Origin: a virus
Virus record (IMG/VR): IMGVR_UViG_3300032294_001427
Location: 1 to 64,000 of that record
Direction: 5' to 3' (one strand)
DNA: 64,000 nt
This document shows positions 1 to 64,000 of the stretch, piece by piece; position 1 is the stretch's first letter; each line of letters starts with the position of its first letter. The notes under the pieces were generated by a model. That model made no database searches. It had not been told where the DNA came from and saw only the letters and a list, made by a program, of their open reading frames with translations. A program made the position numbers and the translations under genes.

Positions 1-112
1 GCAAGTTTGCATAGATGAACCTATTGCTAGGCGCAGTCCTGTAGGAGGTTGCTGCTTTGGGTGTATCACTACACTTATTCTAATGAGGCTATGCCCCCAA
101 AACCTTTGTCAC
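1..112. other. Left edge, no gene recognised
   Basis: No coding frame or tRNA cloverleaf is apparent. On the minus strand this is the leader downstream of the promoter at 156-184 and the boxA-like element at 113-126, so the gene it serves probably lies beyond the window edge. Confidence 0.4.
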
Positions 113-148
113 AATTTTTAAAGAACTTGTGGTAAGTTAATCACCACA
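113..148 (-). promoter_or_regulatory. rRNA-leader-like hairpin plus boxA
   Basis: On the minus strand a 6-bp hairpin, TGTGGT...ACCACA (128-148), is followed directly by GTTCTTTAAAAATT (113-126). This is close to the boxA of bacterial rRNA leaders (TGCTCTTTAACA type). The order promoter, hairpin, boxA is that of rrn operons, where NusB/S10 load at boxA to make RNA polymerase resist termination. Antitermination here is inferred. Confidence 0.45.
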
Positions 149-155
149 TAAAACC

Positions 156-184
156 ATTATATAGCCATTCTTTATAAAAGTAAA
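156..184 (-). promoter_or_regulatory. Sigma70-type promoter, leftward
   Basis: On the minus strand TTTACT (179-184), a 17-bp spacer, then TATAAT (156-161). The same hexamers and spacing recur in the promoter of the tRNA array at 6634-6662. It lies just downstream of tRNA-Thr(GGU) and reads out of the window to the left. Confidence 0.7.
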
Positions 185-210
185 GCATTTTTATTCTTGC
201 CAAGAGTTCA

Positions 211-285
211 TGGTGCTCTCACCGAGAATTGAACTCGAAATTCAGTCTTACCAAGACTGTGTTATACCATTTAACTATAAGAGCA
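211..285 (-). tRNA. tRNA-Thr(GGU)
   Basis: Full cloverleaf on the minus strand: acceptor TGCTCTT with GAGAGCA, anticodon arm CAGTC-TTGGTAA-GACTG, T-loop TTCAATT, CCA encoded (211-213). Anticodon GGT. Last tRNA of the array in transcription order. Confidence 0.93.
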
Positions 286-290
286 AGAAT

Positions 291-371
291 TGGTGCCCTC
301 GGTGGGATTCGAACCCACATAATCAGCACTCTCAATGCTGCATGTATACCAATCATTCCATCACAAGGGCA
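291..371 (-). tRNA. tRNA-Leu(GAG), short variable loop
   Basis: Acceptor TGCCCTT/GAGGGCA, anticodon arm CAGCA-TTGAGAG-TGCTG, T arm GTGGG-TTCGAAT-CCCAC, CCA encoded. Anticodon GAG reads CUC. The D-arm (GATGGAAT...) is leucine-like, but the variable loop is only 5 nt instead of a long arm. Confidence 0.85.
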
Positions 372-383
372 ATGATCATGAAA

Positions 384-459
384 TGGTAGCCCCAGAAGGT
401 AACGATCCTTCACCTTTCGATTATCAGTCGAATGTACAGACCTCTATACTATAGGGCTA
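384..459 (-). tRNA. tRNA-Ile(GAU)
   Basis: Acceptor TAGCCCT with GGGGCTA, anticodon arm TTCGA-CTGATAA-TCGAA, CCA encoded. The T-loop is ATCGTTA instead of TTCRANY. The same odd T-loop occurs in tRNA-Asp at 6038-6117. Confidence 0.88.
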
Positions 460-465
460 TAAAAA

Positions 466-540
466 TGGCACCCCTGCCAGGACTCGAACCTGGAATACGA
501 CGTTCGTAGCATCGCGTGATTTCCATTTCACTACAGGGGC
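466..540 (-). tRNA. tRNA-Arg(ACG)
   Basis: Acceptor GCCCCTG/CAGGGGT, anticodon arm CGATG-CTACGAA-CGTCG, T arm CCAGG-TTCGAGT-CCTGG, CCA encoded. A34 is normally edited to inosine by host TadA. Confidence 0.9.
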
Positions 541-663
541 AAAAATACGTGCGGTGCAAGTAACCACCGCTCCTGCATGAACGTCTCGTTATCATGCTGC
601 GCGTCCAGTTTTATTGAGTCCACTGGCAGACTATGCATTCAAAAATAAGTGTGGTGTTTTTTC
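541..663. other. Structured tRNA spacer
   Basis: No gene. Three consecutive small hairpins are visible (CGGTG/CACCG, CATGAACG/CGTTATCATG with a 2-nt bulge, CCAGT/ACTGG). Ends in a short T-rich tract that recurs near 841. Confidence 0.4.
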
Positions 664-751
664 TGATGGTTATCCACAGCGACATTGAAGATTCGAACTT
701 CTCTACCCACATCTGCAGGTGTGCGACCGTTAAACTATAAGCCTACCATCA
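664..751 (-). other. Atypical tRNA-like unit, isotype unresolved
   Basis: A T-arm (GAAG-TTCGAAT-CTTC) and a D-loop-like TAGTTTAACGG are present, but the 7-bp outer stem TGATGGT/ACCATCA is separated from the T-arm by about 15 nt and the anticodon stem is imperfect around CTGCAGA. It may be a decayed or structurally unusual tRNA. It shares the 3' trailer GGATAACCATC with the next unit. Confidence 0.35.
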
Positions 752-863
752 TAGATTTGCTTGTTTATACAGGTTCAAATTATTCCTGTGAAGTTGTTTA
801 GCCTGTGTTACTTGCTATCACAGGTTTCTAGAAACTAGAAAAAATAAGTGCGGTTTTTTTACG
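752..863. other. tRNA spacer with hairpin
   Basis: No gene. CCTGTG...CACAGG forms one hairpin (around 796-825). A T-rich tract follows, similar to the one before 664. Confidence 0.35.
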
Positions 864-955
864 ATGGTTATCCGCTGAACACATTGGAATCAAACCATTT
901 TCTTCCACGTACATGACGCGGCGTGCTCTCATTACACTATGTGTTTCTCTCCATC
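864..955 (-). other. Atypical tRNA-like unit nested in an outer stem
   Basis: An inner cloverleaf-like fold (879-945) has acceptor AACACAT/ATGTGTT, D-stem GTGT/GCAC, anticodon-like arm CCGCG-TCATGTA-CGTGG and T-loop TTTGATT, but only three T-stem pairs fit. An outer GATGG/CCATC stem (864-868, 951-955) encloses it. Position 33 is C, so the anticodon cannot be assigned safely. Confidence 0.35.
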
Positions 956-1132
956 ATCAAAATGGTTGACGGTTTTTGCTGTGGCAGGTTTTCCGCAAAC
1001 TAGAATAGACAAGCCCAGTACTCTCGCCTCTAGTAACTGCCAGTTTGCTTGTTTTACAACGTCATAACCATTCGTTGTTGCTCGTCACCAGACTCACTGA
1101 TCAGGTGTGCGGAATCGAACCACAGAGCAAAT
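956..1132. other. Hairpin spacer with an orphan T-arm
   Basis: AATGGTTGACG (961-971) pairs with CGTCATAACCATT (1060-1072) apart from a 2-nt bulge. GCAAACT/AGTTTGC is nested inside. At 1106-1126 the minus strand carries an isolated T-arm, TGTGG-TTCGATT-CCGCA, 9 nt after tRNA-Phe, with no matching acceptor or anticodon arm. This looks like a tRNA remnant. Confidence 0.4.
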
Positions 1133-1208
1133 TGGTGCCAACTGCAGGTTTCGAACCTGCCCTTCATGCTCTTCAGGCATGCACTTCCACCAGGTTAGTT
1201 TAGTTGGC
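1133..1208 (-). tRNA. tRNA-Phe(GAA)
   Basis: Acceptor GCCAACT/AGTTGGC, anticodon arm CATGC-CTGAAGA-GCATG, T arm GCAGG-TTCGAAA-CCTGC, CCA encoded. Confidence 0.94.
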
Positions 1209-1212
1209 GAAT

Positions 1213-1287
1213 TGGAGTTACGGACAGGATTTGAACCTGCATAAAAGAATTTTGCAGACTCTTGCCTAACCTTTCGGCCACCGTAAC
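1213..1287 (-). tRNA. tRNA-Cys(GCA)
   Basis: Acceptor GTTACGG/CCGTAAC with U73, anticodon arm AGAGT-CTGCAAA-ATTCT, T arm around TTCAAAT, CCA encoded. Confidence 0.93.
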
Positions 1288-1414
1288 AAACAAGAAGAAA
1301 CACACTCTGCCCACCATGGGCTTTTCCACCGCGCTGGCTATTGCTGCTTCGTCGTGTAGTCCCAGTTTGCCAACCGCTCAAGGCTAACGACCAATGGCGA
1401 GTGTGTTTCAAAAA
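1288..1414. other. Structured tRNA spacer
   Basis: GAAACACACTC (1297-1307) pairs perfectly with GAGTGTGTTTC (1399-1409), closing a hairpin of about 113 nt. The spacer at 6227-6304 is closed by a similar GAAACACA stem, so the two may be related elements. Confidence 0.45.
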
Positions 1415-1490
1415 TGGTAGCAACGATTGGACTCGAACCAATGATAAACTCCGTATGAAGGAGGTGCATTTGCCGCTATGCTACGTTGCT
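1415..1490 (-). tRNA. tRNA with CAU anticodon (Met or Ile2)
   Basis: Acceptor AGCAACG/CGTTGCT, anticodon loop TTCATAC within CTCC/GGAG, T arm ATTGG-TTCGAGT-CCAAT, CCA encoded. The normal 1-72 pair argues against an initiator. Elongator Met and lysidine-modified Ile cannot be separated by eye. Confidence 0.85.
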
Positions 1491-1491
1491 A

Positions 1492-1568
1492 TGGGGGGTC
1501 GGCTGGGATTCGAACCCAGATATGCAAGGATCACAACCTTGGGACTTGTCCAGTTAGTCAACCGACCC
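1492..1568 (-). tRNA. tRNA-His(GUG)
   Basis: Acceptor GGGTCGG/CCGACCC with C73, anticodon arm CAAGG-TTGTGAT-CCTTG, CCA encoded. The base before the first acceptor position is T, so the usual encoded G-1 opposite C73 is not apparent. Confidence 0.92.
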
Positions 1569-1576
1569 ATAAAGTG

Positions 1577-1647
1577 CTCGGGATCAAGGACTCGAACCTC
1601 GACTATCTGGTTCAGAGCCAGACGATCTACCATTAATCTAATCCCGA
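1577..1647 (-). tRNA. tRNA-Gln(CUG), no encoded CCA
   Basis: Acceptor TCGGGAT/ATCCCGA, anticodon arm TCTGG-CTCTGAA-CCAGA, T-loop TTCGAGT. The acceptor ends in GCAC, so CCA would have to be added. First tRNA left of the divergent methyltransferase gene. Confidence 0.9.
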
Positions 1648-1650
1648 ATA

Positions 1651-1658
1651 TATAAATA
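1651..1658 (+). promoter_or_regulatory. T4-type late promoter, rightward
   Basis: TATAAATA on the plus strand, 26 bp before the methyltransferase ATG at 1685. This is the canonical late box recognised in T4 by gp55-modified polymerase. It is the only late box on the plus strand here and serves the only confident plus-strand gene. Confidence 0.65.
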
Positions 1659-1684
1659 TACATATAAACTTTTAGGTATCATCA

Positions 1685-2254
1685 ATGATTACATTCAAAG
1701 AATTTATTCTTGAAGCGCAAGAACACACCAGCGCGGACACTTCACTCAATCAGATCTCTGCTGGTCTAAAACATGCTGTTGCCAAAGGATTAATTACACC
1801 GAAAACCATCAATACAGATGTTGGTGGTGGAAGATATGATGTTGGCAAAGAGCACGTTGAAGGATCCGTAAAAGGTGCAACGCTGCACATTTATGATCCT
1901 TACAATAGATCGTCTGATCACAATGAAAAGGTACAATCTATTGCTGGTGGCAAGTCCAATTACGTTGGACTCCACAATGTGTTGAATGTAATCAAAGAAC
2001 CCGAAGCAAGATTAGATGCTCTAAGAATAGTCAAATCTTTCATGGGTAAAAATGGGACTGCACACATTACAGTCCATGAAGGCGACAAGACGGGTGATGC
2101 CCGAATGTCTAAATCTGATCGCGGAAGAGGATCATCTTGGCAGAATCATCTACCAACTGCATCCTATGTTCCAGAAGTCTCAGCAGTATTTCCAGAAAAA
2201 GAAGGCTTCAGCGTTAATAGAAAGGGTAAGCACATTCTAGTCACTAGAATGTGA
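1685..2254 (+). CDS. SAM-dependent methyltransferase-like protein with capsid-targeting-like N-terminus
   Basis: A 189-residue protein on the plus strand, opposite to nearly everything else. Residues 45-52 (NTDVGGGR) look like a class I methyltransferase motif I and HIYDPYNR (about 66-73) like motif II; a NVLNVI stretch follows as in motif IV. I infer methylation of DNA or another substrate, with no target predicted. The first residues, MITFKEFILEAQ, match the T4 capsid targeting sequence of internal proteins and Alt (MKTYxEFIxEA) and contain an ILE/A site of the kind cut by the T4 prohead protease. The enzyme may therefore be packaged and injected. Late promoter at 1651-1658; converges on the nuclease-like gene with a 2-bp gap. 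Confidence 0.65.
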   Translation: MITFKEFILEAQEHTSADTSLNQISAGLKHAVAKGLITPKTINTDVGGGRYDVGKEHVEGSVKGATLHIYDPYNRSSDHNEKVQSIAGGKSNYVGLHNVLNVIKEPEARLDALRIVKSFMGKNGTAHITVHEGDKTGDARMSKSDRGRGSSWQNHLPTASYVPEVSAVFPEKEGFSVNRKGKHILVTRM

Positions 2255-2256
2255 AA

Positions 2257-2745
2257 TCATTTTTCCCAAACTTTCGTGAATTCTTTTGGGATTTTATCCA
2301 GTTCTATCATAGAAATTAGATCCTTTCTTCCGTTCCTGCGGTAGAGTTTGTATAGACAATGTTTTGCCGAATATGCAAACTCTCGCTCGACATTGATCTC
2401 GCAGTATGTCGCAAGACTCTTTCGATGGACGACGTAGAATGAATTTACAGTTTCAAACACAATGAAATCTGCGGATCCATAGAGCCAACCTTTATTTCCT
2501 TTGACATTTTTGAATTCGACAAAAACATATTTGTCTTGACTGGCACTGTCTTCGCGACTGAGTTTCTTCATCGCTTTGACATCAAATGAAAATGACTTGC
2601 CGTCTTTTCTCAAATGCACATCGATATGATTGTGTATGTTTTCATTCTGCGACGATTCTATCGGATTGAACCCGCGTTTGAATGCAACCGCCATGAAATC
2701 ATCTTCTGCTTTTTTTCCAGTTTCAATTTCATTTTGATATTTCAT
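2257..2745 (-). CDS. PD-(D/E)XK-like nuclease candidate
   Basis: About 162 residues if started at MKYQ, 11 nt after a GGAG; a GTG four codons earlier is also possible. The segment HIDVHLRKDGKSFSFDVKAMK region has an aspartate followed by D-V-K, the spacing of a PD-(D/E)XK active site, and similar small phage proteins are often called endonucleases. Acid-rich and lysine-rich, no signal peptide or membrane segment. Converges tail to tail with the methyltransferase gene. A methyltransferase next to a nuclease invites a modification-restriction reading, but the opposite strands and separate promoters do not prove it. Confidence 0.45.
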   Translation of the reverse strand: MKYQNEIETGKKAEDDFMAVAFKRGFNPIESSQNENIHNHIDVHLRKDGKSFSFDVKAMKKLSREDSASQDKYVFVEFKNVKGNKGWLYGSADFIVFETVNSFYVVHRKSLATYCEINVEREFAYSAKHCLYKLYRRNGRKDLISMIELDKIPKEFTKVWEK

Positions 2746-2769
2746 ACAATCAATCACTCCGAATATAAA

Positions 2770-2844
2770 TGGCTCTCCCGCTTCGGTTCGAACGAAGATT
2801 CAGTGTTCCAAAGACACTTGTCCTACCAGTTAGACGACAGGAGA
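2770..2844 (-). tRNA. tRNA-Gln(UUG)
   Basis: Acceptor TCTCCTG/CGGGAGA, anticodon arm AGTGT-CTTTGGA-ACACT, T arm CTTCG-TTCGAAC-CGAAG, CCA encoded. With tRNA-Gln(CUG) at 1577 both glutamine codons are covered. Confidence 0.93.
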
Positions 2845-3084
2845 ATTTAAGATGCCAGCCGTCACGACTTTCTGCTGGACTCCCCGCGAAAATGCCTCTA
2901 GGCATCTTACCGTACCATCCGATGTGTGCGGGATAAAAATTAGTTGCTTCCTCTCTGCGGCGGTCACTCGTACCGCATCACGACCAAAGAGGATTGTCGT
3001 ATTGCCAACGCCATTTGCACCAAATGGTAAGGTCCTAATAGGAATTACCTATCTTCTCATCCTCTGGACCAGAGTAGGGAGTAA
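2845..3084. other. Run of short consecutive hairpins
   Basis: No gene. Six back-to-back small inverted repeats lie in 235 nt: ATGCC-TCTA-GGCAT, TGCGG...CCGCA, ACGAC...GTCGT, CCATTTG-CAC-CAAATGG, TCCTAATAGGA, CTCTGG-A-CCAGAG. The density is far above that of the coding regions. It may be a structured RNA or processing signals. Confidence 0.45.
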
Positions 3085-3747
3085 TTAGCCCCCACGCCTT
3101 TTGGTTGCTTCTCTTTTTAGTGCTGCAACCCTAATTTTTTCACTTGTCTCAGGAGATACTCCTTTTTTACCTTTATTCCAAGGAATATTCCCTTTCATCG
3201 AAAGACTTATTTTTGTCTTTCTTGATTCAGAAACAGGCGGTAGCGGTCTTTCTTCGTTTTTCTTTTTGACGCCTTCTGATATTTTACGCCTATGTTCTTC
3301 TGAAAGAGGGCTTCGTTTTTTTCCAGAAAGAGCCAAACTCACACGAGGATTTTTCTTTCCTTTTGCGAGAGAACTTCTTCCTTTAAGCGGAGAAGGTTTC
3401 CCCTTTTTTGATTCGCTGATTTTGGATCTGGTTTCTTCGGAACATTCTGTTAAGTAAAACTCTTTGCCTCCGCGACCTCTATTAATCCATTTATCATTAT
3501 GAACACAATTTAGCCTTCTCAATACTTTATCTTCATACAATACAGCCTTCTCAATTGAGGAAAAACTTTTTCTGACTTGTATTATATCTGGTTCTCCATG
3601 AAGTTTTCTAAATTCTTTAACATACTCTGACGAACTAAAGTATGTGACCCATAATTCATCAGGATGACATGCATCGGCAAATCGAACACCATAGTACCAA
3701 CGATTTAATTTGGTCCAGCCTATTAAGTATGTATATGGAGTTCTCAT
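3085..3747 (-). CDS. GIY-YIG-type homing endonuclease
   Basis: A 220-residue free-standing endonuclease inside the tRNA array. The N-terminal TYLIGW...RWYYGVR is the GIY-YIG signature in the variant form common in T-even-like phages, with a downstream glutamate in the EKAVLYEDKVL segment. From about residue 105 there are lysine-rich NUMOD3-like repeats (TRSKISESKKGK, EEHRRKISEGVKKK, TSEKIRVAALKREA), which bind DNA in this family. Such enzymes cut cognate phage genomes lacking the gene. A TATAAATA box ends only 8 nt before the ATG, so the late transcript would be nearly leaderless. Confidence 0.8.
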   Translation of the reverse strand: MRTPYTYLIGWTKLNRWYYGVRFADACHPDELWVTYFSSSEYVKEFRKLHGEPDIIQVRKSFSSIEKAVLYEDKVLRRLNCVHNDKWINRGRGGKEFYLTECSEETRSKISESKKGKPSPLKGRSSLAKGKKNPRVSLALSGKKRSPLSEEHRRKISEGVKKKNEERPLPPVSESRKTKISLSMKGNIPWNKGKKGVSPETSEKIRVAALKREATKRRGG

Positions 3748-3754
3748 AATGTAT

Positions 3755-3762
3755 TATTTATA
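3755..3762 (-). promoter_or_regulatory. Late promoter of homing endonuclease
   Basis: TATAAATA on the minus strand immediately upstream of the gene starting at 3747. The expected transcription start would fall at or next to the ATG. Confidence 0.55.
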
Positions 3763-4023
3763 CCAAACTTGCGCTGGTCTTCTCATCGTCTGGGTAGACT
3801 AGCCATTGACTAGATGGCACGCAAGTCAGGCTGCAGCCACTGAAGACTATGCATTTAACTCGGACTGTCTTTTCGCGATTTTATTCCGAGCACCCAATAA
3901 GGTTTGCTGTTTGCACTATCTGCTGCGTCTCACCTTCAGGTGTCTAGAACTGAAGTTTTCTATTGGCGCAGTTAGTCAGGCATCTAAGATCTGTACTAGC
4001 CCATCGCTTGCAAACAACAAATT
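3763..4023. other. Structured spacer
   Basis: No gene. ACTTGCG/CGCAAGT (around 3768 and 3820) closes a three-way fold containing GTCT-gggt-AGAC and a 5-bp, 7-nt-loop hairpin GCCAT-TGACTAG-ATGGC. Further hairpins are CTCGG...CCGAG, CTTCAG...CTGAAG and CACCT-TC-AGGTG. Confidence 0.4.
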
Positions 4024-4101
4024 TGGTGGAGATAGTCGGATTCGAACCGACCTGTGTCCTGCGTGCAAGGCAGGTGCTCACCCCTAGCAAGCCCTATCCC
4101 C
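4024..4101 (-). tRNA. tRNA-Ala(UGC)
   Basis: Acceptor GGGGATA/TATCTCC with one G-U pair, anticodon arm CCTGC-CTTGCAC-GCAGG, T arm GTCGG-TTCGAAT-CCGAC, CCA encoded. Confidence 0.93.
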
Positions 4102-4108
4102 AAAAAAT

Positions 4109-4183
4109 TGGCTGGCGCGGGTGGGATCGAACCACCGACAGGTTGATTAACAGTCAACTGATCTACCGCTGATCTACACGCCA
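4109..4183 (-). tRNA. tRNA-Asn(GUU)
   Basis: Acceptor TGGCGTG/CGCGCCA, anticodon arm GTTGA-CTGTTAA-TCAAC, T arm with TTCGATC, CCA encoded. Confidence 0.93.
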
Positions 4184-4467
4184 AAAATTGATATGGTTTT
4201 GTCGAGGACGCTTACACACGACCGTATACAGCCGTTTTCAGAATTGTCTAACCTCAACACCTCTTCTATGTAGCATGCCACATAGAAGCCTCACGAGAGT
4301 ACACCATAAGGTCGCTCGCTGTCTGACGTTGTTATACGTTTCGTCCCTACGGACTCATCAGAGACAGAATTGGCTTCCCACTACGGTACTGCCCCGCATT
4401 CTTCAGTTTTGGAGACTGATACATCACTTTAATGCTTGTGGGAAATTATTTTCTTCCTATTAATTAG
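4184..4467. other. Long structured spacer
   Basis: No gene in about 280 nt. Clear hairpins include CTTCTATGT-agcatgcc-ACATAGAAG, TTCCCAC...GTGGGAA and, nested in it, GCATT...AATGC and CAGT...ACTG. Confidence 0.4.
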
Positions 4468-4568
4468 TGGATTCGGGTTGGATTCGAACCAACACAGGTG
4501 CAACTTTCATAGTGTGGCCACACTGTTTAGAAAGAGGGGCTAGCCACTTGCCCATTACGCACATCCGA
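4468..4568 (-). tRNA. tRNA-like with long extra arm, isotype unresolved
   Basis: T arm GTTGG-TTCGAAT-CCAAC and D arm GGGC-AAGTGGCTA-GCCC are well formed, and AGTGTGG-CCACACT could be the long variable arm of a class II tRNA (Ser or Leu). The acce­ptor pairing GGATGTG/CGAATCC has a mismatch and no anticodon stem fits around TTTCTAAAC. Unusual or decaying. Confidence 0.4.
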
Positions 4569-4679
4569 CTCCGTAGATAGATTTGTGAGTGTGACGCCTC
4601 CCTCATTCGTCACCATTTTACCCATGAAACAAGGCATGCTGGGTTAGAGGTACATAGTGATAGCGGGTACTTGTCAGTT
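4569..4679. other. Structured spacer
   Basis: No gene. TTTGTGAGT near 4583 is complementary to ACTCACAAA near 4746, so this spacer and the tRNA-like element at 4680-4755 may fold as one unit. Confidence 0.35.
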
Positions 4680-4755
4680 GCCATACTGTCGGACTCGAAC
4701 CGTTGACTCACGCAGTTTTCGAGGCTGCGTTTTCGCTGCATCTATACTCACAAAA
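4680..4755 (-). other. tRNA-like element without acceptor partner
   Basis: The minus strand has a T-loop (CGG-TTCGAGT-CCG) and an anticodon-like arm CGCAG-CCTCGAAAA-CTGCG that would read CGA (Ser). The 5' end TTTGTGAG pairs with the distant spacer, not next to the T-arm. Either a remnant or a tRNA with an insertion of about 100 nt. Confidence 0.35.
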
Positions 4756-4757
4756 CT

Positions 4758-4833
4758 TGGCGACCGTGGAAGGAATCGAACCAACCGCATTCTGATAAAC
4801 GATCAGACTCCACCACCAGATGGATTCACAGTC
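4758..4833 (-). tRNA. tRNA with weak T-stem, anticodon possibly GUU
   Basis: Acceptor GACTGTG/CACGGTC is fully paired, CCA is encoded, D-stem TCCA/TGGA and anticodon stem TCTGA/TCAGA are perfect. The anticodon loop TCGTTTA has C at position 33 and the T-stem GTTGG/CCTTC has two mismatches. Probably a tRNA, perhaps a diverging Asn paralogue. Confidence 0.55.
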
Positions 4834-4928
4834 AAATTAAAAATTGGTGGAATGATTGGTCAGCAACAACTAATGCCCTCACGGGTGCTCCGCTTACGCT
4901 CTTATTGCTATCGACATCCCATTGAATT
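4834..4928. other. tRNA spacer
   Basis: No gene seen; contains AAAATTGGTGG-like sequence repeated at several tRNA junctions. Confidence 0.3.
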
Positions 4929-5011
4929 TGGCGTCCCGCACGGGGAATTGAACCCCTGAACTAGTATTGCACTGCCAGCGGCAGCAGGTGTACCGTCACG
5001 CTCCTTGGGAC
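4929..5011 (-). tRNA. Atypical 83-nt tRNA, isotype unresolved
   Basis: CCA is encoded and the T-arm has GGGG-TTCAATT-CCCC. The acceptor GTCCC/GGGAC is solid for five pairs only. A very stable CTGCC-GCT-GGCAG hairpin could be an anticodon arm or a long variable arm. The length suggests a class II tRNA, possibly Ser, but this is not assignable by eye. Confidence 0.45.
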
Positions 5012-5021
5012 ATTAATCGCG

Positions 5022-5081
5022 TCCTAGAATAGCGGAGTCGAACCGCCTTCGGTGTGTACACCTATTGAGCCGCAACTAGGA
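5022..5081 (-). other. 60-nt tRNA-like element
   Basis: Outer stem TCCTAG/CTAGGA and T arm GGCGG-TTCGACT-CCGCT are clear, but only 60 nt separate the ends and no D-arm fits. A truncated tRNA is likely. Confidence 0.4.
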
Positions 5082-5085
5082 AAAT

Positions 5086-5160
5086 TGGTAGGTGTGGAGA
5101 ATTTCGAAATCTCGACTTCCTGGTTAAAAGCCAGTTACTCTGCCTCTGAGTTACACACCC
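5086..5160 (-). tRNA. tRNA-Lys(UUU)
   Basis: Acceptor GGGTGTG/CACACCT, anticodon arm CTGG-CTTTTAA-CCAG, T arm GAGAT-TTCGAAA-TTCTC, CCA encoded. Confidence 0.93.
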
Positions 5161-5167
5161 AAAAATT

Positions 5168-5300
5168 AGATCGAGTGCACTGGAGTCGAACCAGTATCTT
5201 TTAGAGCGAGGTGTTCCGTTGCAACAGAATAGACCCTTGCACTAAACGCATGTCCGCCCTCTTACTGGCCAGATCAAGGGAACGCTCATGCTGACACTCA
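5168..5300 (-). other. tRNA-like element with inserted hairpin
   Basis: A perfect T-arm (ACTGG-TTCGACT-CCAGT) is followed by GCACTC, which pairs with GAGTGT about 120 nt away near 5295. Between the two 5' elements lies a hairpin closed by GCATG/CATGC. The anticodon region CGCTCTAAAAGA does not form a clean stem. It may be a tRNA carrying an insertion near positions 8-9, or a remnant. Confidence 0.35.
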
Positions 5301-5304
5301 AAAT

Positions 5305-5380
5305 TGGTAGCGGATGTTGGAATCGAACCAACCTGAACAGGCTTATGAGACCTATGAGCGCACCAGCACTCTTACCCGCA
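5305..5380 (-). tRNA. tRNA-Met(CAU), possible initiator
   Basis: Anticodon arm TAGGT-CTCATAA-GCCTG, T arm GTTGG-TTCGATT-CCAAC, CCA encoded. The first acceptor pair is a U-U mismatch (TGCGGGT/ATCCGCT). An unpaired 1-72 position is the hallmark of bacterial initiators, but the three G-C pairs of the initiator anticodon stem are incomplete. Confidence 0.85.
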
Positions 5381-5386
5381 ATAATA

Positions 5387-5462
5387 TGGTGGGTCTAACA
5401 GGATTCGAACCTGTATCAAACTGGTTAAGAGCCAGATATAATTGCCGTTATACGATAGACCC
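5387..5462 (-). tRNA. tRNA-Lys(CUU)
   Basis: Acceptor GGGTCTA/TAGACCC, anticodon arm CTGG-CTCTTAA-CCAG, T arm ACAGG-TTCGAAT-CCTGT, CCA encoded. Confidence 0.93.
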
Positions 5463-5647
5463 GTAATAAAATTGTTATATGACACCACTTGTTTTGGAGG
5501 GCAAGTGATGTCATAGTGTCGCCACTGTTACACCTGTATTTCTCATGCCACTATTGCAGACATGCAGTTCCTTGATTACCAAGCCACCAGTTCAGGGAGG
5601 CGACACCTCCACCCATCAATTCTAATCATATAATTCAATGTTAAACT
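5463..5647. other. Structured tRNA spacer
   Basis: TGACACCACTTG (5480-5491) pairs with CAAGTGATGTCA (5502-5513) with one mismatch, and GTGTCGCC (5516-5523) pairs with GGCGACAC (5599-5606). No gene. Confidence 0.45.
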
Positions 5648-5722
5648 TGGCGTTCCCTACGGAATTCGAATCCGTATACTTGCATTGAAAGTGCAATATC
5701 CTAACCGTTAGATGAAGGGAAC
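5648..5722 (-). tRNA. tRNA-Glu(UUC)
   Basis: Acceptor GTTCCCT/AGGGAAC, anticodon arm TTGCA-CTTTCAA-TGCAA, T arm ACGGA-TTCGAAT-TCCGT, CCA encoded. Confidence 0.94.
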
Positions 5723-6037
5723 ATAAAATTGAGCGACGGAGCGCGGCACGCTCCAAGACACTTTCTACAGCAGTCTCTCCGTCTGTGTGCCATTGGCACG
5801 ATCACCGAGCCGCAACTTAACAACGATACATCAAATAATTGCTGGTTACTAATCCAGCGTCACATTATGCTTCGGGGTGACAGTCTCCGCTGTTACGAAG
5901 TTCAGGTAACAGTCTGCATAAGAATGTACTGTGCAGCGTTTGCGAGGCGCATCAGTAATATGTCCCTGTTGATGTATCGGTAGACGAACATATTACGTCA
6001 TTGTTACACAGTACATTCTTATGCATCATGTTAAAAT
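5723..6037. other. 315-nt spacer with a 19-bp perfect inverted repeat
   Basis: TGCATAAGAATGTACTGTG (5915-5933) is the exact reverse complement of 6007-6025, enclosing GTAATATGT (5955-5963) paired with ACATATTAC (5988-5996). Upstream are GACGGAG/CTCCGTC and CTGTTAC/GTAACAG, and GATACATCAA (about 5824) complements TTGATGTATC (about 5969), which would cross the 19-bp stem as a pseudoknot or alternative fold. No coding frame is convincing. Confidence 0.55.
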
Positions 6038-6117
6038 TGGCGACCCTTATGGGTAACGATCCCATCTGAATATCTCGCGTGACAGGCGAGCGACCACACC
6101 ATGCAGTCCCAAGAGCC
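6038..6117 (-). tRNA. tRNA-Asp(GUC)
   Basis: Acceptor GGCTCTT/AAGGGTC with two G-U pairs, D-stem GACT/GGTC, anticodon arm CTCGC-CTGTCAC-GCGAG, CCA encoded. T-loop ATCGTTA as in tRNA-Ile at 384. Confidence 0.9.
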
Positions 6118-6131
6118 ATGTTTTTAAAAAT

Positions 6132-6217
6132 TGGTGGGAAAGGAAGGATTCGAACCTACTCAGCAAAAAGCGCCAGATTTACAGTCTGGTGTGACTCTCC
6201 AACTTCACCGCTTGCCC
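6132..6217 (-). tRNA. tRNA-Tyr(GUA)
   Basis: Acceptor GGGCAAG/CTTTCCC with one mismatch, anticodon arm CCAGA-CTGTAAA-TCTGG, long variable arm as expected for tyrosine, T-loop TTCGAAT, CCA encoded. Confidence 0.9.
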
Positions 6218-6301
6218 ATATTGCAACCATATTGAAACACACTATTTTAAGGCTCACTCCATAACCCGTTGTATGCACCAGTGAGATAATGTGTTTCAAT
6301 A
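6218..6301. other. Hairpin spacer
   Basis: CCATATTGAAACACA (6227-6241) pairs perfectly with TGTGTTTCAATATGG (6290-6304), the right arm running into the CCA end of tRNA-Thr(UGU). CTCACT (6253-6258) / AGTGAG (6280-6285) is nested inside. Confidence 0.5.
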
Positions 6302-6376
6302 TGGTGCCTCCACTCGGAATCGAACTGAGTTCTCAGGCTTACAAAACCCGTGCATCACCATTTATGCTTTAGAGGC
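6302..6376 (-). tRNA. tRNA-Thr(UGU)
   Basis: Acceptor GCCTCTA/TGGAGGC, anticodon arm CGGGT-TTTGTAA-GCCTG, T-loop TTCGATT, CCA encoded. First tRNA after the array promoter. Confidence 0.9.
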
Positions 6377-6633
6377 GAAATCTTGATAACTGCCCCTACT
6401 CCCGCAGTTATCGGTGGTTCCCCAACATCAGAATAGATGTATTGGAACCTTACCCTTATCCATCAGGAGTCTTACTCGGGAAGTTATCGCCAACCCTTTC
6501 ATGGTTCCTGTCCGCCCGTTTGCGAGATATTTTATAGTGCTCTCGCGCAGCCTCGTTCCGCATCAGCACTTAATGAGTAGTCTTATTTGCTACCGCATCA
6601 ATATTTCGTTTCCTTTATCAACCTTATAGAACC
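6377..6633. other. Leader of the tRNA array
   Basis: No gene. GATAACTGC-ccctactccc-GCAGTTATC is a 9-bp hairpin just upstream of the first tRNA, and GGTTCC...GGAACC forms a second hairpin. Transcribed from the promoter at 6634-6662. Confidence 0.4.
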
Positions 6634-6695
6634 ATTATAGCCCACAAATTCGAAAAAGTAAACACCTAAAAACTCTAACAAAATCAATAACTTAC
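6634..6695 (-). promoter_or_regulatory. tRNA-array promoter with upstream box
   Basis: Minus strand: TTTACT (6657-6662), 17-bp spacer, TATAAT (6634-6639). Directly upstream, 6668-6695 carries the box GTAAGTTATTGATTTTG then TTAGAGTTTTT, which recurs at four other minus-strand promoters. The TGTGGGC before the -10 gives an extended-10-like context. Drives the tRNA array leftwards. Confidence 0.75.
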
Positions 6696-6865
6696 GAAGT
6701 CCCTACAAATCCCCCTCTAAAAACCCTTAAAAGGTCGCTGTTTTCGGCACGGGGAGGGAATCGTTCAAACAGTGCCTTGGGACTTTGTCCTACCAGAAAA
6801 GGTCTGGTCGTCGCGAATCACGCAAGAAAATTGTTAGTCTATTATATAGTCAAAATTCAAAAAAA
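6696..6865. other. Intergenic, no gene seen
   Basis: CCAGA-aaagg-TCTGG (around 6794) and GGCAC...GTGCC-type pairing are visible and may be a terminator for the small-gene run to the right, but there is no clean T tract. Confidence 0.3.
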
Positions 6866-7033
6866 TCAATCATCAAATGGATATTTTATTGCTCTTATAA
6901 TTTGCAAGACCCAAAAAATAACAATACCAGTAAACAGCCAGCCAATCATTGTGCCTCGCTGAGAAATTGCTATCCATATGCTACTGATCAATACAATAAC
7001 GTCAAATGCAATAACAAGATATGGATTAAGCAT
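6866..7033 (-). CDS. Small membrane protein, 55 aa
   Basis: Starts MLNPYLVIAF and ends YPFDD. Two hydrophobic segments (about residues 4-22 and 29-46) are separated by a short polar turn SQRG, so a two-span inner-membrane protein is likely. Its ATG overlaps the end of the preceding gene. Last gene of the run that starts at the 10.9 kb promoter. Function unknown. Confidence 0.6.
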   Translation of the reverse strand: MLNPYLVIAFDVIVLISSIWIAISQRGTMIGWLFTGIVIFWVLQIIRAIKYPFDD

Positions 7034-7220
7034 ATTCGATCACTTTGTCTAGCCTTTTCATTGGGTAGGCGCATCTGCCTTCCTTTCTCATCCTAGCCTG
7101 ATACCCCACCGTACAATCGAAGCAAATGTCAAGCATCTTGCTGTTCTTCACTTCTTGCAGTTCTTGCTTATAGATCTTCCACTGGGTTTCATTGAAGCAT
7201 TTTGGTTGTTCAAGAATCAT
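7026..7220 (-). CDS. Small conserved-looking protein with CxxC pair
   Basis: 64 residues starting MILEQPKCFNE; the ATG overlaps the upstream TGA (ATGA), which decides against a much longer glycine-rich reading of the same frame. Contains CFDC and later YQARMRKEGRCAYP, so possible metal-binding cysteines. Function unknown. Confidence 0.65.
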   Translation of the reverse strand: MILEQPKCFNETQWKIYKQELQEVKNSKMLDICFDCTVGYQARMRKEGRCAYPMKRLDKVIEYA

Positions 7221-7534
7221 GGCGCTGCCCACTCCGTCGCCCTCGCCGCCCACTCCGCAGCCCTCGCTGCATCCCTCGCACCCCTCACCGCCTCCGCCGC
7301 TGCCACCGCTGCCAACTCTGCCGCCTTCGCCGACTGCCTCGCCGCCCACGCTGCTTCATTACCCCACACCGAATTCAAAGCAGCCCACACATTTCTCGCC
7401 GCTTTCGCCGCCGCCTCCGCTGCTTCGGGTGTGCGCTGCTCGCACATGATCTTCCACACTGCGCCATATCCTCGCTCATCAGCGAACGGCTGATGTTCTG
7501 CGAGACGAATCCACATCGTGTCAAGATCGTTCAT
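7217..7534 (-). CDS. Alanine-rich paralogue family protein (copy 1)
   Basis: 105 residues. The N-terminal block DLDTMWIRLAEHQPFADERGYG...CEQRTPEAAEAA is shared with copies at 8958 and 10248, then a long A/W-rich helix (WAARQSAKAAELAAVAAAEA). DNA is strongly GCC-rich compared with neighbours. Coupled by ATGA overlaps on both sides. Function unknown; the heptad-free alanine repeats suggest an extended helix or helical solenoid. Confidence 0.7.
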   Translation of the reverse strand: MNDLDTMWIRLAEHQPFADERGYGAVWKIMCEQRTPEAAEAAAKAARNVWAALNSVWGNEAAWAARQSAKAAELAAVAAAEAVRGARDAARAAEWAARATEWAAP

Positions 7535-7914
7535 GGCTTCTCCTCATTGATTTCTATATTAGGAAATGGATTCTTTCTTTCATCTTCCATCCATCTCTTT
7601 AGCCCATCTTGAGCCATCACATCTATCCATTCACTTTCAGAATCTGCATCCAAAATCTTTGAATGCTCTCGAATCAATTGTTCAAATTGACGGAACAGTT
7701 TATTAAACTTGGCATCATATAGAGCCTCAATGCCCATCAGCATATTGGCAATCTTGTCTTCACGACCTTTCTCTAGTGGAGCATCAAGAAGATACTCTGT
7801 GACTGTTTGAATGTCTGTAGTGACATTCCAGCATCCCATGATCTGTTGTTCGAATTCAAACCGATCAAATGCTTCTTGAATATTCCCATCTTTGTCTGTA
7901 TATACCTTTCTCAT
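7531..7914 (-). CDS. Conserved phage protein, unknown function
   Basis: 127 residues from MRKVYTDKDGN, chosen because GGAGGA lies just upstream and the ATG overlaps the upstream stop; a longer in-frame start 64 codons earlier has an implausible arginine-rich sequence that is the shadow of the next gene. Mostly helical, acidic C-terminus. No recognised domain. Confidence 0.65.
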   Translation of the reverse strand: MRKVYTDKDGNIQEAFDRFEFEQQIMGCWNVTTDIQTVTEYLLDAPLEKGREDKIANMLMGIEALYDAKFNKLFRQFEQLIREHSKILDADSESEWIDVMAQDGLKRWMEDERKNPFPNIEINEEKP

Positions 7915-8339
7915 TTGTCCTCCGCTTTGTTGATGGCTGCGCGGGCTTTCAGCATGGCGTCGGCTACGGCATAAACGTACGTCGCCTCTCGCTCTGGAAA
8001 AAACATAGGCTCGTGCGGATAGCGCGACGCCATCATCCCCATCAACGCCTGTCCCGCGAACCAATCGCGCAGTGTCATGCCGTAGTGTATGCCGCGTTCG
8101 TGCCACGGAAACGCCTGCCCGCCATTGTTGATTGCACTCATTGCTTCGGCTCCTTTTTTGATTGGGACCAATCGTGTCCCGTTAATCGTAGTATAAATTG
8201 AAAATCCCTGTTGCTCACAGGCTTCGATAATTGCAGCGCGATTGTTAATCCAAAATTCTGCATCCGATTTCATCATTTCTTCTGGAACTTTGACAGTGCG
8301 TTCCTGTTGTTCCAACTCAAGCAATTCTTTGTCGGTCAT
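7911..8339 (-). CDS. Conserved phage protein with DWFAGQAL motif
   Basis: 142 residues. The C-terminal part contains TLRDWFAGQALMGMMASRYP and an AVADAMLKAR segment, typical of small proteins found in many phages and prophages without known function. The N-terminus MTDKELLEL resembles that of the next gene (MSDKELLEL), suggesting shuffling of N-terminal segments. ATGA coupling on both sides. Confidence 0.65.
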   Translation of the reverse strand: MTDKELLELEQQERTVKVPEEMMKSDAEFWINNRAAIIEACEQQGFSIYTTINGTRLVPIKKGAEAMSAINNGGQAFPWHERGIHYGMTLRDWFAGQALMGMMASRYPHEPMFFPEREATYVYAVADAMLKARAAINKAEDK

Positions 8340-8725
8340 GACCAGCCTCCAATCATGTCAAATTCGTCAACGTCTGGGTCTCGTTCAAAAGATTCTACGG
8401 GTTTTGCCTGACTCTTCCCAATATCTGCCGCAGCCCTAACAATGGCTCGGCGGGTTGCGGCTTCGGGACCGTGTTCCACCTTTTCCGTCACTTCCTGCAC
8501 CGCTCTGCCCGCAAATGACCCTGCAAAAATTGTGTCCTCAAGAAGTTGGGTAAGATCGAGCATCATCTTCAGTTTCACCGCCAGCCGCAGCGCATCGCCG
8601 TCGTCCACGAGGGGGTTCCACCCGATCCAATGCTGTGGACAATACTGCTGCGGGTCGATTGGGGATACGTGATGCACATACCCCGCCGCCTTCGCAGCGA
8701 GTTCAAGTAATTCTTTGTCACTCAT
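8336..8725 (-). CDS. Conserved phage protein (WNPLxDDGDALRLAVKL)
   Basis: 129 residues. LLELAAKAAGY...WNPLVDDGDALRLAVKL is a pattern seen in many phage accessory proteins of unknown function. Soluble, no signal. Start MSDKELLELA next to a good ribosome site; overlaps both neighbours by 4 nt. Confidence 0.7.
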   Translation of the reverse strand: MSDKELLELAAKAAGYVHHVSPIDPQQYCPQHWIGWNPLVDDGDALRLAVKLKMMLDLTQLLEDTIFAGSFAGRAVQEVTEKVEHGPEAATRRAIVRAAADIGKSQAKPVESFERDPDVDEFDMIGGWS

Positions 8726-8961
8726 ATATTGTCCTCCTCCGTAACGCGGCGTTTAAAAAGCCTGAACACCATCTCCTTAAACAAAGTTGTATCGCCGCTT
8801 TTGTTAAACTCAGACATTAGTTGTTTATCCGTCATGTCGCAAATTTTGATTGTGTCGCCCGTCTTCGTGTACCAGAGTTGTTGCCGCTGCACCGTTAACG
8901 GTTGCATGGTCAGGTAATTGTCGGGATCGACATTGTCGTCGATCCAGTCTTCCACGCTCAT
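8722..8961 (-). CDS. Small hypothetical protein
   Basis: 79 residues from MSVEDWIDDNVD, placed by a GGAGG six bases upstream and ATGA overlap with the preceding stop. Acidic start, KRRVTEEDNI end. No recognised domain. Confidence 0.6.
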   Translation of the reverse strand: MSVEDWIDDNVDPDNYLTMQPLTVQRQQLWYTKTGDTIKICDMTDKQLMSEFNKSGDTTLFKEMVFRLFKRRVTEEDNI

Positions 8962-9173
8962 ACTTTGCCCTCCGCTTGGTTGATGCATTTGATTGCGGTT
9001 TTCACCGCCCACTCCGCATCCCTCGCAACCCAATACGCCGCATCCCTCACAGCCTTCGCCGCCCGTGGCGTCCGCTCTTGACACATCCTGCGCCACTCTG
9101 CGCCATAGCCGCGCCTGTCTGCGGTCGGTTGATACTCCTCAAAACGCTCCCACATTTCGTCAAGGTCGCTCAT
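8958..9173 (-). CDS. Alanine-rich paralogue family protein (copy 2, short)
   Basis: 71 residues from MSDLDEMWERF. It keeps the family head (EMWERFEEYQPTADRRGYG, CQERTPRAAKA) but only a short alanine helix, ending AIKCINQAEGKV, so it is the minimal version of the family. ATGA overlaps on both sides. Confidence 0.68.
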   Translation of the reverse strand: MSDLDEMWERFEEYQPTADRRGYGAEWRRMCQERTPRAAKAVRDAAYWVARDAEWAVKTAIKCINQAEGKV

Positions 9174-9811
9174 GTCTTGTCCTCTGTGCAAAACATCTCA
9201 ACGAATTTCGCTCGCCGCGCATCGATCGCCGCATCCCACGCCGCAGCGCGAGTTCCTCCTCGGCGATCACCTTGTCGAGCCGCTGCCCACGCCGCCCACG
9301 CCGCCTTCGCCTCCGCCGCCGCCCCCGCCGTCCACGCCGCAGCCGCCGCAGCCCTCGCCGCGCCCCTCACAGCACCCCACGCCGCCCACGCCGCCTTCGC
9401 CGCAGCCTCTGCCGTCCACGCCGCATCTGCCGCAGGGTGATTCGCAAGCCCCACCTTCTCCGCATCCCTCGCCGCATCCCACGCCGCATACCGCGCCGCA
9501 GCCAGTTCGGCATCCGTCGCTTGACTGTTCGCGTGGCGCTCTGCGACATCAATCACAAAGATGCTGCGCGGATCAGTCATTAGGTGCTGCACCTGTCGAG
9601 CGCACCAGACTGCAAACAATCGCGCCTCACGGTCACAATTGGGCACAGCACGGAGACACCACAAGGCGTCATCAAGCCCGTTGCTGTCAAGGATTTCTCG
9701 CAACGGCAACGGCTCATCATCGGCTTCGGTCTTGCCAAGATGTCGAAGCAGTTTCGCCCACCCATCGGCACACGGATTATATTCTCGGATTTTTTTTAAG
9801 GTTGTATTCAT
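9170..9811 (-). CDS. Two-part protein: conserved N-domain plus alanine-rich tail
   Basis: 213 residues. Residues 1-85 (KIREYNPCADGWAKLLRHLG, ILDSNGLDDALWCLRAV) form a block common in small proteins of phages and bacteria. Residues 100-195 are a long AAW/AWAA repeat region like that of the alanine-rich family next door. The join suggests fusion or domain capture within this run. The repeat DNA is very GC-rich, producing long antisense open frames that are not genes. Confidence 0.7.
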   Translation of the reverse strand: MNTTLKKIREYNPCADGWAKLLRHLGKTEADDEPLPLREILDSNGLDDALWCLRAVPNCDREARLFAVWCARQVQHLMTDPRSIFVIDVAERHANSQATDAELAAARYAAWDAARDAEKVGLANHPAADAAWTAEAAAKAAWAAWGAVRGAARAAAAAAWTAGAAAEAKAAWAAWAAARQGDRRGGTRAAAWDAAIDARRAKFVEMFCTEDKT

Positions 9812-10248
9812 GGCTTCACTTCATCCAAAACAAACTCACCATTCTTCACAGTCACATTCACAAACTTGCCGCCACTTGATCGGGTGTAATCACGACCACC
9901 ATCAATGAAATAGTTTTCTTTGAGAACAAAGTCGCGACGATAGCGGCTGACGATCACTTCACCATCATCAGTAAGTATGCCAGTGATTGGTTCGCCGAAT
10001 GCACTTTCAGCGTTGCAGATCATCGCTTCGGCATTTTCATTGCGATACATTCCAAAATAATGTGAATGATTCTTTGATACATCGGGATTTGGCTGATAGA
10101 ACACATCTACTGGAGTTTCAGACCAACGATAGTTTGGATTACCATAGATTTGCCAATAGCCCATATATTTGGCACCATAGTGCTTTTCGAGAATCTTGAT
10201 CTCGGTTTCACCGAAATGATAGCCACTTTCTGGAGTCTTGATGTACAT
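9808..10248 (-). CDS. Hypothetical protein, 146 aa
   Basis: Starts MYIKTPESGYHF after GGAG; stop and start of the neighbours overlap (TAATG). Tyrosine- and aspartate-rich, with YFIDGGRDYTRSSGGKF near the end. Soluble, no family recognised. Confidence 0.6.
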   Translation of the reverse strand: MYIKTPESGYHFGETEIKILEKHYGAKYMGYWQIYGNPNYRWSETPVDVFYQPNPDVSKNHSHYFGMYRNENAEAMICNAESAFGEPITGILTDDGEVIVSRYRRDFVLKENYFIDGGRDYTRSSGGKFVNVTVKNGEFVLDEVKP

Positions 10249-10556
10249 TATTTGTTCTCCGCTTTGTTGATGCGCTCGGTCGCAGCCATTGCCCACGCCT
10301 TCGCCTCATCATCCGTATCTATCTCCCAAGCCGCCACCGCTGCCTTCGCTTCCGCCGCCGCCGCCCCTGCCGCCCAAGCCCCTCCCGCCGCTTCAATCGG
10401 TGAACTTGCCACCAAAAACGCCGCAGCCCTTGCCGCCTCCGCTGCCTCTTCGGTGCGTTGCTCGCACATTGTTTTCCACGCATCTCCATAGCCTCGCCTG
10501 TCTGCGTAAGGCTGGTGTTCTGCGAGACGCTCCCACATTTCGTTAAGGTCACTCAT
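10248..10556 (-). CDS. Alanine-rich paralogue family protein (copy 3)
   Basis: 102 residues: family head LNEMWERLAEHQPYADRRGYG and CEQRTEEAAEAARAA, then an alanine-rich helix ending AWAMAATERINKAENK. The tail resembles those of copies 2 and 7911 (AINKAEDK), consistent with recombination among them. Confidence 0.7.
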   Translation of the reverse strand: MSDLNEMWERLAEHQPYADRRGYGDAWKTMCEQRTEEAAEAARAAAFLVASSPIEAAGGAWAAGAAAAEAKAAVAAWEIDTDDEAKAWAMAATERINKAENK

Positions 10557-10559
10557 GAT

Positions 10560-10889
10560 TTAAACCTCCTCCGCTTTGGCGATGGCGGCATACAGAAACC
10601 CAAAAGCCCATTCGGCTCGGTCGCCCCATTCGGTTTCGCGACCGTTGCTCATCGACACGCAATCGCGAACGGCAGTCTCCCATCGTGCTTTTTCAGTTCG
10701 CAGCCGCTCGTTCTCACCGTGCAATCGGCGCAGTTCGGTGGCGGCTCGTTCAAGACATTCAACGCTCGGCAGTCTGTGCTGCAAAATGTCAGCCAGCCGC
10801 AGGGCTTCGGGACGATTTGCTTTCGCGTCTTTGCGCAACTGTTCCATCCACCAACCGTGGTCTTCCAGAGGTGATATTTCTTCAGCCAT
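10560..10889 (-). CDS. Predicted coiled-coil protein, first gene of the run
   Basis: 109 residues from MAEEISPLEDHGWW, eight codons inside the longest frame, chosen because GGAGAAAG lies 7 nt upstream. Central LERAATELRRLHGENERLRTEKA is a short coiled coil. First gene after the boxed promoter at 10913-10973. Function unknown. Confidence 0.65.
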   Translation of the reverse strand: MAEEISPLEDHGWWMEQLRKDAKANRPEALRLADILQHRLPSVECLERAATELRRLHGENERLRTEKARWETAVRDCVSMSNGRETEWGDRAEWAFGFLYAAIAKAEEV

Positions 10890-10912
10890 GTTCTTTCTCC
10901 ATATATAAAACA

Positions 10913-10973
10913 ATTTTACCCGAAACCGATAAAAAAGGAAAGGGGAAAAACTATAATAAAATCAATAACTTAC
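10913..10973 (-). promoter_or_regulatory. Boxed early promoter for the 6.9-10.9 kb run
   Basis: Minus strand: upstream box at 10946-10973 (GTAAGTTATTGATTTT then ATTATAGTTTTT), followed by TTTCCT, 17 bp, TAAAAT (10913-10918) with GGG before it. The leader to the gene at 10889 is about 15 nt. Confidence 0.65.
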
Positions 10974-11002
10974 GAAGCCCCCGCGAAGTCCCGTGAAAAG
11001 GG

Positions 11003-11362
11003 TTATTCTTGCTCTTGCTTTGGTTTGCGAGTAAGAAAATTGTCTATGTTCCGAGTGAATTGATACAGGTCCATAAATCCAATACAGACTCGCAAATACG
11101 GCAAGATAAATCCAAACATGATGCGAGATCCGCTAACTTCTGCATCAACACCAAAACTAAAATGATCCATTGACCAAACATGAAAGACTAGCCAATGGAA
11201 ACCAAACGAACTGGGGTTGTACTTGTCAGCCTTTCTTGTATAGAGCCTAGGAACAATTGGACAGTGGTCATTGCACCACCACTTATGCAGCGGGTAATAT
11301 TCCCACCATCTCCTGACACGATATGCTGTATTTTCTTCCTTAACTTGATTTTCGGCTGTCAT
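11003..11362 (-). CDS. Hypothetical aromatic-rich protein
   Basis: 119 residues, rich in W/F/Y/H (WWEYYPLHKWW, FGFHWLVFHVW). A hydrophobic stretch near FGFILPYLRVCIGFM may contact the membrane. Ends before the boxed promoter. Function unknown. Confidence 0.55.
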   Translation of the reverse strand: MTAENQVKEENTAYRVRRWWEYYPLHKWWCNDHCPIVPRLYTRKADKYNPSSFGFHWLVFHVWSMDHFSFGVDAEVSGSRIMFGFILPYLRVCIGFMDLYQFTRNIDNFLTRKPKQEQE

Positions 11363-11365
11363 ATT

Positions 11366-11584
11366 TTATCTCTCCCAATGATACACGTTCCAAATGAATG
11401 CATTTTTAAAACCAAACCCGCGACGAAAACGAAATAGGAATTTCCAATTTCCAGTAAACAGTATGATCTTGAATCCGTCACCAACGCCATGAGTGGCTGG
11501 AACAAAAGTTAGATTGAATCCAAGTCGATGTGGTTCAGAATCGGGATATGGAACCAACCAGAACCACAGGAAACCTTTTGTCAT
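11366..11584 (-). CDS. Hypothetical protein, 72 aa
   Basis: Started at MTKGFLWFWLV because this ATG overlaps the upstream TGA; an upstream TTG is less likely. Rich in F/W and arginine. No family recognised. Confidence 0.5.
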   Translation of the reverse strand: MTKGFLWFWLVPYPDSEPHRLGFNLTFVPATHGVGDGFKIILFTGNWKFLFRFRRGFGFKNAFIWNVYHWER

Positions 11585-11802
11585 ATCTTTTTTATTTGCC
11601 AAGAATGGCTTGTACCCTTTACACCATCATCATATTGCAGTTCTACATTCCCCCAAAATTTTTCAGGATAGTCATAATGTAGAATTTGGCGTATCACGGT
11701 TGCTTCCATTTTTTCTGGTAAGACATAGACTCGATCACCAGCAATGAACTTTGGTCCATTGCCTTCTGAATCAGTTCCCATGATTTTTAAGTTTATATCC
11801 AT
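11581..11802 (-). CDS. Hypothetical protein with beta-rich core
   Basis: 73 residues at most; a second ATG (MGTDSEGN) overlaps the upstream stop and may be the real start. FIAGDRVYVLPEKMEATV and NVELQYDDG look like a small beta-barrel. Function unknown. Confidence 0.5.
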   Translation of the reverse strand: MDINLKIMGTDSEGNGPKFIAGDRVYVLPEKMEATVIRQILHYDYPEKFWGNVELQYDDGVKGTSHSWQIKKI

Positions 11803-11998
11803 GACTTTCTAAACTACCAACACAACTCAATAACCGAGGACCGCCATCAAGAGAATGCATACCATAGTAAAGATCATCTTTACCCCATACGATACCATAG
11901 AATACATATTCTTTTCCAGATTCATCAACGAACACTTCGTCGATGAATTGGTCACACTTTGCTAAAATTTTATTAAAATTATCCATGTCTGTCTCCAT
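11771..11998 (-). CDS. Hypothetical protein, 75 aa
   Basis: Start METDMDNFNK overlaps the upstream TGA (TGATG). Sequence ESGKEYVFYGIVWGKDDLYYGMHSLDGG is beta-rich. No family recognised. Confidence 0.5.
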   Translation of the reverse strand: METDMDNFNKILAKCDQFIDEVFVDESGKEYVFYGIVWGKDDLYYGMHSLDGGPRLLSCVGSLESHGYKLKNHGN

Positions 11999-12285
11999 CA
12001 CTCAAAACCCTGAGTCTTTTTGAGAAACTCAACATAATAGTCAATGTCTTGAATTGGCGTTCCATCGACTTCAAATCCAGGTTGCCAATCGTAAAGAAAC
12101 CATTCAATTGCATCTAGGTGTTCATCAAAAACATATTTCATCATCATATTTTTATCGCGAACATGTGAATCAATACATGGCGTGTTCCAAAAAAACATCT
12201 GAACTTCTGATGGAACGCTGTTAAGCCACTTTTCCCTGTCAAGTTGATTTTGATAGAGTTCTCGGAAAATCTTTTCTCTGTTCAT
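11998..12285 (-). CDS. Hypothetical acidic protein
   Basis: 95 residues from MNREKIFREL, with a GGAAG upstream; an alternative start lies three codons earlier. Rich in D/E and aromatic residues. Coupled to its neighbour. Function unknown. Confidence 0.5.
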   Translation of the reverse strand: MNREKIFRELYQNQLDREKWLNSVPSEVQMFFWNTPCIDSHVRDKNMMMKYVFDEHLDAIEWFLYDWQPGFEVDGTPIQDIDYYVEFLKKTQGFE

Positions 12286-12310
12286 TCTTCCCACCGTGTT
12301 TGTTCTTTGA

Positions 12311-12499
12311 CTAGGATTTTTTCATCTTCAAGATGTAAACTCGCAATTTCCAAACAGTCCATATCAAAAAAACTACTAGATACAGTATTGCTAGTACACC
12401 AATATAAGGAATTAATGACAGAGGAACAATCAAGAACAAAATGACAATTCCCACCGAAGCACCTACCACTTCAAGTGCAACCCTCAACTTAATATTCAT
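12311..12499 (-). CDS. Small two-span membrane protein
   Basis: 62 residues from MNIKLRVALEV; GGAGGTGA sits 7 nt upstream and the ATG overlaps the upstream TGA. Two hydrophobic segments (about 8-28 and 31-50) precede a basic tail KLRVYILKMKKS, so likely an inner-membrane protein with cytoplasmic C-terminus. Confidence 0.6.
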   Translation of the reverse strand: MNIKLRVALEVVGASVGIVILFLIVPLSLIPYIGVLAILYLVVFLIWTVWKLRVYILKMKKS

Positions 12500-12714
12500 T
12501 CTGTCACCTCCCATGCCCAGTTTACTACCACCCAATCTTCTAAACAATCCTCAAAAGAATACGTGGCATCAACATGCTCTTTGCCAAACTTCTTACACAT
12601 TCTACTGTACCAGTATGAGTAGTAGTTTCGGCGAATATCTTCTTCGCTGACAGTTTCTACATACGAGTCAACAGACGGATCTGTTTTGTATTCATTGTAG
12701 GAGAAGTATCTCAT
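12496..12714 (-). CDS. Hypothetical protein, 72 aa
   Basis: Aromatic and acidic (MRYFSYNEYKTD, YYSYWYSRMCKKFG). ATGA-type overlaps with both neighbours. No family recognised. Confidence 0.5.
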   Translation of the reverse strand: MRYFSYNEYKTDPSVDSYVETVSEEDIRRNYYSYWYSRMCKKFGKEHVDATYSFEDCLEDWVVVNWAWEVTE

Positions 12715-12941
12715 TCTTCTGAAGATTCCTTGTGAGTGACGGCGGGAGAATCATACCACTGGTTTAGGCTTTCTTTGTTGAAATCAAACCATTCACAGAT
12801 TTCGTTTAGCACCTCGCTTTCGATAGCATCACGAATAGTTTGAGGGTCGGGGATGTGTTCGTGCTTATGAGCACGATTCCAACCTCTCATAATACCGTCC
12901 TCGACGCACCTAGCGATCAAATTATATTCTTTGACTTTCAT
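12711..12941 (-). CDS. Hypothetical protein, 76 aa
   Basis: Helical, with GWNRAHKHEHIPDPQTIRDAI in the middle. Overlaps neighbours at both ends. No family recognised. Confidence 0.5.
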   Translation of the reverse strand: MKVKEYNLIARCVEDGIMRGWNRAHKHEHIPDPQTIRDAIESEVLNEICEWFDFNKESLNQWYDSPAVTHKESSEE

Positions 12942-13357
12942 ACTTCTTCGTCCAAATCATATCCCTGTTCCTTTGCATGTTCATCGCAAAGTGTTTTCAG
13001 CCAACCACCTTCGCGAAGTTTGCCAGGAGCACCACAGGTCTCGCAAGTCACTGCGCTCATTGCTTCTGCCATCGCGACAACACCATCAACATACTCATCG
13101 CCGCCAGTGTAATAGAATCTCAGCGTACCATACTTCTCCTTGACTTGCGTGGCAACAACTGGATGGAACTCTACGTTATTGCGACGATTGTTGTATGCTC
13201 GATTTTCAATCTGAGCGCAAACAGCGTCGATGATATTGTACCATCCGTCGCCGCAATCAAATCCCCAAACCATGGCAGTGGTGCGCATGTCACCATTGCG
13301 ATCCCTAAAAATCTCAGGATATTTCTTACACAGTGCTTCGTCGAGTTTCTTACGCAT
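12938..13357 (-). CDS. Conserved protein with CxxC...H zinc-like site
   Basis: 139 residues from MRKKLDEALC. The pattern GDGWYNIIDAVCAQIE...QVKEKYGTLRFYYTGGD followed by TCETCGAPGKLREGGWLKTLC and DEH is widespread in small phage and bacterial proteins; the cysteines and histidine probably bind zinc. Function not established. Confidence 0.68.
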   Translation of the reverse strand: MRKKLDEALCKKYPEIFRDRNGDMRTTAMVWGFDCGDGWYNIIDAVCAQIENRAYNNRRNNVEFHPVVATQVKEKYGTLRFYYTGGDEYVDGVVAMAEAMSAVTCETCGAPGKLREGGWLKTLCDEHAKEQGYDLDEEV

Positions 13358-13661
13358 TTTCGTCGTTCTCAACAACTATAGAATTGTGAATTTCCATGTA
13401 ACCGCAATCCATACCCGCACCATACATTTCTGGACCAAATCCAAAAACACTATAAAGCACATGACGATATGATCCTTGGTCAACGATGTCACCTTGATAG
13501 ATCCGTTTGCATACAGCATAGAAAGCATCTTGGCGCTCTTTCTCAGTCAGACCATTCCACCAAGCATCGTTCTTGGCTTCGTACTGCTCTTTGTACTTTT
13601 TCACCTCTTGAGTGAGTTCAGCCAATACGTCTAGATCCTTTGTAACTTTTTCATCAGTCAT
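13350..13661 (-). CDS. Hypothetical protein, 103 aa
   Basis: Helical N-half with a short coiled coil (LDVLAELTQEVKKYKEQY), then KERQDAFYAVCKRIYQGD. Overlaps both neighbours. No family recognised. Confidence 0.5.
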   Translation of the reverse strand: MTDEKVTKDLDVLAELTQEVKKYKEQYEAKNDAWWNGLTEKERQDAFYAVCKRIYQGDIVDQGSYRHVLYSVFGFGPEMYGAGMDCGYMEIHNSIVVENDENA

Positions 13662-14016
13662 TTTTCAATCCCCAATCTACATTCAGCCAGTCAGTATTTT
13701 CTGGCATCATTTGAAAATTCTCTTCACCCAGATATTCCTGCCACCGAGTATACTTGTTGAAAGTCAGTGTGCTGAATCCATATGATTCTTTATGGCAACG
13801 ATAGACGCTGCCACTGCGACCAAAAACGGTCCAATAATCGCCACCATCTTCCACCTTGGTGATGCCGCTGTTGATTCTCCAAAAAGCACCATCCAAATAG
13901 CCACCGTGCCAGCCGCAAAGCAGACGGTAGAATACTTGATTGTTGTCCTTGATGCTGACGATTCTGACAACAATCCAACGTTCTGGAAACCAAGTATCTG
14001 TGTTTTTGTTCATCAT
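13654..14016 (-). CDS. Hypothetical beta-rich protein, 120 aa
   Basis: Contains WRINSGITKVEDGGDYWTVF and GSVYRCHKESYGF, typical of small phage proteins with short beta sheets. Tandem ATG codons at the start. No known role. Confidence 0.5.
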   Translation of the reverse strand: MMNKNTDTWFPERWIVVRIVSIKDNNQVFYRLLCGWHGGYLDGAFWRINSGITKVEDGGDYWTVFGRSGSVYRCHKESYGFSTLTFNKYTRWQEYLGEENFQMMPENTDWLNVDWGLKND

Positions 14017-14303
14017 TTTAATGCCTTTGGTGTTTGTTGAACATAGCCATCATTAGGTCTGGTTTCTCCATTTGGTCCAGTGATGTTGTACCTTCCTCCA
14101 CACCTGCCGCAGTAGAACCATGACCATTCAAATCCATTTTCATGGAATTTGCCACCACTGTGCCCTTCCTTTTCACACTCTTCGATTAATTGCTTCTTCG
14201 CTGGCCAGTAGACAGTACGATCATACTCATCCATAAGTTCTCGCATCTTCTTTGATCGCTCGCGTTCTATTAGACCTCGACGATGCCAGATATCTTGCTT
14301 CAT
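14013..14303 (-). CDS. Zinc-ribbon-like hypothetical protein
   Basis: 96 residues; ATG at 14303 chosen over a GTG one codon earlier. CEKEGHSGGKF...FYCGRCGGRY is a probable zinc-binding knuckle, preceded by a basic helix (RRGLIERERSKKMREL). Overlaps the stop of the 20-codon gene upstream. Confidence 0.6.
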   Translation of the reverse strand: MKQDIWHRRGLIERERSKKMRELMDEYDRTVYWPAKKQLIEECEKEGHSGGKFHENGFEWSWFYCGRCGGRYNITGPNGETRPNDGYVQQTPKALK

Positions 14304-14365
14304 CACTCAACTCCAAAAAATCTCCGCGCTCGACAAGCGAAAGACTTTGCTTTTCGTTCGTTCAT
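14303..14365 (-). CDS. 20-residue remnant of the MNER...FGVE family
   Basis: Reads MNERKAKSFACRARRFFGVE. It retains only the family's first four and last four residues, with a ribosome-compatible position and overlaps (ATGA upstream, TGATG downstream) exactly as full-length members have. Either a deletion product kept in frame to preserve translational coupling or a minimal peptide. Confidence 0.5.
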   Translation of the reverse strand: MNERKAKSFACRARRFFGVE

Positions 14366-14532
14366 ACATTTAACCATTCGATTGTTACTTTAAAAGTGCC
14401 TGATTGAAATCCGTACTCATCACATGGGATATTTTTGACAATTGGGTTGAAATCTTCTTTAAATGCTTCATGTACATCACGACTCAAATCACACAATGAT
14501 TCACCATCGTAGTTTTTTTCAAATAAGATCAT
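14362..14532 (-). CDS. Small hypothetical protein, 56 aa
   Basis: MILFEKNYDGES to TFKVTIEWLNV. Coupled by TGATG upstream and TATGA downstream. Soluble and acidic. No family recognised. Confidence 0.55.
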   Translation of the reverse strand: MILFEKNYDGESLCDLSRDVHEAFKEDFNPIVKNIPCDEYGFQSGTFKVTIEWLNV

Positions 14533-14747
14533 CACTTAACCCCAAAATGTTCGCGCATCAATACGCTAGGGAACGCAGACTGCCCTCTACTATTATCGGC
14601 AATAGCACCGCATTCCTTGACAATCAATTCGGCGAACTTTTCCAAATCAACACCATCTTCATCGTGATTGTCTTTGGCAAAGAACATGCCAAACTTGTTG
14701 TCGGTCATGCCAGCCCGTTCAGCAAGTTCTTTAATTCGATTGTTCAT
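14532..14747 (-). CDS. MNER...FGVE family paralogue
   Basis: 71 residues: MNNRIKELAERAG, DLEKFAELIVKECG, REHFGVK. The family has a head helix, a KFAELIVxEC core and a C-terminal EHFGVE tail; copies occur in many large phages with no known function. Members here: 14303, 14532, 14744, 14989, 15670 (C-terminal half), 22900, 23400. Confidence 0.72.
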   Translation of the reverse strand: MNNRIKELAERAGMTDNKFGMFFAKDNHDEDGVDLEKFAELIVKECGAIADNSRGQSAFPSVLMREHFGVK

Positions 14748-14992
14748 TCTTTAACTCCAAAATGTTCTAACATCTCTTCTTTCACAATGATTTCTTCGCC
14801 GAGAAAATCATATTTGTCTTCCACAAATTGAGCACACTCCCTAACAATCAACTCAGCGAATTTTTGTTCAAAAACATCCATCACTTCATCGTGCGACATG
14901 GTGGGTTGATTATGCATACGTTTAAAATGCGCTACCTCGTCAGATGCAAGACGCCATGCTTCGAAAGCAAGTTCTTCAATTCGTTCGTTCAT
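14744..14992 (-). CDS. MNER...FGVE family paralogue
   Basis: 82 residues: MNERIEELAFEAWRLAS, QKFAELIVRECAQFVE, EHFGVKE. The region between head and core is specific to this copy and contains HFKRMHNQPTMSHDEV. Coupled to both neighbours. Confidence 0.72.
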   Translation of the reverse strand: MNERIEELAFEAWRLASDEVAHFKRMHNQPTMSHDEVMDVFEQKFAELIVRECAQFVEDKYDFLGEEIIVKEEMLEHFGVKE

Positions 14993-15279
14993 TCTTTGAA
15001 TCCAAAATGGTTTCTAAATCTAATAACCGCATCTACGATACCTTGATTCTGGCCTATTAGGTATTCTCTGATTAGAGGATCACTTTCTGCTTCAATATTC
15101 TCATCGTCAATGATCTCCTCCCAGGCTTCTTTCATACATTCCCGAACAATCAACTCAGCGAATTTTTCAACATCTTCAAGGTCAGCATGACCATCAATGA
15201 AATATCTTCGTGGAGTTTCATTGTCCACGTAGTTGAGCAATCCTGCTTTCAATGCAAGTTCTTCAATTCGTTCGTTCAT
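14989..15279 (-). CDS. MNER...FGVE family paralogue
   Basis: 96 residues from MNERIEELALKAG (an upstream in-frame start is inside the previous gene). Core EKFAELIVRECMKEAWEE, acidic linker, tail RNHFGFKE. Overlaps the end of the upstream gene by 17 nt. Confidence 0.7.
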   Translation of the reverse strand: MNERIEELALKAGLLNYVDNETPRRYFIDGHADLEDVEKFAELIVRECMKEAWEEIIDDENIEAESDPLIREYLIGQNQGIVDAVIRFRNHFGFKE

Positions 15280-15673
15280 ATAATGCCTTCGCTCCCGCAA
15301 CTTTGCTCATTTGTCTACTAGAGACATCTTCAAAAAATTTCTGGTTTGGCTTCTCGATACGATAAGCGAACCGCCCACCAAAATAAACACAAAATCCACA
15401 CCCCCGCTCACTCTGAATGATGACGGTGTATGCACTAGTGATAGCCTGACCACCAAGACCACCAAACCCCATTGCGGTGCTAGACCATTCCTGAGAAAAC
15501 ATGGAATACACAGACATATGGTATTCTGTGTGCCTTTCTTGTTTGGTGATCCTGGCAGTTTTATCTGAACTTGACCAATCCCGCGACTCATACTCATAGA
15601 GAGGGAACCCCTCATACGATGCATGAGCCAGTGAAAGGTGTAGAGAATTTATTGGTTGACTATCTTTACTCAT
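15263..15673 (-). CDS. Hypothetical protein, 136 aa
   Basis: Glycine-rich centre (TAMGFGGLGGQAIT) and CGFCVYFGGRFAYRIE; possibly a small beta-sandwich. Sits between two MNER-family genes. No family recognised. Confidence 0.5.
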   Translation of the reverse strand: MSKDSQPINSLHLSLAHASYEGFPLYEYESRDWSSSDKTARITKQERHTEYHMSVYSMFSQEWSSTAMGFGGLGGQAITSAYTVIIQSERGCGFCVYFGGRFAYRIEKPNQKFFEDVSSRQMSKVAGAKALYERTN

Positions 15674-16218
15674 TCCTTAACTCCAAAATGTTTCTTCAAT
15701 TGTTCGGTATCAGCATACCATCCGTTGTCAATCATATCTTCAATTTTACGAGCGCATTCCTTTACAATTAACTCGGCGAATTTTTCAAGTGCATCTTTGG
15801 GAACTAAAACATCATCAATCCCAGACCGCACAGCCAGATGTCTAATATATTCTTGTTTGTTCATCACCCCATACCGCACAGCGGTTTCACGAATCCACTT
15901 TGCGGCTTCTTCGGATTCAGAATCCCATTCAGCATTGCGATCAAAATATTCAGCAACTTGCTCAGTTGTTTCCAATCCACCCAAATGCGATTCGCCAAAA
16001 GAGGCAAGACGCTGTTGATAGTCGTTTTGCTCATCGGCATCCCAACCAAACTCTGCTTCAAAGGCATCGCAGTGAGAGCAGGATCCGTATGAACCTTGCA
16101 CCCAACCACGCTCACCCTTGTAGTCGACAAGGGCAACCCACTCACCTTGGTATGAGCCGAATGACTTATACTGAAGAACCGCAGCACCCGCTGCTTCTAA
16201 TGCGCTTTCATATGACAT
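15670..16218 (-). CDS. Fusion: unknown N-domain plus MNER-family C-half
   Basis: 182 residues. Residues 1-85 (YQGEWVALVDYKGERGWVQGSYGSCSHCDAF) are a domain common in small phage proteins. From about 110, NKQEYIRHLAVRSG...EKFAELIVKECARKIED...LKKHFGVKE is a complete MNER-family body lacking only its own start. This indicates in-frame fusion of two neighbours. Confidence 0.65.
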   Translation of the reverse strand: MSYESALEAAGAAVLQYKSFGSYQGEWVALVDYKGERGWVQGSYGSCSHCDAFEAEFGWDADEQNDYQQRLASFGESHLGGLETTEQVAEYFDRNAEWDSESEEAAKWIRETAVRYGVMNKQEYIRHLAVRSGIDDVLVPKDALEKFAELIVKECARKIEDMIDNGWYADTEQLKKHFGVKE

Positions 16219-16221
16219 TAC

Positions 16222-16575
16222 TTACTTCCTCGTTCTCAACGATTCAAATAAAATATCCCACTGTTCTTGTGGATTCATACCCGAATCAAACTGTTCAACA
16301 TCGATATTGTCTGGAACCTTGAAGAAAATATCGGCGTAGGTGTAGTCAAAATCATTGTCTCGATCATGGCTATACCACGGATGCCGCGACATTTCTTCAA
16401 AAACATCTTCGTATTCTTCACGGTTACCACCACCATTGCGAGTGTGGACAACGATGTATCCATTCTCCATGTAGACATTACGGAATCGACCAAAGTCGGC
16501 ACGAGTCTTACCCAACATTTCCAACAGCATATCACTGTCTGGATTCATTCCAAAAAGCATGTTATATAATGACAT
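16222..16575 (-). CDS. Conserved phage protein (MSLYNMLFG)
   Basis: 117 residues. MSLYNMLFGMNP, GRFRNVYME, VVHTRNGGGNREEYEDVF and HPWYSHDRDNDFDYTYADIFF are conserved in a family shared by many phages and some bacteria with no assigned function. Confidence 0.68.
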   Translation of the reverse strand: MSLYNMLFGMNPDSDMLLEMLGKTRADFGRFRNVYMENGYIVVHTRNGGGNREEYEDVFEEMSRHPWYSHDRDNDFDYTYADIFFKVPDNIDVEQFDSGMNPQEQWDILFESLRTRK

Positions 16576-16949
16576 TACGAAAACTCTCTTGAATTGAAAC
16601 TGTAACCTTCTGGGTCATCCCAATCATATTCGGGATTGAACCAACCTTCCTTGCGACCTTCTTCGTTGTGCACCAAATTTTTGTGACCATCATATCGAAC
16701 ATAGTGTGGTGCCTTCTCGGTCTCAATATACTCTACAAACCAATTATAGTCAACAGGTTCACGATACTCATTGTAAATCTTTTTGTCTTTCAGATAGTCC
16801 TTCCACTTTTGCCAAGTGGTCAGACCACCATATTTGTACCCACGGAATGAGAATGCCCATCCCCAAGAAGATTTACCAATGTGGTACTTGTCATCATAAC
16901 GCTTGCAGCATTCGCAAATGTTTTCGGCAACATAATAGTTGGTGCCCAT
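16575..16949 (-). CDS. Conserved protein with N-terminal cysteine cluster
   Basis: 124 residues starting MGTNYYVAENICECCKRYD, then HIGKSSWGWAFSFRGY. This family is widespread in phages; the CECC motif probably binds metal. Coupled to the preceding gene by 1-nt overlap. Confidence 0.7.
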   Translation of the reverse strand: MGTNYYVAENICECCKRYDDKYHIGKSSWGWAFSFRGYKYGGLTTWQKWKDYLKDKKIYNEYREPVDYNWFVEYIETEKAPHYVRYDGHKNLVHNEEGRKEGWFNPEYDWDDPEGYSFNSREFS

Positions 16950-16963
16950 TATTCAATCCTCTA

Positions 16964-17986
16964 TCATCCACCCGTCTTCAGCAGCCACCGATTGCTGATG
17001 CTCTTGAAAGACGCACCGCCATCATTACGCTTAAACACCAATCCCTCGCGTTCAACATTATTGTTCAGTCTGCTCTTATCTTCAGCCCACGACAACACGG
17101 TAGCAACATCAAATGCACCCTTGAGATCTTGGTCGGAAGAAATGACAGGAACGTGGTTTAGACCCAATTCCTTTACAACCTGTCGGCGGCGTTCTGGCGC
17201 AAGGTATGCCCCATCAATAGCGTCGTAAATATCAAAGACAAAGAAGTCTTGGCCCTTGAGATTGTAGTGGTTCCCTTGGATACCCTCACCGATCAATTCA
17301 CCCTGAATGGCAAGACCCCACATTTCGCGAGATCTCATCTTGGACTGAATCTCATAACGGTCGGCGATCTTCCAATAGGTCACATCGGGATTATACCTCA
17401 AATCGAGATTACGGCTGCATGCATGGAGGTCGTTGTCAGCATCCAGATAGAAAGTGCAACTTGTACCATCCAATTTTTCAGTCAATTCCCATGGTGCATC
17501 GCTCTTGCTCCACTCGGCAAGTTCGTTGACAAGATTCTGTATACGTTCTTGATCAGTCTTGCGAACAATGCTGGGAAACATGCCACAGACCTCTCCAGCC
17601 AACTGGGCAGGAATCGGTGGCTCATACTTTTGAATACCGAGCAATTCGGTGACATCAGAACCCTCGGTGAGAGGAAGTTCCTGTTGCCCCAAAACAGCGG
17701 TCGGAAGAAGAAGCCCTTGACTCAACTGCCCCCGCAGTCGAACGGTGCGCAGACGCTCACCCTTGACACCATTGTATTCTCTGGGTTCACGCCCCTTACT
17801 GAGAAAGGGAGCAAGAGCATCGGGGATCCAACTGTCGATCTCGCAGTAGACGACAAGATCGCCGACAGCATATTCGCCCTTCTTGACGACCACAGACCAT
17901 CCACCAATGGTGGCACATTCAATCGCATCAGCACCCGCGATGGGGTTGATGTTATCTATTTTCCGAATAGTAGCAAGTTTACGCAT
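16964..17986 (-). CDS. RNA ligase, DRB0094/Rnl5-like
   Basis: 340 residues. The nucleotidyltransferase motif I EKLDGTS (about residue 170) supplies the lysine that is adenylylated; RNLDLRYN and IQGELIGEGIQGN match motifs Ia/III, and EGLVFKRN motif IV, with SFKSISNRWLL as motif V. Residues 1-130 form the N-terminal OB-like domain of the DRB0094 branch (RKIDNINPIAGADAIECATI; GDLVVYCEIDSW). Seals RNA 3'-OH and 5'-phosphate ends using ATP. In a phage with a large tRNA array it may repair tRNAs cut by host anticodon nucleases, which is an inference from T4 Rnl1. No polynucleotide kinase is adjacent. Confidence 0.85.
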   Translation of the reverse strand: MRKLATIRKIDNINPIAGADAIECATIGGWSVVVKKGEYAVGDLVVYCEIDSWIPDALAPFLSKGREPREYNGVKGERLRTVRLRGQLSQGLLLPTAVLGQQELPLTEGSDVTELLGIQKYEPPIPAQLAGEVCGMFPSIVRKTDQERIQNLVNELAEWSKSDAPWELTEKLDGTSCTFYLDADNDLHACSRNLDLRYNPDVTYWKIADRYEIQSKMRSREMWGLAIQGELIGEGIQGNHYNLKGQDFFVFDIYDAIDGAYLAPERRRQVVKELGLNHVPVISSDQDLKGAFDVATVLSWAEDKSRLNNNVEREGLVFKRNDGGASFKSISNRWLLKTGG

Positions 17987-17987
17987 T

Positions 17988-18245
17988 TCAATCCCTCATT
18001 CGTCTAACCAAAATTTCGGCAATTTCTTTGGCAAAAGTTTTGGCTGTTTGATTAATGGTTTCTTTGTCACCGCGAACGTGAGCGATCATCATCCACGTAT
18101 CTGCAAGTCTTTCGCAATCATCAGGGAACCGATCCCAGGTAAAGGTAGGACCACGATACTTGGGATTATTAAACATGGCAAACTGGCCCGCTACATTAGC
18201 ATAACAGATATTGGCTATCTGCATTCTCTTTTTCTCAGAAATCAT
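17988..18245 (-). CDS. Hypothetical protein, 85 aa
   Basis: Helical; contains FTWDRFPDDCERLADTWMMIA and AKEIAEILVRRMRD. Directly upstream of the RNA ligase gene (1-bp gap) and so probably co-translated. Function unknown. Confidence 0.55.
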   Translation of the reverse strand: MISEKKRMQIANICYANVAGQFAMFNNPKYRGPTFTWDRFPDDCERLADTWMMIAHVRGDKETINQTAKTFAKEIAEILVRRMRD

Positions 18246-18315
18246 ATCTCAACTCCTAGTTTGTTTAACACTTGTTCTTAGTGAACGTGTTCCCATTTCA
18301 ATCGCTCCTTTAAAG

Positions 18316-18489
18316 TCAACCGTTAAATCCGATGCTGGCTTCAAGTGCCTCTAGCAAGTCTTCATCTGACATTTCGTCGAGTTCCTCACTGTTCACGATG
18401 TACTCATCACAGTCAAAGTAACGAGGAATGCCTTCACCGCCAGAATCTTCGATGAGAGCCGCAAGGCGTTGAATAACAAGATTACGCAT
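18316..18489 (-). CDS. Small conserved acidic protein, 57 aa
   Basis: MRNLVIQRLAALIEDSGGEG, PRYFDCDEYIV, LDEMSDEDLLEALE. GGAG 8 nt upstream. The EL-DEMSDEDLLE pattern is seen in T4-like phage small proteins of unknown role. Confidence 0.6.
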   Translation of the reverse strand: MRNLVIQRLAALIEDSGGEGIPRYFDCDEYIVNSEELDEMSDEDLLEALEASIGFNG

Positions 18490-18502
18490 AATATATCTCC
18501 TT

Positions 18503-18646
18503 TTAAATTCCCCAGACTTCTTTTTCCAGAATCTCTGTGAGACACCACTTCTTTACAAGATTTCTGTGAAGTTCTGCAGCCTCTCGGTTGCTGAACACAC
18601 CATCAACCTTACCGTTTTTCATGACGATATAGACCACGTTTTGCAT
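18503..18646 (-). CDS. Small hypothetical protein, 47 aa
   Basis: MQNVVYIVMKNGKVDGVF to EKEVWGI. Resembles the short repeat-like phage proteins that describe a single beta-hairpin plus helix (FSNREAAELHRN). Fits exactly between its neighbours. Confidence 0.5.
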   Translation of the reverse strand: MQNVVYIVMKNGKVDGVFSNREAAELHRNLVKKWCLTEILEKEVWGI

Positions 18647-18647
18647 C

Positions 18648-19067
18648 TTAAGCACCCGTCCACTTGTGGTCAACATAAGAACTCGGATCTAGCACATTAC
18701 CGCGAGCAAAATTCTTCGCGGGTGCAGCCCAACCAGCAGCCTTCAGAATGTCACCAAACTGAAACTTGCCGTGCGGCTGAATACAAATGAAACTGTGCAC
18801 CGAAGTCGAACCCCAAGAAGTCTTCACAACCCTGATGAACTTGCGACCACGGTCGAATGTCACATCAAACTTGTTGTTGTGAACGTTTTTATTCCACTTG
18901 TTGTAGTCTGCCTTCAGATGATCAGCATACATCGTCAGTGCGATGTCGAGATCGTATTCGGGCATAACCTTCGGTGCAGTGTCAGTTTCGCGAGCGAGAA
19001 TCACATCCAACCTCGCCTGAAGTGTACGGATGTCGTTTTGAATTTCACGAATCTTTTGAATGTCCAT
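18648..19067 (-). CDS. Conserved phage protein, 139 aa
   Basis: Start MDIQKIREIQND overlaps the upstream TAA (TAATG); N-terminal coiled coil. The C-half has RGRKFIRVVKTSWGSTSVHSF and FGDILKAAGWAAPAKNFARG, a conserved family with no known activity. Confidence 0.65.
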   Translation of the reverse strand: MDIQKIREIQNDIRTLQARLDVILARETDTAPKVMPEYDLDIALTMYADHLKADYNKWNKNVHNNKFDVTFDRGRKFIRVVKTSWGSTSVHSFICIQPHGKFQFGDILKAAGWAAPAKNFARGNVLDPSSYVDHKWTGA

Positions 19068-19441
19068 TAGTAATCCGCCCTCACAGAACCAGAAAGATAA
19101 CCATAGCGAACACCGAGGCAATACTCAAGATGCTCGACGCTGCCGCTGGTGTCATACGCATCATGGAGGTAACGCAGAGCGTCCTCACGAGTGCAGCCAC
19201 GAACGGTCTGCATCATCGACTCGATGCGCCCCTCAACCGAAGCCTCGGCTGCGAGTTGCTGTTCTCGCTCACGAGCAGCCTCAGACTCAGCCGTGGCAAT
19301 GAGACTGTCCCAAATCTGCTGCTTTTTGTCAGCAGTGGCAAGATTCCAGCCAGACCAGAATTCTTCGCGAGGACGGAAACCATAAGCGTCCTTGTAGAGG
19401 TCTGAGAGAATATCTTCGTCGAAGGTATACTGAGTCGTCAT
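19067..19441 (-). CDS. Conserved phage protein, first gene after promoter
   Basis: 124 residues. FDEDILSDLYKDAYGFRPREEFW is a conserved head of an accessory-gene family in phages, followed by an EAAREREQQLAAEAS helix. Starts about 30 nt downstream of the boxed promoter at 19474. Confidence 0.65.
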   Translation of the reverse strand: MTTQYTFDEDILSDLYKDAYGFRPREEFWSGWNLATADKKQQIWDSLIATAESEAAREREQQLAAEASVEGRIESMMQTVRGCTREDALRYLHDAYDTSGSVEHLEYCLGVRYGYLSGSVRADY

Positions 19442-19473
19442 TTAAAACTCCTTAACCGCGTTTCGATATAGTT

Positions 19474-19534
19474 AGTATCGCGCATTTCGGAAAAAAACGC
19501 AACACCAAAAACCCGAATAGAATCAATCAGTTAC
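19474..19534 (-). promoter_or_regulatory. Boxed early promoter
   Basis: Minus strand: TTGCGT (19497-19502), 17 bp, GATACT (19474-19479). The upstream box (19507-19534) is a diverged copy of the shared element and overlaps the last codons and stop of the upstream gene. Confidence 0.65.
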
Positions 19535-19735
19535 GGTGACAGAAAAATCCTTGTCTTTGGTCAGGTGAATCCATCGATCTTTATCGACGCCGCCGCTAAC
19601 AGGCGCAACCCTAACCCAAGGACCACTGTCGGAACTGAAGGCCACACTGTCGCGAGTATCCAGAACTTTCCACTCAGTTCCGAGTTCCCGCACCCTGTTT
19701 TTACCCTTTTGGGTTTTACCTTGAAGGAATATCAT
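19523..19735 (-). CDS. Conserved small protein (ELGxEW...GPW...HLT)
   Basis: 70 residues: KGKNRVRELGTEWKVLDTR, SGPWVRVAP, RWIHLTKDKDF. It is a paralogue of the 65-residue protein at 26664 (LQLYGNEWVL, GPWGFI, FFLHLTDD). Beta-rich, function unknown. Follows a boxed promoter. Confidence 0.65.
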   Translation of the reverse strand: MIFLQGKTQKGKNRVRELGTEWKVLDTRDSVAFSSDSGPWVRVAPVSGGVDKDRWIHLTKDKDFSVTVTD

Positions 19736-19744
19736 AATATCACC

Positions 19745-19805
19745 ATTATCGCCTTTTTCGGTGCAAAACGCAATAGGAAAAACTCTAACAGAATCAATGA
19801 CTTAC
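19745..19805 (-). promoter_or_regulatory. Boxed early promoter
   Basis: Minus strand: TTGCGT (19768-19773), 17 bp, GATAAT (19745-19750). Upstream box at 19778-19805 with GTAAGTCATTGATT and TTAGAGTTTTT. Confidence 0.7.
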
Positions 19806-19901
19806 GCCATCGCGCTCTCGCCGAGGAGAAAGCCGATAGAGCGGTTCTATATGGGGTGGGGATAAGGGTAGGGGTATATAGCGAGAGCCGCCCAGAGACG
19901 T

Positions 19902-20081
19902 TCAGCGGCTGTCCTGCTCCCAATCATGAGACCAATCTTCTTCTTCCAAGAGATCATCAGCGGTCTCTTGGTTGGGGTTGAATTTCCAGCGAGTCTCTTC
20001 TTTCAAACGACGCTGCTTCAATCCTTCGCTGTTCCGACTGTAATCGCGGTCACGGAACTCATGCTTCTTCTTCGTTGCCAT
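19902..20081 (-). CDS. Small charged protein, 59 aa
   Basis: MATKKKHEFRDRDYSRN to WSHDWEQDSR. Basic N-half and acidic, tryptophan-containing C-half. Possible nucleic-acid or protein binder; no family recognised. Confidence 0.55.
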   Translation of the reverse strand: MATKKKHEFRDRDYSRNSEGLKQRRLKEETRWKFNPNQETADDLLEEEDWSHDWEQDSR

Positions 20082-20105
20082 TTTATTTACTCAACTGCTC
20101 CTGTG

Positions 20106-20867
20106 TTAAAAAGTGCCCATGATGTCGTAGTACTCATCCTTCAGAGTTGCTTCGTGCCATTCTTCTGGATCGTAGTGTTTGTATTTTTTGGTTGTCGTTA
20201 CTTCTTGGTTTTCTTTCAGAGTTGTCTTCTCGAAATGATTTACCAATGAATTTATGTTGTTGTTCAACTCTTGATGCTGCTGATCGGTTGCAGTTTTGTG
20301 ATCGATAGAGTTGTCAAGTTCGTGATAATTTTCTCCAAACATCTTCTTGTAGTGTCCTCTTGAATCGTTAACATCGTTCCAAATTTTGTTTCTTATATGT
20401 TCTGGTACAGTTCTACCGCCGCGCTGTCCACGAGAAATATTTCTCTGTCTTGATGTCTCGTTATCAACATGCACCATTACCATGTGTGTAGCGTAACCCA
20501 AGGATTCCAGATATCTTTTGGTGTTGTGTATTTCTTCTGGGTCGCGACTGGTTCCATTAACAACGACTGGATCTCCGCGATTTATAGCCTCGCGCATTTT
20601 TCTTTGAGTCACTTTTTTAGCGCGATCCCTCAACACATTACGTTGCGCTTCTTCTTCCTGTGGCATCTTCATGTTCAAGCCATGTTTTCTCATGAGATGT
20701 TCAAATGCATCATCCGAATCTATTACACGGAATCCCATACCACGCAGTGGCTTTGCGATTGTATTCTTACCGCCCCCTGGCGGACCGCCCAAAAATATTA
20801 CATGTTTTCCAGGCGAGCGTTCACTTTCTTGAATGAATTGTCTAAAAGTGCGAATAGAATTGTTCAT
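20106..20867 (-). CDS. P-loop kinase (AAA_33/zeta-toxin-like) with capsid-targeting-like start
   Basis: 253 residues from MNNSIRTFRQFIQES, whose ATG overlaps the upstream TGA. Walker A GGPPGGGKNT lies at about residues 27-36; the lid region RGQRGGRTVPEHIR and VVVNGTSRDPEE fit a small-molecule or polynucleotide kinase of the zeta-toxin/Pnk fold. Substrate unknown. The start TFRQFIQES resembles the T4 capsid targeting sequence, with an IQE/S site suited to the prohead protease, so the protein could be packaged. The N-terminal head of the 1,822-residue protein at 57474 has a similar P-loop. Confidence 0.7.
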   Translation of the reverse strand: MNNSIRTFRQFIQESERSPGKHVIFLGGPPGGGKNTIAKPLRGMGFRVIDSDDAFEHLMRKHGLNMKMPQEEEAQRNVLRDRAKKVTQRKMREAINRGDPVVVNGTSRDPEEIHNTKRYLESLGYATHMVMVHVDNETSRQRNISRGQRGGRTVPEHIRNKIWNDVNDSRGHYKKMFGENYHELDNSIDHKTATDQQHQELNNNINSLVNHFEKTTLKENQEVTTTKKYKHYDPEEWHEATLKDEYYDIMGTF

Positions 20868-21391
20868 TTTTGTTCTTCTTTTAATTTGTTGCAAAAGATC
20901 TTGTACAAACCGTATTCCATTCCATACGCTGCAACTTCCCACGGAGAGAAGTAATACTTCTCCTCTTCCTGATGGTGAGATGCGTCATATAGCGTTCCCT
21001 TAAAACGAACGTCGCCATTTACATAGTCAAAAATTTCGTTATTCAAATATTGGGATACGTGTACCATCTCATGACCGAGATCAATCAACAATTGCTTCAG
21101 TCTTGTCTGAGGTTTCTTGCCCTTTAGATTGATACGCCTGTAATTTAGGACAACAGTAAATTTCTTTTTGTTCAATTCGTCCAATCCATCATACGTCACC
21201 CACGCCTTGTACTTCTTCAAATCAAGAAGATCTGCGGCGTCTTTGATTTCTTGTTCGCCAAGAACCTTGATGGTGACACGCGACTTGTTCTGGATTCCAC
21301 GGCGAACCAGTCGATCCAGAACAAATCGTGCGTACTTGCGAACCATCGCAATATCTTTGGACGTTAGGTAATTGCTGGTGACTGCAATCAT
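20864..21391 (-). CDS. Zincin-like metallopeptidase-fold protein
   Basis: 175 residues with LIDLGHEMVHVSQYL: HExxH supplies two zinc ligands and the catalytic glutamate. A downstream acidic segment (YYFSPWEVAAYGMEYG) may give the third ligand. Similar SprT-like proteins occur in T4-like phages. Partner or target unknown. Coupled to the kinase gene. Confidence 0.65.
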   Translation of the reverse strand: MIAVTSNYLTSKDIAMVRKYARFVLDRLVRRGIQNKSRVTIKVLGEQEIKDAADLLDLKKYKAWVTYDGLDELNKKKFTVVLNYRRINLKGKKPQTRLKQLLIDLGHEMVHVSQYLNNEIFDYVNGDVRFKGTLYDASHHQEEEKYYFSPWEVAAYGMEYGLYKIFCNKLKEEQK

Positions 21392-21398
21392 TAGAACC

Positions 21399-22502
21399 CT
21401 ATTCTACACGTAGAAGAACTGTATCCCCGTTGATTCTGCCGCTCATTTCAACAGCCTTGGAATTGATTTCGCTCATGACCTTACGGAGAACGACCTTTCC
21501 ACCATCCAAGACTCTAGACAACACATCCTTTGGCTTTCGGAGAGTTTTGCTCACCGATTCACCATATTTATAATTCAAGATAGATGAGCCTTTGACATCC
21601 AAACCAGCAGCATCTGCTGCCACATAGACGCCCAGTTTGCGGGTCTTAACGTTGTAAACCCACAACTTCTCAGCACCCACGATCTTCACGGGGTCAATTG
21701 AGACCAACTTGTTATCGATATCGTCCTTCTTGTACTTGAGGTTCTTGATCTTCTTTTCGAAGGAGATAGGCTTCTTCTTGCGAGGCTTGCGTGCAGCACT
21801 CTTGTTCGAAGCAAGTTTCTCAGCATCGGTTGCAACAAGACCGAAAAACTTCGCAGCCTCGATCATTTCTTTGCGAGGACGCGGGTAGGACTCGCGCACA
21901 TATTCATCCTTAGATTCAATGTCTGCGATCCAATCGGATGCTCGCTTCTTGAAGTATTCCGCGATCTTTGTAGCGTGCATAGGCTTCACTTCGTTCTCAA
22001 CCATCCAAGTATAAGGAACGAAGTTTTCCTCGGAACCCCTGTGCCAAACCTCGTCAAACTTGGCTTCAAGTTGCATGATGAAATAATCGACTTTTCCTTG
22101 CATTCGCTCTTGAATCGAGATGACATTGTTAGAATCTCGATCCACGGGTGTGTCGAGATTCTTTTCACGAACAATTTGATTAAGCCGCGCATGGAATTCA
22201 ACCAGCCGCAACTGGAAATTGTCCAGAGTATTTTGCGGCACATTTGCGCCACGAGTGATGCAGCGAGCCAGCCAACCGTCAACGATATTCCAAGACAAAC
22301 TCAGATGTTCCGCCGCCCGCTTCTGTGGTGCGGTCAATTGGTTATTTGACAACAGATAATCGACCAGATACTTACGAGCATCAGCCGATTGCTTGTTTTG
22401 ATTGTACCATTGAAATGCGTGGACGAGATTAAACTGGCTGCAAGGCTCAGTCTGCTTTTCCCAGATGGGTTCGGGAACAACCTTTGGTATGAACTTTGCC
22501 AT
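21399..22502 (-). CDS. Conserved T4-like phage protein, 367 aa
   Basis: Contains FNLVHAFQWYNQNKQSADAR and a lysine-rich centre (ARKPRKKKPISFEKKIKN). The C-half (WVYNVKTRKLGVYVAADAAG; KGSSILNYKYGESVSKTLRK) resembles a duplicated beta-hairpin found in T4-like proteins of unknown function. Basic centre suggests nucleic-acid contact. Confidence 0.6.
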   Translation of the reverse strand: MAKFIPKVVPEPIWEKQTEPCSQFNLVHAFQWYNQNKQSADARKYLVDYLLSNNQLTAPQKRAAEHLSLSWNIVDGWLARCITRGANVPQNTLDNFQLRLVEFHARLNQIVREKNLDTPVDRDSNNVISIQERMQGKVDYFIMQLEAKFDEVWHRGSEENFVPYTWMVENEVKPMHATKIAEYFKKRASDWIADIESKDEYVRESYPRPRKEMIEAAKFFGLVATDAEKLASNKSAARKPRKKKPISFEKKIKNLKYKKDDIDNKLVSIDPVKIVGAEKLWVYNVKTRKLGVYVAADAAGLDVKGSSILNYKYGESVSKTLRKPKDVLSRVLDGGKVVLRKVMSEINSKAVEMSGRINGDTVLLRVE

Positions 22503-22568
22503 AGAAAATATTATGCCTCAGCAAGAATTAAAAGTCAAGCAATATTTAAAGCAATCAATCAAGAGCGC

Positions 22569-22898
22569 CTATCGGTATTCGCTGCGCCAATTCTTCTCAA
22601 GTTTCTTGAGTTCTTCTGGGCTGTAATCCAAGTATTTGCTCTCTTCGTGGTTCCAATGGCGGATGTCATAGAAAGTTACGAAGATAAACCTATGCAAAAA
22701 ATACAATCTGATGCGCACTCCAGCGTGGTTATTTCTTATAGTCCAATTGAATGAAAATCCTAGCAGTTCATCAATGCCATTTTCTACCTGTACTTCGAAT
22801 GCTTTGTTCTTGAACAAACGCCATGCGTTGTAGAAATAAGAACGATGCTGCTGGTACTTATACCAAGGATTGCTGATTGAAAAATTTAGATCTATCAT
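22569..22898 (-). CDS. Conserved phage accessory protein
   Basis: 109 residues from MIDLNFSISNPW. The pattern NAWRLFKNKAFEVQ, NHAGVRIRLYFLHRFIFVTFYDIRHWNHEE belongs to a small-protein family frequent in phages. Overlaps the preceding stop. Function unknown. Confidence 0.62.
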   Translation of the reverse strand: MIDLNFSISNPWYKYQQHRSYFYNAWRLFKNKAFEVQVENGIDELLGFSFNWTIRNNHAGVRIRLYFLHRFIFVTFYDIRHWNHEESKYLDYSPEELKKLEKNWRSEYR

Positions 22899-22899
22899 G

Positions 22900-23163
22900 T
22901 TATTCAACTCCGTACTGGATCTTGAATGTTCCTATCAACTCAGCCAAGATTTCTTCTTTCGCTGCGCATCGGATGTAGTATTCTATGTCTTGGTATGTAG
23001 ACGGCTCAGCATAGTATCCGCGCTCACGCTCCAATTCAGACAACACATCCTTGATGAGCAATTCGGCGAACTTCTCATAGTCAAACTCTCTACGGCTACC
23101 ATATTCATAACTACCAATCTCAATATCACATTGTGAGACCAGTTTTTTAATTAGTTCGTTCAT
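22900..23163 (-). CDS. MNER...FGVE family paralogue
   Basis: 87 residues: MNELIKKLVSQ, EKFAELLIKDVLSE, FKIQYGVE. A diverged member far from the 14-16 kb group; carries an insertion (YYAEPSTYQDIEYYIR) between core and tail. Confidence 0.65.
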   Translation of the reverse strand: MNELIKKLVSQCDIEIGSYEYGSRREFDYEKFAELLIKDVLSELERERGYYAEPSTYQDIEYYIRCAAKEEILAELIGTFKIQYGVE

Positions 23164-23166
23164 TCT

Positions 23167-23403
23167 TCAACTCCAAATCATTTTAGATACCCATGGTGCC
23201 CATGGTGGGCATTGCTCCCATTCCTCTTTGCTTATACTCGCAACTACAGACAATTTCATTCCATACTCCGTTCCTGGAATATTTCTCTCGCACAGCCGCC
23301 AGACACCGTTATCTTGAACGGCTTTTACTGCAAGATATTTTCCAGAATGCCACACTAATTTTGTTTCTTCACAGAATACCCAATGAGTCCATTTTTTCAT
23401 CAC
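23167..23403 (-). CDS. Hypothetical protein, 78 aa
   Basis: Tryptophan-rich (KKWTHWVFCEETKLVWHSG, CPPWAPWVSKMIW). Sits between two MNER-family genes with ATGA-type coupling. Function unknown. Confidence 0.5.
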   Translation of the reverse strand: MMKKWTHWVFCEETKLVWHSGKYLAVKAVQDNGVWRLCERNIPGTEYGMKLSVVASISKEEWEQCPPWAPWVSKMIWS

Positions 23404-23696
23404 TCAACTCCAAAATGTTCTTTAATTCTTTTTGCTAGATTCTCGCCGCATGATTTTGTAGTCAAGTCCTGCAAAGTAAATTTACAAGATTCACGAATCA
23501 CGTTCAAATCAAGAATAGAAACATTTTCATTGATACAAACATCAGCACATTCCTTCACAATCAACTCGGTAAATTTTTCAACAAAGCAATCTGGAATATA
23601 CATTTTAGCCAATTCATCGTCCAATAGTTCGTTGCCAGTGACAATATCAACAGACTTGATAGCATGTTCAGTAAGTTGTTTAATTCGTTCGTTCAT
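23400..23696 (-). CDS. MNER...FGVE family paralogue
   Basis: 98 residues: MNERIKQLTEHA, EKFTELIVKECADVC, KRIKEHFGVE. Start overlaps the stop of the 47-aa gene upstream. Confidence 0.7.
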   Translation of the reverse strand: MNERIKQLTEHAIKSVDIVTGNELLDDELAKMYIPDCFVEKFTELIVKECADVCINENVSILDLNVIRESCKFTLQDLTTKSCGENLAKRIKEHFGVE

Positions 23697-23839
23697 TATT
23701 TGAACTCCAGTGTCTTCTTTAGTTCAATAAGTTCTTTGGCCAGTTTGTCATAGTCGCTCTTTCGAACAAACTTAATATATTTTGAGGTTGCTACACTGGT
23801 CACAGCGGGGATCCAAATTTTCCAAATTTTTGGTCTCAT
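23696..23839 (-). CDS. Small basic protein, 47 aa
   Basis: MRPKIWKIWIPAVTSVAT then a coiled coil YDKLAKELIELKKTLEFK. The N-terminus is hydrophobic enough for a signal anchor. Fits exactly between neighbours. Confidence 0.5.
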   Translation of the reverse strand: MRPKIWKIWIPAVTSVATSKYIKFVRKSDYDKLAKELIELKKTLEFK

Positions 23840-23852
23840 TCTTCAACTCCCA

Positions 23853-24764
23853 TTAAGCAGCGTTACGGAAGCAGGTCTGCTTCGCCAACTTCTGCCAGTT
23901 TACCTTATCCATCTTATACAGAGTGGAAATCTTCAGGACCATACGCAGAGACAACTCGCGCAGCCGATCCATGTTGTTTTCGATGAACTGCAGGATCAGA
24001 ATCGTCTCCGATTCATCCATACCATTCTTGCGCAACATGCCAGCACGCACGACCTGCTTGATGCGGACAATGTAATCCATCTTCGTCTTCATCGCAAGAT
24101 CAAGATAGTGCGAGCGAGAAACAAGAGCCTCGAAGTGCGGAGCCAACTTGTTGCCCGAAGCGATCATCGCGTCGAAGTCATAGTTCGTGATGAAGATGAT
24201 TGAACCTTCAAACGCAAACTTCTCGGGGATGCTTTCACCATCCTGACCTTCCTCGCGCTCAAGAGAGCGCGAGAGCCAGTGCAGAACGCGACGGTCGGTC
24301 GAGTCACACGCACCCTTCAACAAGTTCATGCTAACGTCATCGTAGAACACCGAGTCCGAGTCGTCGAACACAATCACAGACTTCGGCTGACGGTTTTCGT
24401 ACAGCAACTTGTACAGGGCAAGCGGACGAACATAACCCTTGATGTAGGTGATGTTGTGGCCCTTCTTTTCGAGTTCAGCCATCTTTTGCTCGACAGTAAA
24501 AGACTTACCGAGGCCAGCGGGACCAGAAACGATCAGAGCACGATTGACGCCGCAGCCCGTCGCCTCAGACATAATCTCAAGAGCCTCAAATCGATCCTTG
24601 AGTTTGGCTTCAATTTCAGAAACCGTCTCTACTTTGGCGGGAGGGAAAAACTGAGGCAGATTCTGCCCCATGTTGGGGACAACAAAGGTCTTACCGCTAG
24701 TGTTGGCAATTCCGAGACGCTTGCGGGTCATACGGAAACCATTCTTGGGGACTCCACGAGGCAT
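23853..24764 (-). CDS. AAA ATPase
   Basis: 303 residues. Walker A SGPAGLGKS near residue 81, Walker B SVIVFDDSD near 129, sensor-1 IIFITNYD near 190. Arginine-rich loop and helical lid follow. Conserved in T4-like phages; such single-domain AAA proteins remodel nucleoprotein complexes or load replication proteins, but the client here is not evident. First gene after the boxed promoter at 24800. Confidence 0.78.
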   Translation of the reverse strand: MPRGVPKNGFRMTRKRLGIANTSGKTFVVPNMGQNLPQFFPPAKVETVSEIEAKLKDRFEALEIMSEATGCGVNRALIVSGPAGLGKSFTVEQKMAELEKKGHNITYIKGYVRPLALYKLLYENRQPKSVIVFDDSDSVFYDDVSMNLLKGACDSTDRRVLHWLSRSLEREEGQDGESIPEKFAFEGSIIFITNYDFDAMIASGNKLAPHFEALVSRSHYLDLAMKTKMDYIVRIKQVVRAGMLRKNGMDESETILILQFIENNMDRLRELSLRMVLKISTLYKMDKVNWQKLAKQTCFRNAA

Positions 24765-24799
24765 GATTATTTACCTACCTTGTTAATCACTATAAGAAT

Positions 24800-24860
24800 A
24801 TTATGCCTGATTCTTGCTAAAAACGCAACAGGAAAAACTCTAATAAAATCAATAACTTAC
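24800..24860 (-). promoter_or_regulatory. Boxed early promoter of the AAA ATPase
   Basis: Minus strand: TTGCGT (24823-24828), 17 bp, CATAAT (24800-24805). Upstream box at 24833-24860, nearly identical to that at 10946-10973. Confidence 0.72.
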
Positions 24861-24866
24861 GCAATG

Positions 24867-25895
24867 TTAATTTGTAACGTATTCTGTGAAGTTTTCTGCC
24901 GATTTCTTCCAGTTTATATTTTTGACGCTTAAATACGTTGTGCCGCGATCAACGTTCAGAGCGAAACAGATCGCTGTTGATAAATCCTCATCGGTAAATC
25001 CATTCACACCGTTTTGTATTTGGTCAATTGGTCCTGTTACTGGGTAAGCGGCAACTGGTGTTCCACATGCCATCGCTTCGAGAATGACTATCCCATATGT
25101 GTCTACTCTGCTCGGGAAAACTAATACATCTGCAGATTGATAATATTGTGCAAGAGATTCACCAAATTTATATCCAACGAAACGAACATTTGGGTATTTT
25201 TTTTGCAACTTATTTTTGTATGGACCATCACCAACAACAATTTTGACAACTTCTGTTAATGGAAAAACGCAACCAGAAACATCTAGTTCGCAAAATAAGT
25301 CTATATTTTTTTCTTTGCTGACGCGACCAACGTATAACAGAACAACCTTGTTATCGTTATATCTATCATTGAATTGAAAATGAGAATCATATCCCTTACT
25401 TAAAACGACTGAGTTCCATTTTGGGTTTTCTTTAGCACTAGATTTTGAGGAGCACATCACATATTTTGCATTCTTATGAAACCAATCAAAATACCATTTT
25501 GTCCAAGAAACTGGAATTCCGTATATTTCTTTGAAGAATTCGGGGAATTTTGTATGGTATGCAGTCGTGTACTTAATTCCAAGTTTTTCAAGAACTCTTT
25601 TGGCTTGTAGACCAAGAATACCTTCCGTGGCAATATGGTATTTTGTATCATAACCCTGATTGTGCCAATAGATATCTTTAGTCTCAATCAAATCTAACAT
25701 TTTACTATAAGAACATAAAGATATAGGAACTTCTTTATAAAAAGGGAATTTTATTGAAGAAAATTGCCCAGGATGAATTACATCTATTGTGACGTTCGCT
25801 GGTAAATTTTTTATGATGTTCTTATATGTTGTCACCACCCCATTAACTTGTGGTTCCCATGCATCCGTAATTAAGATTATTTTTGTGCGTGCCAT
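24867..25895 (-). CDS. GT4 glycosyltransferase, Agt-like (glycolipid synthesis)
   Basis: 342 residues from MARTKIILITDAW, chosen because GGAG lies 8 nt upstream. The N-terminal ITDAWEPQVNGVVTT and the C-terminal donor site (SRVDTYGIVILEAMACGTP, E-x7-E pattern) are diagnostic of retaining GT4 enzymes; LLYVGRVSKEKNID and GPIDQI also fit. The closest family I recognise is the glycosyltransferase encoded next to plcP in proteobacteria, which puts glucose or glucuronate on diacylglycerol. Overlaps the plcP-like gene by 19 bp. Other GT4 roles, such as O-antigen modification, are not excluded. Confidence 0.78.
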   Translation of the reverse strand: MARTKIILITDAWEPQVNGVVTTYKNIIKNLPANVTIDVIHPGQFSSIKFPFYKEVPISLCSYSKMLDLIETKDIYWHNQGYDTKYHIATEGILGLQAKRVLEKLGIKYTTAYHTKFPEFFKEIYGIPVSWTKWYFDWFHKNAKYVMCSSKSSAKENPKWNSVVLSKGYDSHFQFNDRYNDNKVVLLYVGRVSKEKNIDLFCELDVSGCVFPLTEVVKIVVGDGPYKNKLQKKYPNVRFVGYKFGESLAQYYQSADVLVFPSRVDTYGIVILEAMACGTPVAAYPVTGPIDQIQNGVNGFTDEDLSTAICFALNVDRGTTYLSVKNINWKKSAENFTEYVTN

Positions 25896-26620
25896 CGTAA
25901 AATCTCCCATTCTCCATTTAAATGCTCCACTAATGCACTCATCGATTCTACCCAGTCTCCATCATTCATATAAATGATACCGTTAACATTTTTAATCTCA
26001 GCCCGATGAACGTGCCCACAAATGATTCCATCGGCTTTTTGTTTTTTACAATAATCTGTGATCAACTCTTCAAAATTATTGACGTATGATAGTGCTTCTT
26101 TGGTTTTATTTTTGAGATATTGACTCAAACTCCAGTGCGGCAAATTTAACCAACCACGGACTTTACTAACAACAGTATTAATTTTCAGAAGAATGTCATA
26201 CAAGACATCCCCTAAATGGTATAGCCACTGTAGTTTTGTTCTCAAAACACCATCAAATAAATCACCGTGTATTACAATATAAGTGTTACCATCTACGCCG
26301 ATATGGCGGCATTGATTGACCAATTTTATGTTTCCGAAATTTATGTCAAATGGTAGCAAATCACGAAATGCATCATCATGATTCCCAACAATATAAGTTA
26401 CTTTAGTGTCGTTTTTCGCAGCCTTCAGGATTTTACGAACCACATCAGTATGAGATTGTGGCCAATAGAACTTCTGTTTCAATCGCCATCCGTCAATAAT
26501 ATCGCCAACAAGGTACAAATTTTTGCAAGAATTATTTTTCAAAAAATCGCATAACAAATCCGCTTTACATCCCCTAGATCCAAGATGGATGTCAGAGATA
26601 AAGATCGATTTGTATTGCAT
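25877..26620 (-). CDS. PlcP-like metallophosphoesterase (LpxH-like fold)
   Basis: 247 residues with all calcineurin-type metal motifs: SDIHLG (about 9), GDIIDGW (39), GNHDD (78), HGDLFD (114), GHVHRAE (199). The signatures IFISDIHLGSRGC, DGWRLKQKFYWPQSH and DGDWVESMSALVEH are those of the LpxH-related PlcP group, which cleaves phosphatidyl lipids to diacylglycerol during phosphate limitation. It is far longer in similarity to this group than to true LpxH by memory, but no alignment was run. Followed by an Agt-like gene; together they could turn host phospholipid into glycolipid and release phosphate-containing headgroup. Confidence 0.75.
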   Translation of the reverse strand: MQYKSIFISDIHLGSRGCKADLLCDFLKNNSCKNLYLVGDIIDGWRLKQKFYWPQSHTDVVRKILKAAKNDTKVTYIVGNHDDAFRDLLPFDINFGNIKLVNQCRHIGVDGNTYIVIHGDLFDGVLRTKLQWLYHLGDVLYDILLKINTVVSKVRGWLNLPHWSLSQYLKNKTKEALSYVNNFEELITDYCKKQKADGIICGHVHRAEIKNVNGIIYMNDGDWVESMSALVEHLNGEWEILRWHAQK

Positions 26621-26643
26621 TATAGACTCCTAGGGATAGAATC

Positions 26644-26672
26644 ATTATATAGGATGCAAATTATTACCGTTG
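26644..26672 (-). promoter_or_regulatory. Candidate promoter of plcP-agt-like pair
   Basis: TATAAT (26644-26649) on the minus strand, 24 bp before the plcP-like ATG, preceded by CCTA. The -35 region is poor, and no upstream box is present. CTAGGAG forms a ribosome site. No Pho box recognised. Confidence 0.35.
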
Positions 26673-26861
26673 TATTAAAAGATGGGGATCGTCTGTTAGA
26701 TGCAGAAAAAAAGTCTTCAATCCATCTATCTGTTGGATGAATCCCCATGGCCCCGATCTTTTAGCAGCGTAGTATGAGTCCTGCTTACGAATCAAGACCC
26801 ATTCGTTTCCGTACAGTTGGAGAAACTGTAGACCGTGTTTTGTTTTTGGTTGTAGAATCAT
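26664..26861 (-). CDS. Small paralogue of the 19523 protein
   Basis: 65 residues: KTKHGLQFLQLYGNEWVLIRK, SGPWGFIQQ, FFLHLTDDPH. Shares its pattern with the 70-residue protein at 19523, indicating duplication. Function unknown. Confidence 0.6.
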   Translation of the reverse strand: MILQPKTKHGLQFLQLYGNEWVLIRKQDSYYAAKRSGPWGFIQQIDGLKTFFLHLTDDPHLLIQR

Positions 26862-26990
26862 AGAAGGTTCGGTTCATCTTTCCCCCCACTGCGCAGTGGG
26901 TGCTAGATTGTACTTCTCTAGCGGGATCCTATAAGACTCAGCGTAGTACGCATGACCTCTACACCGAAAGGTTGAGGCGAGTGTTGCTAT
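26862..26990. other. Intergenic hairpins
   Basis: CCCACTGC/GCAGTGGG (around 26886-26901) is a perfect 16-bp palindrome, and CCTC...GAGG with a GAAA-type loop lies near 26957. No tract of Us follows, so it is a weak terminator candidate. TAAATA-like box at 26988-26994 overlaps the adjacent stop codon. Confidence 0.4.
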
Positions 26991-27233
26991 TTAGTATTTT
27001 TCAGTTTCAAGAAACTTTAATTCTTGAAGAGTTTTCTGGCGTTTGGGTGTGTGGTGTATATCGCATATCGGGCAACGGGGGACACCGCAATCCAAAGCAC
27101 GCTGTTTAGCATAACGATGTTTCTCTTTCACTTTTATACCAGCACCCCTAGCGATCTTCACCTGTTTCTTGATATGCGTTTCAGTATTTGCCATTCGCTT
27201 TGATCGACGAATTTTCTGGTCTTCGCTAGCCAT
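26991..27233 (-). CDS. Basic protein with CPIC...HH zinc-like motif
   Basis: 80 residues from MASEDQKIRRSKRM, just after the upstream stop. Very basic N-half and CGVPRCPICDIHHTPKRQK: two cysteines and two histidines likely bind zinc. Possibly nucleic-acid binding. Confidence 0.6.
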   Translation of the reverse strand: MASEDQKIRRSKRMANTETHIKKQVKIARGAGIKVKEKHRYAKQRALDCGVPRCPICDIHHTPKRQKTLQELKFLETEKY

Positions 27234-27235
27234 TT

Positions 27236-27496
27236 TTACCCCATTGAAATAGACTTTACATTCTCCACACGGAACGACCGCCATCCATTCTTCTCAACAT
27301 CCCAGACAGAGACGTTGTTGCTACTCTGATTCTGTTCCGCAACAACCTCACCGTTATTCTTAACAGAACTGGGAACCAAGTCACTACGCAAAGTGCAGCG
27401 CATGATTCGCTCATCGCCGTTCACTTTGGTAAACGTCACATCCACAATGTTATGACGAAGCATGTCAACCAATCCATCACGAGTAAAAACGTTCAT
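27236..27496 (-). CDS. Conserved small protein (SH3-barrel-like)
   Basis: 86 residues. VDVTFTKVNGDERIMRCTL and VWDVEKNGWRSFRVENVKS match a T4-like phage family predicted to form a small beta-barrel. Function unknown. Confidence 0.65.
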   Translation of the reverse strand: MNVFTRDGLVDMLRHNIVDVTFTKVNGDERIMRCTLRSDLVPSSVKNNGEVVAEQNQSSNNVSVWDVEKNGWRSFRVENVKSISMG

Positions 27497-27505
27497 AGTG
27501 TACCC

Positions 27506-27871
27506 TCAAACTTGCTTAACAATAGACCTAATAATTTTATCTGAAAACTGCCAATTAGTCAAGATCTGCTTAAACATCTCTTTAATGTCTTTCTTAGGAA
27601 TAGTTTTATTTTTAACCATCAGTCCATTGTATCCAGCGCGGGCATGGTTACAGATAAAATGCTTAACATCGCCGATGTACGCGGACAAAAATTCAACTTC
27701 ACTTCGGTCTTCTTTGTAAGTCAGCACATGATACTTGTATCCAAGTTCATCTGGCTTTATTTGTCGATCTTCATATCTATAGATTGTAGATTCTACTTCT
27801 CTGTTAGGTTTATCTTGTGTCAAATCAACATACCATAATGCTCCATCACAATTATCGTATTCGTTTGCCAT
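27506..27871 (-). CDS. Hypothetical protein, 121 aa
   Basis: Contains YKYHVLTYKEDRSEVEFLSA and a C-terminal basic helix. Precedes the beta-barrel gene. No family recognised. Confidence 0.5.
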   Translation of the reverse strand: MANEYDNCDGALWYVDLTQDKPNREVESTIYRYEDRQIKPDELGYKYHVLTYKEDRSEVEFLSAYIGDVKHFICNHARAGYNGLMVKNKTIPKKDIKEMFKQILTNWQFSDKIIRSIVKQV

Positions 27872-27880
27872 CCTATGCTC

Positions 27881-28447
27881 CTATGCTTTTTCTTTTTTCG
27901 CTTGATGCTCGATCATATATCTTGCGATGTACCAAGCGTCAACGATATCAGTTGTGGGTGAACCGAGTTTTGTTGTAGGGCTTATTATACTATGTAAATC
28001 TACAAAAGTATCTTTTACAAAGGCTTCGTACATTTTTTCTTTGGTCGCGTTACCCTTACCCGTGGCAAACTTCTTTACAACGGTTGGGGGAACGGTGAAA
28101 AACTTGTATCCATTTTTATGGAGCAGATACTTTAATATGCCGCAGTTCTCGGCGAGGTTGAAAACTTTACCCTTTGATCCAAAAGAGTAGTCCTCAATCA
28201 TAATCAATAGATCTTTCTTATCGAAATCAGCAAGGATTGTGAGAACCCAAGAAGCGATGTTTTCATATCGCTCTTGGTCTGTTAGATATTCCTCATGGGC
28301 TTCGCCCAAAATATTATGAAATTTTCCTTGTACTGATTTTCTGTCGTTCAGGAAATAGAAATACGAATTGGAAAATGTCTTATCACGAGAGACGCAAACA
28401 CACGGAGAAGTCAGCGAGTAATCAATGCCGACGATTACTGTTGTCAT
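27881..28447 (-). CDS. RuvC-like Holliday junction resolvase
   Basis: 188 residues from MTTVIVGIDYSLTSP; the longer upstream reading lies inside the neighbour. RNase H fold acidic residues: D in VGIDYS (about 8), E in MIEDYSF (about 82), and the DxxD/DAWYIARY end (about 168). GKGNATKEKMYEAF is typical of phage RuvC-like resolvases, which debranch recombination and replication intermediates before packaging. Overlaps the acidic zinc-ribbon gene upstream by 26 bp. Confidence 0.78.
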   Translation of the reverse strand: MTTVIVGIDYSLTSPCVCVSRDKTFSNSYFYFLNDRKSVQGKFHNILGEAHEEYLTDQERYENIASWVLTILADFDKKDLLIMIEDYSFGSKGKVFNLAENCGILKYLLHKNGYKFFTVPPTVVKKFATGKGNATKEKMYEAFVKDTFVDLHSIISPTTKLGSPTTDIVDAWYIARYMIEHQAKKEKA

Positions 28448-28640
28448 CTTCGTCTGCATCGCTCTCGTCGTCGAAGAATGGATCTTCTTCTTCGTCATTA
28501 AAATCTAGTTCTTCGTTTTCGTTGTCGTAAAAATCGCCACAGAACGGGCAATGGCTCGGGGTATAACTGACTTCATCTTCGTCGAAAGATAGCGTGAAAT
28601 GCGAGCCACAGTTATCACACGTTAGTTTTAGATCTGACAT
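28422..28640 (-). CDS. Zinc ribbon with acidic tail
   Basis: 72 residues: TCDNCGSHF and HCPFCGDF make a four-cysteine zinc ribbon; the remainder is almost entirely D/E/N, like a nucleic-acid mimic or flexible tail. Conserved in T4-like phages without known role. Confidence 0.65.
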   Translation of the reverse strand: MSDLKLTCDNCGSHFTLSFDEDEVSYTPSHCPFCGDFYDNENEELDFNDEEEDPFFDDESDADEDDNSNRRH

Positions 28641-28806
28641 ATCAGACTCTCCTTAATAAAAGCCTACTTTCTATATAGGCGTTGAAATTGATGCGGCATT
28701 GCGCATAAAGCACGATAAATGCCTTTATACTTCCAGATGAATCTGAAGATGATCCATAGAGTTTTGATGTTTGGGAATTTGCGCATAGCAATTTCTCATA
28801 GAAATT
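28641..28806. other. Intergenic with candidate promoter
   Basis: No gene. Minus strand has GCCTATATAG about 28 bp before the zinc-ribbon ATG, a possible -10, with no clear -35 or upstream box. Confidence 0.3.
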
Positions 28807-30063
28807 TTACTTTATATAGAAATATTTCTCGATCTGTTTTATGCCATTTAGGTCTTTCATTTTTTCTATCACATCTTTATCGATCAGATCTGGGTGCACC
28901 CACCAATCCTCGAAGGTTGAAATTCCGTCTGGAGACACATCACTCACGACTAATTCATAACCCATTGCTCGCAGGTATTTGCGCGACTTCTCACGATAAC
29001 TTCGTGTGATATCAACATAATAGTCGTGCTCATATGTTATGACACCAAACTTAAATTGGTCGAACGGAATCTTCAATAGAATTTCAAATGTAACTTTGCT
29101 AGGTTCGCAATCTAATTGCAAGTAATCCACCACACCATTAGATGACAAATCCTTCAACAATTTCACATAATTAACCTGCGTAGCATCGGACATTAGAACT
29201 GGGTTTTTCCTATGCTTCTTATATTCATCGACCAATTCTTGCTTATATTCTATACCCAAACCAGTCCAACCATATTCAGTTTCCAGTAACGCAGTATTGT
29301 TACCGAAATACGGGCTTGCGCTACCTATCTCCAAATATGTACCATTTCTTTTTCCTTTCGTCATCGATAGAACAAATATGTCCTGAAAAACTTGAGAATA
29401 CGATCTTTTAATTTTATCAGAACCTTCAAATTTATATCTCAGTTGATCGTGTTTCGCTTGATCGTAATAACGAAATGCTTGGCTTTCTGGACCGCTCCCT
29501 AAATTAGTCAAATTTATTTGTAGTGCTTTATAGTGAGACTCATCCAATTGATCAACATAATCATCGGCTAAGGTGTGAAATAGTTTTCTAGATTCGGCGG
29601 ACTTACCCCACCACCAAGCACACACGGCTTTCTCGAAAATCAAACCATACTTTCCAACGTATTCGACATCGCCTCTCAAAGGTGGCAGTGTAAAGTCTGC
29701 AAATTGCAGCCCAACTTCGGCAGTCGTATATCCAGAAACATAACTTTGACTCTTTTCATGAGTTCTTGCTAGTAGAAAATATGCTTCTGGTCTATTTGGC
29801 AGTAACATCATGGCTTGATAGAAAGCGCCTCGAACCGAATTGGTTCTGTTTTTAGGTTTCTCAAAACAATGACCTATCATCAAAAGACACTCATATGCCA
29901 AATTTTTATCTGATGTTCTCTCTGCCGCTCTTAGAAAAAACGACAATGCTGCCGCAGTCTGATTAGCGCCATAGTATAACCTAGCCAAAGAATAATTAAG
30001 TTCTGGATTTTCTGTGTCCATCAAATAACTATTCAACGAATTCTGTATAGATTGTTCAATCAT
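28807..30063 (-). CDS. TPR protein fused to FkbM-like methyltransferase
   Basis: 418 residues. Residues 1-200 are TPR-like (ENPELNYSLARLYYGANQTAAALSF; AYECLLMIGHCFEK; LLPNRPEAYFLLARTHE; WWWGKSAESRKLF). Residues 225-370 match an FkbM-type methyltransferase: FVLSMTKGKRNGTYLEIGS with motif I LEIGSASP, GLGIEYKQE, DYLQLDCEPSK. A terminal EDWWVHP segment follows. The TPR half is a paralogue of that in the gene at 30493. Such fusions occur in T4-like cyanophages. Sugar or lipid-linked substrates are plausible, given neighbours. Confidence 0.75.
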   Translation of the reverse strand: MIEQSIQNSLNSYLMDTENPELNYSLARLYYGANQTAAALSFFLRAAERTSDKNLAYECLLMIGHCFEKPKNRTNSVRGAFYQAMMLLPNRPEAYFLLARTHEKSQSYVSGYTTAEVGLQFADFTLPPLRGDVEYVGKYGLIFEKAVCAWWWGKSAESRKLFHTLADDYVDQLDESHYKALQINLTNLGSGPESQAFRYYDQAKHDQLRYKFEGSDKIKRSYSQVFQDIFVLSMTKGKRNGTYLEIGSASPYFGNNTALLETEYGWTGLGIEYKQELVDEYKKHRKNPVLMSDATQVNYVKLLKDLSSNGVVDYLQLDCEPSKVTFEILLKIPFDQFKFGVITYEHDYYVDITRSYREKSRKYLRAMGYELVVSDVSPDGISTFEDWWVHPDLIDKDVIEKMKDLNGIKQIEKYFYIK

Positions 30064-30066
30064 AAA

Positions 30067-30477
30067 TTATTTCAACCATCCAATTTTTTTACCCAAAGCA
30101 ACTCGACGATCATATTCCTCATGCGACCCTGGATATCTCCAAGCCCAAACAAGCCAAAAGATCATAAAGACGCCAACCGAAATAAGCCCAGCCAATTTCA
30201 TGCCAATATATAGAAGCCATGAATAACTGGCTAAACAACAAACGAGCATTATATACTTTGCTCTAGTCGGATAAATTCTTTTTTGAGTCCAGTCTTGGAT
30301 ATAAGGTCCGAACACTGAGTGATTATATAGCCATGCGTGCAGTTCAGGTGAACCCTTGGCGAAGCACCATAAAGCCAACGCAACGAAAGTCGTCGTCGGA
30401 ATCCCTGGCACAATCGCCCCAATATACGCACACCCAACAAAAAATAAACCGAACGTTCTCCATATCCACTTGCGCAT
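30067..30477 (-). CDS. DUF454 (YbaN-like) inner-membrane protein
   Basis: 136 residues. FGLFFVGCAYIGAIVPGIPTT, FVALALWCFAKGSPELHAWL and FGPYIQDWTQKRIYPTRAK match the YbaN/DUF454 family of bacterial inner-membrane proteins; three hydrophobic spans. Role unknown even in bacteria. Its presence in a phage, between two TPR-fused enzymes, suggests a captured host envelope gene. Confidence 0.75.
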   Translation of the reverse strand: MRKWIWRTFGLFFVGCAYIGAIVPGIPTTTFVALALWCFAKGSPELHAWLYNHSVFGPYIQDWTQKRIYPTRAKYIMLVCCLASYSWLLYIGMKLAGLISVGVFMIFWLVWAWRYPGSHEEYDRRVALGKKIGWLK

Positions 30478-30492
30478 GGTATTCCTCCCGTT

Positions 30493-31689
30493 TTAATCAA
30501 AGAAAAACATTTGCCACAATCGACCATCTGTTCTGTCTTGTCCAAAATATTCGCTGGCAGAATGGATGCTACTGGCATCAAAAATGACCAATCGATTAAA
30601 CACATTACCCAAAACATCGACGGGCTGGAATGGTGTTCTATCTAGATGAGTCTTTTCATCTGTGGGCCAAACTTGTTTCCAATTAGGATCATGGTAATCT
30701 CTAACTCTAGTTTTTTTATGGGCATATAGAGTAGTCCCAGTTTCAAATGGTGCTTCTGGTGTCAGATAAATCATGCCAGCCCATTTCTGAAGATCGCAAT
30801 GATAGACTAATGCTTCTCCCGCCCAAGCAATTTGAAATCTGCCATTCATATCATATTCTTGCCATCGTGTGATTTTTCTACCCATGACATCTTCAAACTG
30901 CTCTTTCAGACCATCAAACAGAAACTGCTTAGAAGTTCTTCGGCCAATGTAACCGCGACCGAACCCACCTTCTATGTATTCCTGCTTCAGCGCGAACTCT
31001 CTTATGGCTATTGGATTTGCGTAGAAGTCATCGACAACCCAAACTCTATTTCGACTATTTGGATTAAAAGCAAAAGTATTATCGCTGTTTATCATCTTTG
31101 AAATCTTTCTATTGAAGGATAGTGGATCATACTTTTTATAGTATTCGCGGATAGTACTTTTTTCCGAGTCATTCAACTCGCTCCAATGGTTATCGACGAG
31201 GAAAGTTAAGTGGTTCTTACATTCCACGTGCTTTCCCCACCACCAAGAAGAAATCATCAACTCAAAAATAAATGATCTAGCGCCATTAAATGGAACATCA
31301 GTCTTGATGTAATTGAAATCAGATAGATTGTTTGCCTTTAAACCTAGTTCCGCATATATGTACGCATCGACATATTGATCATGTCTTCTGTTCAAATTGC
31401 TGATTAGATAATATGCTTCTTGTCTGTTTGGTAATAGACAGATTGCATGTTTATACGCGCCAGTGGCACTGAACTTTCTATTGCCCTGCTTATCGAAACA
31501 CAGCCCGATATAGAGTAGACACTCGTATGCCAACAACTTATCGGATGTTCTTTCGGCTGCTCGAAGATAATAAGATAGCGCGGCTGCAGTCTGCCCGATA
31601 GAATAGTAAAAAGACCCGAGTTCATAATTGAACTCGGGGTTTTCTGGATCATTCAAATATTGGTTGATTATGAAATCAAAATTATCCAT
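30493..31689 (-). CDS. TPR protein fused to DUF6445-like (2OG-oxygenase-like) domain
   Basis: 398 residues. The N-half repeats the TPR module of the 28807 gene (ENPEFNYELGSFYYSIGQTAAALSY; AYECLLYIGLCFDK; WWWGKHVECKN). From about 215: RVWVVDDFYANPIAIREFAL, GRGYIGRRTSKQFLF, YHCDLQKWAGMIYLTPEAP, RLVIFDASSIHSASEYFG. YHCD and IHSA supply the H-x-D...H metal triad of 2-oxoglutarate-type oxygenases. Substrate unknown. Same TPR head with different catalytic tail implies module swapping. Confidence 0.75.
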   Translation of the reverse strand: MDNFDFIINQYLNDPENPEFNYELGSFYYSIGQTAAALSYYLRAAERTSDKLLAYECLLYIGLCFDKQGNRKFSATGAYKHAICLLPNRQEAYYLISNLNRRHDQYVDAYIYAELGLKANNLSDFNYIKTDVPFNGARSFIFELMISSWWWGKHVECKNHLTFLVDNHWSELNDSEKSTIREYYKKYDPLSFNRKISKMINSDNTFAFNPNSRNRVWVVDDFYANPIAIREFALKQEYIEGGFGRGYIGRRTSKQFLFDGLKEQFEDVMGRKITRWQEYDMNGRFQIAWAGEALVYHCDLQKWAGMIYLTPEAPFETGTTLYAHKKTRVRDYHDPNWKQVWPTDEKTHLDRTPFQPVDVLGNVFNRLVIFDASSIHSASEYFGQDRTDGRLWQMFFFD

Positions 31690-32668
31690 ACACTATATTT
31701 TGAAAGATGTTTTTTGGAATCTCAAGAAGATACGCCGCGTTGTCTTGGAATCCGAATGAGATGATTATATTACCGTTGTACTCTGTCATACCAGCACAAA
31801 ATTCTATCTCAGCAGCCATAAAATCAAACGGCTCACCCATCTTGATAACATTCCAATCTTTATCCCAAACCACGAATGCATGTCTATATCTAGCATTCTT
31901 TCTGCCAGCCTCACTCTTGTAAAGGTTTGCCGTGTGAGTTAAGGCGATTCTGTGGTCACCATAAGAGATCACTTGACTGCCGCCTCTAAAGTCATATGGC
32001 TTAACGATGTATTTACTTTGGTCCAGATGGACTGTGGTGCAGGTCTTATTTTCGGGATCGACTTTTACAACTTCTGTTGGATTGCACCACTTCACATAGT
32101 GATATGGCATATCGACGACGGGCATCCAATTTTTTTCGCAATAAGAGTCATTTTTTCCTGGGGATGGAATTCGAAATCTTGAAATTTCTTTTGCTACGCC
32201 ATCAACAACACTAATCTCAGACAATTCCATCCGACCCTGACCGTTTGTTGTGGTATCCCTTCGAACACCAGTAGCATACAATTTGCCTTCCCAGCGAACC
32301 AATCGAACGTCCTCAAGACCAATGAATTCCCAGAGAGGCTTGACATCGTGTGTCGATGTATCTATGGCACTGAATGTATCAATCATCAAATTAGAATTGA
32401 CAGTGCATAGATAATTTTTAGTAGTGAGAGTGATGTCATTCTCTGGGTTCAAGTACACCAGTGGACCGTATTCGTGTTCGTAAATGCCTTTCTCTGCATG
32501 ATATAGAGTATATTGGCAGTGTCTGACATTTACTAATAGCGAATTCGTTTCAACATCATTATATACAGATGGATTGAACAACCCCGTCCCATTAGTTAAA
32601 TTCGAAGGGATTATTAACGGGGTTATTCTTCCACCATTTTGCAATACATATTTCGCAAGATTATCCAT
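31682..32668 (-). CDS. Beta-propeller glycoside-hydrolase-like protein
   Basis: 328 residues from MDNLAKYVLQNG. LFNPSVYND...VNVRHCQY, WEFIGLEDVRLVRWEGKLYAT and EIEFCAGMTEYNGNIIISFG are blade motifs of five-bladed propellers as in GH43/GH130. Comparable proteins with TPR enzymes occur in T4-like phages. Whether it is catalytic is unclear. Overlaps the upstream TPR gene's end by 8 bp in the operon order. Confidence 0.6.
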   Translation of the reverse strand: MDNLAKYVLQNGGRITPLIIPSNLTNGTGLFNPSVYNDVETNSLLVNVRHCQYTLYHAEKGIYEHEYGPLVYLNPENDITLTTKNYLCTVNSNLMIDTFSAIDTSTHDVKPLWEFIGLEDVRLVRWEGKLYATGVRRDTTTNGQGRMELSEISVVDGVAKEISRFRIPSPGKNDSYCEKNWMPVVDMPYHYVKWCNPTEVVKVDPENKTCTTVHLDQSKYIVKPYDFRGGSQVISYGDHRIALTHTANLYKSEAGRKNARYRHAFVVWDKDWNVIKMGEPFDFMAAEIEFCAGMTEYNGNIIISFGFQDNAAYLLEIPKNIFQNIVYG

Positions 32669-32685
32669 AAGCAATACCTATAATA

Positions 32686-34575
32686 TTAAAGTTCACATCC
32701 ACCCGCAGTACAGGCAAGTTCTTTTGCTGACGTTGTAGTGTCAGTTTCTTCCATAAACTCAGTCCAATTAATATCTAGGTTCTGAGATGCTAGAAGTTCA
32801 TTGTACTTGGCTTCATCGATTTCTTCGTATGGCGCTTGACGGTATGAACCATTGTCACGCGGGAGGAAAGAAACACCAGATAGAATCGAGATGTTCTTGT
32901 ATACCCATGCGCCAACTTCCATCCACTCGTCGTCGCCAACATACACGGTGATAGATGGCTTATGCTCACACCAATGATCCTGATACGTCTTCCAAAGTTC
33001 CAACTGTTCAATCGCAGTCATGTCATTGCGAGTGACGGAGTTCTTTGGTGCCTTCATTGGGAATGAGAATACCCAGTTTGACTTGCTGTAGAAATCTTCT
33101 TCAGCCTTGTATCCCTTGTCAATCATAAACTGCGCGAGTGGATCCTTCATATCTGCTCTTACGCGACGGATATAGTACTGAGCATAACGTGGGTGAATGC
33201 CCGATGCAGAATCGACCAACTGTGAAACCGTACCAGAAGGTTTGACGCACGTGATTGCAGCAGATTGTGGAATGCCGAGAACATCTGCGAATTCCTTATT
33301 CGTTTCAACGCAATGTAGACGAATCTCGTCCAATGCATCCGCAAGTTTCTGAGATGGCTTGTTCAGCAACTTGTTGTCACAGATACCCGTGAGTGAAACA
33401 CCCAGCAGACGCTCTTCATCGCAGTTGTTCTTCCAACGCTTGTTGATGTATCGAAAGTCTGTCAGCGTCGATTGAAGCGTGCCAATGATTGTAGCGAGGC
33501 GAGCCTTGCGCTTCAATGATTGAACGTCATCCGATGCACGCACAACAATCTCAGAAAGATTACAGAATTCAAATGGACGCAAAATAATTTCAGAACAAGG
33601 ATTGGTGCCAAAGTCATGCTTTGGATCGCGGCGACCGTTCTTGGCTGCAACAGCCTGTGAAGCAGCACGCGAGAAAATACCACGTTCACCAGACTTGCTC
33701 ATGTATAGAGCGTGCCATTCGTTCATGAACGTGTCCATATCAACACGCTTATCATACACCGCTGAAATGTTTGCGAGTGCGCGTTGACCGTTATGTGTCC
33801 ACCATTCACCCGACTTTGCATGACGCAAATGGTCGTCATTGAGATCGGTGAGAGAGATCAGGGCAGAGCGACGGACGCCGCCGCACACAACAATATCTGC
33901 AATCTTACAGACGATATCATGACATTCCAATGTTGACAGTTTTCTGCCGCGTGCTTTTGTAAAAATGTTGATGGTAAATTTAATGAGATCAATCAGTGGC
34001 TCTGGACCAGAAGCGCGACCGCCGAATGTCTTTAGACGTTCACCCGCTGGACGAACCTTGCTGACATCCCACTTTGGAATTTTTCCAGAGTACAATAGAG
34101 AAACGATCTCGCGGTATGCTGAAGCCCACCCGATTTTACTATCAGCCACGACTACAGTGGTGTCCGTCTCATGAAGTTCTTCTGGTACTTCTGGGAGTTT
34201 GTTTGTGTACTTGGATTCTACAGAGAAACCAACACCAGTTCCACACATCAAAATATACATCACTTCATCGAATGCTTTTGGGCTGTCGATTGCGATGTAT
34301 GAACAATTGTAACCAGCAACTTGATCTTTTTCCAATGCGGGACCAGCAGTCATCAAGCAGCGCATCGATGGCATGACCTCCAAATTTAAAATTGCTGAAC
34401 GCAATTCTTCCCATGGAACATGTTTATTGTTGTTAGTCTTATCTTTGAAAAAATTGATGTATCTATCAACGGTTTCCTCATAAGTTTCACGGCGACCTAT
34501 TTCATAGTTAAATCTAGCATATCGTGAAATGTGTATGAAGTCTTGATAGATACTGGGAAGTCTAGTTGTCATCAT
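32686..34575 (-). CDS. nrdJ: Class II (B12-dependent) ribonucleotide reductase
   Basis: About 629 residues from MMTTRLPS; AAGGAG precedes the paired ATGs, while a longer reading would overlap thyX. Contains the radical-enzyme motifs NPCSEIILRPFEFCNLSE (catalytic Cys and Glu), CSYIAIDSP (first Cys), GTGVGFSVE, FGGRASGPEPL and GGVRRSAL, and a C-terminal CxxGGC pair (residues near the end, ACTAGGCEL) for thioredoxin reduction. Uses adenosylcobalamin to make deoxynucleotides, so no small subunit is needed, consistent with none being visible. The host must provide B12. Forms an operon with thyX. Confidence 0.9.
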   Translation of the reverse strand: MMTTRLPSIYQDFIHISRYARFNYEIGRRETYEETVDRYINFFKDKTNNNKHVPWEELRSAILNLEVMPSMRCLMTAGPALEKDQVAGYNCSYIAIDSPKAFDEVMYILMCGTGVGFSVESKYTNKLPEVPEELHETDTTVVVADSKIGWASAYREIVSLLYSGKIPKWDVSKVRPAGERLKTFGGRASGPEPLIDLIKFTINIFTKARGRKLSTLECHDIVCKIADIVVCGGVRRSALISLTDLNDDHLRHAKSGEWWTHNGQRALANISAVYDKRVDMDTFMNEWHALYMSKSGERGIFSRAASQAVAAKNGRRDPKHDFGTNPCSEIILRPFEFCNLSEIVVRASDDVQSLKRKARLATIIGTLQSTLTDFRYINKRWKNNCDEERLLGVSLTGICDNKLLNKPSQKLADALDEIRLHCVETNKEFADVLGIPQSAAITCVKPSGTVSQLVDSASGIHPRYAQYYIRRVRADMKDPLAQFMIDKGYKAEEDFYSKSNWVFSFPMKAPKNSVTRNDMTAIEQLELWKTYQDHWCEHKPSITVYVGDDEWMEVGAWVYKNISILSGVSFLPRDNGSYRQAPYEEIDEAKYNELLASQNLDINWTEFMEETDTTTSAKELACTAGGCEL

Positions 34576-34585
34576 CTGCTCCTTG

Positions 34586-35245
34586 TTATTCTGTTGCGAT
34601 AAATTGCGTTGAAAGTGGAAATACCTCTGCGATAACTTTTGCACACTCTTTCGCAATTTCCATGTGTTCCTTTTGAGTGCCGTTGCCGCTTCGGAGTTGT
34701 ATATAGTGAATCCATGAGCGCAAGGTTCCGCTCATATACATTCGTGACATGGTAAGACCTTCGGGGAGAACTGCGCGGGCAACTTCCTTTGCGATACCAT
34801 TTTCGATAGCCCATTGATATGCTTCAAGAACTTGCTCAAGAACTTTATTCTGCTTGATTGTCCACATATCTTGAAGAGTGAAATCTGTCGTTGGAATGCT
34901 GTTTTGACGATTCTTCGTGTCTTGCAGTCTTGCTTCGCGGATTTCGAAATTCAAATCTTTAGTTGGATCAGCATAACGCTGAGAAAATTCTTGGAATGAA
35001 AAACTGCGATGACGCAAAATCTGTCGAGCAATATCTCTCGTCGTTTCAATTTCCAAACACATGGTCGCCATTTCTAGTGGACTCCAGTGCTGATGCTTGA
35101 TCAAATATTTGATCAACTTTTCTGATGTGTCAGAATTAAATTGGTTGGAGGGATTGGATACTCTTGCGCAATAAGCAACAAGGTCCGTTGGCGTATCCAA
35201 TCCCTCAAGAACTGGCTTGCTATAAGAAATCAATTTCACTTTCAT
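34586..35245 (-). CDS. thyX: FAD-dependent thymidylate synthase
   Basis: 219 residues with the ThyX motif RHRSFSFQEFSQRY (RHRxxSxxxxSxR) at about 78-91, and SRMYMSGTLRSWIHYIQLRS for FAD and dUMP binding. Makes dTMP from dUMP using methylenetetrahydrofolate and NADPH. Feeds DNA synthesis with NrdJ. The stop precedes nrdJ by about 10 nt. Confidence 0.92.
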   Translation of the reverse strand: MKVKLISYSKPVLEGLDTPTDLVAYCARVSNPSNQFNSDTSEKLIKYLIKHQHWSPLEMATMCLEIETTRDIARQILRHRSFSFQEFSQRYADPTKDLNFEIREARLQDTKNRQNSIPTTDFTLQDMWTIKQNKVLEQVLEAYQWAIENGIAKEVARAVLPEGLTMSRMYMSGTLRSWIHYIQLRSGNGTQKEHMEIAKECAKVIAEVFPLSTQFIATE

Positions 35246-35247
35246 GT

Positions 35248-35502
35248 TTAATAATCCTTCACGGTAATTTCAATATTTTTTGGTTTGATCTCGGAGATCC
35301 CGCCTTCGCTTGCTAAAATTTGTGCTCGGTTATAAGCGTCGATGTATGTATGGAAGATGCTGTCGTCGAACCACCACCACTTATCAAAAAAATATTTCGG
35401 TTTGCGTTGGTATTCAACGTACCACTTCCCAGCGTAATTCTTTACACGCACTTTTGTTATGGGATGTTTTACTATTTCTAAACCCAATTCTTCTATGTTC
35501 AT
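35248..35502 (-). CDS. Small aromatic-rich hypothetical protein
   Basis: 84 residues from MNIEELGLEIVKHP, six codons inside the longer frame. KNYAGKWYVEYQRKPKYFFDKWWWFDDSIF suggests a beta-hairpin. Sits directly after the displaced primase tail and before thyX. Confidence 0.55.
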   Translation of the reverse strand: MNIEELGLEIVKHPITKVRVKNYAGKWYVEYQRKPKYFFDKWWWFDDSIFHTYIDAYNRAQILASEGGISEIKPKNIEITVKDY

Positions 35503-35504
35503 TG

Positions 35505-35612
35505 TCAACACCTTTTCCAATGCGTGAACTTGAGTTTTGCTGTTAGTCCACTGAACGTATTGTTATCTATAATATCTTTTAGTTCGCTTACAGTTAAACC
35601 ATTCTGTATCAT
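35505..35612 (-). pseudogene. Displaced second copy of the primase C-terminus
   Basis: An open frame of 35 codons starting ATG at 35612, reading MIQNGLTVSELKDIID... and ending FSGLTAKLKFTHWKRC. It is homologous to the primase's last residues (ILNGVKVEDLMNLVT...QGLTAKLEFTRWKKC). The homing endonuclease gene lies between the two copies and its TGA overlaps this ATG. This is best explained as the original primase 3' end, left behind when the endonuclease arrived with a replacement tail. Confidence 0.8.
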
Positions 35613-36196
35613 TTTGTTTTTGTTCTACTTTTGAAAATTCTTCCGCGAACAAATCCTTTTGGTATTGTTTCTTGTTTTAAAATTTTTTTCTCAGTGTTAC
35701 CGTCGTTTATCCAAATCATACCCGAAGATGATTTATTACTCCAAGGCTTTTTTTTTGGGTTTTTTTTATAATAGTCTTTCATTCTTACAGAATGATTTTG
35801 CTTAAACGACTCGCTCAATCTAATCCCATATCTCGGATTTCCATCACCCTTCATTCTTGTTGAACACTGTTTTCTCCATTCTTGACTTTTAGGTCTTGGC
35901 ACTCCAAGAGTCCCCTCACCGCCAAGTGTTGAATTGTATCCACTTTTAAAACTATTGAATTTTTCAATATTTTTTTTCTCGGCCTCATACAATTCTTCAA
36001 TCGTTTGACATGTTTCAATAATCTCAAAAACAGGTTCTCCATATTTTCTGATTGCTTTATGGAATTTTCTATTAGCCCCCAACCTAACATCCTTGAGATG
36101 ATTTTTTTTTCTTTTCTCCAAATTATTTGTAATTCCGATATAACATTTATCAGAATTGTTAAAGTATGCTCTATAAACAATTAACATTTTTTCCAT
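35609..36196 (-). CDS. GIY-YIG homing endonuclease inserted at primase 3' end
   Basis: 195 residues (or 192 from MLIVYRAYF). YRAYFNNSDKCYIGITNNLEK is a GIY-YIG module; GVPRPKSQEWRK and RMKGDGNPRYGIRLSESFKQ are NUMOD3-like, and MIWINDGNTEKKI a terminal recognition loop common to phage endonucleases. It overlaps the primase stop by 16 bp and is followed by the displaced primase tail, so it lies exactly at its presumed target site. Confidence 0.85.
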   Translation of the reverse strand: MEKMLIVYRAYFNNSDKCYIGITNNLEKRKKNHLKDVRLGANRKFHKAIRKYGEPVFEIIETCQTIEELYEAEKKNIEKFNSFKSGYNSTLGGEGTLGVPRPKSQEWRKQCSTRMKGDGNPRYGIRLSESFKQNHSVRMKDYYKKNPKKKPWSNKSSSGMIWINDGNTEKKILKQETIPKGFVRGRIFKSRTKTK

Positions 36197-37227
36197 CTCG
36201 TAAACTCCAACTTTGCAGTTAATCCCTGGTAAGTATATTTAGTTACGAGGTTCATTAAATCTTCAACTTTTACACCATTTAATATAATTTCATTTATATC
36301 TTTTCCTGGCAATGTATCTGGTAACAAACAAATTTTATAACCTTTGTTGATTGACTTCTCAATCTGCTTAACCAAGTCTTTATTTCTTGGTTGTATATCG
36401 TATATGAGAACAGTATCTAACTCGGGAAGAACTGCTGCCACGCCGCCCAAATTACTATCGCCACTGGCAATACTATTTTCAACAAAATAAGAATCAAATT
36501 GCCCCTCCAAGACGTAGACCGTATTTTGTTTTTGCAATCTGTGCAAGCCGAACAACTTCTTTTCATCGGTCAACTTGACTGTAATGTATCGAATCTTGGT
36601 ATCAGACAATGCTCTACCCGCGACGTTTGTGATCTCTCCTTTTTCGTTAGTGTAAAAGAGTACAATACGATCATCATTTGGAACTTCATCTTTGCCGTGA
36701 TTTGGGAATTCAGAGTCTAGAAAATCCTTAAACTTTGGAACGAATAGAATTTCATTCCAGTATCGTTCTGGGATCAGCCTCTTTTTTATATAGGCTGCAG
36801 CGTAGTGGTCTTCGGGTAAATTGACTATGCTATAAGATGAAAAATCGGCCCAAGTTTTATTTTTCGGTTGGGGACTGGAAGCAAATCTTGCGAACGCATT
36901 TCCCTTGAGTTCATCGAACGTCGGTTTCTTGTAGTTGTGGTTTCCCGTTTCCCCGCTAGAGTATCGTTCCAGTGCGTATTGCTTGTAGACTGACCCGTCA
37001 GTCTCTTGCAAAAATTTACCGAATGTAGTTGACTTGCCGCAGTTGTGGCAAATATAAAACATGTTATTGGACTTACGATAAACGTAAGCCCTTGCTTTTA
37101 ATTTGTTTTTCTTGGAATCTCCGCAGTAAGGACAGCGGAAATTATAAAGATCGGTTTTCTTCTGTTTAAACTGTTCCAGTTTGGAAGAAACGAATCCCAA
37201 ATATTTACGGTCTATGTAAACGCTCAT
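36181..37227 (-). CDS. DNA primase, T4 gp61-like
   Basis: 348 residues. N-terminal zinc finger CPYCGDSKKNKL...ICHNCG (about 33-62), then a TOPRIM-like core (VYVLEGQFDSYFVENSIASG, DTVLIYDIQPRNK, LLPDTLPGKDINEII). Makes RNA primers with the replicative helicase. The last 35 residues may come from the inserted endonuclease element, because a second copy lies downstream. TOPRIM glutamate and DxD-type residues are seen. Confidence 0.82.
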   Translation of the reverse strand: MSVYIDRKYLGFVSSKLEQFKQKKTDLYNFRCPYCGDSKKNKLKARAYVYRKSNNMFYICHNCGKSTTFGKFLQETDGSVYKQYALERYSSGETGNHNYKKPTFDELKGNAFARFASSPQPKNKTWADFSSYSIVNLPEDHYAAAYIKKRLIPERYWNEILFVPKFKDFLDSEFPNHGKDEVPNDDRIVLFYTNEKGEITNVAGRALSDTKIRYITVKLTDEKKLFGLHRLQKQNTVYVLEGQFDSYFVENSIASGDSNLGGVAAVLPELDTVLIYDIQPRNKDLVKQIEKSINKGYKICLLPDTLPGKDINEIILNGVKVEDLMNLVTKYTYQGLTAKLEFTRWKKC

Positions 37228-37265
37228 ACATCATAAAAAATACCAATAGATCCAGATATTATACG

Positions 37266-37610
37266 TCACTTCAGAGAAAAAGGCAAACCTAATTTGGATA
37301 TTATGTATCCGACAACAACGGAGCCACCAATCACAATCCAGCGCCATTTATTAAGATCTTCGATCTTTTTCGCTTGGCTTATGTGTTGCGCCGTCACTTC
37401 TTCACGCATTGATTTTATTTCTTTTAAAAGATCGTAGCGAAGATCGTCGATTAATTTTTGCAACTCTTTACGGTCTTCCACTTGACGCTCATCCAGTTTT
37501 TCTAAAGTCTTGTCAAATTTTTCATATATGACTGAGAAGAAAGAAATCTTTTCTCTCATTGCAGCAACTTCAGTCTCTAGTTTGTTCAGTTTGCTTTCGA
37601 AATCCACCAT
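37266..37610 (-). CDS. Tail-anchored coiled-coil protein
   Basis: 114 residues: long N-terminal coiled coil (KLETEVAAMREKI...KLIDDLRYDLLKEIKSMREEV) and a C-terminal membrane span (WRWIVIGGSVVVGYIISKL). In the lysis region, so a holin regulator or spanin-related role is possible. Confidence 0.6.
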   Translation of the reverse strand: MVDFESKLNKLETEVAAMREKISFFSVIYEKFDKTLEKLDERQVEDRKELQKLIDDLRYDLLKEIKSMREEVTAQHISQAKKIEDLNKWRWIVIGGSVVVGYIISKLGLPFSLK

Positions 37611-37803
37611 CTTCTTCTACTCCATACATGTGTTTGAGTAAATATGCTCTTGTTCTATTATTTTTGCTATTGCATATCTCATCACTCACTTTGGTTTCCC
37701 ATATGTTTGGGAAAACCCCATGTACTAGCAAAATAAACGCCCACTTCCAAGCACGGGTTAAGTGCTGGAAATAATTTAGATTATTTTCCCGCAGATGGCG
37801 CAT
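37570..37803 (-). CDS. DUF6356-like small protein
   Basis: 77 residues. YFQHLTRAWKWAFILLVHGVFPNIWETKVSDEI resembles the DUF6356 group of short membrane-associated proteins found beside phage lysis genes. Starts out of frame within the end of the lipoprotein gene (23-bp overlap) and ends inside the next gene. Confidence 0.55.
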   Translation of the reverse strand: MRHLRENNLNYFQHLTRAWKWAFILLVHGVFPNIWETKVSDEICNSKNNRTRAYLLKHMYGVEEDGGFRKQTEQTRD

Positions 37804-38014
37804 TTAGTGTTTCGTTGATGAACTCATCTAATTGCTTAGATTTTGCGGTAGAAGAATCTGATTCTTTTGGTTTATTTATGATCTTTAGGTCTTTGGGTGG
37901 AACCATCAACTCTGCTGGCGGTTCTAATTTTTCTACTTTGGGGATGAGCCGCGTCAGAGGATTTCCGCAACCCATAAGCAGCAAAAAAATACTACTGAGA
38001 AGAATAATCCTCAT
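37781..38014 (-). CDS. o-spanin candidate (outer-membrane lipoprotein)
   Basis: 77 residues from MRIILLSSIFLLLMGCG; AAGGAGG lies 4 nt upstream. LLMGC is a lipobox, and the mature part is short and proline/lysine-rich, as expected of an o-spanin. It begins at the very end of the i-spanin-like gene, the usual arrangement. Together the pair would fuse inner and outer membranes at lysis. Confidence 0.7.
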   Translation of the reverse strand: MRIILLSSIFLLLMGCGNPLTRLIPKVEKLEPPAELMVPPKDLKIINKPKESDSSTAKSKQLDEFINETLNAPSAGK

Positions 38015-38565
38015 CATTCCTCCTTCTTTTTCCAAGGCATGTCTGGGAGTTTTATGTTAATCCCGCGCTTCTTGTTCTCTTCGTCAATTTTATTGTTTAC
38101 TTCCAAAATATACTTCTGAAGAGAAGTGAGTTGCTGTGCATTCTGTAGACAGATAGAGTAGTTCTCTACCACAGTTTGCAACGCGACATTGTCTTTGACT
38201 GATGAACTTGTAGAATCCGCCGCAAGATTTAGGTCAAGATCTATGGTCGGAGAAGCAGCGGCATTGTGCGCATGAACCCAGCCGTTTGATAACTCATACT
38301 GGCTAGGAACTACTTGAGATGCCGCTTCAATGATTCTAGTTTCTTTTTCTCTGATTTTGGTTACGCGATCAACGTATTCAACGCGCACCTTTTCACGGAT
38401 GATAGACTGCTCTTTCTTTAGAGCAATTTCTAGATCTTCCACTTGGTTGGCATATCGATTAATTTCTGCATCAGCACCCGCCATACCCTTGTTGTAGCCA
38501 GCAGCAAATGCGCCACCTACAATAAGAACTACAGCAAGGATCTTGTATGGCAATGGGATGAGCAC
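38014..38565 (-). CDS. i-spanin candidate
   Basis: 183 residues: N-terminal membrane anchor (IPLPYKILAVVLIVGGAFAAGY) then a long periplasmic helix (QVEDLEIALKKEQSIIREKVRVEYVDRVTKIREKETRI pattern, split here) and lysine-rich end. Overlaps the o-spanin start. Confidence 0.7.
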   Translation of the reverse strand: MLIPLPYKILAVVLIVGGAFAAGYNKGMAGADAEINRYANQVEDLEIALKKEQSIIREKVRVEYVDRVTKIREKETRIIEAASQVVPSQYELSNGWVHAHNAAASPTIDLDLNLAADSTSSSVKDNVALQTVVENYSICLQNAQQLTSLQKYILEVNNKIDEENKKRGINIKLPDMPWKKKEE

Positions 38566-38568
38566 AAA

Positions 38569-38736
38569 TCAATCCTTCGGCCAAACATTCAATTCAGTTA
38601 AATCATTCAACCAGATGCTGGCCCCAAGCAATTTTTCGTAGAGCCAGAAACATCCAGATGAGATCAACCGAAATAGTTCAGCCAATAGTTTAAACAACCA
38701 GACAAAAGGAAACACGAATGGTCCGAGAATATACAT
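38569..38736 (-). CDS. Small membrane protein, 55 aa, lysis region
   Basis: MYILGPFVFPFVWLFKLLAELF then RLISSGCFWLYEKLLG. One long or two short spans, one cysteine. Its ATG overlaps the upstream TAA. Holin-accessory role possible, not shown. Confidence 0.55.
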   Translation of the reverse strand: MYILGPFVFPFVWLFKLLAELFRLISSGCFWLYEKLLGASIWLNDLTELNVWPKD

Positions 38737-39026
38737 TACTCGGCGACCTTCTTCTTGCGACCTCTTTTTGCCTTGGCAACTACTGCTTCACCAGCAACCT
38801 TAACATCGGCAATATCAACCTTGCCGTCTTTGTTGACATCTGCTGCAGCAACAACTTCAGCCTTCACTTCAGCCTTCACTTCAGCCACAGTCTCTTTTGC
38901 TACCACAAGGGCATCTTTTACGTCAACTTTCCCGTCGCCATTTTGATCGGGCTTCTTCACCAAGTTCCATCCAAGCCAAGCAAACAATCCCAAAAACAGT
39001 AACACAAATATGATATCCATCGTCAT
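38736..39026 (-). CDS. Membrane-anchored protein with two EF-hand/dockerin-like loops
   Basis: 96 residues. An N-terminal span (IIFVLLFLGLFAWLGWNLV) is followed by DQNGDGKVDVKDA and, about 38 residues on, DVNKDGKVDIADV. Both match the DxNxDGxxxxxD calcium-binding loop. Between them an AEVKAEVKAEV helix; the C-terminus is basic (KRGRKKK). Calcium may gate or stabilise the protein. Its place between holin-like and spanin genes suggests a role in lysis or envelope. Confidence 0.7.
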   Translation of the reverse strand: MTMDIIFVLLFLGLFAWLGWNLVKKPDQNGDGKVDVKDALVVAKETVAEVKAEVKAEVVAAADVNKDGKVDIADVKVAGEAVVAKAKRGRKKKVAE

Positions 39027-39033
39027 CTCCTAA

Positions 39034-39291
39034 TTATTCAGCAGTTTCAGTTGTTTTAAATTTAGAATTGGATTTTGGGGCAAACTTTTCCAGCCCCGTG
39101 AAACCCAATCCACTCACCACAATCCACATCATTGAATTGTAAATGAATTCGTCTATCTTATAGCCAAAGAAAAGATTGGCTATAAAACCCGTAGCACATA
39201 GCAAGAATGACAAAAATGTAATCACTCTCTTTGAAGAGATGGACCCATTGTGTCCGTCTTGGAATACTGTCATTAATTTTCCGAAATCCAT
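39034..39291 (-). CDS. Holin-like protein, two spans
   Basis: 85 residues: VFQDGHNGSISSKRVITFLS, spans FLSFLLCATGFIANLFFG and FIYNSMMWIVVSGLGFTGL, charged tail. Two-span topology and position favour a class II holin-like role, not proven. CTAAATA box next to the start. Confidence 0.6.
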   Translation of the reverse strand: MDFGKLMTVFQDGHNGSISSKRVITFLSFLLCATGFIANLFFGYKIDEFIYNSMMWIVVSGLGFTGLEKFAPKSNSKFKTTETAE

Positions 39292-39305
39292 ATACCCTAT
39301 TTAGT

Positions 39306-39818
39306 TTATTGATTGGCTAAAGGATTATCTAATGCTTTCTGAATTTTATCGTCTACTTTACGCTCCAATTCCTTCAATTTAGCATCATTTTCTTTGTCGA
39401 TGGTGCGAATTGACGTTAAAACCTCGCGCTCCAATTCCCTATTTCGACGATCCGCCAAATCTACTGTTGTTTGGATATCTCTGACATCATTTTTAAGGTC
39501 TGAGCGAATCTCGCCGACATAATCATTAGTTTCATTGACCATGATTTCGGCGTTTTCAATTCGTTGCTCTAGTTTAGTAATACGTTCGCTGATCCCAGAA
39601 AGATCTGGTGCGACGTATTCTTGAATCTGGGCTTTCATATCCATGTAGTCTTTATAGACTTCAAAACCAGCCCAGAGGGTGCCCAATATAGTTGACAAAA
39701 TTGTTCCCGCAATCATCAATTTTGCGGGAGTAAAACTGTATCCACCAACGCTAATTACTGTGTTGGGGTCAACGGCGGCTTCTAATTTGTCTACGCTTTC
39801 GTCTAGATTTTTTGACAT
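39306..39818 (-). CDS. Membrane-anchored coiled-coil protein
   Basis: 170 residues. One span (LMIAGTILSTILGTLWAGF) at about 33-51, then a coiled coil to the end (ERITKLEQRIENAEIMV; DLADRRNRELEREVLTSI). Similar architecture to 37266. Likely inner-membrane component. Confidence 0.6.
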   Translation of the reverse strand: MSKNLDESVDKLEAAVDPNTVISVGGYSFTPAKLMIAGTILSTILGTLWAGFEVYKDYMDMKAQIQEYVAPDLSGISERITKLEQRIENAEIMVNETNDYVGEIRSDLKNDVRDIQTTVDLADRRNRELEREVLTSIRTIDKENDAKLKELERKVDDKIQKALDNPLANQ

Positions 39819-40253
39819 TCAATTCTCGAATTGTAGGTTTTTGAGTCTCTCGATTTCTTGCTTTAACTTGAAGACTTCGAGCCGTTTCTTTTCCAGTTCC
39901 AACTCATACAATAAATTACAATTCAATCGCTGCTTTGGTGCACCAATAGGTATAGTGATCCTCGCATACACACCAACATCTTTCACAAATTCATTTGTCA
40001 TGTTCTGATTCACTAGAACATTGCTAGTGCTATCGAACGGACTCCCGTTATTAATAATTCCAACAACACCGAATTCTACATTCGTCGCCGAACCAATCGC
40101 AGCATCGCATTCTATTTCACCAGCCCGAACTCGGTCGGACTGAAAATTTGGGGTTGCCGAAGGGACTGCCAAGTTTAATGAACTTGTTTGTGCGACTGCA
40201 ACTTTGCATGCCAATAAAAGCATCATAAAAAATAACAACATCGCCTCTTTCAT
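39819..40253 (-). CDS. Exported protein with C-terminal coiled coil (cassette gene 5)
   Basis: 144 residues with a signal peptide (MLLFFMMLLLACKVAVAQ). Mature part has EIECDAAIG...LNCNLLY, giving two cysteines, then a coiled coil (LELEKKRLEVFKLKQEIERL). Last of five adjacent genes for exported proteins. No family recognised. Confidence 0.6.
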   Translation of the reverse strand: MKEAMLLFFMMLLLACKVAVAQTSSLNLAVPSATPNFQSDRVRAGEIECDAAIGSATNVEFGVVGIINNGSPFDSTSNVLVNQNMTNEFVKDVGVYARITIPIGAPKQRLNCNLLYELELEKKRLEVFKLKQEIERLKNLQFEN

Positions 40254-40262
40254 TAACTGACC

Positions 40263-40637
40263 TCATTTTATCTTCGAACAGATCCTCGAAGAGATTATCG
40301 CGACTTGATCACCAATAGGATTAAGCATCGACTTTGAACAGATATAAACAACTTTATTTTTATCTTTTTCTCGAATGTAAACTTCAATATATTTTCGTTG
40401 CAAAAACGGGACTTCAACTATTTTACTTGTCGTGGCAAATGGTACTGGGTTCCATTGGCCATCAAACACAGATAATTGATAAAATGTTACGTCATTTCGA
40501 CGATTGAACAACTCCATTTTTGCAACGAGTACACCCTCTATATAGGCTGGCTCCAATTTGGGGTATGCGGGTGTGAACTCATGTCCATACACCCGCATAC
40601 TCCCAAAAATTAACAACAGAGATAATATAAATCTCAT
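40263..40637 (-). CDS. Exported protein, pilus-chaperone-like N-domain (cassette gene 4)
   Basis: 124 residues, signal peptide ending near YGHEF. FNRRNDVTFYQLSVFDGQW...VPFATTSKIVEVPFLQRKYIEVYIREKDKN is beta-rich with the alternating pattern of a single Ig-like sheet, resembling the first domain of periplasmic pilus chaperones. Two cysteines (YICSK, SRICSK). Assignment weak; adjacent gene encodes a pilin-like protein. Confidence 0.5.
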   Translation of the reverse strand: MRFILSLLLIFGSMRVYGHEFTPAYPKLEPAYIEGVLVAKMELFNRRNDVTFYQLSVFDGQWNPVPFATTSKIVEVPFLQRKYIEVYIREKDKNKVVYICSKSMLNPIGDQVAIISSRICSKIK

Positions 40638-40640
40638 AAC

Positions 40641-41147
40641 TTACTTGGCGATACACTCTGCGCTAATAACAGCGCGGTATGTTCCAGATGGGAACGCTTT
40701 GTCATAGCCGTATTCGGCGGTTGAACTTGCTTTAAACCAAGTTGTTCCCGCTACAGTTAGATTAAACTCGGTTGCATTGTCATAGATGATCTTGCTGGTG
40801 TCATAGGCTGACATCAGTGGATCTGACACACGTGCAGTAGAAACACTTCCCGTCCAGTTGACGACATCTGTCAATGCTGGGCTTGAGGTAAATGCTCTTG
40901 GTGTTGTGATTACAGCCTTGAAAAAGTTGGCTTGTAATACATCAAAACGTACAACTGGTTGTACGCCACCATCTGCTTGTGCGGTGCTGAGTTTATCCGC
41001 TGTTGGGTTTCCGAACACGCCAGATGTATCTGGAACAATCACACACTTCGCAGCAACATTACCAACAATAGGAACTTCTACAGCAGAAGCCCGTGTAACC
41101 ATAGACAAAGCCATGAAAAATCCTATTGCTAGTGATTTCTTGAACAT
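40641..41147 (-). CDS. Exported pilin/spore-coat-U-like protein (cassette gene 3)
   Basis: 168 residues with a clear signal peptide (MFKKSLAIGFFMALSMVTRASA). Mature protein begins VEVPIVGNVAAKCVIVPDT and ends GTYRAVISAECIAK; the two terminal cysteines could form one disulfide, and the beta-strand pattern with a G-Y-R near the end resembles fimbrial or spore-coat-U subunits. Not proven. Confidence 0.5.
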   Translation of the reverse strand: MFKKSLAIGFFMALSMVTRASAVEVPIVGNVAAKCVIVPDTSGVFGNPTADKLSTAQADGGVQPVVRFDVLQANFFKAVITTPRAFTSSPALTDVVNWTGSVSTARVSDPLMSAYDTSKIIYDNATEFNLTVAGTTWFKASSTAEYGYDKAFPSGTYRAVISAECIAK

Positions 41148-41151
41148 TAAT

Positions 41152-42069
41152 CTACTCCTTTGTTTCTAAATTGACATACTGAAGATCAATCATTTTCTCA
41201 TGAAGTAACTGTTGCGCCCAGTTGTTTCTCAATCCGCGAGGATTGTCTGGCAACTTGGCGTCAACAAGACGAATCGTTTCTCGATATTCTCCGCCAAAAA
41301 TTTCTACTGCGTAACTATTTGGCAATTCAGCAAGAGCAAAAAAATCTTGGGCAGCAACTGCGGCTTCAGCGGTCAGTAATGCGGTGTTCACGGCACTCAG
41401 AGCAGTCTCTAGGCGATTTTGTCTTCTTTCAGCATTCGACAGTGCTCTGGATCTGGCTCTTTCTTTTTCATCTTCATCGTCTATAGAGACCTTTCTCTCA
41501 AACTCTTTGCGAAGAAGTTCATCGTTCAATGGATCCGCGTATTCTTCGTCTGGAAGATAATCATTGGGGTCTCGGTAGCCAGGGCAGTCGGGGCTGCTCT
41601 GAGGAATGAAGCACGGATCAAACTGAAATGTATAGACCACCGAAGCATCAAGAACGCTGCCTTGACCTTCAACTGCAATTGACCCGTCACCCCAGAGTTC
41701 TGCTAGGCTACTATTGATTGGAATTGAACGCTGAATCGTATTCCCTGGCAGTTTCGACCAATCATCCGCGTTGCGAAAGATGTAGCCTTCGCCACTAGCA
41801 TTTAAGTTTTGAATGTAGACAACCATGTCGTCTTCGGGCTTTTTGACTGCCGTGTAGCGATAGACGATTCCGTTGATTTCCAATCCCGCCTGTTGTGGCA
41901 GGACATTCTTCATCACCCAGTTGTAACCCGCTGCGGCAGCGTTTTGGGTTTGTCCGAAAGTGATCCCAGAAGCAGTAGATGTTTGGGATGTGACAAAGTC
42001 TATCTCAGAGGAGAAGCAATAAGAGCAAAAAAGCGACACCGCCAATGCCAAACATTGTTTTAGCCTCAT
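41152..42069 (-). CDS. Exported protein with acidic-basic middle (cassette gene 2)
   Basis: 305 residues; signal peptide ends near CFSSE. Beta-rich N-half (VYRYTAVKKPEDDMVVYIQN; VYTFQFDPCFIPQSSPDCPGYRDPNDYL), then a charged helix (DDEDEKERARSRALSNAERR) and alanine-rich segment. Overlaps the upstream gene by 65 bp. No family recognised. Confidence 0.55.
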   Translation of the reverse strand: MRLKQCLALAVSLFCSYCFSSEIDFVTSQTSTASGITFGQTQNAAAAGYNWVMKNVLPQQAGLEINGIVYRYTAVKKPEDDMVVYIQNLNASGEGYIFRNADDWSKLPGNTIQRSIPINSSLAELWGDGSIAVEGQGSVLDASVVYTFQFDPCFIPQSSPDCPGYRDPNDYLPDEEYADPLNDELLRKEFERKVSIDDEDEKERARSRALSNAERRQNRLETALSAVNTALLTAEAAVAAQDFFALAELPNSYAVEIFGGEYRETIRLVDAKLPDNPRGLRNNWAQQLLHEKMIDLQYVNLETKE

Positions 42070-42574
42070 TCGAATATCCTCTGTTTTCTTTGTCTATGCC
42101 AGGTTGCGATAGGAAGTTTGCTTCCCACGCAGCCTTGGCTTCTTTTCCTATCAATCCATCATATGGGCAAGGAGTTCCCGCCATCAGCATCGCGTCAAAA
42201 ACTCTTCGGTCTTGACACATTACCGACACTGCAGCAACCTTCATGCCCATGTCATATAACGTTTTAGCATTCTTTAGCATTTCGCAATTCATATCTCGAA
42301 CCTGAGTCCCCGTCGAGAGACCTAGAATCTGAGTCTGAATCGCTCCAGCAACGCCGAATGTACAAAGGTCAGAGTTAGATGTATTAATCGTCGGTGAGAT
42401 TGCAGATGGCGGTGGCGATTTTAGAGTCGTCTCAGAAGTAGTAGTTACAGTACTATTCGTCGTCGATTCGGTCACGATAGGTACGGGTTCATTGTTCGTA
42501 GTCGTCTGTTGAGCCTGTGCCGTTGTAATGCTAAAAAGCGCCGTTATCAAACAAATCAAAACTCTTAACGTCAT
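42005..42574 (-). CDS. Exported protein with C-terminal leucine tail (cassette gene 1)
   Basis: 189 residues; signal peptide (CLITALFSITTAQAQ), T/S-rich linker, conserved block NCEMLKNAKTLYDMGMKVAAVSVMCQDRRVFDAM and AGTPCPYDGLIGKEAK with three cysteines, then a C-terminal membrane tail (FLLLLLLL). The block recurs in T4-like environmental phages. CATAAATA late box at 42606. Probably anchored to the inner membrane facing the periplasm. Confidence 0.6.
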   Translation of the reverse strand: MTLRVLICLITALFSITTAQAQQTTTNNEPVPIVTESTTNSTVTTTSETTLKSPPPSAISPTINTSNSDLCTFGVAGAIQTQILGLSTGTQVRDMNCEMLKNAKTLYDMGMKVAAVSVMCQDRRVFDAMLMAGTPCPYDGLIGKEAKAAWEANFLSQPGIDKENRGYSNEAKTMFGIGGVAFLLLLLLL

Positions 42575-42605
42575 ATTAATACCCTAAAAAATAATACATG
42601 TACGT

Positions 42606-42613
42606 TATTTATG
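42606..42613 (-). promoter_or_regulatory. Late promoter of exported-protein cassette
   Basis: CATAAATA on the minus strand, 32 bp before the cassette's first ATG, close to the T4 late consensus. Confidence 0.5.
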
Positions 42614-42715
42614 TTACGCACCCACTCAAATCAAAAACGACGGTTTTACGTCGCTCAGTATATACAAGCAAAAACCATACCGTCTTTTGGAAAAGTTAAT
42701 AAAACTTAACGAAAA

Positions 42716-43993
42716 TTAATAAACTTCGCGCCAAGTTACAGTGCACCAAACATCTACTGGGCTTGTAATTGCTTGTGCTACAACTACGAATATTTCGCTA
42801 TTTGAGGAATCGTAATTTTGAGCGATAAAATTCTTTTTTGCTGAGGTTGGCTGCGTTGTACTGGACAAACCGATTCCCTTCGTGCTGCCTCCAGGAGAAC
42901 TCGTACCCACAAACCCACCAGAAATGGCTTCACCGCCAACTATTGCAGTCCCAGTAATGTTATACTCTACTGCCGAATTAGCATGAACTGAATTCCAAGT
43001 AGAATTTGCTAATGTAAGATTTGCAACACTATCCAGTTTTCTCAATTCCCAAACACCAGGATTTTGTTCCGCGTAAAGATTAATATCGCCCATACGAACA
43101 GTTGCGCGATTTTGATACCCACGGAATGAGTTCTTCAATCGAATAGCCATAATCGGTCGAGTATTACCCACTCCAGTTATTGTAATCTTCGTATTGCCTG
43201 TTGCAACGTGCCAGTCTTGACCTGCTTCGACATATCCACCCTCGGAAAGTACAGTCGAGCAAATTTGATCAAAAAACCCACCAGTCGTTGCGCCTGTATT
43301 AAAAATCTCGCAACGAACAGGTAAATTTGGATTGCTCATATAAACAGTAGGTAAAACATTGCTATTGTAAAACTCATGAGCAACAACTAACTGTCCATCA
43401 TGCACAAATCCACAACGCACGCGACCAACACCCAACCATTGAAAATCTGTAAAGAAAATTTGAGTTTTGGTGATATCTAAATCAAACGAACCATTTCCAT
43501 TTGGTCCAGAAATGCTTGTATTGCAAGTATTTTTATTCCATTGGTTTTGATAAACTCGACGAGCATCACTCGGAGTTCCGCTAGTGTCTGTTCTAATGGT
43601 AAAACTCAATGCACCGTTTGCAGACTGCTCAAAATAAATGCCATTGTTCGCATCATAATATCCCGTTCGTTTTATAACATTAGGTGAATTTGCATAAAAA
43701 TTAAATGTTGATTTGATTAACTGACTCTTTCCAGGTTGATACTGGTGATACATTTTTGTTTGGTGAATCACGCTCGCAGTTGGACTGTTATTTGTTGCGA
43801 GTCTTGCACATGCTTGTAATGGTTGAAACGTAACTGTTCCACCAGAAGTGCTTGTATCACGAAAGTTTGGATCAATACCATAAAGATGTTTATAATCACC
43901 AAGTGTAAATGCATCGGAAATACGAAGTCTACCAAATGCATCTAAATTTGCACTATCATCATATCTAATTGCGTCATCTAATAGGTAAGTCAT
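42716..43993 (-). CDS. Virion structural protein (DAFGRLRIS family)
   Basis: 425 residues. The N-terminal DSANLDAFGRLRISDAFTLGDYKHLYG is a signature of large T4-like phage structural proteins. The body is beta-rich (FTDFQWLGVGRVRCGFV; WHVATGNTKITITG). Probably a neck, baseplate or fibre protein. Late region. Confidence 0.65.
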   Translation of the reverse strand: MTYLLDDAIRYDDSANLDAFGRLRISDAFTLGDYKHLYGIDPNFRDTSTSGGTVTFQPLQACARLATNNSPTASVIHQTKMYHQYQPGKSQLIKSTFNFYANSPNVIKRTGYYDANNGIYFEQSANGALSFTIRTDTSGTPSDARRVYQNQWNKNTCNTSISGPNGNGSFDLDITKTQIFFTDFQWLGVGRVRCGFVHDGQLVVAHEFYNSNVLPTVYMSNPNLPVRCEIFNTGATTGGFFDQICSTVLSEGGYVEAGQDWHVATGNTKITITGVGNTRPIMAIRLKNSFRGYQNRATVRMGDINLYAEQNPGVWELRKLDSVANLTLANSTWNSVHANSAVEYNITGTAIVGGEAISGGFVGTSSPGGSTKGIGLSSTTQPTSAKKNFIAQNYDSSNSEIFVVVAQAITSPVDVWCTVTWREVY

Positions 43994-44781
43994 TATACGA
44001 TTCTCCAGCCATTACGGTAGATCAACTGAACTCCGCCGTTATTAATTCTTATTTCTGCACCACCTGGATCGTTATCGATATTTCCGTCTAGTTTAATCGG
44101 ATATCGTTGAGCATTTCCAGATTCATCTTTAATGATAACCATTCTTCCTGAAGATGGAACTAATGGTAGAATAATTGTTGTGTATGATGGATTATTTACA
44201 CCAATATAATAGTCACTGTCTGTAACAACATAAGTGTTAGAATTTACTATAGTTGTATTATGAACAATTTCAGAAGGGTTGATGTCGTCTAGAACGAACC
44301 ATCCATTTGAGAATTTCATAAACTTGCCTTCGCCGACAGTATTTCGGTCGAAGTCATCAGCATCCCATAGGCGAACAATGCCAGTTCCGCCACCACCCCA
44401 AGACATGGTGGAGATCTTTTGCATCATCTCAGCAACAGTTCTGCGAATGCCTTCGATTTCTTTGTCGCGATAAACGTTGTTGACTGTGTTAGAGTTTACA
44501 GACCCCAACACATTCATCACTGAAGCAATGGTATTCGTTGTGGGTGGAACAAATGCTGGCGCGGGTTGAGGTGGTTTTGGCTCAATCACCTCTTGAATCA
44601 AGTTAACATTTCTTGATTCTACTATTGGTTCTGGTTTAGGCTCTTGAACCTTTTCTTCTTTGAATAGAGCAGCAGCAAGTTTTTCTTCACGTTCAATCGA
44701 TTCGACAAGTGCTCGGTCAACTGGCTGACCGAGCATTCTTGCCATTTTTACTAGGAGTTTCTTCTCCTCAAGGGTTTTCAT
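43993..44781 (-). CDS. Tail-fibre-like structural protein
   Basis: 262 residues: N-terminal helix, P/E-rich linker (EEKVQEPKPEPIVESRNV), central helix (IEGIRRTVAEMMQKIST), C-terminal beta domain (RLWDADDFDRNTVGEGKF; IVNSNTYVVTDSDYYIGV). ATG overlaps the upstream stop. Confidence 0.55.
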   Translation of the reverse strand: MKTLEEKKLLVKMARMLGQPVDRALVESIEREEKLAAALFKEEKVQEPKPEPIVESRNVNLIQEVIEPKPPQPAPAFVPPTTNTIASVMNVLGSVNSNTVNNVYRDKEIEGIRRTVAEMMQKISTMSWGGGGTGIVRLWDADDFDRNTVGEGKFMKFSNGWFVLDDINPSEIVHNTTIVNSNTYVVTDSDYYIGVNNPSYTTIILPLVPSSGRMVIIKDESGNAQRYPIKLDGNIDNDPGGAEIRINNGGVQLIYRNGWRIV

Positions 44782-44817
44782 TATGTTTTTCGCTAAACTA
44801 CATGATAATGTAGTTTA

Positions 44818-45000
44818 TCAACTTGACAAACCGAGTTCTACTGCTTTATGCAACTTCTCAACAGTTGTATATGTTGTAACGAGATCGCCGTCGATTTGCA
44901 CCACGCGCTCCAAGTCGCCCGAGAGAACTGCTGCCTTTCTGGCTTCATTCAACGTTAGTAGTCTATTTTGCATAATTGTCAATAATTCAGTAATTGTCAT
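44818..45000 (-). CDS. Small conserved fibre-region protein
   Basis: 60 residues from MTITELLTIMQNRL after GGAG. LNEARKAAVLSGDLERVVQIDGD and TTYTTVEKLHKA are seen in small T4-like proteins beside fibre genes. Confidence 0.6.
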   Translation of the reverse strand: MTITELLTIMQNRLLTLNEARKAAVLSGDLERVVQIDGDLVTTYTTVEKLHKAVELGLSS

Positions 45001-45016
45001 ATAATTTCTCCAAATC

Positions 45017-48000
45017 TTAGTAGAAGACCAACTGGCGGAATGTTTCAACGGCAGCGTGTCGGTTGAACCAGAGATACTTCAATCCATCAATTGTCTTGAA
45101 GATTTCCATTCTGTTACCAACACCAGCAGTACCCGCAACATATGGAGCCAATCCAGCACCATAGACCATGTTGGTGTTTAGATCGAGATAATACACGCGG
45201 TTTGTAACGTCTCTTGTGAAGTAGATTCTATCTAGACCGTCGTAAGCAAACATTGAACCAGAACCCAACAATTCGAAGTTTGGCGTGATAGATGTAAAGT
45301 AGAACAGATCATTTGTTAGATCGATTTTATCAACACCAATCGCCGTTGCGCCTCTGAAGCGGAATAGATTTCTTCCTCTATTTGCAGGGACGCTAGAATT
45401 TGGTGTCCATCTCACGTGAGAACCAGCACCTGGAACAATAGTTGGTAGGATCATGTAGGTAGATGTACCAGAACCAGGGGCAGTTGCAGTACCAAACGCC
45501 AAGTTACCAGTTGATGGTGTAACGCCTGTAATTGTTAGGTCTTGGTTAAACCCTGTTGACGAGACCACGCGAAGACGCCTGTTGGTTAGACCGTTTGCAG
45601 ACCAAGCAGTAAACGTTATAGCACCAGAAACAGCACTTGTCAGTGCAGTATCAATGGTAATCGTTGTTGTACCAGCACCACCGACCACTCTTGCACCAGC
45701 AGGAATACCAGTGCCAGATACAAACCATCCATTATGAATTGGTGAACCAATTGCTGAGATGGTAAATGTAAATTGACCCGCACCACCACCAGATCCTGTA
45801 GCAGTTGCCCAGAATGAATTGGTATCTATCAGGAATGTTGTTCCTTGTGTACCCAATGCCACACCAGAAAGATAAGAAAGATTCTGTCCAGCATAGTGCT
45901 GACCAATCATATCTCTTTTAGTAACAACGTAGCGAGAAACACCCGCAACAACGGCTGGTAGAGCAGCCAATGGCGTCATAATTGTACCATTGTTTACGTT
46001 TTGCGATGCCAACTGCATAGCAGTGTTACCAACAACGAGTAAACCAGTAGCAGCGTTTGCTGGTGCTGATGATGTCGCATAAATCATTGCTGGGGCTTGA
46101 GTTGGTGCATAGAATGTAATCGTTCCGCTAGGAGTGCCAGCATGAGGCGTCGATACAATAATGGTGCTTGTCCCTTCACCAGAAACAACGCGAGCACCAT
46201 TACCAATATTTGTGCCCGAAACAAACCAATCTCTAATATATGTTGGTGTATTGGCAGTAAATGTGATTGCTGTTGAATTAGCATTCGAACTATATGTTAC
46301 TGTGTTTGGTAGAAGATTATTTACTGGATGACTGAACGTAATAGTACCAGAAGGAGCACCAGCACACTGTATTGAGAATGCGGGAGTCGTTGTTCCTTCA
46401 CCACCAGTTACATAAGCACCTAGACCAATATTAGTACCCGTTGCCAGCCAACCTTTCACATAGGCTGGAACAGTGCCTGACATTGTCGCGTTGAATACAC
46501 CAGAACCACCACCAGAGGAGAAGGTTGCTGTTACTGGTCTTGGCCACTTGGTAAACACAATAGTACCCGATGGAGCACCAGCACCAGTTAGATTGAAGGT
46601 GAGTGTTGTAGTACCTGCACCACTTCGAACCTGTGCACCAGCCGCTACGTTAGTACCATAAGCATACCAACCATTGATGTTAGATGGTGTAGCGCGAGCA
46701 AATGTAACTGTAGTTGTCGAACCACCAGTTGCAAGATCAGCAAAGTGCTTCGAAGCGTCTGGTAGAACAGAAACACCAACTGTCACGTTTTCTGATAATT
46801 GATAAGTACCAGATCCTGCTGCGTTTGGTGTATAGGTGAACGTTGTTGAAGATGGAACTGTAGTAATCTGCACCTTACCAGTGATGTTGTAAACGTCGGC
46901 AGCAGCGGATGTCACACCACGAATAGAGACCCATTGACCAACTTCAAATTGGTGAGCCTGTGCGGTTGTTGCAGTAATTGTTGTTGTACCAGTAAAACCA
47001 GTAATTGCTGTAGGTCGTTGCTCATATACAACATGTGTTGCTGTTGATGTACCATCTACAGGGATTGCACATGCTGCCTGAACAACACCTTCGTCAAGAA
47101 CACGACCATGAGAAAGAAGATCACTTCCGTTTAGACGGTATTGGAACGTCTCAGCATTAGCGCCGAGAGAGAAAATCATATCTTCAGTCCATGCCTGAAT
47201 GACATAGATTGACGTACTGTCTGGCTGAACGTTCCATGAGTCATAAACAACGAGACTGTCTAGACCGTTGCTCATAATCTGACGCATTTGCCCGTCGCCT
47301 GTTCCAGCGATGATACGAACAGCATAGTTTGCCCAGCGATTTACTTCCCAATTTTTGCTCGTATCTGTAACAATACGACCACTTGATGATGTGAGTGTCC
47401 CAGCGTCATATCCAACAATATTATATCGGCTGGTTGAGTTGAGAGCAGTTCCAAGTGTATTTGAGAAAGTTAGAACTGTACCAGTATTATTGGCAATAGA
47501 TGCTAATTGTGCTCTACCCGTACCAGTCCAGATAAATGCATAGTATCCAGACCACTCATTCGTTCTCCAATTCGAAGTAGAATCAGTGAGAGAAGTATTA
47601 GACCCTGATGTTGCTTTTCCTGTATACCAAATACTTGAGTTTTCAGTAAATCTTTCTAGCGAAGCATCGGTAGCAGCAGCAGGAACCATACCGTTGTTTA
47701 TTGATTTAGCATACCAGATATCTTCTAGTACGCTATAGTATTGCATTGTAACACCACCAGATGCAACAGCAGCACCAGATAGCAAGTAAATACCACCAGA
47801 CTGAATTACATAGCGTGATGTGCTATCTGGTTCAATAGTCCATGGAGTATCAACTGTCATTACAGATGCTTCAATCTGATATTGAGTACCGATAGCAGTT
47901 GTTGCCATACCGATAGCACCAGCAGTTGGAGACATTGGTGCGCAATTTGGATCCCAGCCATAAAGGTTAAGGTCAGCAATAGTCAAAACAGTTGCTGAGT

Positions 48001-48565
48001 TATAGAGAATCTTACGAACTGCGTTAAGACCAGTACCACCCGTTGTTCTTACAACGTAGCCAATCCAGTTATTGAATGTCCATGCTTTAGCAGCATCAGT
48101 GATGTTAACAAGTGATGCGGTTGACACACCACCCCAGTCTGCTACGGTTGGTTCTGAAACATTGGTAATAATTCTTTCCTGACCCGCACCTCTACCAGAG
48201 ATAATACGAATTCTAAATCCAACAGCAGAGTTGTTGGGTAGACCAGTTGTAATCGTATTTGAGGTTGCACTGACTACGCGACCAAAATAACCTTGCGCAC
48301 CAGCAAACTGCATCGATGATGCAGTCAGCGGCGTGATACCTGGAGACGCTAACTGCAGATACGTATCAGATACGGTATCATAACGCCAAAAGTTTGTGGC
48401 GTTGAGTAGCATGTAGATATATCGACCAGAAATTTCATTAAAGTCTGTGTTATCTGCATTACATACGCAGGATAGACCAGCAGTTGGAGCAATAGGAAGA
48501 GGGCGAGTCCATTCCCATACTGGTAGGTCAACTTGCTTTGTTAATTTGTTTGCTGTTAGTCCCAT
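45017..48565 (-). CDS. Large tail/fibre protein with repeated G-T-I-T-F modules
   Basis: 1,182 residues. The N-half repeats Y/W-DY-type segments (ISGRGAGQERIITN; YAVRIIAGTGDGQMRQI), and the C-half has three or four near-repeats of a segment ending APSGTITFSH/FYAP with TxVAAGAQVRSGAGTTTLTF-like strands. Ends with YFTSITPNFELLG and RMEIFKTIDGLKYLWFN. Likely a receptor-facing fibre or adhesin. Confidence 0.65.
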   Translation of the reverse strand: MGLTANKLTKQVDLPVWEWTRPLPIAPTAGLSCVCNADNTDFNEISGRYIYMLLNATNFWRYDTVSDTYLQLASPGITPLTASSMQFAGAQGYFGRVVSATSNTITTGLPNNSAVGFRIRIISGRGAGQERIITNVSEPTVADWGGVSTASLVNITDAAKAWTFNNWIGYVVRTTGGTGLNAVRKILYNSATVLTIADLNLYGWDPNCAPMSPTAGAIGMATTAIGTQYQIEASVMTVDTPWTIEPDSTSRYVIQSGGIYLLSGAAVASGGVTMQYYSVLEDIWYAKSINNGMVPAAATDASLERFTENSSIWYTGKATSGSNTSLTDSTSNWRTNEWSGYYAFIWTGTGRAQLASIANNTGTVLTFSNTLGTALNSTSRYNIVGYDAGTLTSSSGRIVTDTSKNWEVNRWANYAVRIIAGTGDGQMRQIMSNGLDSLVVYDSWNVQPDSTSIYVIQAWTEDMIFSLGANAETFQYRLNGSDLLSHGRVLDEGVVQAACAIPVDGTSTATHVVYEQRPTAITGFTGTTTITATTAQAHQFEVGQWVSIRGVTSAAADVYNITGKVQITTVPSSTTFTYTPNAAGSGTYQLSENVTVGVSVLPDASKHFADLATGGSTTTVTFARATPSNINGWYAYGTNVAAGAQVRSGAGTTTLTFNLTGAGAPSGTIVFTKWPRPVTATFSSGGGSGVFNATMSGTVPAYVKGWLATGTNIGLGAYVTGGEGTTTPAFSIQCAGAPSGTITFSHPVNNLLPNTVTYSSNANSTAITFTANTPTYIRDWFVSGTNIGNGARVVSGEGTSTIIVSTPHAGTPSGTITFYAPTQAPAMIYATSSAPANAATGLLVVGNTAMQLASQNVNNGTIMTPLAALPAVVAGVSRYVVTKRDMIGQHYAGQNLSYLSGVALGTQGTTFLIDTNSFWATATGSGGGAGQFTFTISAIGSPIHNGWFVSGTGIPAGARVVGGAGTTTITIDTALTSAVSGAITFTAWSANGLTNRRLRVVSSTGFNQDLTITGVTPSTGNLAFGTATAPGSGTSTYMILPTIVPGAGSHVRWTPNSSVPANRGRNLFRFRGATAIGVDKIDLTNDLFYFTSITPNFELLGSGSMFAYDGLDRIYFTRDVTNRVYYLDLNTNMVYGAGLAPYVAGTAGVGNRMEIFKTIDGLKYLWFNRHAAVETFRQLVFY

Positions 48566-48580
48566 CGATATAATCCTCTA

Positions 48581-48934
48581 TTAAGCAAAAGTTAATTGCT
48601 GTCTAATACCTGTATTGTATGCTGTTCTTGCTGGATCCGCTAGAATCTGCTGGTTCCAACCGAATAAACCTGCTAAGTTGCTGACTGTAGTTACTGTTGT
48701 TACTCCTGTTACTGCTGTTACTGCTGTTACTGTACCAACTGTAGTGACTGTGCCGAGAGTCACTGATGCTGCTATAGCATCAAGTGTAATTCTTTGGCGC
48801 TGCTGCGGGTCAACTGCTTGTTGATTTTCTAGAATTTTAGCAATTCTACGCAATAAAACAATTGATTCTTCTGATGCTGGATTGATTACTAAATCTTTCT
48901 CATCAGTAAGTTGTGTCTGTTCAAGATATGCCAT
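48581..48934 (-). CDS. Small protein with V-T repeat
   Basis: 117 residues; NPASEESIVLLRRIAKILENQQ helix, then a valine-threonine repeat of nearly 30 residues (TVTTVGTVTAVTAVTGV...) and FGWNQQILADPARTAYNTGIRQQ. Common beside phage fibre genes. Late box at 48967. Confidence 0.62.
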   Translation of the reverse strand: MAYLEQTQLTDEKDLVINPASEESIVLLRRIAKILENQQAVDPQQRQRITLDAIAASVTLGTVTTVGTVTAVTAVTGVTTVTTVSNLAGLFGWNQQILADPARTAYNTGIRQQLTFA

Positions 48935-48966
48935 TTACTTACCTTCGCTGCGTTTCCGTTCTTAGT

Positions 48967-48974
48967 TATTTATA
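48967..48974 (-). promoter_or_regulatory. Late promoter
   Basis: TATAAATA on the minus strand, 32 bp before the gene starting at 48934. Confidence 0.6.
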
Positions 48975-48983
48975 CTTTTTCAA

Positions 48984-50039
48984 TTATATAACTATAAATT
49001 TGGTTCCGTTTGCAATCAATCTCACCGAAGAATTTGTATACTTTAAGATCAAGTTAGTGTCACTATTTATCAACTGAGAATTGATGGTCTGTAGGGTCAT
49101 AGTATCAGATCCAAAATTTTGGAAATAATAACTCTTGACGCCAATAGCGTCTGGAAGGGTTATCGTAATTGGTATAGTGGCGATACTAATCACCATGTCT
49201 TCTACGGCAGACATGGTGTAGTCAGAAGAAACAGTTACAAAACTGGTGACTTGACCGCCGCTGCTGCCAGGGACGCCTTGGATGCCCTGAATACCTTGAA
49301 CGCTCTGTATTCCTTGAATACCCTGAATACCAAACGGACCCTGAATTCCAGTGGCACCCTGAGAACCCGTATCACCTTTATCGCCAGTACGAACAAACGA
49401 TACAACGACATTAATGTTATTCGCAAAAGATGTCACCGAACCGTGCGTGAACGCTACTGGAACATTAAAGTGATCGGCGTCGTGAGCATGGGATCCTACG
49501 ATATTAAAGAAGGAGTAATTTGCGACGTTGGAAAACTCGCTGACTCGAATTTGACCTTTGATTGCTGACGTTGAGTCATCGATCAACTGTAAATAATTAA
49601 AAGAATTTGAGCCTAAACGATCATCGAAACTAATATACATCATTGTCGATGTATTAAATGGCGCAGTGTTAAACTTAACAATCCCTGGCGTCAAATTTAC
49701 GGGATCGTCAGTCGTGTCTTCAAACACATAATCAAATGCCGCACCACCGAATGATCCAATTGTTCCCTGAAGACCGATCAACCCCTGGACGCCCTGTGTT
49801 CCTTGAACACCTTGGGTGCCTTGGGTGCCTTGGACGCCTTGAATACCCTGAACGCTCTGTATACCCTGTATACCTTGCACGCCGCCATATGATAGAAGAT
49901 TCCAAGGAGTAACACCGTCACCCATCTTAAACAGGTCGGTGTTTGACTCAATACCCATTTCACCATCAGCAAGGACGGTGTTTGCACTAGACCACTCGGT
50001 TGAAGTGCCTCTACGAAATTGAAATTGAATATTTGGCAT
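48984..50039 (-). CDS. Collagen-like tail fibre protein
   Basis: 351 residues from [16 protein letters not shown] (ATG overlaps the TAA of the upstream gene). [18 protein letters not shown] is a typical phage fibre N-domain. Two G-x-y collagen-like runs ([19 protein letters not shown]... and [13 protein letters not shown]...) flank a beta domain ([15 protein letters not shown]). C-terminal beta-prism follows. Forms a trimeric rod. Confidence 0.72.
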
Positions 50040-50239
50040 TAATTTACTCCGCCACAATCAAATGCTGGCCCACCCGAATAATCGGTAAACGGCGTGCCAC
50101 CGTCAAATATATAGGCTGTTATAACTTGCGCACCCTGAATACCTTGAGTACCCTGAACACCTTGAGGTCCAACACGAGTGTTGTCGGTAACTACCGTAAT
50201 ATTTGGTGGAGGTATTACGCTTACGACTAAATCAGACAT
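50039..50239 (-). CDS. Short collagen-like protein
   Basis: 66 residues: [30 protein letters not shown] then [13 protein letters not shown]. Looks like a miniature of the fibre N-domain; may join the fibre. Overlaps both neighbours. Confidence 0.55.
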
Positions 50240-50648
50240 TTCTTGTCACTTCTCCGTAAACGATTACATCGCCATACAGGATTTTTCTAACGTCGGTTCC
50301 ATTAATAAGTTCCAAGTCATACACATACTTGGACTTCGGAATCTTTACCGTCTCAGTGTCAGACAACTTAACGGACGCCAGAGTACTCAAATCAACTTCT
50401 ATGTTTGCTGTTCTGTCTGCAGTCAGTTCTAACTGCATCTCTCCATTAGCCGCATCGGTGATTACGATTTCGCCGTTGCTTGTAGTCAGGGTTTCTTCGG
50501 GTGGATCTGCATCATATGCTGAACGAATCTGCATTCTGGCAGACTGACCCGTAATATTTTGGGGTGTGCTATTAGCATAGGTCACGCGAACCGTTAAGCC
50601 GAAGGTGGATCCTTGCCATATAGAAATGTTGTATCTGTTTTCTAGCAT
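50232..50648 (-). CDS. BppU-like baseplate/fibre attachment protein
   Basis: 138 residues, all beta: YNISIWQGSTFGLTVRVTY, TGQSARMQIRSAYD, GEMQLELTADRTANIE, YVYDLELINGTDVRKILYGD. Similar N-domains anchor upper baseplate or fibre proteins. GATAAATA late box at 50671. Confidence 0.6.
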   Translation of the reverse strand: MLENRYNISIWQGSTFGLTVRVTYANSTPQNITGQSARMQIRSAYDADPPEETLTTSNGEIVITDAANGEMQLELTADRTANIEVDLSTLASVKLSDTETVKIPKSKYVYDLELINGTDVRKILYGDVIVYGEVTRNV

Positions 50649-50670
50649 TTAGAGAGCATCTCGTTTTCTA

Positions 50671-50678
50671 TATTTATC
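50671..50678 (-). promoter_or_regulatory. Late promoter
   Basis: GATAAATA on the minus strand, 23 bp before the gene starting at 50648; matches the late consensus except the first base. Confidence 0.5.
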
Positions 50679-51846
50679 AAACAACAAACCCTGGCTTGTA
50701 CACAGTTTTTCCGCCCACGGTTACGGCTGTCAATTTTTGTTTTCTATTGGTTCCCGTTGCTGTGTAAGAAGCGTGAACCCACCCAGAATTTGGCCCTTCT
50801 TTTGGGTCATAGAACTCCAAAATACATTGATCAAATTCGCAATTCTCGGTCACCCACTTTGCGAGTTCTGGGTTTGGGAGTCCATCGATTTCAAAATCCA
50901 CCGCCTCACCATTACAGTGTTGAGACTTGCTAGAACCACCAACAGCAGCGTTAAGAGCAGGACCGCGATAACCAGAATTAATCCGAATAGGCTTGTTGAA
51001 ATGACGACGAACAGGCTCAAGTATTTTTTCACAGACGTTTTTAAGGTTTTGAGCATGTTGCGCATTCGGAGTGTTATCTATACGCTTACGAATTGCAGTT
51101 TCAGATTTCGTAAACTCTTTTAGATTGAAATGCTCAGACAACTGCATATCTGGCGTCACCGCTCCAATTGGCGCAACGGGTGTCTTGACAACAGGCGTTG
51201 GTGTTGGAGCAGCGACTGGTTTGACTGTTGGTGCACTTAATTGGCTGAAGTACGTTTTCGTCTTAGCCTTGCGATCTTCCAAGCCGTGTGTGCCACCATT
51301 AACTTTCTTAGTAAGGGATAAAATCGTAGCATCATTCACTCCTTGATCACAGATGCTCCATAGTTTGTTTCGTTCGAAAAAAAACATCGCAGATTCAAAT
51401 GCAAGTTCAGTTGCAACCAAATCTGGGTTTGTCATGACATCTGGGCGTTTGCAGTAGTCAGCAAATGCTTTGTAGTTATCTTTGCCCGTCAACTGAAGAG
51501 CACCGCGCCCGCGATACTTCCACCCATCACCAGAATTTTCTGGACCATTGCCCATACGACTTGCGTATACACGATTTGCAATGGCTTGTGGGTTGCGTTC
51601 GTATTTCTTTGCCGTGGCTTGATCTGGGAAATACTTTTTGAATACACCCATCAAACCCTGTGCAGAATAGTTCAAGTTTTCGGTGAATGTCTTGAATCCA
51701 CCAGTCTCGTGTGCAGTCTGTCCAAAGAAATGAGCAGCGCGGGTGGGTGTCATTTTGTAGTAAGCGGCAGCGACACGGAGCGTATTAACACCCCAGTTGC
51801 CGTCTGCCGTAACACCAATTTTTTCTTGAAGCGCCTTCAAACTCAT
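50677..51846 (-). CDS. Endolysin: GH19 plus M15 peptidase
   Basis: 389 residues. Residues 1-185 are a GH19 chitinase-like muramidase (AAYYKMTPTRAAHFFGQTAHETGGFKTF, with the catalytic Glu in HETGG, then YRGRGALQLTGKDNYKAF). A P/T-rich linker follows, then an M15-type peptidoglycan peptidase: NLKEFTKSETA, HFNKPIRINSGYRGP, SKSQHCNGEAVDFEI and WVHASYT provide H, D and H zinc ligands. No signal peptide, so a holin is needed. Two cutting activities target glycan and peptide. Confidence 0.88.
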   Translation of the reverse strand: MSLKALQEKIGVTADGNWGVNTLRVAAAYYKMTPTRAAHFFGQTAHETGGFKTFTENLNYSAQGLMGVFKKYFPDQATAKKYERNPQAIANRVYASRMGNGPENSGDGWKYRGRGALQLTGKDNYKAFADYCKRPDVMTNPDLVATELAFESAMFFFERNKLWSICDQGVNDATILSLTKKVNGGTHGLEDRKAKTKTYFSQLSAPTVKPVAAPTPTPVVKTPVAPIGAVTPDMQLSEHFNLKEFTKSETAIRKRIDNTPNAQHAQNLKNVCEKILEPVRRHFNKPIRINSGYRGPALNAAVGGSSKSQHCNGEAVDFEIDGLPNPELAKWVTENCEFDQCILEFYDPKEGPNSGWVHASYTATGTNRKQKLTAVTVGGKTVYKPGFVV

Positions 51847-51854
51847 GGATCACC

Positions 51855-52190
51855 TTACGCGATATGATCTTCAATTTCTTCGACCACTTGCTCCATTGGC
51901 TTTTCTGGTGCTGGTGGTGGCAAAGTTTCTTCCTTCTTTTCTTCTTTCTTTTCGTCGGTTTTGCCTAGCATGATGCCCGATAGAATACCAGTCAAGAAGG
52001 TTGCAATAGGAGTGATCAACTCAAAGAATTTAGCATCATTTGGCGACTGCGTCATAGGCTGGGTCACAAAGATGAGTGAGAACAGCACCACAAACACAAT
52101 ACCCGCTAGAGTTGCTGCGAGCACTAAACCCACACCAAACTTCAATCGAGCCATCAATTCCGCTTCAGTATAACGAGGACCATTAAACAT
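51855..52190 (-). CDS. Holin-like two-span membrane protein
   Basis: 111 residues from MFNGPRYTEAEL, 8 nt after AGGAG. Spans at about 16-38 (GLVLAATLAGIVFVVLF) and 60-80 (ITPIATFLTGILSGIML), then an acidic/lysine tail. Just upstream of the endolysin, the usual place for a holin. Confidence 0.65.
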   Translation of the reverse strand: MFNGPRYTEAELMARLKFGVGLVLAATLAGIVFVVLFSLIFVTQPMTQSPNDAKFFELITPIATFLTGILSGIMLGKTDEKKEEKKEETLPPPAPEKPMEQVVEEIEDHIA

Positions 52191-52192
52191 AA

Positions 52193-52444
52193 TCATTCTC
52201 CTTTCGTTTCGCAATTACAATTAACATCATGTGGTTGATCAGCATTTTCTTGGACGGTGGGTTCCTGTTTCGGGGGAAGTCCGTTCAGAGTATCAAAACA
52301 CTGTCCGCTTTCTTCGCATGCTGGGCGATTGCATTCCGCTTCATCTTTGTTTGCTGGATCCTGACACGGGTATCGATATGACAAATCGTTACACCCAGAC
52401 AATGTAAACAGTAAACCAGCGAGAATTAGAGTTGTCTTTCTCAT
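52193..52444 (-). CDS. Cysteine-rich lipoprotein
   Basis: 83 residues: signal with lipobox LSGC (about 15-18), mature part with seven cysteines (CNDLSYRYPCQDPANKDEAECNRPACEESGQCF; CNCETKGE) implying disulfides in the periplasm. Seen near lysis genes in some T4-like phages. Function unknown. Confidence 0.65.
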   Translation of the reverse strand: MRKTTLILAGLLFTLSGCNDLSYRYPCQDPANKDEAECNRPACEESGQCFDTLNGLPPKQEPTVQENADQPHDVNCNCETKGE

Positions 52445-52671
52445 TTTCCTTTCCTTAAAGGTTTTAAAGGTTTTAAAGGTTTTAAAGGTTTGCGACGAAA
52501 CAACGGCAACGGCGCAAGTCTGGGGTCCGATGCTCCAGCAATTGCACCACGGGTGCTTGATGGCGGACCTTCTGGTGGAACCACCGATGACGATAATCCA
52601 GAAGCCGCAATGCCAGCGGCTGACATGAACGTTTCATTTACCGTATTTTTAAATTCTTTAAAAGTTTTCAT
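52441..52671 (-). CDS. Small protein with TFKEF start and basic tail
   Basis: 76 residues from MKTFKEFKNTVNETFM, which resembles the capsid targeting sequence; the tail is a K/P/L repeat (RRKPLKPLKPLKPL). May be a small internal or DNA-binding protein. The upstream perfect promoter is on the opposite strand. Confidence 0.5.
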   Translation of the reverse strand: MKTFKEFKNTVNETFMSAAGIAASGLSSSVVPPEGPPSSTRGAIAGASDPRLAPLPLFRRKPLKPLKPLKPLRKGK

Positions 52672-52689
52672 TTGATTGTGTGAAAAAGT

Positions 52690-52718
52690 TTGACAAAGAT
52701 TTGACAAATTGTTATAAT
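52690..52718 (+). promoter_or_regulatory. Perfect consensus sigma70 promoter, antisense to late genes
   Basis: TTGACA (52690-52695), 17 bp, TATAAT (52713-52718) on the plus strand, with a second TTGACA at 52701 inside the spacer. No plus-strand gene follows within several kilobases, so transcripts would be antisense to 52748-53134 and onward. Confidence 0.6.
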
Positions 52719-52747
52719 AACTATGTCTGGAATAATCAAGGGTTAAA

Positions 52748-53134
52748 TCAAATATTTCTTAGGATATCTACCAGTTTCATATCTACTTCAATATCACTAG
52801 AAATCACATTAACCCCATCAATGCCTTTAACTATCTTTGGCATTGCTGATGTATATAGAAGCAGCGTCTTCAAAGAACTCCAGTCGCGTTTGTCAATCTT
52901 TAAAAACAGTATTCTAGTACTCCCTTCTATGCCAAACACATTCTGAACCATCACCAAATGGTTCAGAAGCAGTCGTTCTTTCAAAGAACCCGTGATCCTA
53001 TATCGATTCAGTAATCGTTTGATATACCGAAACTTCTTATAGTCATCATCGAATTCACTTTTTATGCAATTTGGTTTTTCGTAACATTTTGCTGCATATA
53101 ACAAAACATTCTCATCATTCAAATCATCAAACAT
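52748..53134 (-). CDS. Conserved T4-like protein (DUF7207-like)
   Basis: 128 residues. FDDLNDENVLLYAAKCYEKPNC, KKFRYIKRLLNRY, LKERLLLNHLVMVQNVFGIEG and STRILFLKIDKRDW form the pattern of a small T4-like family of unknown role, often beside structural genes. Confidence 0.6.
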   Translation of the reverse strand: MFDDLNDENVLLYAAKCYEKPNCIKSEFDDDYKKFRYIKRLLNRYRITGSLKERLLLNHLVMVQNVFGIEGSTRILFLKIDKRDWSSLKTLLLYTSAMPKIVKGIDGVNVISSDIEVDMKLVDILRNI

Positions 53135-53137
53135 ATA

Positions 53138-54061
53138 TTATGCGTATTCGCCAGAGTTCCCCGCGTCATCGTCGCGTTTACGATACCAGTCTGATGGACG
53201 ATTTCGAATTGGATCTCTATCCGAGTTCAATACATCATCCATGTCTGCACTCTTTAAATCGTTCAGTTCTTCTGGTGTAACGATCTGAGCATAACCGTCA
53301 ACGAATCCGTCATCATTCGTGTCATAGATGATATACAAACTGTGTGGAGTGTCGTCACCAAAAGAATAGACCATCTCCGCAGACTGATTCATGAAATTTG
53401 GTGTTGCTTCTGCTGGAAGTACTATACCAAATCTCTCAAAGCAGCCGCGCAACTGAAGTAGGAATAGAGGAGCGTTTTGATATGGCTTCTCTGTCAACTT
53501 ATCTAAAGTTGAATTGATTTCATCAACGTTTTTGCCTAAAACGCAAACGTCTGTATCAATAGTCTGGTCTTCCAACATCTCCGCGATAAAATCTTTGAAC
53601 TTTTTTGTCTTGTGTTGTCCGTCCATTTTTCCATCTATCCATTTTCTGCTCATTGTGTCAAGATGTGTTCGTAAAATATCCATGGCACGCTCCAGTGCCC
53701 GCCGCTCGGGGCGTCCGTCTCGTCCCCCCATCCTAGCGTGCAAAGCATTCATCTGGTCGTGAATCTTCCAAATATTTGGGCCTTCGTCTTTCTCATATTT
53801 TCTAGGCCCACGAATATTGCGATTACCGCTTTCGTCTTGTTCCATGATATTTCCTTTGCGAATTTTAAGTCCTTTGACAGTTCTTGCTATATTTAGCACA
53901 GTTCGTCCAGCGGGACTCGATGGAGTTGTTTTGGGTTTATCTGGAGATGGATCTGGCTTCGGATCCAAATCTACAACTGGAGTAGGAGTGACTTGAATTC
54001 TGTCACCCCCACTCTTATTCGGCTTAGAGTTATCTTTTGGTTTATTGTTATGCTGGCTCAT
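53138..54061 (-). CDS. Hypothetical late protein with EF-hand-like loop
   Basis: 307 residues. P/K-rich N-terminus, charged middle (RDGRPERRALERAMD; TKKFKDFIAEMLED, again FKDFIAEM like a targeting sequence), DTNDDGFVDGYAQI is a dockerin/EF-hand-like calcium loop. Overlaps the upstream gene by 14 bp. Function unknown. Confidence 0.5.
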   Translation of the reverse strand: MSQHNNKPKDNSKPNKSGGDRIQVTPTPVVDLDPKPDPSPDKPKTTPSSPAGRTVLNIARTVKGLKIRKGNIMEQDESGNRNIRGPRKYEKDEGPNIWKIHDQMNALHARMGGRDGRPERRALERAMDILRTHLDTMSRKWIDGKMDGQHKTKKFKDFIAEMLEDQTIDTDVCVLGKNVDEINSTLDKLTEKPYQNAPLFLLQLRGCFERFGIVLPAEATPNFMNQSAEMVYSFGDDTPHSLYIIYDTNDDGFVDGYAQIVTPEELNDLKSADMDDVLNSDRDPIRNRPSDWYRKRDDDAGNSGEYA

Positions 54062-55658
54062 ATCTATGCCCTGGCTTTAACTTCTGCGCTGTTTTTAGAT
54101 TTGGATATCTTCCAACCAATTTTCCATTTTCATCGAATGCAAGCACTGCTTGATTTGGTGGTAAAGTGCCCGCCTGTCTATTATCGAAACGGGCGTTTCT
54201 GGCGGCTTCAAGTTCTGTATCTAAAATTCTTCGAGCAATTTGTTGTTGCGATGGGAGTAATGGGAGTAATGCCTCGCTAACTGGTTCCCCAGTCACACGT
54301 ACTTCTGCATTTTTACCTCGATTGAGAAGTGTTTGTGCCGCTCGTCGGGCAGAGTGCAAATCACCAAATACCTTCCATCTTCTGCCATCGATATGGACGG
54401 AGTAATTGTTTCCCCCTTCACCCCCCAACTCAGCCGCAAGTTCCCCATACTTAAATTTGTTAAACCCCGCTCTAATATTATTGTCATTTTGGGATTCTTT
54501 CATCGGGGAACTATACATTTCTCGATACCAGTCTGGTGTGCCATTCTGTCTTCTCCAGTGAAGCACGGTGGACGCATCATTCACCTGATCCAAATATTTG
54601 TTTTCTGCATTCGAGTCAAGACCTTTCATTGATCGAGCGGCTTCAGCAGCATCTTTCGCGATAAATCTCAGTTCTGCATCTGATTTTCTGTGATATTCAT
54701 GACCTTCCAGTGGATGACGCTGGCCTTCAGATGCCGATTGTCCGCCACTCAAAACACGATGAATTGCACGTGCCTCTCTGCCACTAATCTTTCGACCACC
54801 ACGGTTTGAAGATGCAATTGCTTTATTGACCGCAGTCTCATCGTATGCTTCGTTCATTTCGTTTGAATCGTGGTGGCGTTTCAATGCGGCTAATACATCA
54901 TCACCAAATTGTCTTTTGACTGCAGCGTAAGCAATTTCTCGTGCTGATTTGGAGTCAAGAACTGTTTTAGTATTCTTGGCATATGTCTTAGCATAAAGTT
55001 CTCTGGCGGCAAATGGTAATACAGTTTCTTCATTCAATTTGGCAAATGCATCTTTCGCTTCCTCCCATGTGGAATGGGTGGAAACAGTTTTAGATGGACC
55101 GCATTTAGGGGCATATTCACGAATAGTGTACATCCCAGTCTCGGGATCTTTTCGACTTAGGGTGTATGCTTCTTTGAGTCCATCTGTGCGTGCTGCGGAT
55201 TGTACAGTTCCTCTTGGGTTTGATGATTTCATCTCATCAATTTGCTCGACTTCTTCTGCCACATTTTTCCCGTTTATTCTAGCAATGTGGGCTTCTGCCT
55301 GATCGATTGTGTTAAATGATCTTAATCCCGTAGTTACCCAGTACTTATCTCCTCTGATAGTATCATGCTTGAATTCTTGAACCTGAACTGTGGGTTTTTT
55401 CGTGTTTATCATCATATGCGCCCTCACGGTTCCCACTTCTGGTTCAACATATTCGGGGCTTTCCATCAAAACCTTTGGCTGAACCACCTTGGCTTCACGG
55501 ATCAAGTAACCAAGAGCGCGTTGCTGATTTGCAGCACGATTTAATGCTTCTTGCTCATTGCGTGCTTCAACTAATCGTGTAATTGTATCGACACGACGAC
55601 GAAGCGAAACGTGTTCGTGAGCGGGATTGGTGTATGAGATTTGTACTTGGTATTTCAT
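54048..55658 (-). CDS. Late protein with VEQIDE motif
   Basis: 536 residues. NVAEEVEQIDEMKSS recurs in T4-like proteins that are internal or processed. Other blocks: TVLDSKSAREIAYAAVKRQFGD, NYSVHIDGRRWKVFGDLHSARRAA. Largely alpha/charged. Probably a head-internal or assembly protein. Confidence 0.5.
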   Translation of the reverse strand: MKYQVQISYTNPAHEHVSLRRRVDTITRLVEARNEQEALNRAANQQRALGYLIREAKVVQPKVLMESPEYVEPEVGTVRAHMMINTKKPTVQVQEFKHDTIRGDKYWVTTGLRSFNTIDQAEAHIARINGKNVAEEVEQIDEMKSSNPRGTVQSAARTDGLKEAYTLSRKDPETGMYTIREYAPKCGPSKTVSTHSTWEEAKDAFAKLNEETVLPFAARELYAKTYAKNTKTVLDSKSAREIAYAAVKRQFGDDVLAALKRHHDSNEMNEAYDETAVNKAIASSNRGGRKISGREARAIHRVLSGGQSASEGQRHPLEGHEYHRKSDAELRFIAKDAAEAARSMKGLDSNAENKYLDQVNDASTVLHWRRQNGTPDWYREMYSSPMKESQNDNNIRAGFNKFKYGELAAELGGEGGNNYSVHIDGRRWKVFGDLHSARRAAQTLLNRGKNAEVRVTGEPVSEALLPLLPSQQQIARRILDTELEAARNARFDNRQAGTLPPNQAVLAFDENGKLVGRYPNLKTAQKLKPGHRYEPA

Positions 55659-55659
55659 T

Positions 55660-56700
55660 TTAGTTCTCTTTCCTTAAAATGGCTCTAGCGATTTCATGTG
55701 CTCTGGTGATGGTGCCTTTACGTAAAGGTGGTTTATCACCCATTTTTTTCATCGCTGTACTCATGCCTATAGCATAGGCACGGCCCTCTTTATCTTCTTC
55801 GTTAATTTTATTAACTAGTCTATTTGCAACGCGATTACTTGCGGCATATTTACCATTTTCAATGCTATCGAATGTGTGTCCAGATTCTAATTGGTGAAGG
55901 TGTTCACTATCTCCAGTGTGCATAACTGGCCATGCTCTATTCATAATAGCAACGCGACCGCCGCTTAATTTTAAAACATCACCATCTTTGATTTTATTGT
56001 TAGTTTGAGTCTCATCATAGACTGTTCTATCATCAAGATGAGCCAAATCATGAATACCTACTCTTCTTTCTTGTGCAATATCGTGATAATATTTTGCTTT
56101 TATTTCCGCAGGTGATGATCCGCTATATCCCTCAGATTCTTCTTCATTCATCTGCTCGACTTCTTCGTCTAGATTACCTTCGCAATAGTTTGCGGCAGTG
56201 AGAACATAGTCCTCAGCAAGAGTGATTTTGCTCTGAACCCATTCTGGAAGATTTGTGTTCTCTTCCAACATGTCATGGAGTCTTTGAGCATTAGTGATGA
56301 TGCTCTTTAGTTGAGACATTGCCATATCGCCCTCGTAATCGTACTCACGAGCATCGTCTTTGGCTTCAGATATATTTTCTACGTGTTTTGCGATTGCTTT
56401 TTTGGCCAATGATTCGTATAAACTACCCAATCCACCAGACCCGAAAGTCATTCCACCTCTCATTGCGCCGACGATATCATCATCGGCATATGCGCCCCCA
56501 CCACGAACTGGCGCTGGTCTGCCAGTAGATTTACTCTTAGGCTTCACTGGCTTAGGTGGCGTCACGGGGACTTTACCCGCATCCGATGCTGCATCACTAG
56601 GGAATGGATGACCTTTGCCGTGCGCAGCCCACCATTTCTTTTGAAGTTGGGCTGACATTTTATCCCAGACTTTAGGTAAAGTGATTGTTGTTTTTGCCAT
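55660..56700 (-). CDS. Late protein with EEVEQMNEEES motif
   Basis: 346 residues. SQLKSIITNAQRLHDMLEEN...LPEWVQSKITLAEDYVLTAANYCEG is a helical block conserved in T4-like environmental phages, followed by DEEVEQMNEEE. Proline/lysine-rich N-terminus. Possibly head-internal. Next to VEQIDE protein. Confidence 0.55.
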   Translation of the reverse strand: MAKTTITLPKVWDKMSAQLQKKWWAAHGKGHPFPSDAASDAGKVPVTPPKPVKPKSKSTGRPAPVRGGGAYADDDIVGAMRGGMTFGSGGLGSLYESLAKKAIAKHVENISEAKDDAREYDYEGDMAMSQLKSIITNAQRLHDMLEENTNLPEWVQSKITLAEDYVLTAANYCEGNLDEEVEQMNEEESEGYSGSSPAEIKAKYYHDIAQERRVGIHDLAHLDDRTVYDETQTNNKIKDGDVLKLSGGRVAIMNRAWPVMHTGDSEHLHQLESGHTFDSIENGKYAASNRVANRLVNKINEEDKEGRAYAIGMSTAMKKMGDKPPLRKGTITRAHEIARAILRKEN

Positions 56701-56701
56701 T

Positions 56702-57196
56702 TTATTGACCCTTTAAAATTGAATCGAACATCCAGCCAAACTTCTTGTGGCTGTCAAACAAGTCTTGCAAGAAATTTCCAAGACCAACCTCATCTGCCGC
56801 TTCAGCCATTTTCTGACAGGCCAATAGTCCAGCAAGAATTCTTTTATTATCTGCAGAGAGCGTAGAAACCATTTCCGCGCCCGTCAACGAATCCGTGTTT
56901 TCGGTTAGTGATGCATTGGCGATCAACGAAGCCAGATTCATTGGGGCTGGCGCATTCAGTGCGCGAATCTGTTCAGCAAGGCGATCTAAATTATCAAAAA
57001 CCCCCTCGTAGACTTTGCCAAAGAAATCGTGCAACTGAGGAAAGTCTTTTCCGACTACGTTCCAGTGAAACGAATGGGATTTAAAATAGAACACGAATGC
57101 GTCTGCGAAGACTTTGTTTAAAGCCTCGATCAATGCGGGTTCTGCCTCTTCGTTTAGAGTCTTTTCCGCCTGTTCAACCAGTTGATTATACTGCAT
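56702..57196 (-). CDS. Dps-like ferritin-fold protein
   Basis: 164 residues from MQYNQLVEQAEKT after GAGG. FYFKSHSFHWNVVGKDFPQLHDFFGKVYEGVFDNLDRLAEQIRAL is the Dps ferroxidase-helix signature (HWNV, LHxFF, DxxAEQIR). Dps proteins bind DNA or oxidise iron as dodecamers. In a phage it could condense or protect injected or nascent DNA. The basic N-tail seen in DNA-binding Dps is absent, so ferroxidase/protection is as likely. Confidence 0.75.
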   Translation of the reverse strand: MQYNQLVEQAEKTLNEEAEPALIEALNKVFADAFVFYFKSHSFHWNVVGKDFPQLHDFFGKVYEGVFDNLDRLAEQIRALNAPAPMNLASLIANASLTENTDSLTGAEMVSTLSADNKRILAGLLACQKMAEAADEVGLGNFLQDLFDSHKKFGWMFDSILKGQ

Positions 57197-57467
57197 CAAG
57201 TTCCTCAATTTTTAATTTTAAATCAGTCGTTCCGCGCTTTATTCTGTGATAAAACTCTGAAGGAATAAAGAACTGATCTCCTTTATTTAAAACCTTTGGG
57301 AGGTTATTATCGAATTGAATCTCCCAGCCCGTACCCTCTAAAACCTCAATAAATCTGTCTTTTCGGTCTCTATGCCAAACAAGTTCCTCGCTCAAAACAT
57401 CATGTTTAAATGTTCGCGAAAACGATGAATTATTTAGTTTTTCATCGATGTATGGCTCACGGTTCAT
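57186..57467 (-). CDS. Cupin-like protein
   Basis: 93 residues: EELVWHRDRKDRFIEVLEGTGWEIQFDNNLP, KGDQFFIPSEFYHRIKRG. H-x...E and H residues fit a cupin metal site. Overlaps the Dps-like start by 11 bp. Substrate unknown. Confidence 0.62.
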   Translation of the reverse strand: MNREPYIDEKLNNSSFSRTFKHDVLSEELVWHRDRKDRFIEVLEGTGWEIQFDNNLPKVLNKGDQFFIPSEFYHRIKRGTTDLKLKIEELDAV

Positions 57468-57473
57468 TTAATT

Positions 57474-60400
57474 TTACCACCAAACCTTTCCCGAATTGCT
57501 GAAGAAACGCGGCCAGCGGCAAGCCCAATACGATGCGCTAGTCTTATCTTTGTTCGTCAAGCAGCGGTGTCGTGCAACGAAAGATCGAACTCTGGCTGGA
57601 TCATTGAATTTCTTAGTCATTCCAGATTTACTGAAACTGACTTTCTTGACCCCACCATCGCCAGTGCGGACGTAGACGGCACCACCGCCACCCTCACGCC
57701 ATGGCTTACCGATACCCTTTCCTTTTGTTGGGTCTGAAGATTCTTCCGCCAATTGCCGACTCAATCGTTCTGCATACATTCTAATAGTCGGATTTTCATC
57801 GTTCAACGCTTGAGCGATGTGTTCTGGTGTTGCGCTCAGATGATGGAGTGCCTCCAATCTAGTATTTGAATTTGAATCTTTCAGCGCCATTGAGATATGC
57901 TCTGGTGTTACTTTTGAATTTTTATGTTTATGATATAGGATTGCATCCGTTCTAACGTAAGGATTTTCATCTTTCAACGCTTGAGTGATGTGCTCTGATG
58001 TTACTTTTTCATTTCTAATTGCACTTTGTCTGACATCCGAATCTTCATCATTTAACGCTTGAGTGATGTGCTCTGATGTTACATTTGGATGTTCGATTGC
58101 ATTTCGTCTGACAATCGAATCTTCATCATTTAACGCTTGAGTGATGTGCTCTGATGTTGCTTTTGGTTGGTTGATTGCAAGGAATCTAACCCGTGAGTTT
58201 TTATCTTTCAGTGCCGTTGAGATATGCTCTGGTGTTATTTTTTGGTGCCGTCCCCGCCCGATTGCAGCAATTCTAACATTAAGATCTTCATCTTTTAACG
58301 CTTGAGTGATGTGTTCTGATGTTGATTTTGGATGTATGATTGCAGCCCTTCTGATCACAGGATCTTCATCTTTCAACGCTTGGGTGATGTGGTCTTCTGT
58401 TATATTTGGATGTATGATTGCAGCCCCTCTGACCAGAGGATCTTTATCATTCAACGCTCGGGTGATGTGCTCTGATGTTGCATTTGGGTGCTCAATCGCA
58501 CTCCTTCTGACCATCGGGTTCTCGTGTTTCAACGCTTGAGTGATGTGATCTGGTGTCATGTTTCGGCGTGCGAGCGCAGATCCTACAACCTTTGGATCTT
58601 TATCATTTAATGCTATTGAGACATGCTCTGATGTTGCTTTTGGATTTTCAATCGCACTCCTTCTGACCAGAGGATTTTCATCTTTCAACGCTTGGGTGAT
58701 GTGATCTGATGTTACATTTGGATGGCTGGCTGCACCCATTCTGACAAATGAATCTTCATCTTTCAATGCCGTTGAAATATGTTCTGGTGTTACTTTTGAA
58801 ATTGCATTGAGTGCATGTTGTCTCATAACCGAATCTTTATCTTTCAACGCTTGAGTGACATGTTCTGATGTTACATTTCGGTGCCCAATCGCAGCCGCTT
58901 TTACGCGATAGTCTTCATCTTTCAACGCTTGAGTGATGTGCTCTGATGTTGCATTTGGGTGCTCAATTGCTGCCCTTCTGATATTCCAATTTTTATCATT
59001 TAACGCATAGGTGATGTGTTCTGGTGTCACTTTTGGATGTCTGAGCGCGACCAATTTGTTAGAATTATGCCCACTTTCTAGATATCTAAATATCCGACTT
59101 GACGTTGCTTTTGGGTGTAAGATTGTATTATACGGTTTGTCATTATAAACATCATCTTTAATGGAATAGACCTCATTCGTATCCGTTGCATTCGACAATC
59201 TTTCGGCTACGTTATGAGCATGAGCAGTAAATGCTGGATGTTTAATTCCATATTCGCTATTGAGTCCATACACGGTGCCCTTTTCTGGTTCCCCAAAAAT
59301 CTCATGTGGATGAAGAGTCGCACGATAGATTTCTTTTCCATCGTGGTCATGTCCAAATACTACAACCGTTCCCTGTTTAATTTCGTCGCGTAAATAATGT
59401 CTATTTGAACCATCTACAACGTTTTTACAACTCTGTTCTGCCCACGAATGTCCACTCGGGTGAGTTTCATCTGGCGTTGGATTTGTCTGCCCAGCGACTT
59501 CAGTTCCGCGAACAATACTCATTTTAGGTTTAGAGACAGCCTTCACACCCGCTCTAGTATTGTCGGAAGCAAACTGTTTCTGTAAATTTGGATCTTTGAT
59601 CAGTTTACTCAATTTGACCTCACGACCATATTTGTCGGAAGTTTTGCCAGATTTATACTCTTCGTGGGTCAAAGGTTTTCCGATATGGTTTTCAACTGCT
59701 TTATGAACCTCGGATTTATCTGGTGTGTGATCGATAAGATCTTCTTCCACTCGATCATTGTTCTCGCCGAAAAAATGGTCTGTGTTTTTTCTTGCAACAT
59801 TACTCATTTTTACTTCAGAATACTTGGCAGACTGTTTTGGAGTCAGATACTCTAATAGCGAATGTTTAAAGGTTCTAAAAGAAACAGCCCCAGACTCTTC
59901 CTTTAGCGGTTTTGCATTTTGTTTTTTATAGATCTTTTTAGCAAGTTGTCTAATCTGCGGGATTTTATGATTTAAGCCTTTCGCAATATTTTCTGCGCTT
60001 GCGTTTGGATGCTTGAGTGCTGCCAATTGAATATCAATATTTTCTTCATCATTGTCCAACACTTGAGAGATGTGCTCTGGTGTTACTTTTGGATGTGCAA
60101 TCGCATTTTCTCGGATAAAATCGTGTCTGCTTTTCAACGCTTTCGTGATATTTTCTGCATTTGCATTTGGATGCTGCGCAGCAGAATGGGCAACATCAGC
60201 ATCTCTATCGTCTAATGCTTTTGAGATATGTTCTGGCGTTACTTTCGGATTTTCTATAGCCCAAAATCGCATACTCGAATCCTTATCGTTCAATGCCTGT
60301 GAGATATTTTCTACGTTTACGTTTGGATGTTGAATTGCGGCTAGGCGCGTGTAAATATTTCTATCACCCAATGCTTTTGAAATATGTTCTGGCGTTGCTT

Positions 60401-62942
60401 TAGGATTTTCAATCGCCGCTTGCCTAATTGAAGGATCCCTATGCTTTAATGCTTTTGAAATTTGCTCGGAAGTTGCCTTTGGGTGTCTAATTGCGTCCAT
60501 TTTAATGTAAACATTTCCTTTTCCCGCCATTATTTCTTCGATATGATTTGGCGTTAGGTTTGGATGTTGAACTGCATAAGAGGCGTTACCCGATTTTATC
60601 ATTTCAGATAGGTGTTTTTCATTTAAATATGGACTTTCAATTGCATTTTGATCAAAATTTTTAATTCCTTTTGAAAGATCTTCTGCGGTTATTTTAGGGT
60701 GATTATATGCAGCAATTTGATCCGACTCGCGTTTTGAATTGAGAGCCTTTACCACATCTTCTCTTGATGCGGTTGGATGAAGCATAAACTTTACACCTCT
60801 ATCATCATAGACGGACGGGTGGATTGCATACATCGCTCTCCCGCCTTTGTGTTCACCAGACAATCTTTCAGCCACGTTATGAGCATGGGCAGTAAATGCG
60901 GAATTTTTGATACCGTACTCGCTATTAACAGCGTAAGTTACGTGGCCTTTATCGTTATGATGTGGCTGTAATGTGGCTCTATAGACTTCCTTGCCATCGT
61001 GGTCGTGTCCGAAAACTACGACTGTTCCGTGTTCAATTTCTTTATTCAAATAACGTTTATGTTCACCATCTTCAACGTTTTTACAACTCTGTTGTGCCCA
61101 CGAATGTCCACTCGGATGAGTTTCATCTGGCGTTGGATTTGTTTGTCCAGCGACTTCAGTTCCCCTATGGATACTAACTCTCATCGACTTGATTGCTTTT
61201 GCGCCCGCTCTAGTATTATCAGATGCGAATTGCGACTGCAACTTGGGGTCTTTAATCAGTCTACCTAACTTGACCTCGCGGCCATACTTGTCAGTGGTTC
61301 TACCAGTTCTGTATTCATCGTGAGTCAAAGGTTTTCCAATGTGGTTTTCAACTGCCTTATGAACCTCAGACTTGTCTGGCGTGTCATTGATGACATCTTC
61401 TTCGACTCTATCGTTGTTTTTACCAAAGAAATGATCCGTCTGCCTTCTTGCCTTTGGAGTCATTTCTATTTTAGAATACTTGTCAGACTGTTTTGGAGTC
61501 AGATATTCCAATAGTGATTGTTTAATAATCCTAGGAGACACCATTTCGGATTCTTCAAATGGATAGTCAAGAATTACTTCTCGACCTTCGTAGATCGCGG
61601 TTTCACCGACATCCGACTCAAGCAAGTCTTTTTCCCACTCATCTTTTGGCTGGTATTGACCTTCAGCATAAAGACGCTTGGCTTCAGAAATCATAGCAAA
61701 GAACATCTCCGACCCTGGCCGAAACACATTCTCCACGAGAGAGATTCCGTTTTGCATGTGATATTCAACGGCTTCTGGAAGTCCCGCCCCAGCGGTCAAA
61801 ACTGGCATGCCTCCCACATTAGAGTTCATAAATCCATTCGGTGTACTGCCCGTACCAACTCGACGCTTTTTTAAAGTCGGCTTCACGTTTGCGGTTTGTA
61901 TTTCACCTTTAAATTCGCGCAATGTTTTAGTTTTATTGCACGAGTCGCAGTCATCACACCCACAACTTTCGGCACTACTAGGCTGCATTTCAGCAAAAAT
62001 ATCTTCGATATCTTGATCTTGCCCAGGAGTCATTGAGATTGCATGCTCTCTATACTCATCAGTCCCCACGAACTGCATCTCAAACAGGAGATTGATGTCT
62101 TCTTTTATTGGTTGATTTTCAACCTTGGACAGCATCTTGTAATAATCTGGGCGCTCCCATAGATGGGCAAGTGCAATGACTTCTGCTGCCGATGCGTCGT
62201 TCGTATGTTCTTTCTCTACCTTTATGCCAGCCGCAACCGCCTTTTCAATATGAGACGGATCAACCCCGTGCTTCTTGGCAATATTCTCGATGGTGTGTGG
62301 AGTTTTTAATTTGGCTTCTACCGCCTCTTTTACGGGCACGCAATTAGGAACTTTGCGACCATTTTTGGTCTTCATTCCGACAGCAGTATATCCAGACCAA
62401 CAAGCATCTTTGAGATTACCAGTCGGCTTTTTAACCTTTTCTTGGATGATTGGAGATGAGCGCATTTCCAATCCCAATGAAATCAGATGTTCCAGCAATT
62501 TTTCAATCTGATTAGCGAAAAACAACCTTTCCATTTCAGTGGATTGGTTCAAGTTTATGGAATTGTTGAAAACGAATGCCTTGGTTGATTCGGCTAACTT
62601 TTCCGCCTTGAGGAACTTCTCTATTCTTTTAGATTCGTTTAATGGTAAATTTCTCTGCTCATTTCTTAGGCGAGAGACTTTGTTCGTAACAGAAACGTGG
62701 ACGTAACTGCACTGATAGGCGTTCTCTTGCAGAATTCTTTGGATTTGATCGATCTTAGATGAATCTGATATGCCATTGATAACTAAATTCTTGGCATTTT
62801 CTACTAATTTTTTGGCAGCACCATTGATAAGTTGGTCTGCTTGAACCTCTGTGAGGTCGAATTTAGAGAATATGTGCGTCAACACATAATCTTTACCGCT
62901 ACCTGGACCACCTAACAAAAAGATTCCTAATGGACTTCCCAT
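57474..62942 (-). CDS. Giant late protein: P-loop head, duplicated domain, two HEAT/LRV-like repeat arrays
   Basis: 1,822 residues. 1-160: P-loop kinase-like (GGPGSGKD at 11-18). About 180: ACWSGYTAVGMKTKNGRKVPNC motif; about 325: CGCDDCDSC. 470-700 and 1020-1247: two copies of a domain (LLEYLTPKQS; HRGTEVAGQTNPTPDE; HPSGHSWAQQSCKN; GTVVVFGHDHDGKEVYRATL). 700-1000: about 11 repeats, and 1250-1730: about 17 repeats, of a 25-residue unit HPNATSEHITQALKDEDPxV. C-terminal RHRCLTNKDKTSASYWACRW is a phage virion motif. Late box CTAAATA at 62980. Possibly virion-associated; exact role unknown. Confidence 0.6.
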   Translation of the reverse strand: MGSPLGIFLLGGPGSGKDYVLTHIFSKFDLTEVQADQLINGAAKKLVENAKNLVINGISDSSKIDQIQRILQENAYQCSYVHVSVTNKVSRLRNEQRNLPLNESKRIEKFLKAEKLAESTKAFVFNNSINLNQSTEMERLFFANQIEKLLEHLISLGLEMRSSPIIQEKVKKPTGNLKDACWSGYTAVGMKTKNGRKVPNCVPVKEAVEAKLKTPHTIENIAKKHGVDPSHIEKAVAAGIKVEKEHTNDASAAEVIALAHLWERPDYYKMLSKVENQPIKEDINLLFEMQFVGTDEYREHAISMTPGQDQDIEDIFAEMQPSSAESCGCDDCDSCNKTKTLREFKGEIQTANVKPTLKKRRVGTGSTPNGFMNSNVGGMPVLTAGAGLPEAVEYHMQNGISLVENVFRPGSEMFFAMISEAKRLYAEGQYQPKDEWEKDLLESDVGETAIYEGREVILDYPFEESEMVSPRIIKQSLLEYLTPKQSDKYSKIEMTPKARRQTDHFFGKNNDRVEEDVINDTPDKSEVHKAVENHIGKPLTHDEYRTGRTTDKYGREVKLGRLIKDPKLQSQFASDNTRAGAKAIKSMRVSIHRGTEVAGQTNPTPDETHPSGHSWAQQSCKNVEDGEHKRYLNKEIEHGTVVVFGHDHDGKEVYRATLQPHHNDKGHVTYAVNSEYGIKNSAFTAHAHNVAERLSGEHKGGRAMYAIHPSVYDDRGVKFMLHPTASREDVVKALNSKRESDQIAAYNHPKITAEDLSKGIKNFDQNAIESPYLNEKHLSEMIKSGNASYAVQHPNLTPNHIEEIMAGKGNVYIKMDAIRHPKATSEQISKALKHRDPSIRQAAIENPKATPEHISKALGDRNIYTRLAAIQHPNVNVENISQALNDKDSSMRFWAIENPKVTPEHISKALDDRDADVAHSAAQHPNANAENITKALKSRHDFIRENAIAHPKVTPEHISQVLDNDEENIDIQLAALKHPNASAENIAKGLNHKIPQIRQLAKKIYKKQNAKPLKEESGAVSFRTFKHSLLEYLTPKQSAKYSEVKMSNVARKNTDHFFGENNDRVEEDLIDHTPDKSEVHKAVENHIGKPLTHEEYKSGKTSDKYGREVKLSKLIKDPNLQKQFASDNTRAGVKAVSKPKMSIVRGTEVAGQTNPTPDETHPSGHSWAEQSCKNVVDGSNRHYLRDEIKQGTVVVFGHDHDGKEIYRATLHPHEIFGEPEKGTVYGLNSEYGIKHPAFTAHAHNVAERLSNATDTNEVYSIKDDVYNDKPYNTILHPKATSSRIFRYLESGHNSNKLVALRHPKVTPEHITYALNDKNWNIRRAAIEHPNATSEHITQALKDEDYRVKAAAIGHRNVTSEHVTQALKDKDSVMRQHALNAISKVTPEHISTALKDEDSFVRMGAASHPNVTSDHITQALKDENPLVRRSAIENPKATSEHVSIALNDKDPKVVGSALARRNMTPDHITQALKHENPMVRRSAIEHPNATSEHITRALNDKDPLVRGAAIIHPNITEDHITQALKDEDPVIRRAAIIHPKSTSEHITQALKDEDLNVRIAAIGRGRHQKITPEHISTALKDKNSRVRFLAINQPKATSEHITQALNDEDSIVRRNAIEHPNVTSEHITQALNDEDSDVRQSAIRNEKVTSEHITQALKDENPYVRTDAILYHKHKNSKVTPEHISMALKDSNSNTRLEALHHLSATPEHIAQALNDENPTIRMYAERLSRQLAEESSDPTKGKGIGKPWREGGGGAVYVRTGDGGVKKVSFSKSGMTKKFNDPARVRSFVARHRCLTNKDKTSASYWACRWPRFFSNSGKVWW

Positions 62943-62979
62943 ATCTCGTTAACTCCACTCTGTGGGATTAGTACATGTT

Positions 62980-62986
62980 TATTTAG
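62980..62986 (-). promoter_or_regulatory. Late promoter of giant gene
   Basis: CTAAATA on the minus strand, 38 bp before the ATG of the giant gene; one mismatch from the late consensus core. Confidence 0.45.
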
Positions 62987-63787
62987 TCATTTACGCACCT
63001 TCAAAATTGCATTCTGTAGTGCATCACGAACTGGCGACATGTACTTGTGGGCTGGAATGGTGCAAGTCGAGCGTCCAGCGACGGCTACTTTGGCGAATTC
63101 CTTCTCCGTATACCATTCTGGGGTAATAGCCAACATATCGGCTAACTCATGCATATCAATCGAACCCGAATTTACAAGATTCACGGGTCCGCTGGCACCC
63201 TCTTCAATTAAATCTACAGCAACCTTTACGGCTTCATCTAGGTCGGTCAACGAATTCTGACCAAAATCTACCAATTTACCCGTTCTGGCATAATTCATTA
63301 CCTTGGATAGATAATTTTTGGGTTCATCGACACCCGTAAATGGCATACGAATTCTGAATACCAAGGAGCGGGGTTTATTTTTTAGGTAAAGATCTGAAAC
63401 CCCCTTTGAAACGGAATAGATGCTACCAAAGTAATTTGGGTCAGCGTTTACGTCATCGATTTCGCCTTGGTAAATGCAGCCACTTGAAAAATGTACGAAT
63501 TGTATTCTGTGTGATTCGTATGCCTTTGGGTTTGTGCACGCTTGGTACAATTTGACGGGGAATGCGACATTTGCTTCTATAGTCTCGACCTTATATGACT
63601 CACATGCATCAACGTTTGGTGAGCCTGTTATGCCCGCACAATTGATAACGCATTCGTATGAAGAATTCTCGATTTCTCTTATCGCACTTTGGTGCGAACA
63701 CGATGTGGTCACTATATAGTCCCTTGAAATTAATTCATTGACCATCTTCTTTCCAACCCAACCTCGACCAACGACCAAAATTTTCAT
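62987..63787 (-). CDS. RmlD-like NAD-dependent sugar-nucleotide reductase/epimerase
   Basis: 266 residues from MKILVVGRGWVGKKM (ATG after AGGTTTTGATT; a TTG two codons earlier is possible). N-terminal Rossmann GxGxVG; CVINCAGITGSPNVDA; VHFSSGCIYQG; SIYSVSKGVSD (the YxxxK catalytic pair). Fits the dTDP-4-dehydrorhamnose reductase group or a related SDR. Overlaps the end of the RmlA-like gene context. Confidence 0.65.
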   Translation of the reverse strand: MKILVVGRGWVGKKMVNELISRDYIVTTSCSHQSAIREIENSSYECVINCAGITGSPNVDACESYKVETIEANVAFPVKLYQACTNPKAYESHRIQFVHFSSGCIYQGEIDDVNADPNYFGSIYSVSKGVSDLYLKNKPRSLVFRIRMPFTGVDEPKNYLSKVMNYARTGKLVDFGQNSLTDLDEAVKVAVDLIEEGASGPVNLVNSGSIDMHELADMLAITPEWYTEKEFAKVAVAGRSTCTIPAHKYMSPVRDALQNAILKVRK

Positions 63788-63789
63788 AA

Positions 63790-64000
63790 TCAAAACCTCT
63801 TGCTGATGATTCTAGCCAAATACTTACCATAGTCCGACTTACTATACTGTTCAGCCGCACGGCGAACATCATTCTCCGTGATCCATGCGTTCTTATATGC
63901 GATTTCTTCTGGGCATGCGATCATCATACCCGTTCGACGCTGAACCGATCCTACAAACACAGAAGCCTCTGAGAGCGATTCAAACGTCCCAGTATCAATC
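63790..64000 (-). CDS. RmlA-like nucleotidyltransferase, C-terminal part
   Basis: 69 codons plus stop, open at the window edge. IDTGTFESLSEASVFVG, MMIACPEEIAYKNAWI and SKSDYGKYLARI match the C-terminal domain of glucose-1-phosphate thymidylyltransferase, which makes dTDP-glucose. Together with the RmlD-like gene it suggests a dTDP-sugar for phage glycosylation. Confidence 0.68.
   Translation of the reverse strand, partial: IDTGTFESLSEASVFVGSVQRRTGMMIACPEEIAYKNAWITENDVRRAAEQYSKSDYGKYLARIISKRF

Follow-up and report, generated by a model that had tools for sequence, protein, structure and literature searches.

The question raised by this locus is whether two overlapping genes of a virus would let a phage convert the phospholipids of its host into glycolipids, and what the phage would gain by it. 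The membrane phospholipids of a small aquatic cell hold a large store of phosphorus, an element in which phages are rich; among the known phage phosphate genes, pstS imports phosphate and the roles of phoH are unclear. In bacteria under phosphate stress, PlcP makes diacylglycerol from phospholipid and Agt glycosylates the diacylglycerol (PMC8528852, PMC4796936, PMC9239053). A preliminary description of this DNA had proposed that the two viral genes carry PlcP-type and Agt-type signatures, and we followed this up by comparing both proteins and their surroundings with those of bacteria and other viruses.

The gene pair and its setting

The window, by which we mean the whole 64,000-nucleotide stretch analysed, comes from a 64,053-bp virus record that carries RNR, ThyX, primase, RNA ligase, endolysin, tail-fibre and virion structural genes together with 18 tRNAs. 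The named phages nearest to its structural genes are remote, and its thyX, RNR and primase genes lie 6–10 kb upstream of the pair. Both reading frames of the preliminary description were found where it had put them, on the minus strand and overlapping by 34 bp as listed (Table 1). Since a GGGAG ribosome site is better placed for ATG 25895, we take this codon as the likely agt start, which leaves a 19-bp overlap. The agt start codon falls within plcP and agt lies downstream on the same strand, which is the order of a type 2 plcP-agt operon, and the overlap suggests translational coupling. In Pfam the esterase matched Metallophos (PF00149; 3.5e-12) and the transferase matched Glycos_transf_1 (PF00534; 2.3e-24) and Glyco_transf_4 (6.1e-07). 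Purifying selection on both genes was strong in a comparison with relatives about 75% identical in DNA (pN 0.09–0.16, with pS of 0.68–0.85 near saturation), and Ka/Ks was 0.03–0.08 for both genes where computable.

Table 1. Features of the gene pair and of the region upstream of it (residues of the agt-like protein follow the 347-aa numbering)
Feature	Position	Strand	Detail
plcP-like gene	25877..26620	-	247 aa; metallophosphoesterase; from the ORF list
plcP-like metal ligands			D10, H12, D40, N80, H118, H203, H205; PlcP-type GNHD motif (LpxH: GNRD)
agt-like GT4 gene	24867..25910	-	347 aa as listed; 342 aa from the likely true start, ATG 25895
agt-like residues			catalytic pair H119 + D270; acceptor-site K172 + W334; GRVSKEKN, FPSRVDTYG
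Overlap of plcP end and likely agt start	25877..25895	-	19 bp; 34 bp if ATG 25910 is used
agt ribosome-binding site GGGAG	25904..25908	-	8 nt before ATG 25895, inside plcP
plcP ribosome-binding site AGGAG	26627..26631	-	6 nt upstream of the plcP ATG
Stem-loop GATTCT-ATCCCTA-GGAGTC	26625..26643	-	contains the plcP ribosome site; predicted function
-10-like element TATATAAT	26644..26651	-	conserved in most close relatives
Pho-box-like repeat TTTTAAT-ACAA-CGGTAAT	26663..26680	-	11/14 to CTGTMAY x2; about 3% of shuffles match

Two other features of the neighbourhood were seen. A gene for a DUF454 (YbaN-like) inner-membrane protein (30067-30477, minus strand; 2.5e-31) is unusual for a phage, and two proteins of 418 and 398 aa encoded at 28807-31689 (minus strand) have similar TPR-type N-termini and different C-termini, one with matches to DUF6445 and to a family of minor coat proteins.

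Assignment of the metallophosphoesterase

Judged by its tree position and conserved residues, the upstream gene is a PlcP-type metallophosphoesterase, and its product would be predicted to hydrolyse phospholipids. The reading to be weighed against this makes the esterase an LpxH-like enzyme of lipid A and gives the GT4 a substrate in LPS or some other surface glycan. Such proteins bear the database name UDP-2,3-diacylglucosamine diphosphatase, LpxH is the nearest solved structure (found only by profile search, the esterase sequence on its own having given no match in the PDB), and nearby genes of the window include sugar-type enzymes, such as an epimerase (62987-63793). The nearest named models were also those of LpxH; however, the window esterase scored far below their cut-offs (46 bits vs 134 and 34 bits vs 190), and the proven P. 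aeruginosa PlcP was equally low on the same models (55 and 44 bits).

We placed the protein in a tree of 104 rows that held true LpxH from 14 PlcP-carrying bacterial genomes and E. coli LpxH, with PlcP from P. aeruginosa and related Pelagibacteraceae, and without the characterised MED193 and HTCC7211 PlcP, as references. LpxH split off from the PlcP side with a support of 100. The window esterase belonged to a clade of 42 rows (support 97), made up of 41 viral rows and one short contig binned as Hyphomonas, and beside this clade lay bacterial PlcP, including P. aeruginosa PA3219 and an S. meliloti protein. The tree was made by a quick method in which the long branches L002, L139, L140 and L234 are insecurely placed; the window is not one of these. 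The contig binned as Hyphomonas (L149, 3.7 kb), with its PlcP inside the viral clade, is probably a phage contig.

All metal ligands were kept in the window protein, as were residues invariant among bacterial PlcP that LpxH does not share. H81 of the GNHD motif was retained, a position at which 7 of 7 LpxH have R, and among the columns with 95% or higher conservation in bacterial PlcP the only departures of the protein were D for G at 71 and V for I at 204. Its structure model (pLDDT 79.5, weak at 127-171) had a predicted fold that matched only the LpxH-like superfamily and nothing finer. The protein thus stands with PlcP and outside the LpxH clade, and the PlcP-type signatures first noticed in the sequence were borne out by the support-100 split and by the PlcP-only residues. 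On the tree, the GNHD motif and the sub-cut-off model scores we rejected the LpxH/lipid A reading, and we regard it, together with its surface-glycan role for the GT4, as very improbable.

Assignment of the glycosyltransferase

Two characterized enzymes served for comparison: SAR11 GTcp, for which the residues whose mutation abolishes activity have been defined (PMC8231724), and P. aeruginosa Agt1, which is enzymatically proven and takes only UDP-glucose as donor (PMC8528852). With GTcp numbering carried to the window via a 334-aa Pelagibacteraceae relative (L157), all of the mutation-essential residues were present except R163 (K) and F258 (Y), and the validated Agt1 likewise has K and Y at these positions. 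The acceptor residues His104, Arg163 and Trp320 of GTcp correspond to H119, K172 and W334, the His-Asp dyad is found as H119 and D270, and the motifs GRVAxEKN and FPSxTDTFG read GRVSKEKN and FPSRVDTYG (T to V; F to Y as in Agt1). The residue check suggested for the pair therefore found metal, catalytic and acceptor residues all kept.

In the transferase tree, in which deep branches are weak and outgroup GT4 few, the window protein fell in a clade of 42 rows (support 95; 40 viral and two SAR11 Agt sequences), with WaaG, WaaB, MgtA-like GT4 and archaeal GT4 outside it. At the catalytic position it shares Asp with Agt, whereas WaaG, WaaB and an Acinetobacter MgtA-like protein have Glu. This tree and the catalytic Asp led us to reject the LPS GT4 reading represented by the WaaG, WaaB and MgtA-like outgroups. 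The concern that the transferase might group with O-antigen GTs was not realized, as it fell with Agt and apart from the LPS GT4s tried (WaaG and WaaB), and the Agt-type signatures claimed earlier agreed with its place in the SAR11 Agt clade and with its kept catalytic and lipid-binding residues. The structure model (pLDDT 92) had a predicted GT-B fold. The downstream gene is, on this comparison, an Agt-type GT4 whose product would be expected to synthesize glycosyl-diacylglycerol, and because Agt1 uses UDP-glucose only, our best guess for its donor by analogy is UDP-glucose.

Five close relatives (L016, L018, L019, L024 and L027) have a UDP-glucuronate decarboxylase (UDP-xylose synthase) gene between ruvC and plcP, hinting at a different sugar donor in these phages. 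The nearest solved structure to this neighbouring enzyme was human UXS1 (2.5e-102). The window has no such gene at that place.

The pair in other viruses

A scan of IMG/VR viral contigs with the esterase found at least 408 relatives of PlcP, of which we retained 80, and a scan with the transferase found 73 relatives. Adjacent plcP and GT genes were seen in about 100 loci on uncultured virus fragments from both queries, the closest relatives of the pair being 78–84% identical and in the same 30-bp register. As loci had been drawn with both queries, we counted the esterase-recruited loci separately as the unbiased part. A GT gene lay just downstream of plcP in 50 of the 53 such loci with enough sequence; by hand count, 36 had an Agt-type GT4, 14 a GT2 and 3 neither. 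The loci with GT2 in place of Agt after plcP are L032, L033, L052, L056, L059, L060, L064, L066, L067, L069, L070, L081, L082 and L084.

Seven esterase records (L045, L050, L074, L094, L109, L142 and L144) also encode a T4-type portal and terminase and are therefore phages; six of them have the pair, and the locus of L045 is cut off. No plcP-agt pair was found among isolate phages in the collection searched. The isolate Pelagibacter phage Mosig has an esterase 51% identical to that of the window. In L029 and L031 the esterases are near that of the window and the transferases belong to another viral clade, from which it seems that the second gene has been swapped between phages with the pairing kept. 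In L139, L140, L142 and L147 an Agt-type GT4 adjoins an esterase that shares only about 28% identity with that of the window, possibly an independent pairing.

These records also bear on the view that the pair is a chance transfer, or misassembled bacterial DNA, with no role in infection. Both genes have close bacterial homologues and L149 was binned as Hyphomonas, as this view would expect; the large virus-specific clades for both genes, the strong purifying selection, the records that also bear portal and terminase and a PlcP in the isolate phage Mosig all speak against it, and we find it scarcely credible. Bacterial contamination was rejected on the portal and terminase of the pair-bearing records. 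The plcP-agt-type cassette is a wide and selected occurrence in phages, and no local oddity.

The region upstream of plcP

The region between the Pho-box-like repeat and plcP has a layout shared by L005-L025, with TATATAAT just before the stem that holds the ribosome site. This stem-loop is kept with compensating changes in the close relatives L022, L024 and L025. A transcript begun at a promoter formed by TATATAAT would lose the 5' arm of the stem. T4 genes that are translated only from late transcripts have a similar arrangement of stem and promoter. A scan of the region for sigma-70-like promoters and terminators gave about the chance level.

Of 75 viral loci, 27 (e.g., L029, L036, L073 and L139) have TAAATA upstream of plcP and no more than 30 nt from its start; shuffles gave an expectation of 2.5, and 29 of 353-370 other genes had the motif. 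It often stood only 4–6 nt before the plcP ATG, and may represent a late-type phage element, a -10 element or, in part, a stop codon.

Links to phosphate

PstS-type genes were present in 8 of the 30 records tested. In related phages pstS lies directly upstream of plcP-agt (L041/L050, L058 and L068) or near it (L030, L031, L094 and L109), a phosphate ABC transporter gene adjoins plcP in phage Mosig, and PhoH-family genes scored above the cut-off in 12 records. Neither pstS nor phoH was found within the window's 64 kb. In some phages the pair stands among nucleotide genes: with gene names read from sequence similarity, the order in L034 is primase, plcP, agt, thyX, nrdA, nrdB, whereas L097 has nrdA/trx on one side of the pair and nrdB on the other.

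Upstream of viral plcP we noticed heptamer pairs with an 11-bp period. Matches of at least 12/14 to CTGTMAY-N4-CTGTMAY occurred at 14 of 78 viral plcP and, within these loci, at 3 of 353 other genes (P = 6e-9, for a consensus partly set after viewing the sequences). The strict E. coli consensus CTGTCAT, which was not so set, gave 13 of 78 against 7 of 353 at a threshold of 10 (P = 2e-6). The upstream sequences tested are related, so both P-values are too small. The enrichment was found at a 4-bp spacer only, spacers of 2, 3, 5 and 6 giving no significant enrichment, and the sites were most frequent at plcP genes with an intergenic region of their own. Among the stronger sites are those of L064 and L073. 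Pho boxes predicted by computation in phages are known to be unreliable (PMC10976474). The repeat of the window lies 11 nt before TATATAAT, and its clade keeps the position more than the letters; it is well positioned but alone unconvincing, and at most weakly suggests a candidate site. A search of the whole window for the standard Pho box with up to 3 mismatches was at chance level (6 found vs 7.3 expected). The phosphate link is strengthened by the pstS neighbours and Pho-box-like sites of related phages, and judging from these the cassette appears to be tied to the host phosphate-starvation response in many such phages.

The main rival to a role in phosphate supply is that the pair alters envelope charge or the membrane, for superinfection exclusion, defence escape or lysis control, with phosphate release a by-product. 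Lipid renovation does alter the surface and membrane proteins of P. aeruginosa (PMC9804370), and altered aminolipids are reported to change phage attachment in Ruegeria (PMC9938194). The GT2 second enzyme in 14 loci and the UDP-xylose synthase neighbours also suggest that the sugar added may matter. The pstS linkage and the Pho-box-like sites point instead to phosphate, the neighbours of the pair are often primase, thyX and nrdAB and not genes for surface glycans, and superinfection exclusion found no specific support in this analysis. We consider an envelope role with phosphate as a by-product unlikely; an envelope role is nonetheless compatible with phosphate supply, and both may hold.

Relation to known systems

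The closest known system is the bacterial plcP-agt operon in its type 2 context, as in Ca. Pelagibacter HTCC7211, P. aeruginosa PA3219-PA3218 and Methylosinus trichosporium OB3b. The phage pair shares with it the order of plcP then agt (PMC4796936), the protein families and the active-site residues; about 60 of 80 bacterial loci had this gene order, and identity of the window proteins to bacterial members was 44–58% for PlcP and 34–40% for Agt. Unlike most bacterial loci, in which the two genes are tens of bp apart, the phage genes overlap by 19–34 bp, form their own virus clade and, in several phages, stand among genes for replication and nucleotides.

The pair resembles the phage phosphate auxiliary genes pstS and phoH in that it is, in several phages, linked to pstS and preceded by Pho-box-like sites, for which cyanophage pstS under host PhoBR control is a precedent (PMC10976474). 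It differs in that the phosphate would come from host membrane lipid and not from uptake from outside. LpxH has the superfamily and fold of the esterase and is the name given to these genes by automated annotation, but it forms another clade, has GNRD for GNHD and is not what is paired here with Agt. Virome surveys list lpxH as a viral auxiliary gene (PMC10653327, PMC9611531), and our suspicion is that this gene is partly PlcP under its database name. In Pelagibacter phage Mosig EXVC030M the 51% identical esterase, Mosig_00120, is annotated as UDP-2,3-diacylglucosamine hydrolase; like several of our pairs it has a phosphate transport gene beside it, but it has neither Agt nor GT2 there, and the genome report does not discuss it.

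In the open-licence literature we found no report of a phage-borne plcP-agt, of which there may be earlier mention elsewhere, and no text on PlcP together with auxiliary metabolic genes; papers joining PlcP, phage and lipid remodeling concern other subjects, going by their titles and abstracts. The families and the operon are already known; what appears new is a version in phages that has clades of its own and a link to phosphate.

Proposed role

We think it probable that the phage carries a complete two-step lipid remodelling pathway that supplies it with phosphate. PlcP would convert host phospholipids to diacylglycerol and a phosphorylated head group, and Agt would transfer a sugar, most likely glucose from UDP-glucose, onto the diacylglycerol to give a phosphate-free glycolipid, leaving the membrane intact and preventing a toxic build-up of diacylglycerol. 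During infection, phosphate from one of the largest phosphorus pools of the cell would thereby be freed for phage nucleotide and DNA synthesis, although a further phosphatase would be needed for free phosphate since PlcP yields a phosphorylated head group. We favor phosphate supply for phage DNA because of the pstS linkage, the Pho-box-like sites and the placement among nucleotide genes; the enzyme activities of the window proteins, their preference for UDP-glucose and the benefit to the phage are inferred.

Beyond the window, the evidence leaves us evenly balanced on whether there is a widespread and previously unrecognised class of phages that mines phospholipid phosphate through a selected plcP-GT cassette (Agt or GT2), partly wired to the PhoB system of the host and joined to pstS, and in whose window clade the UDP-xylose synthase of some members may give a non-host glycolipid. 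The results suggest that the 'lpxH' auxiliary genes of viromes deserve re-examination. If the proposed pathway is true, the conversion of phospholipid to glycolipid would be a new route of phosphorus supply for phages, and infected cells, like the material they release on lysis, would change in lipid and element content.
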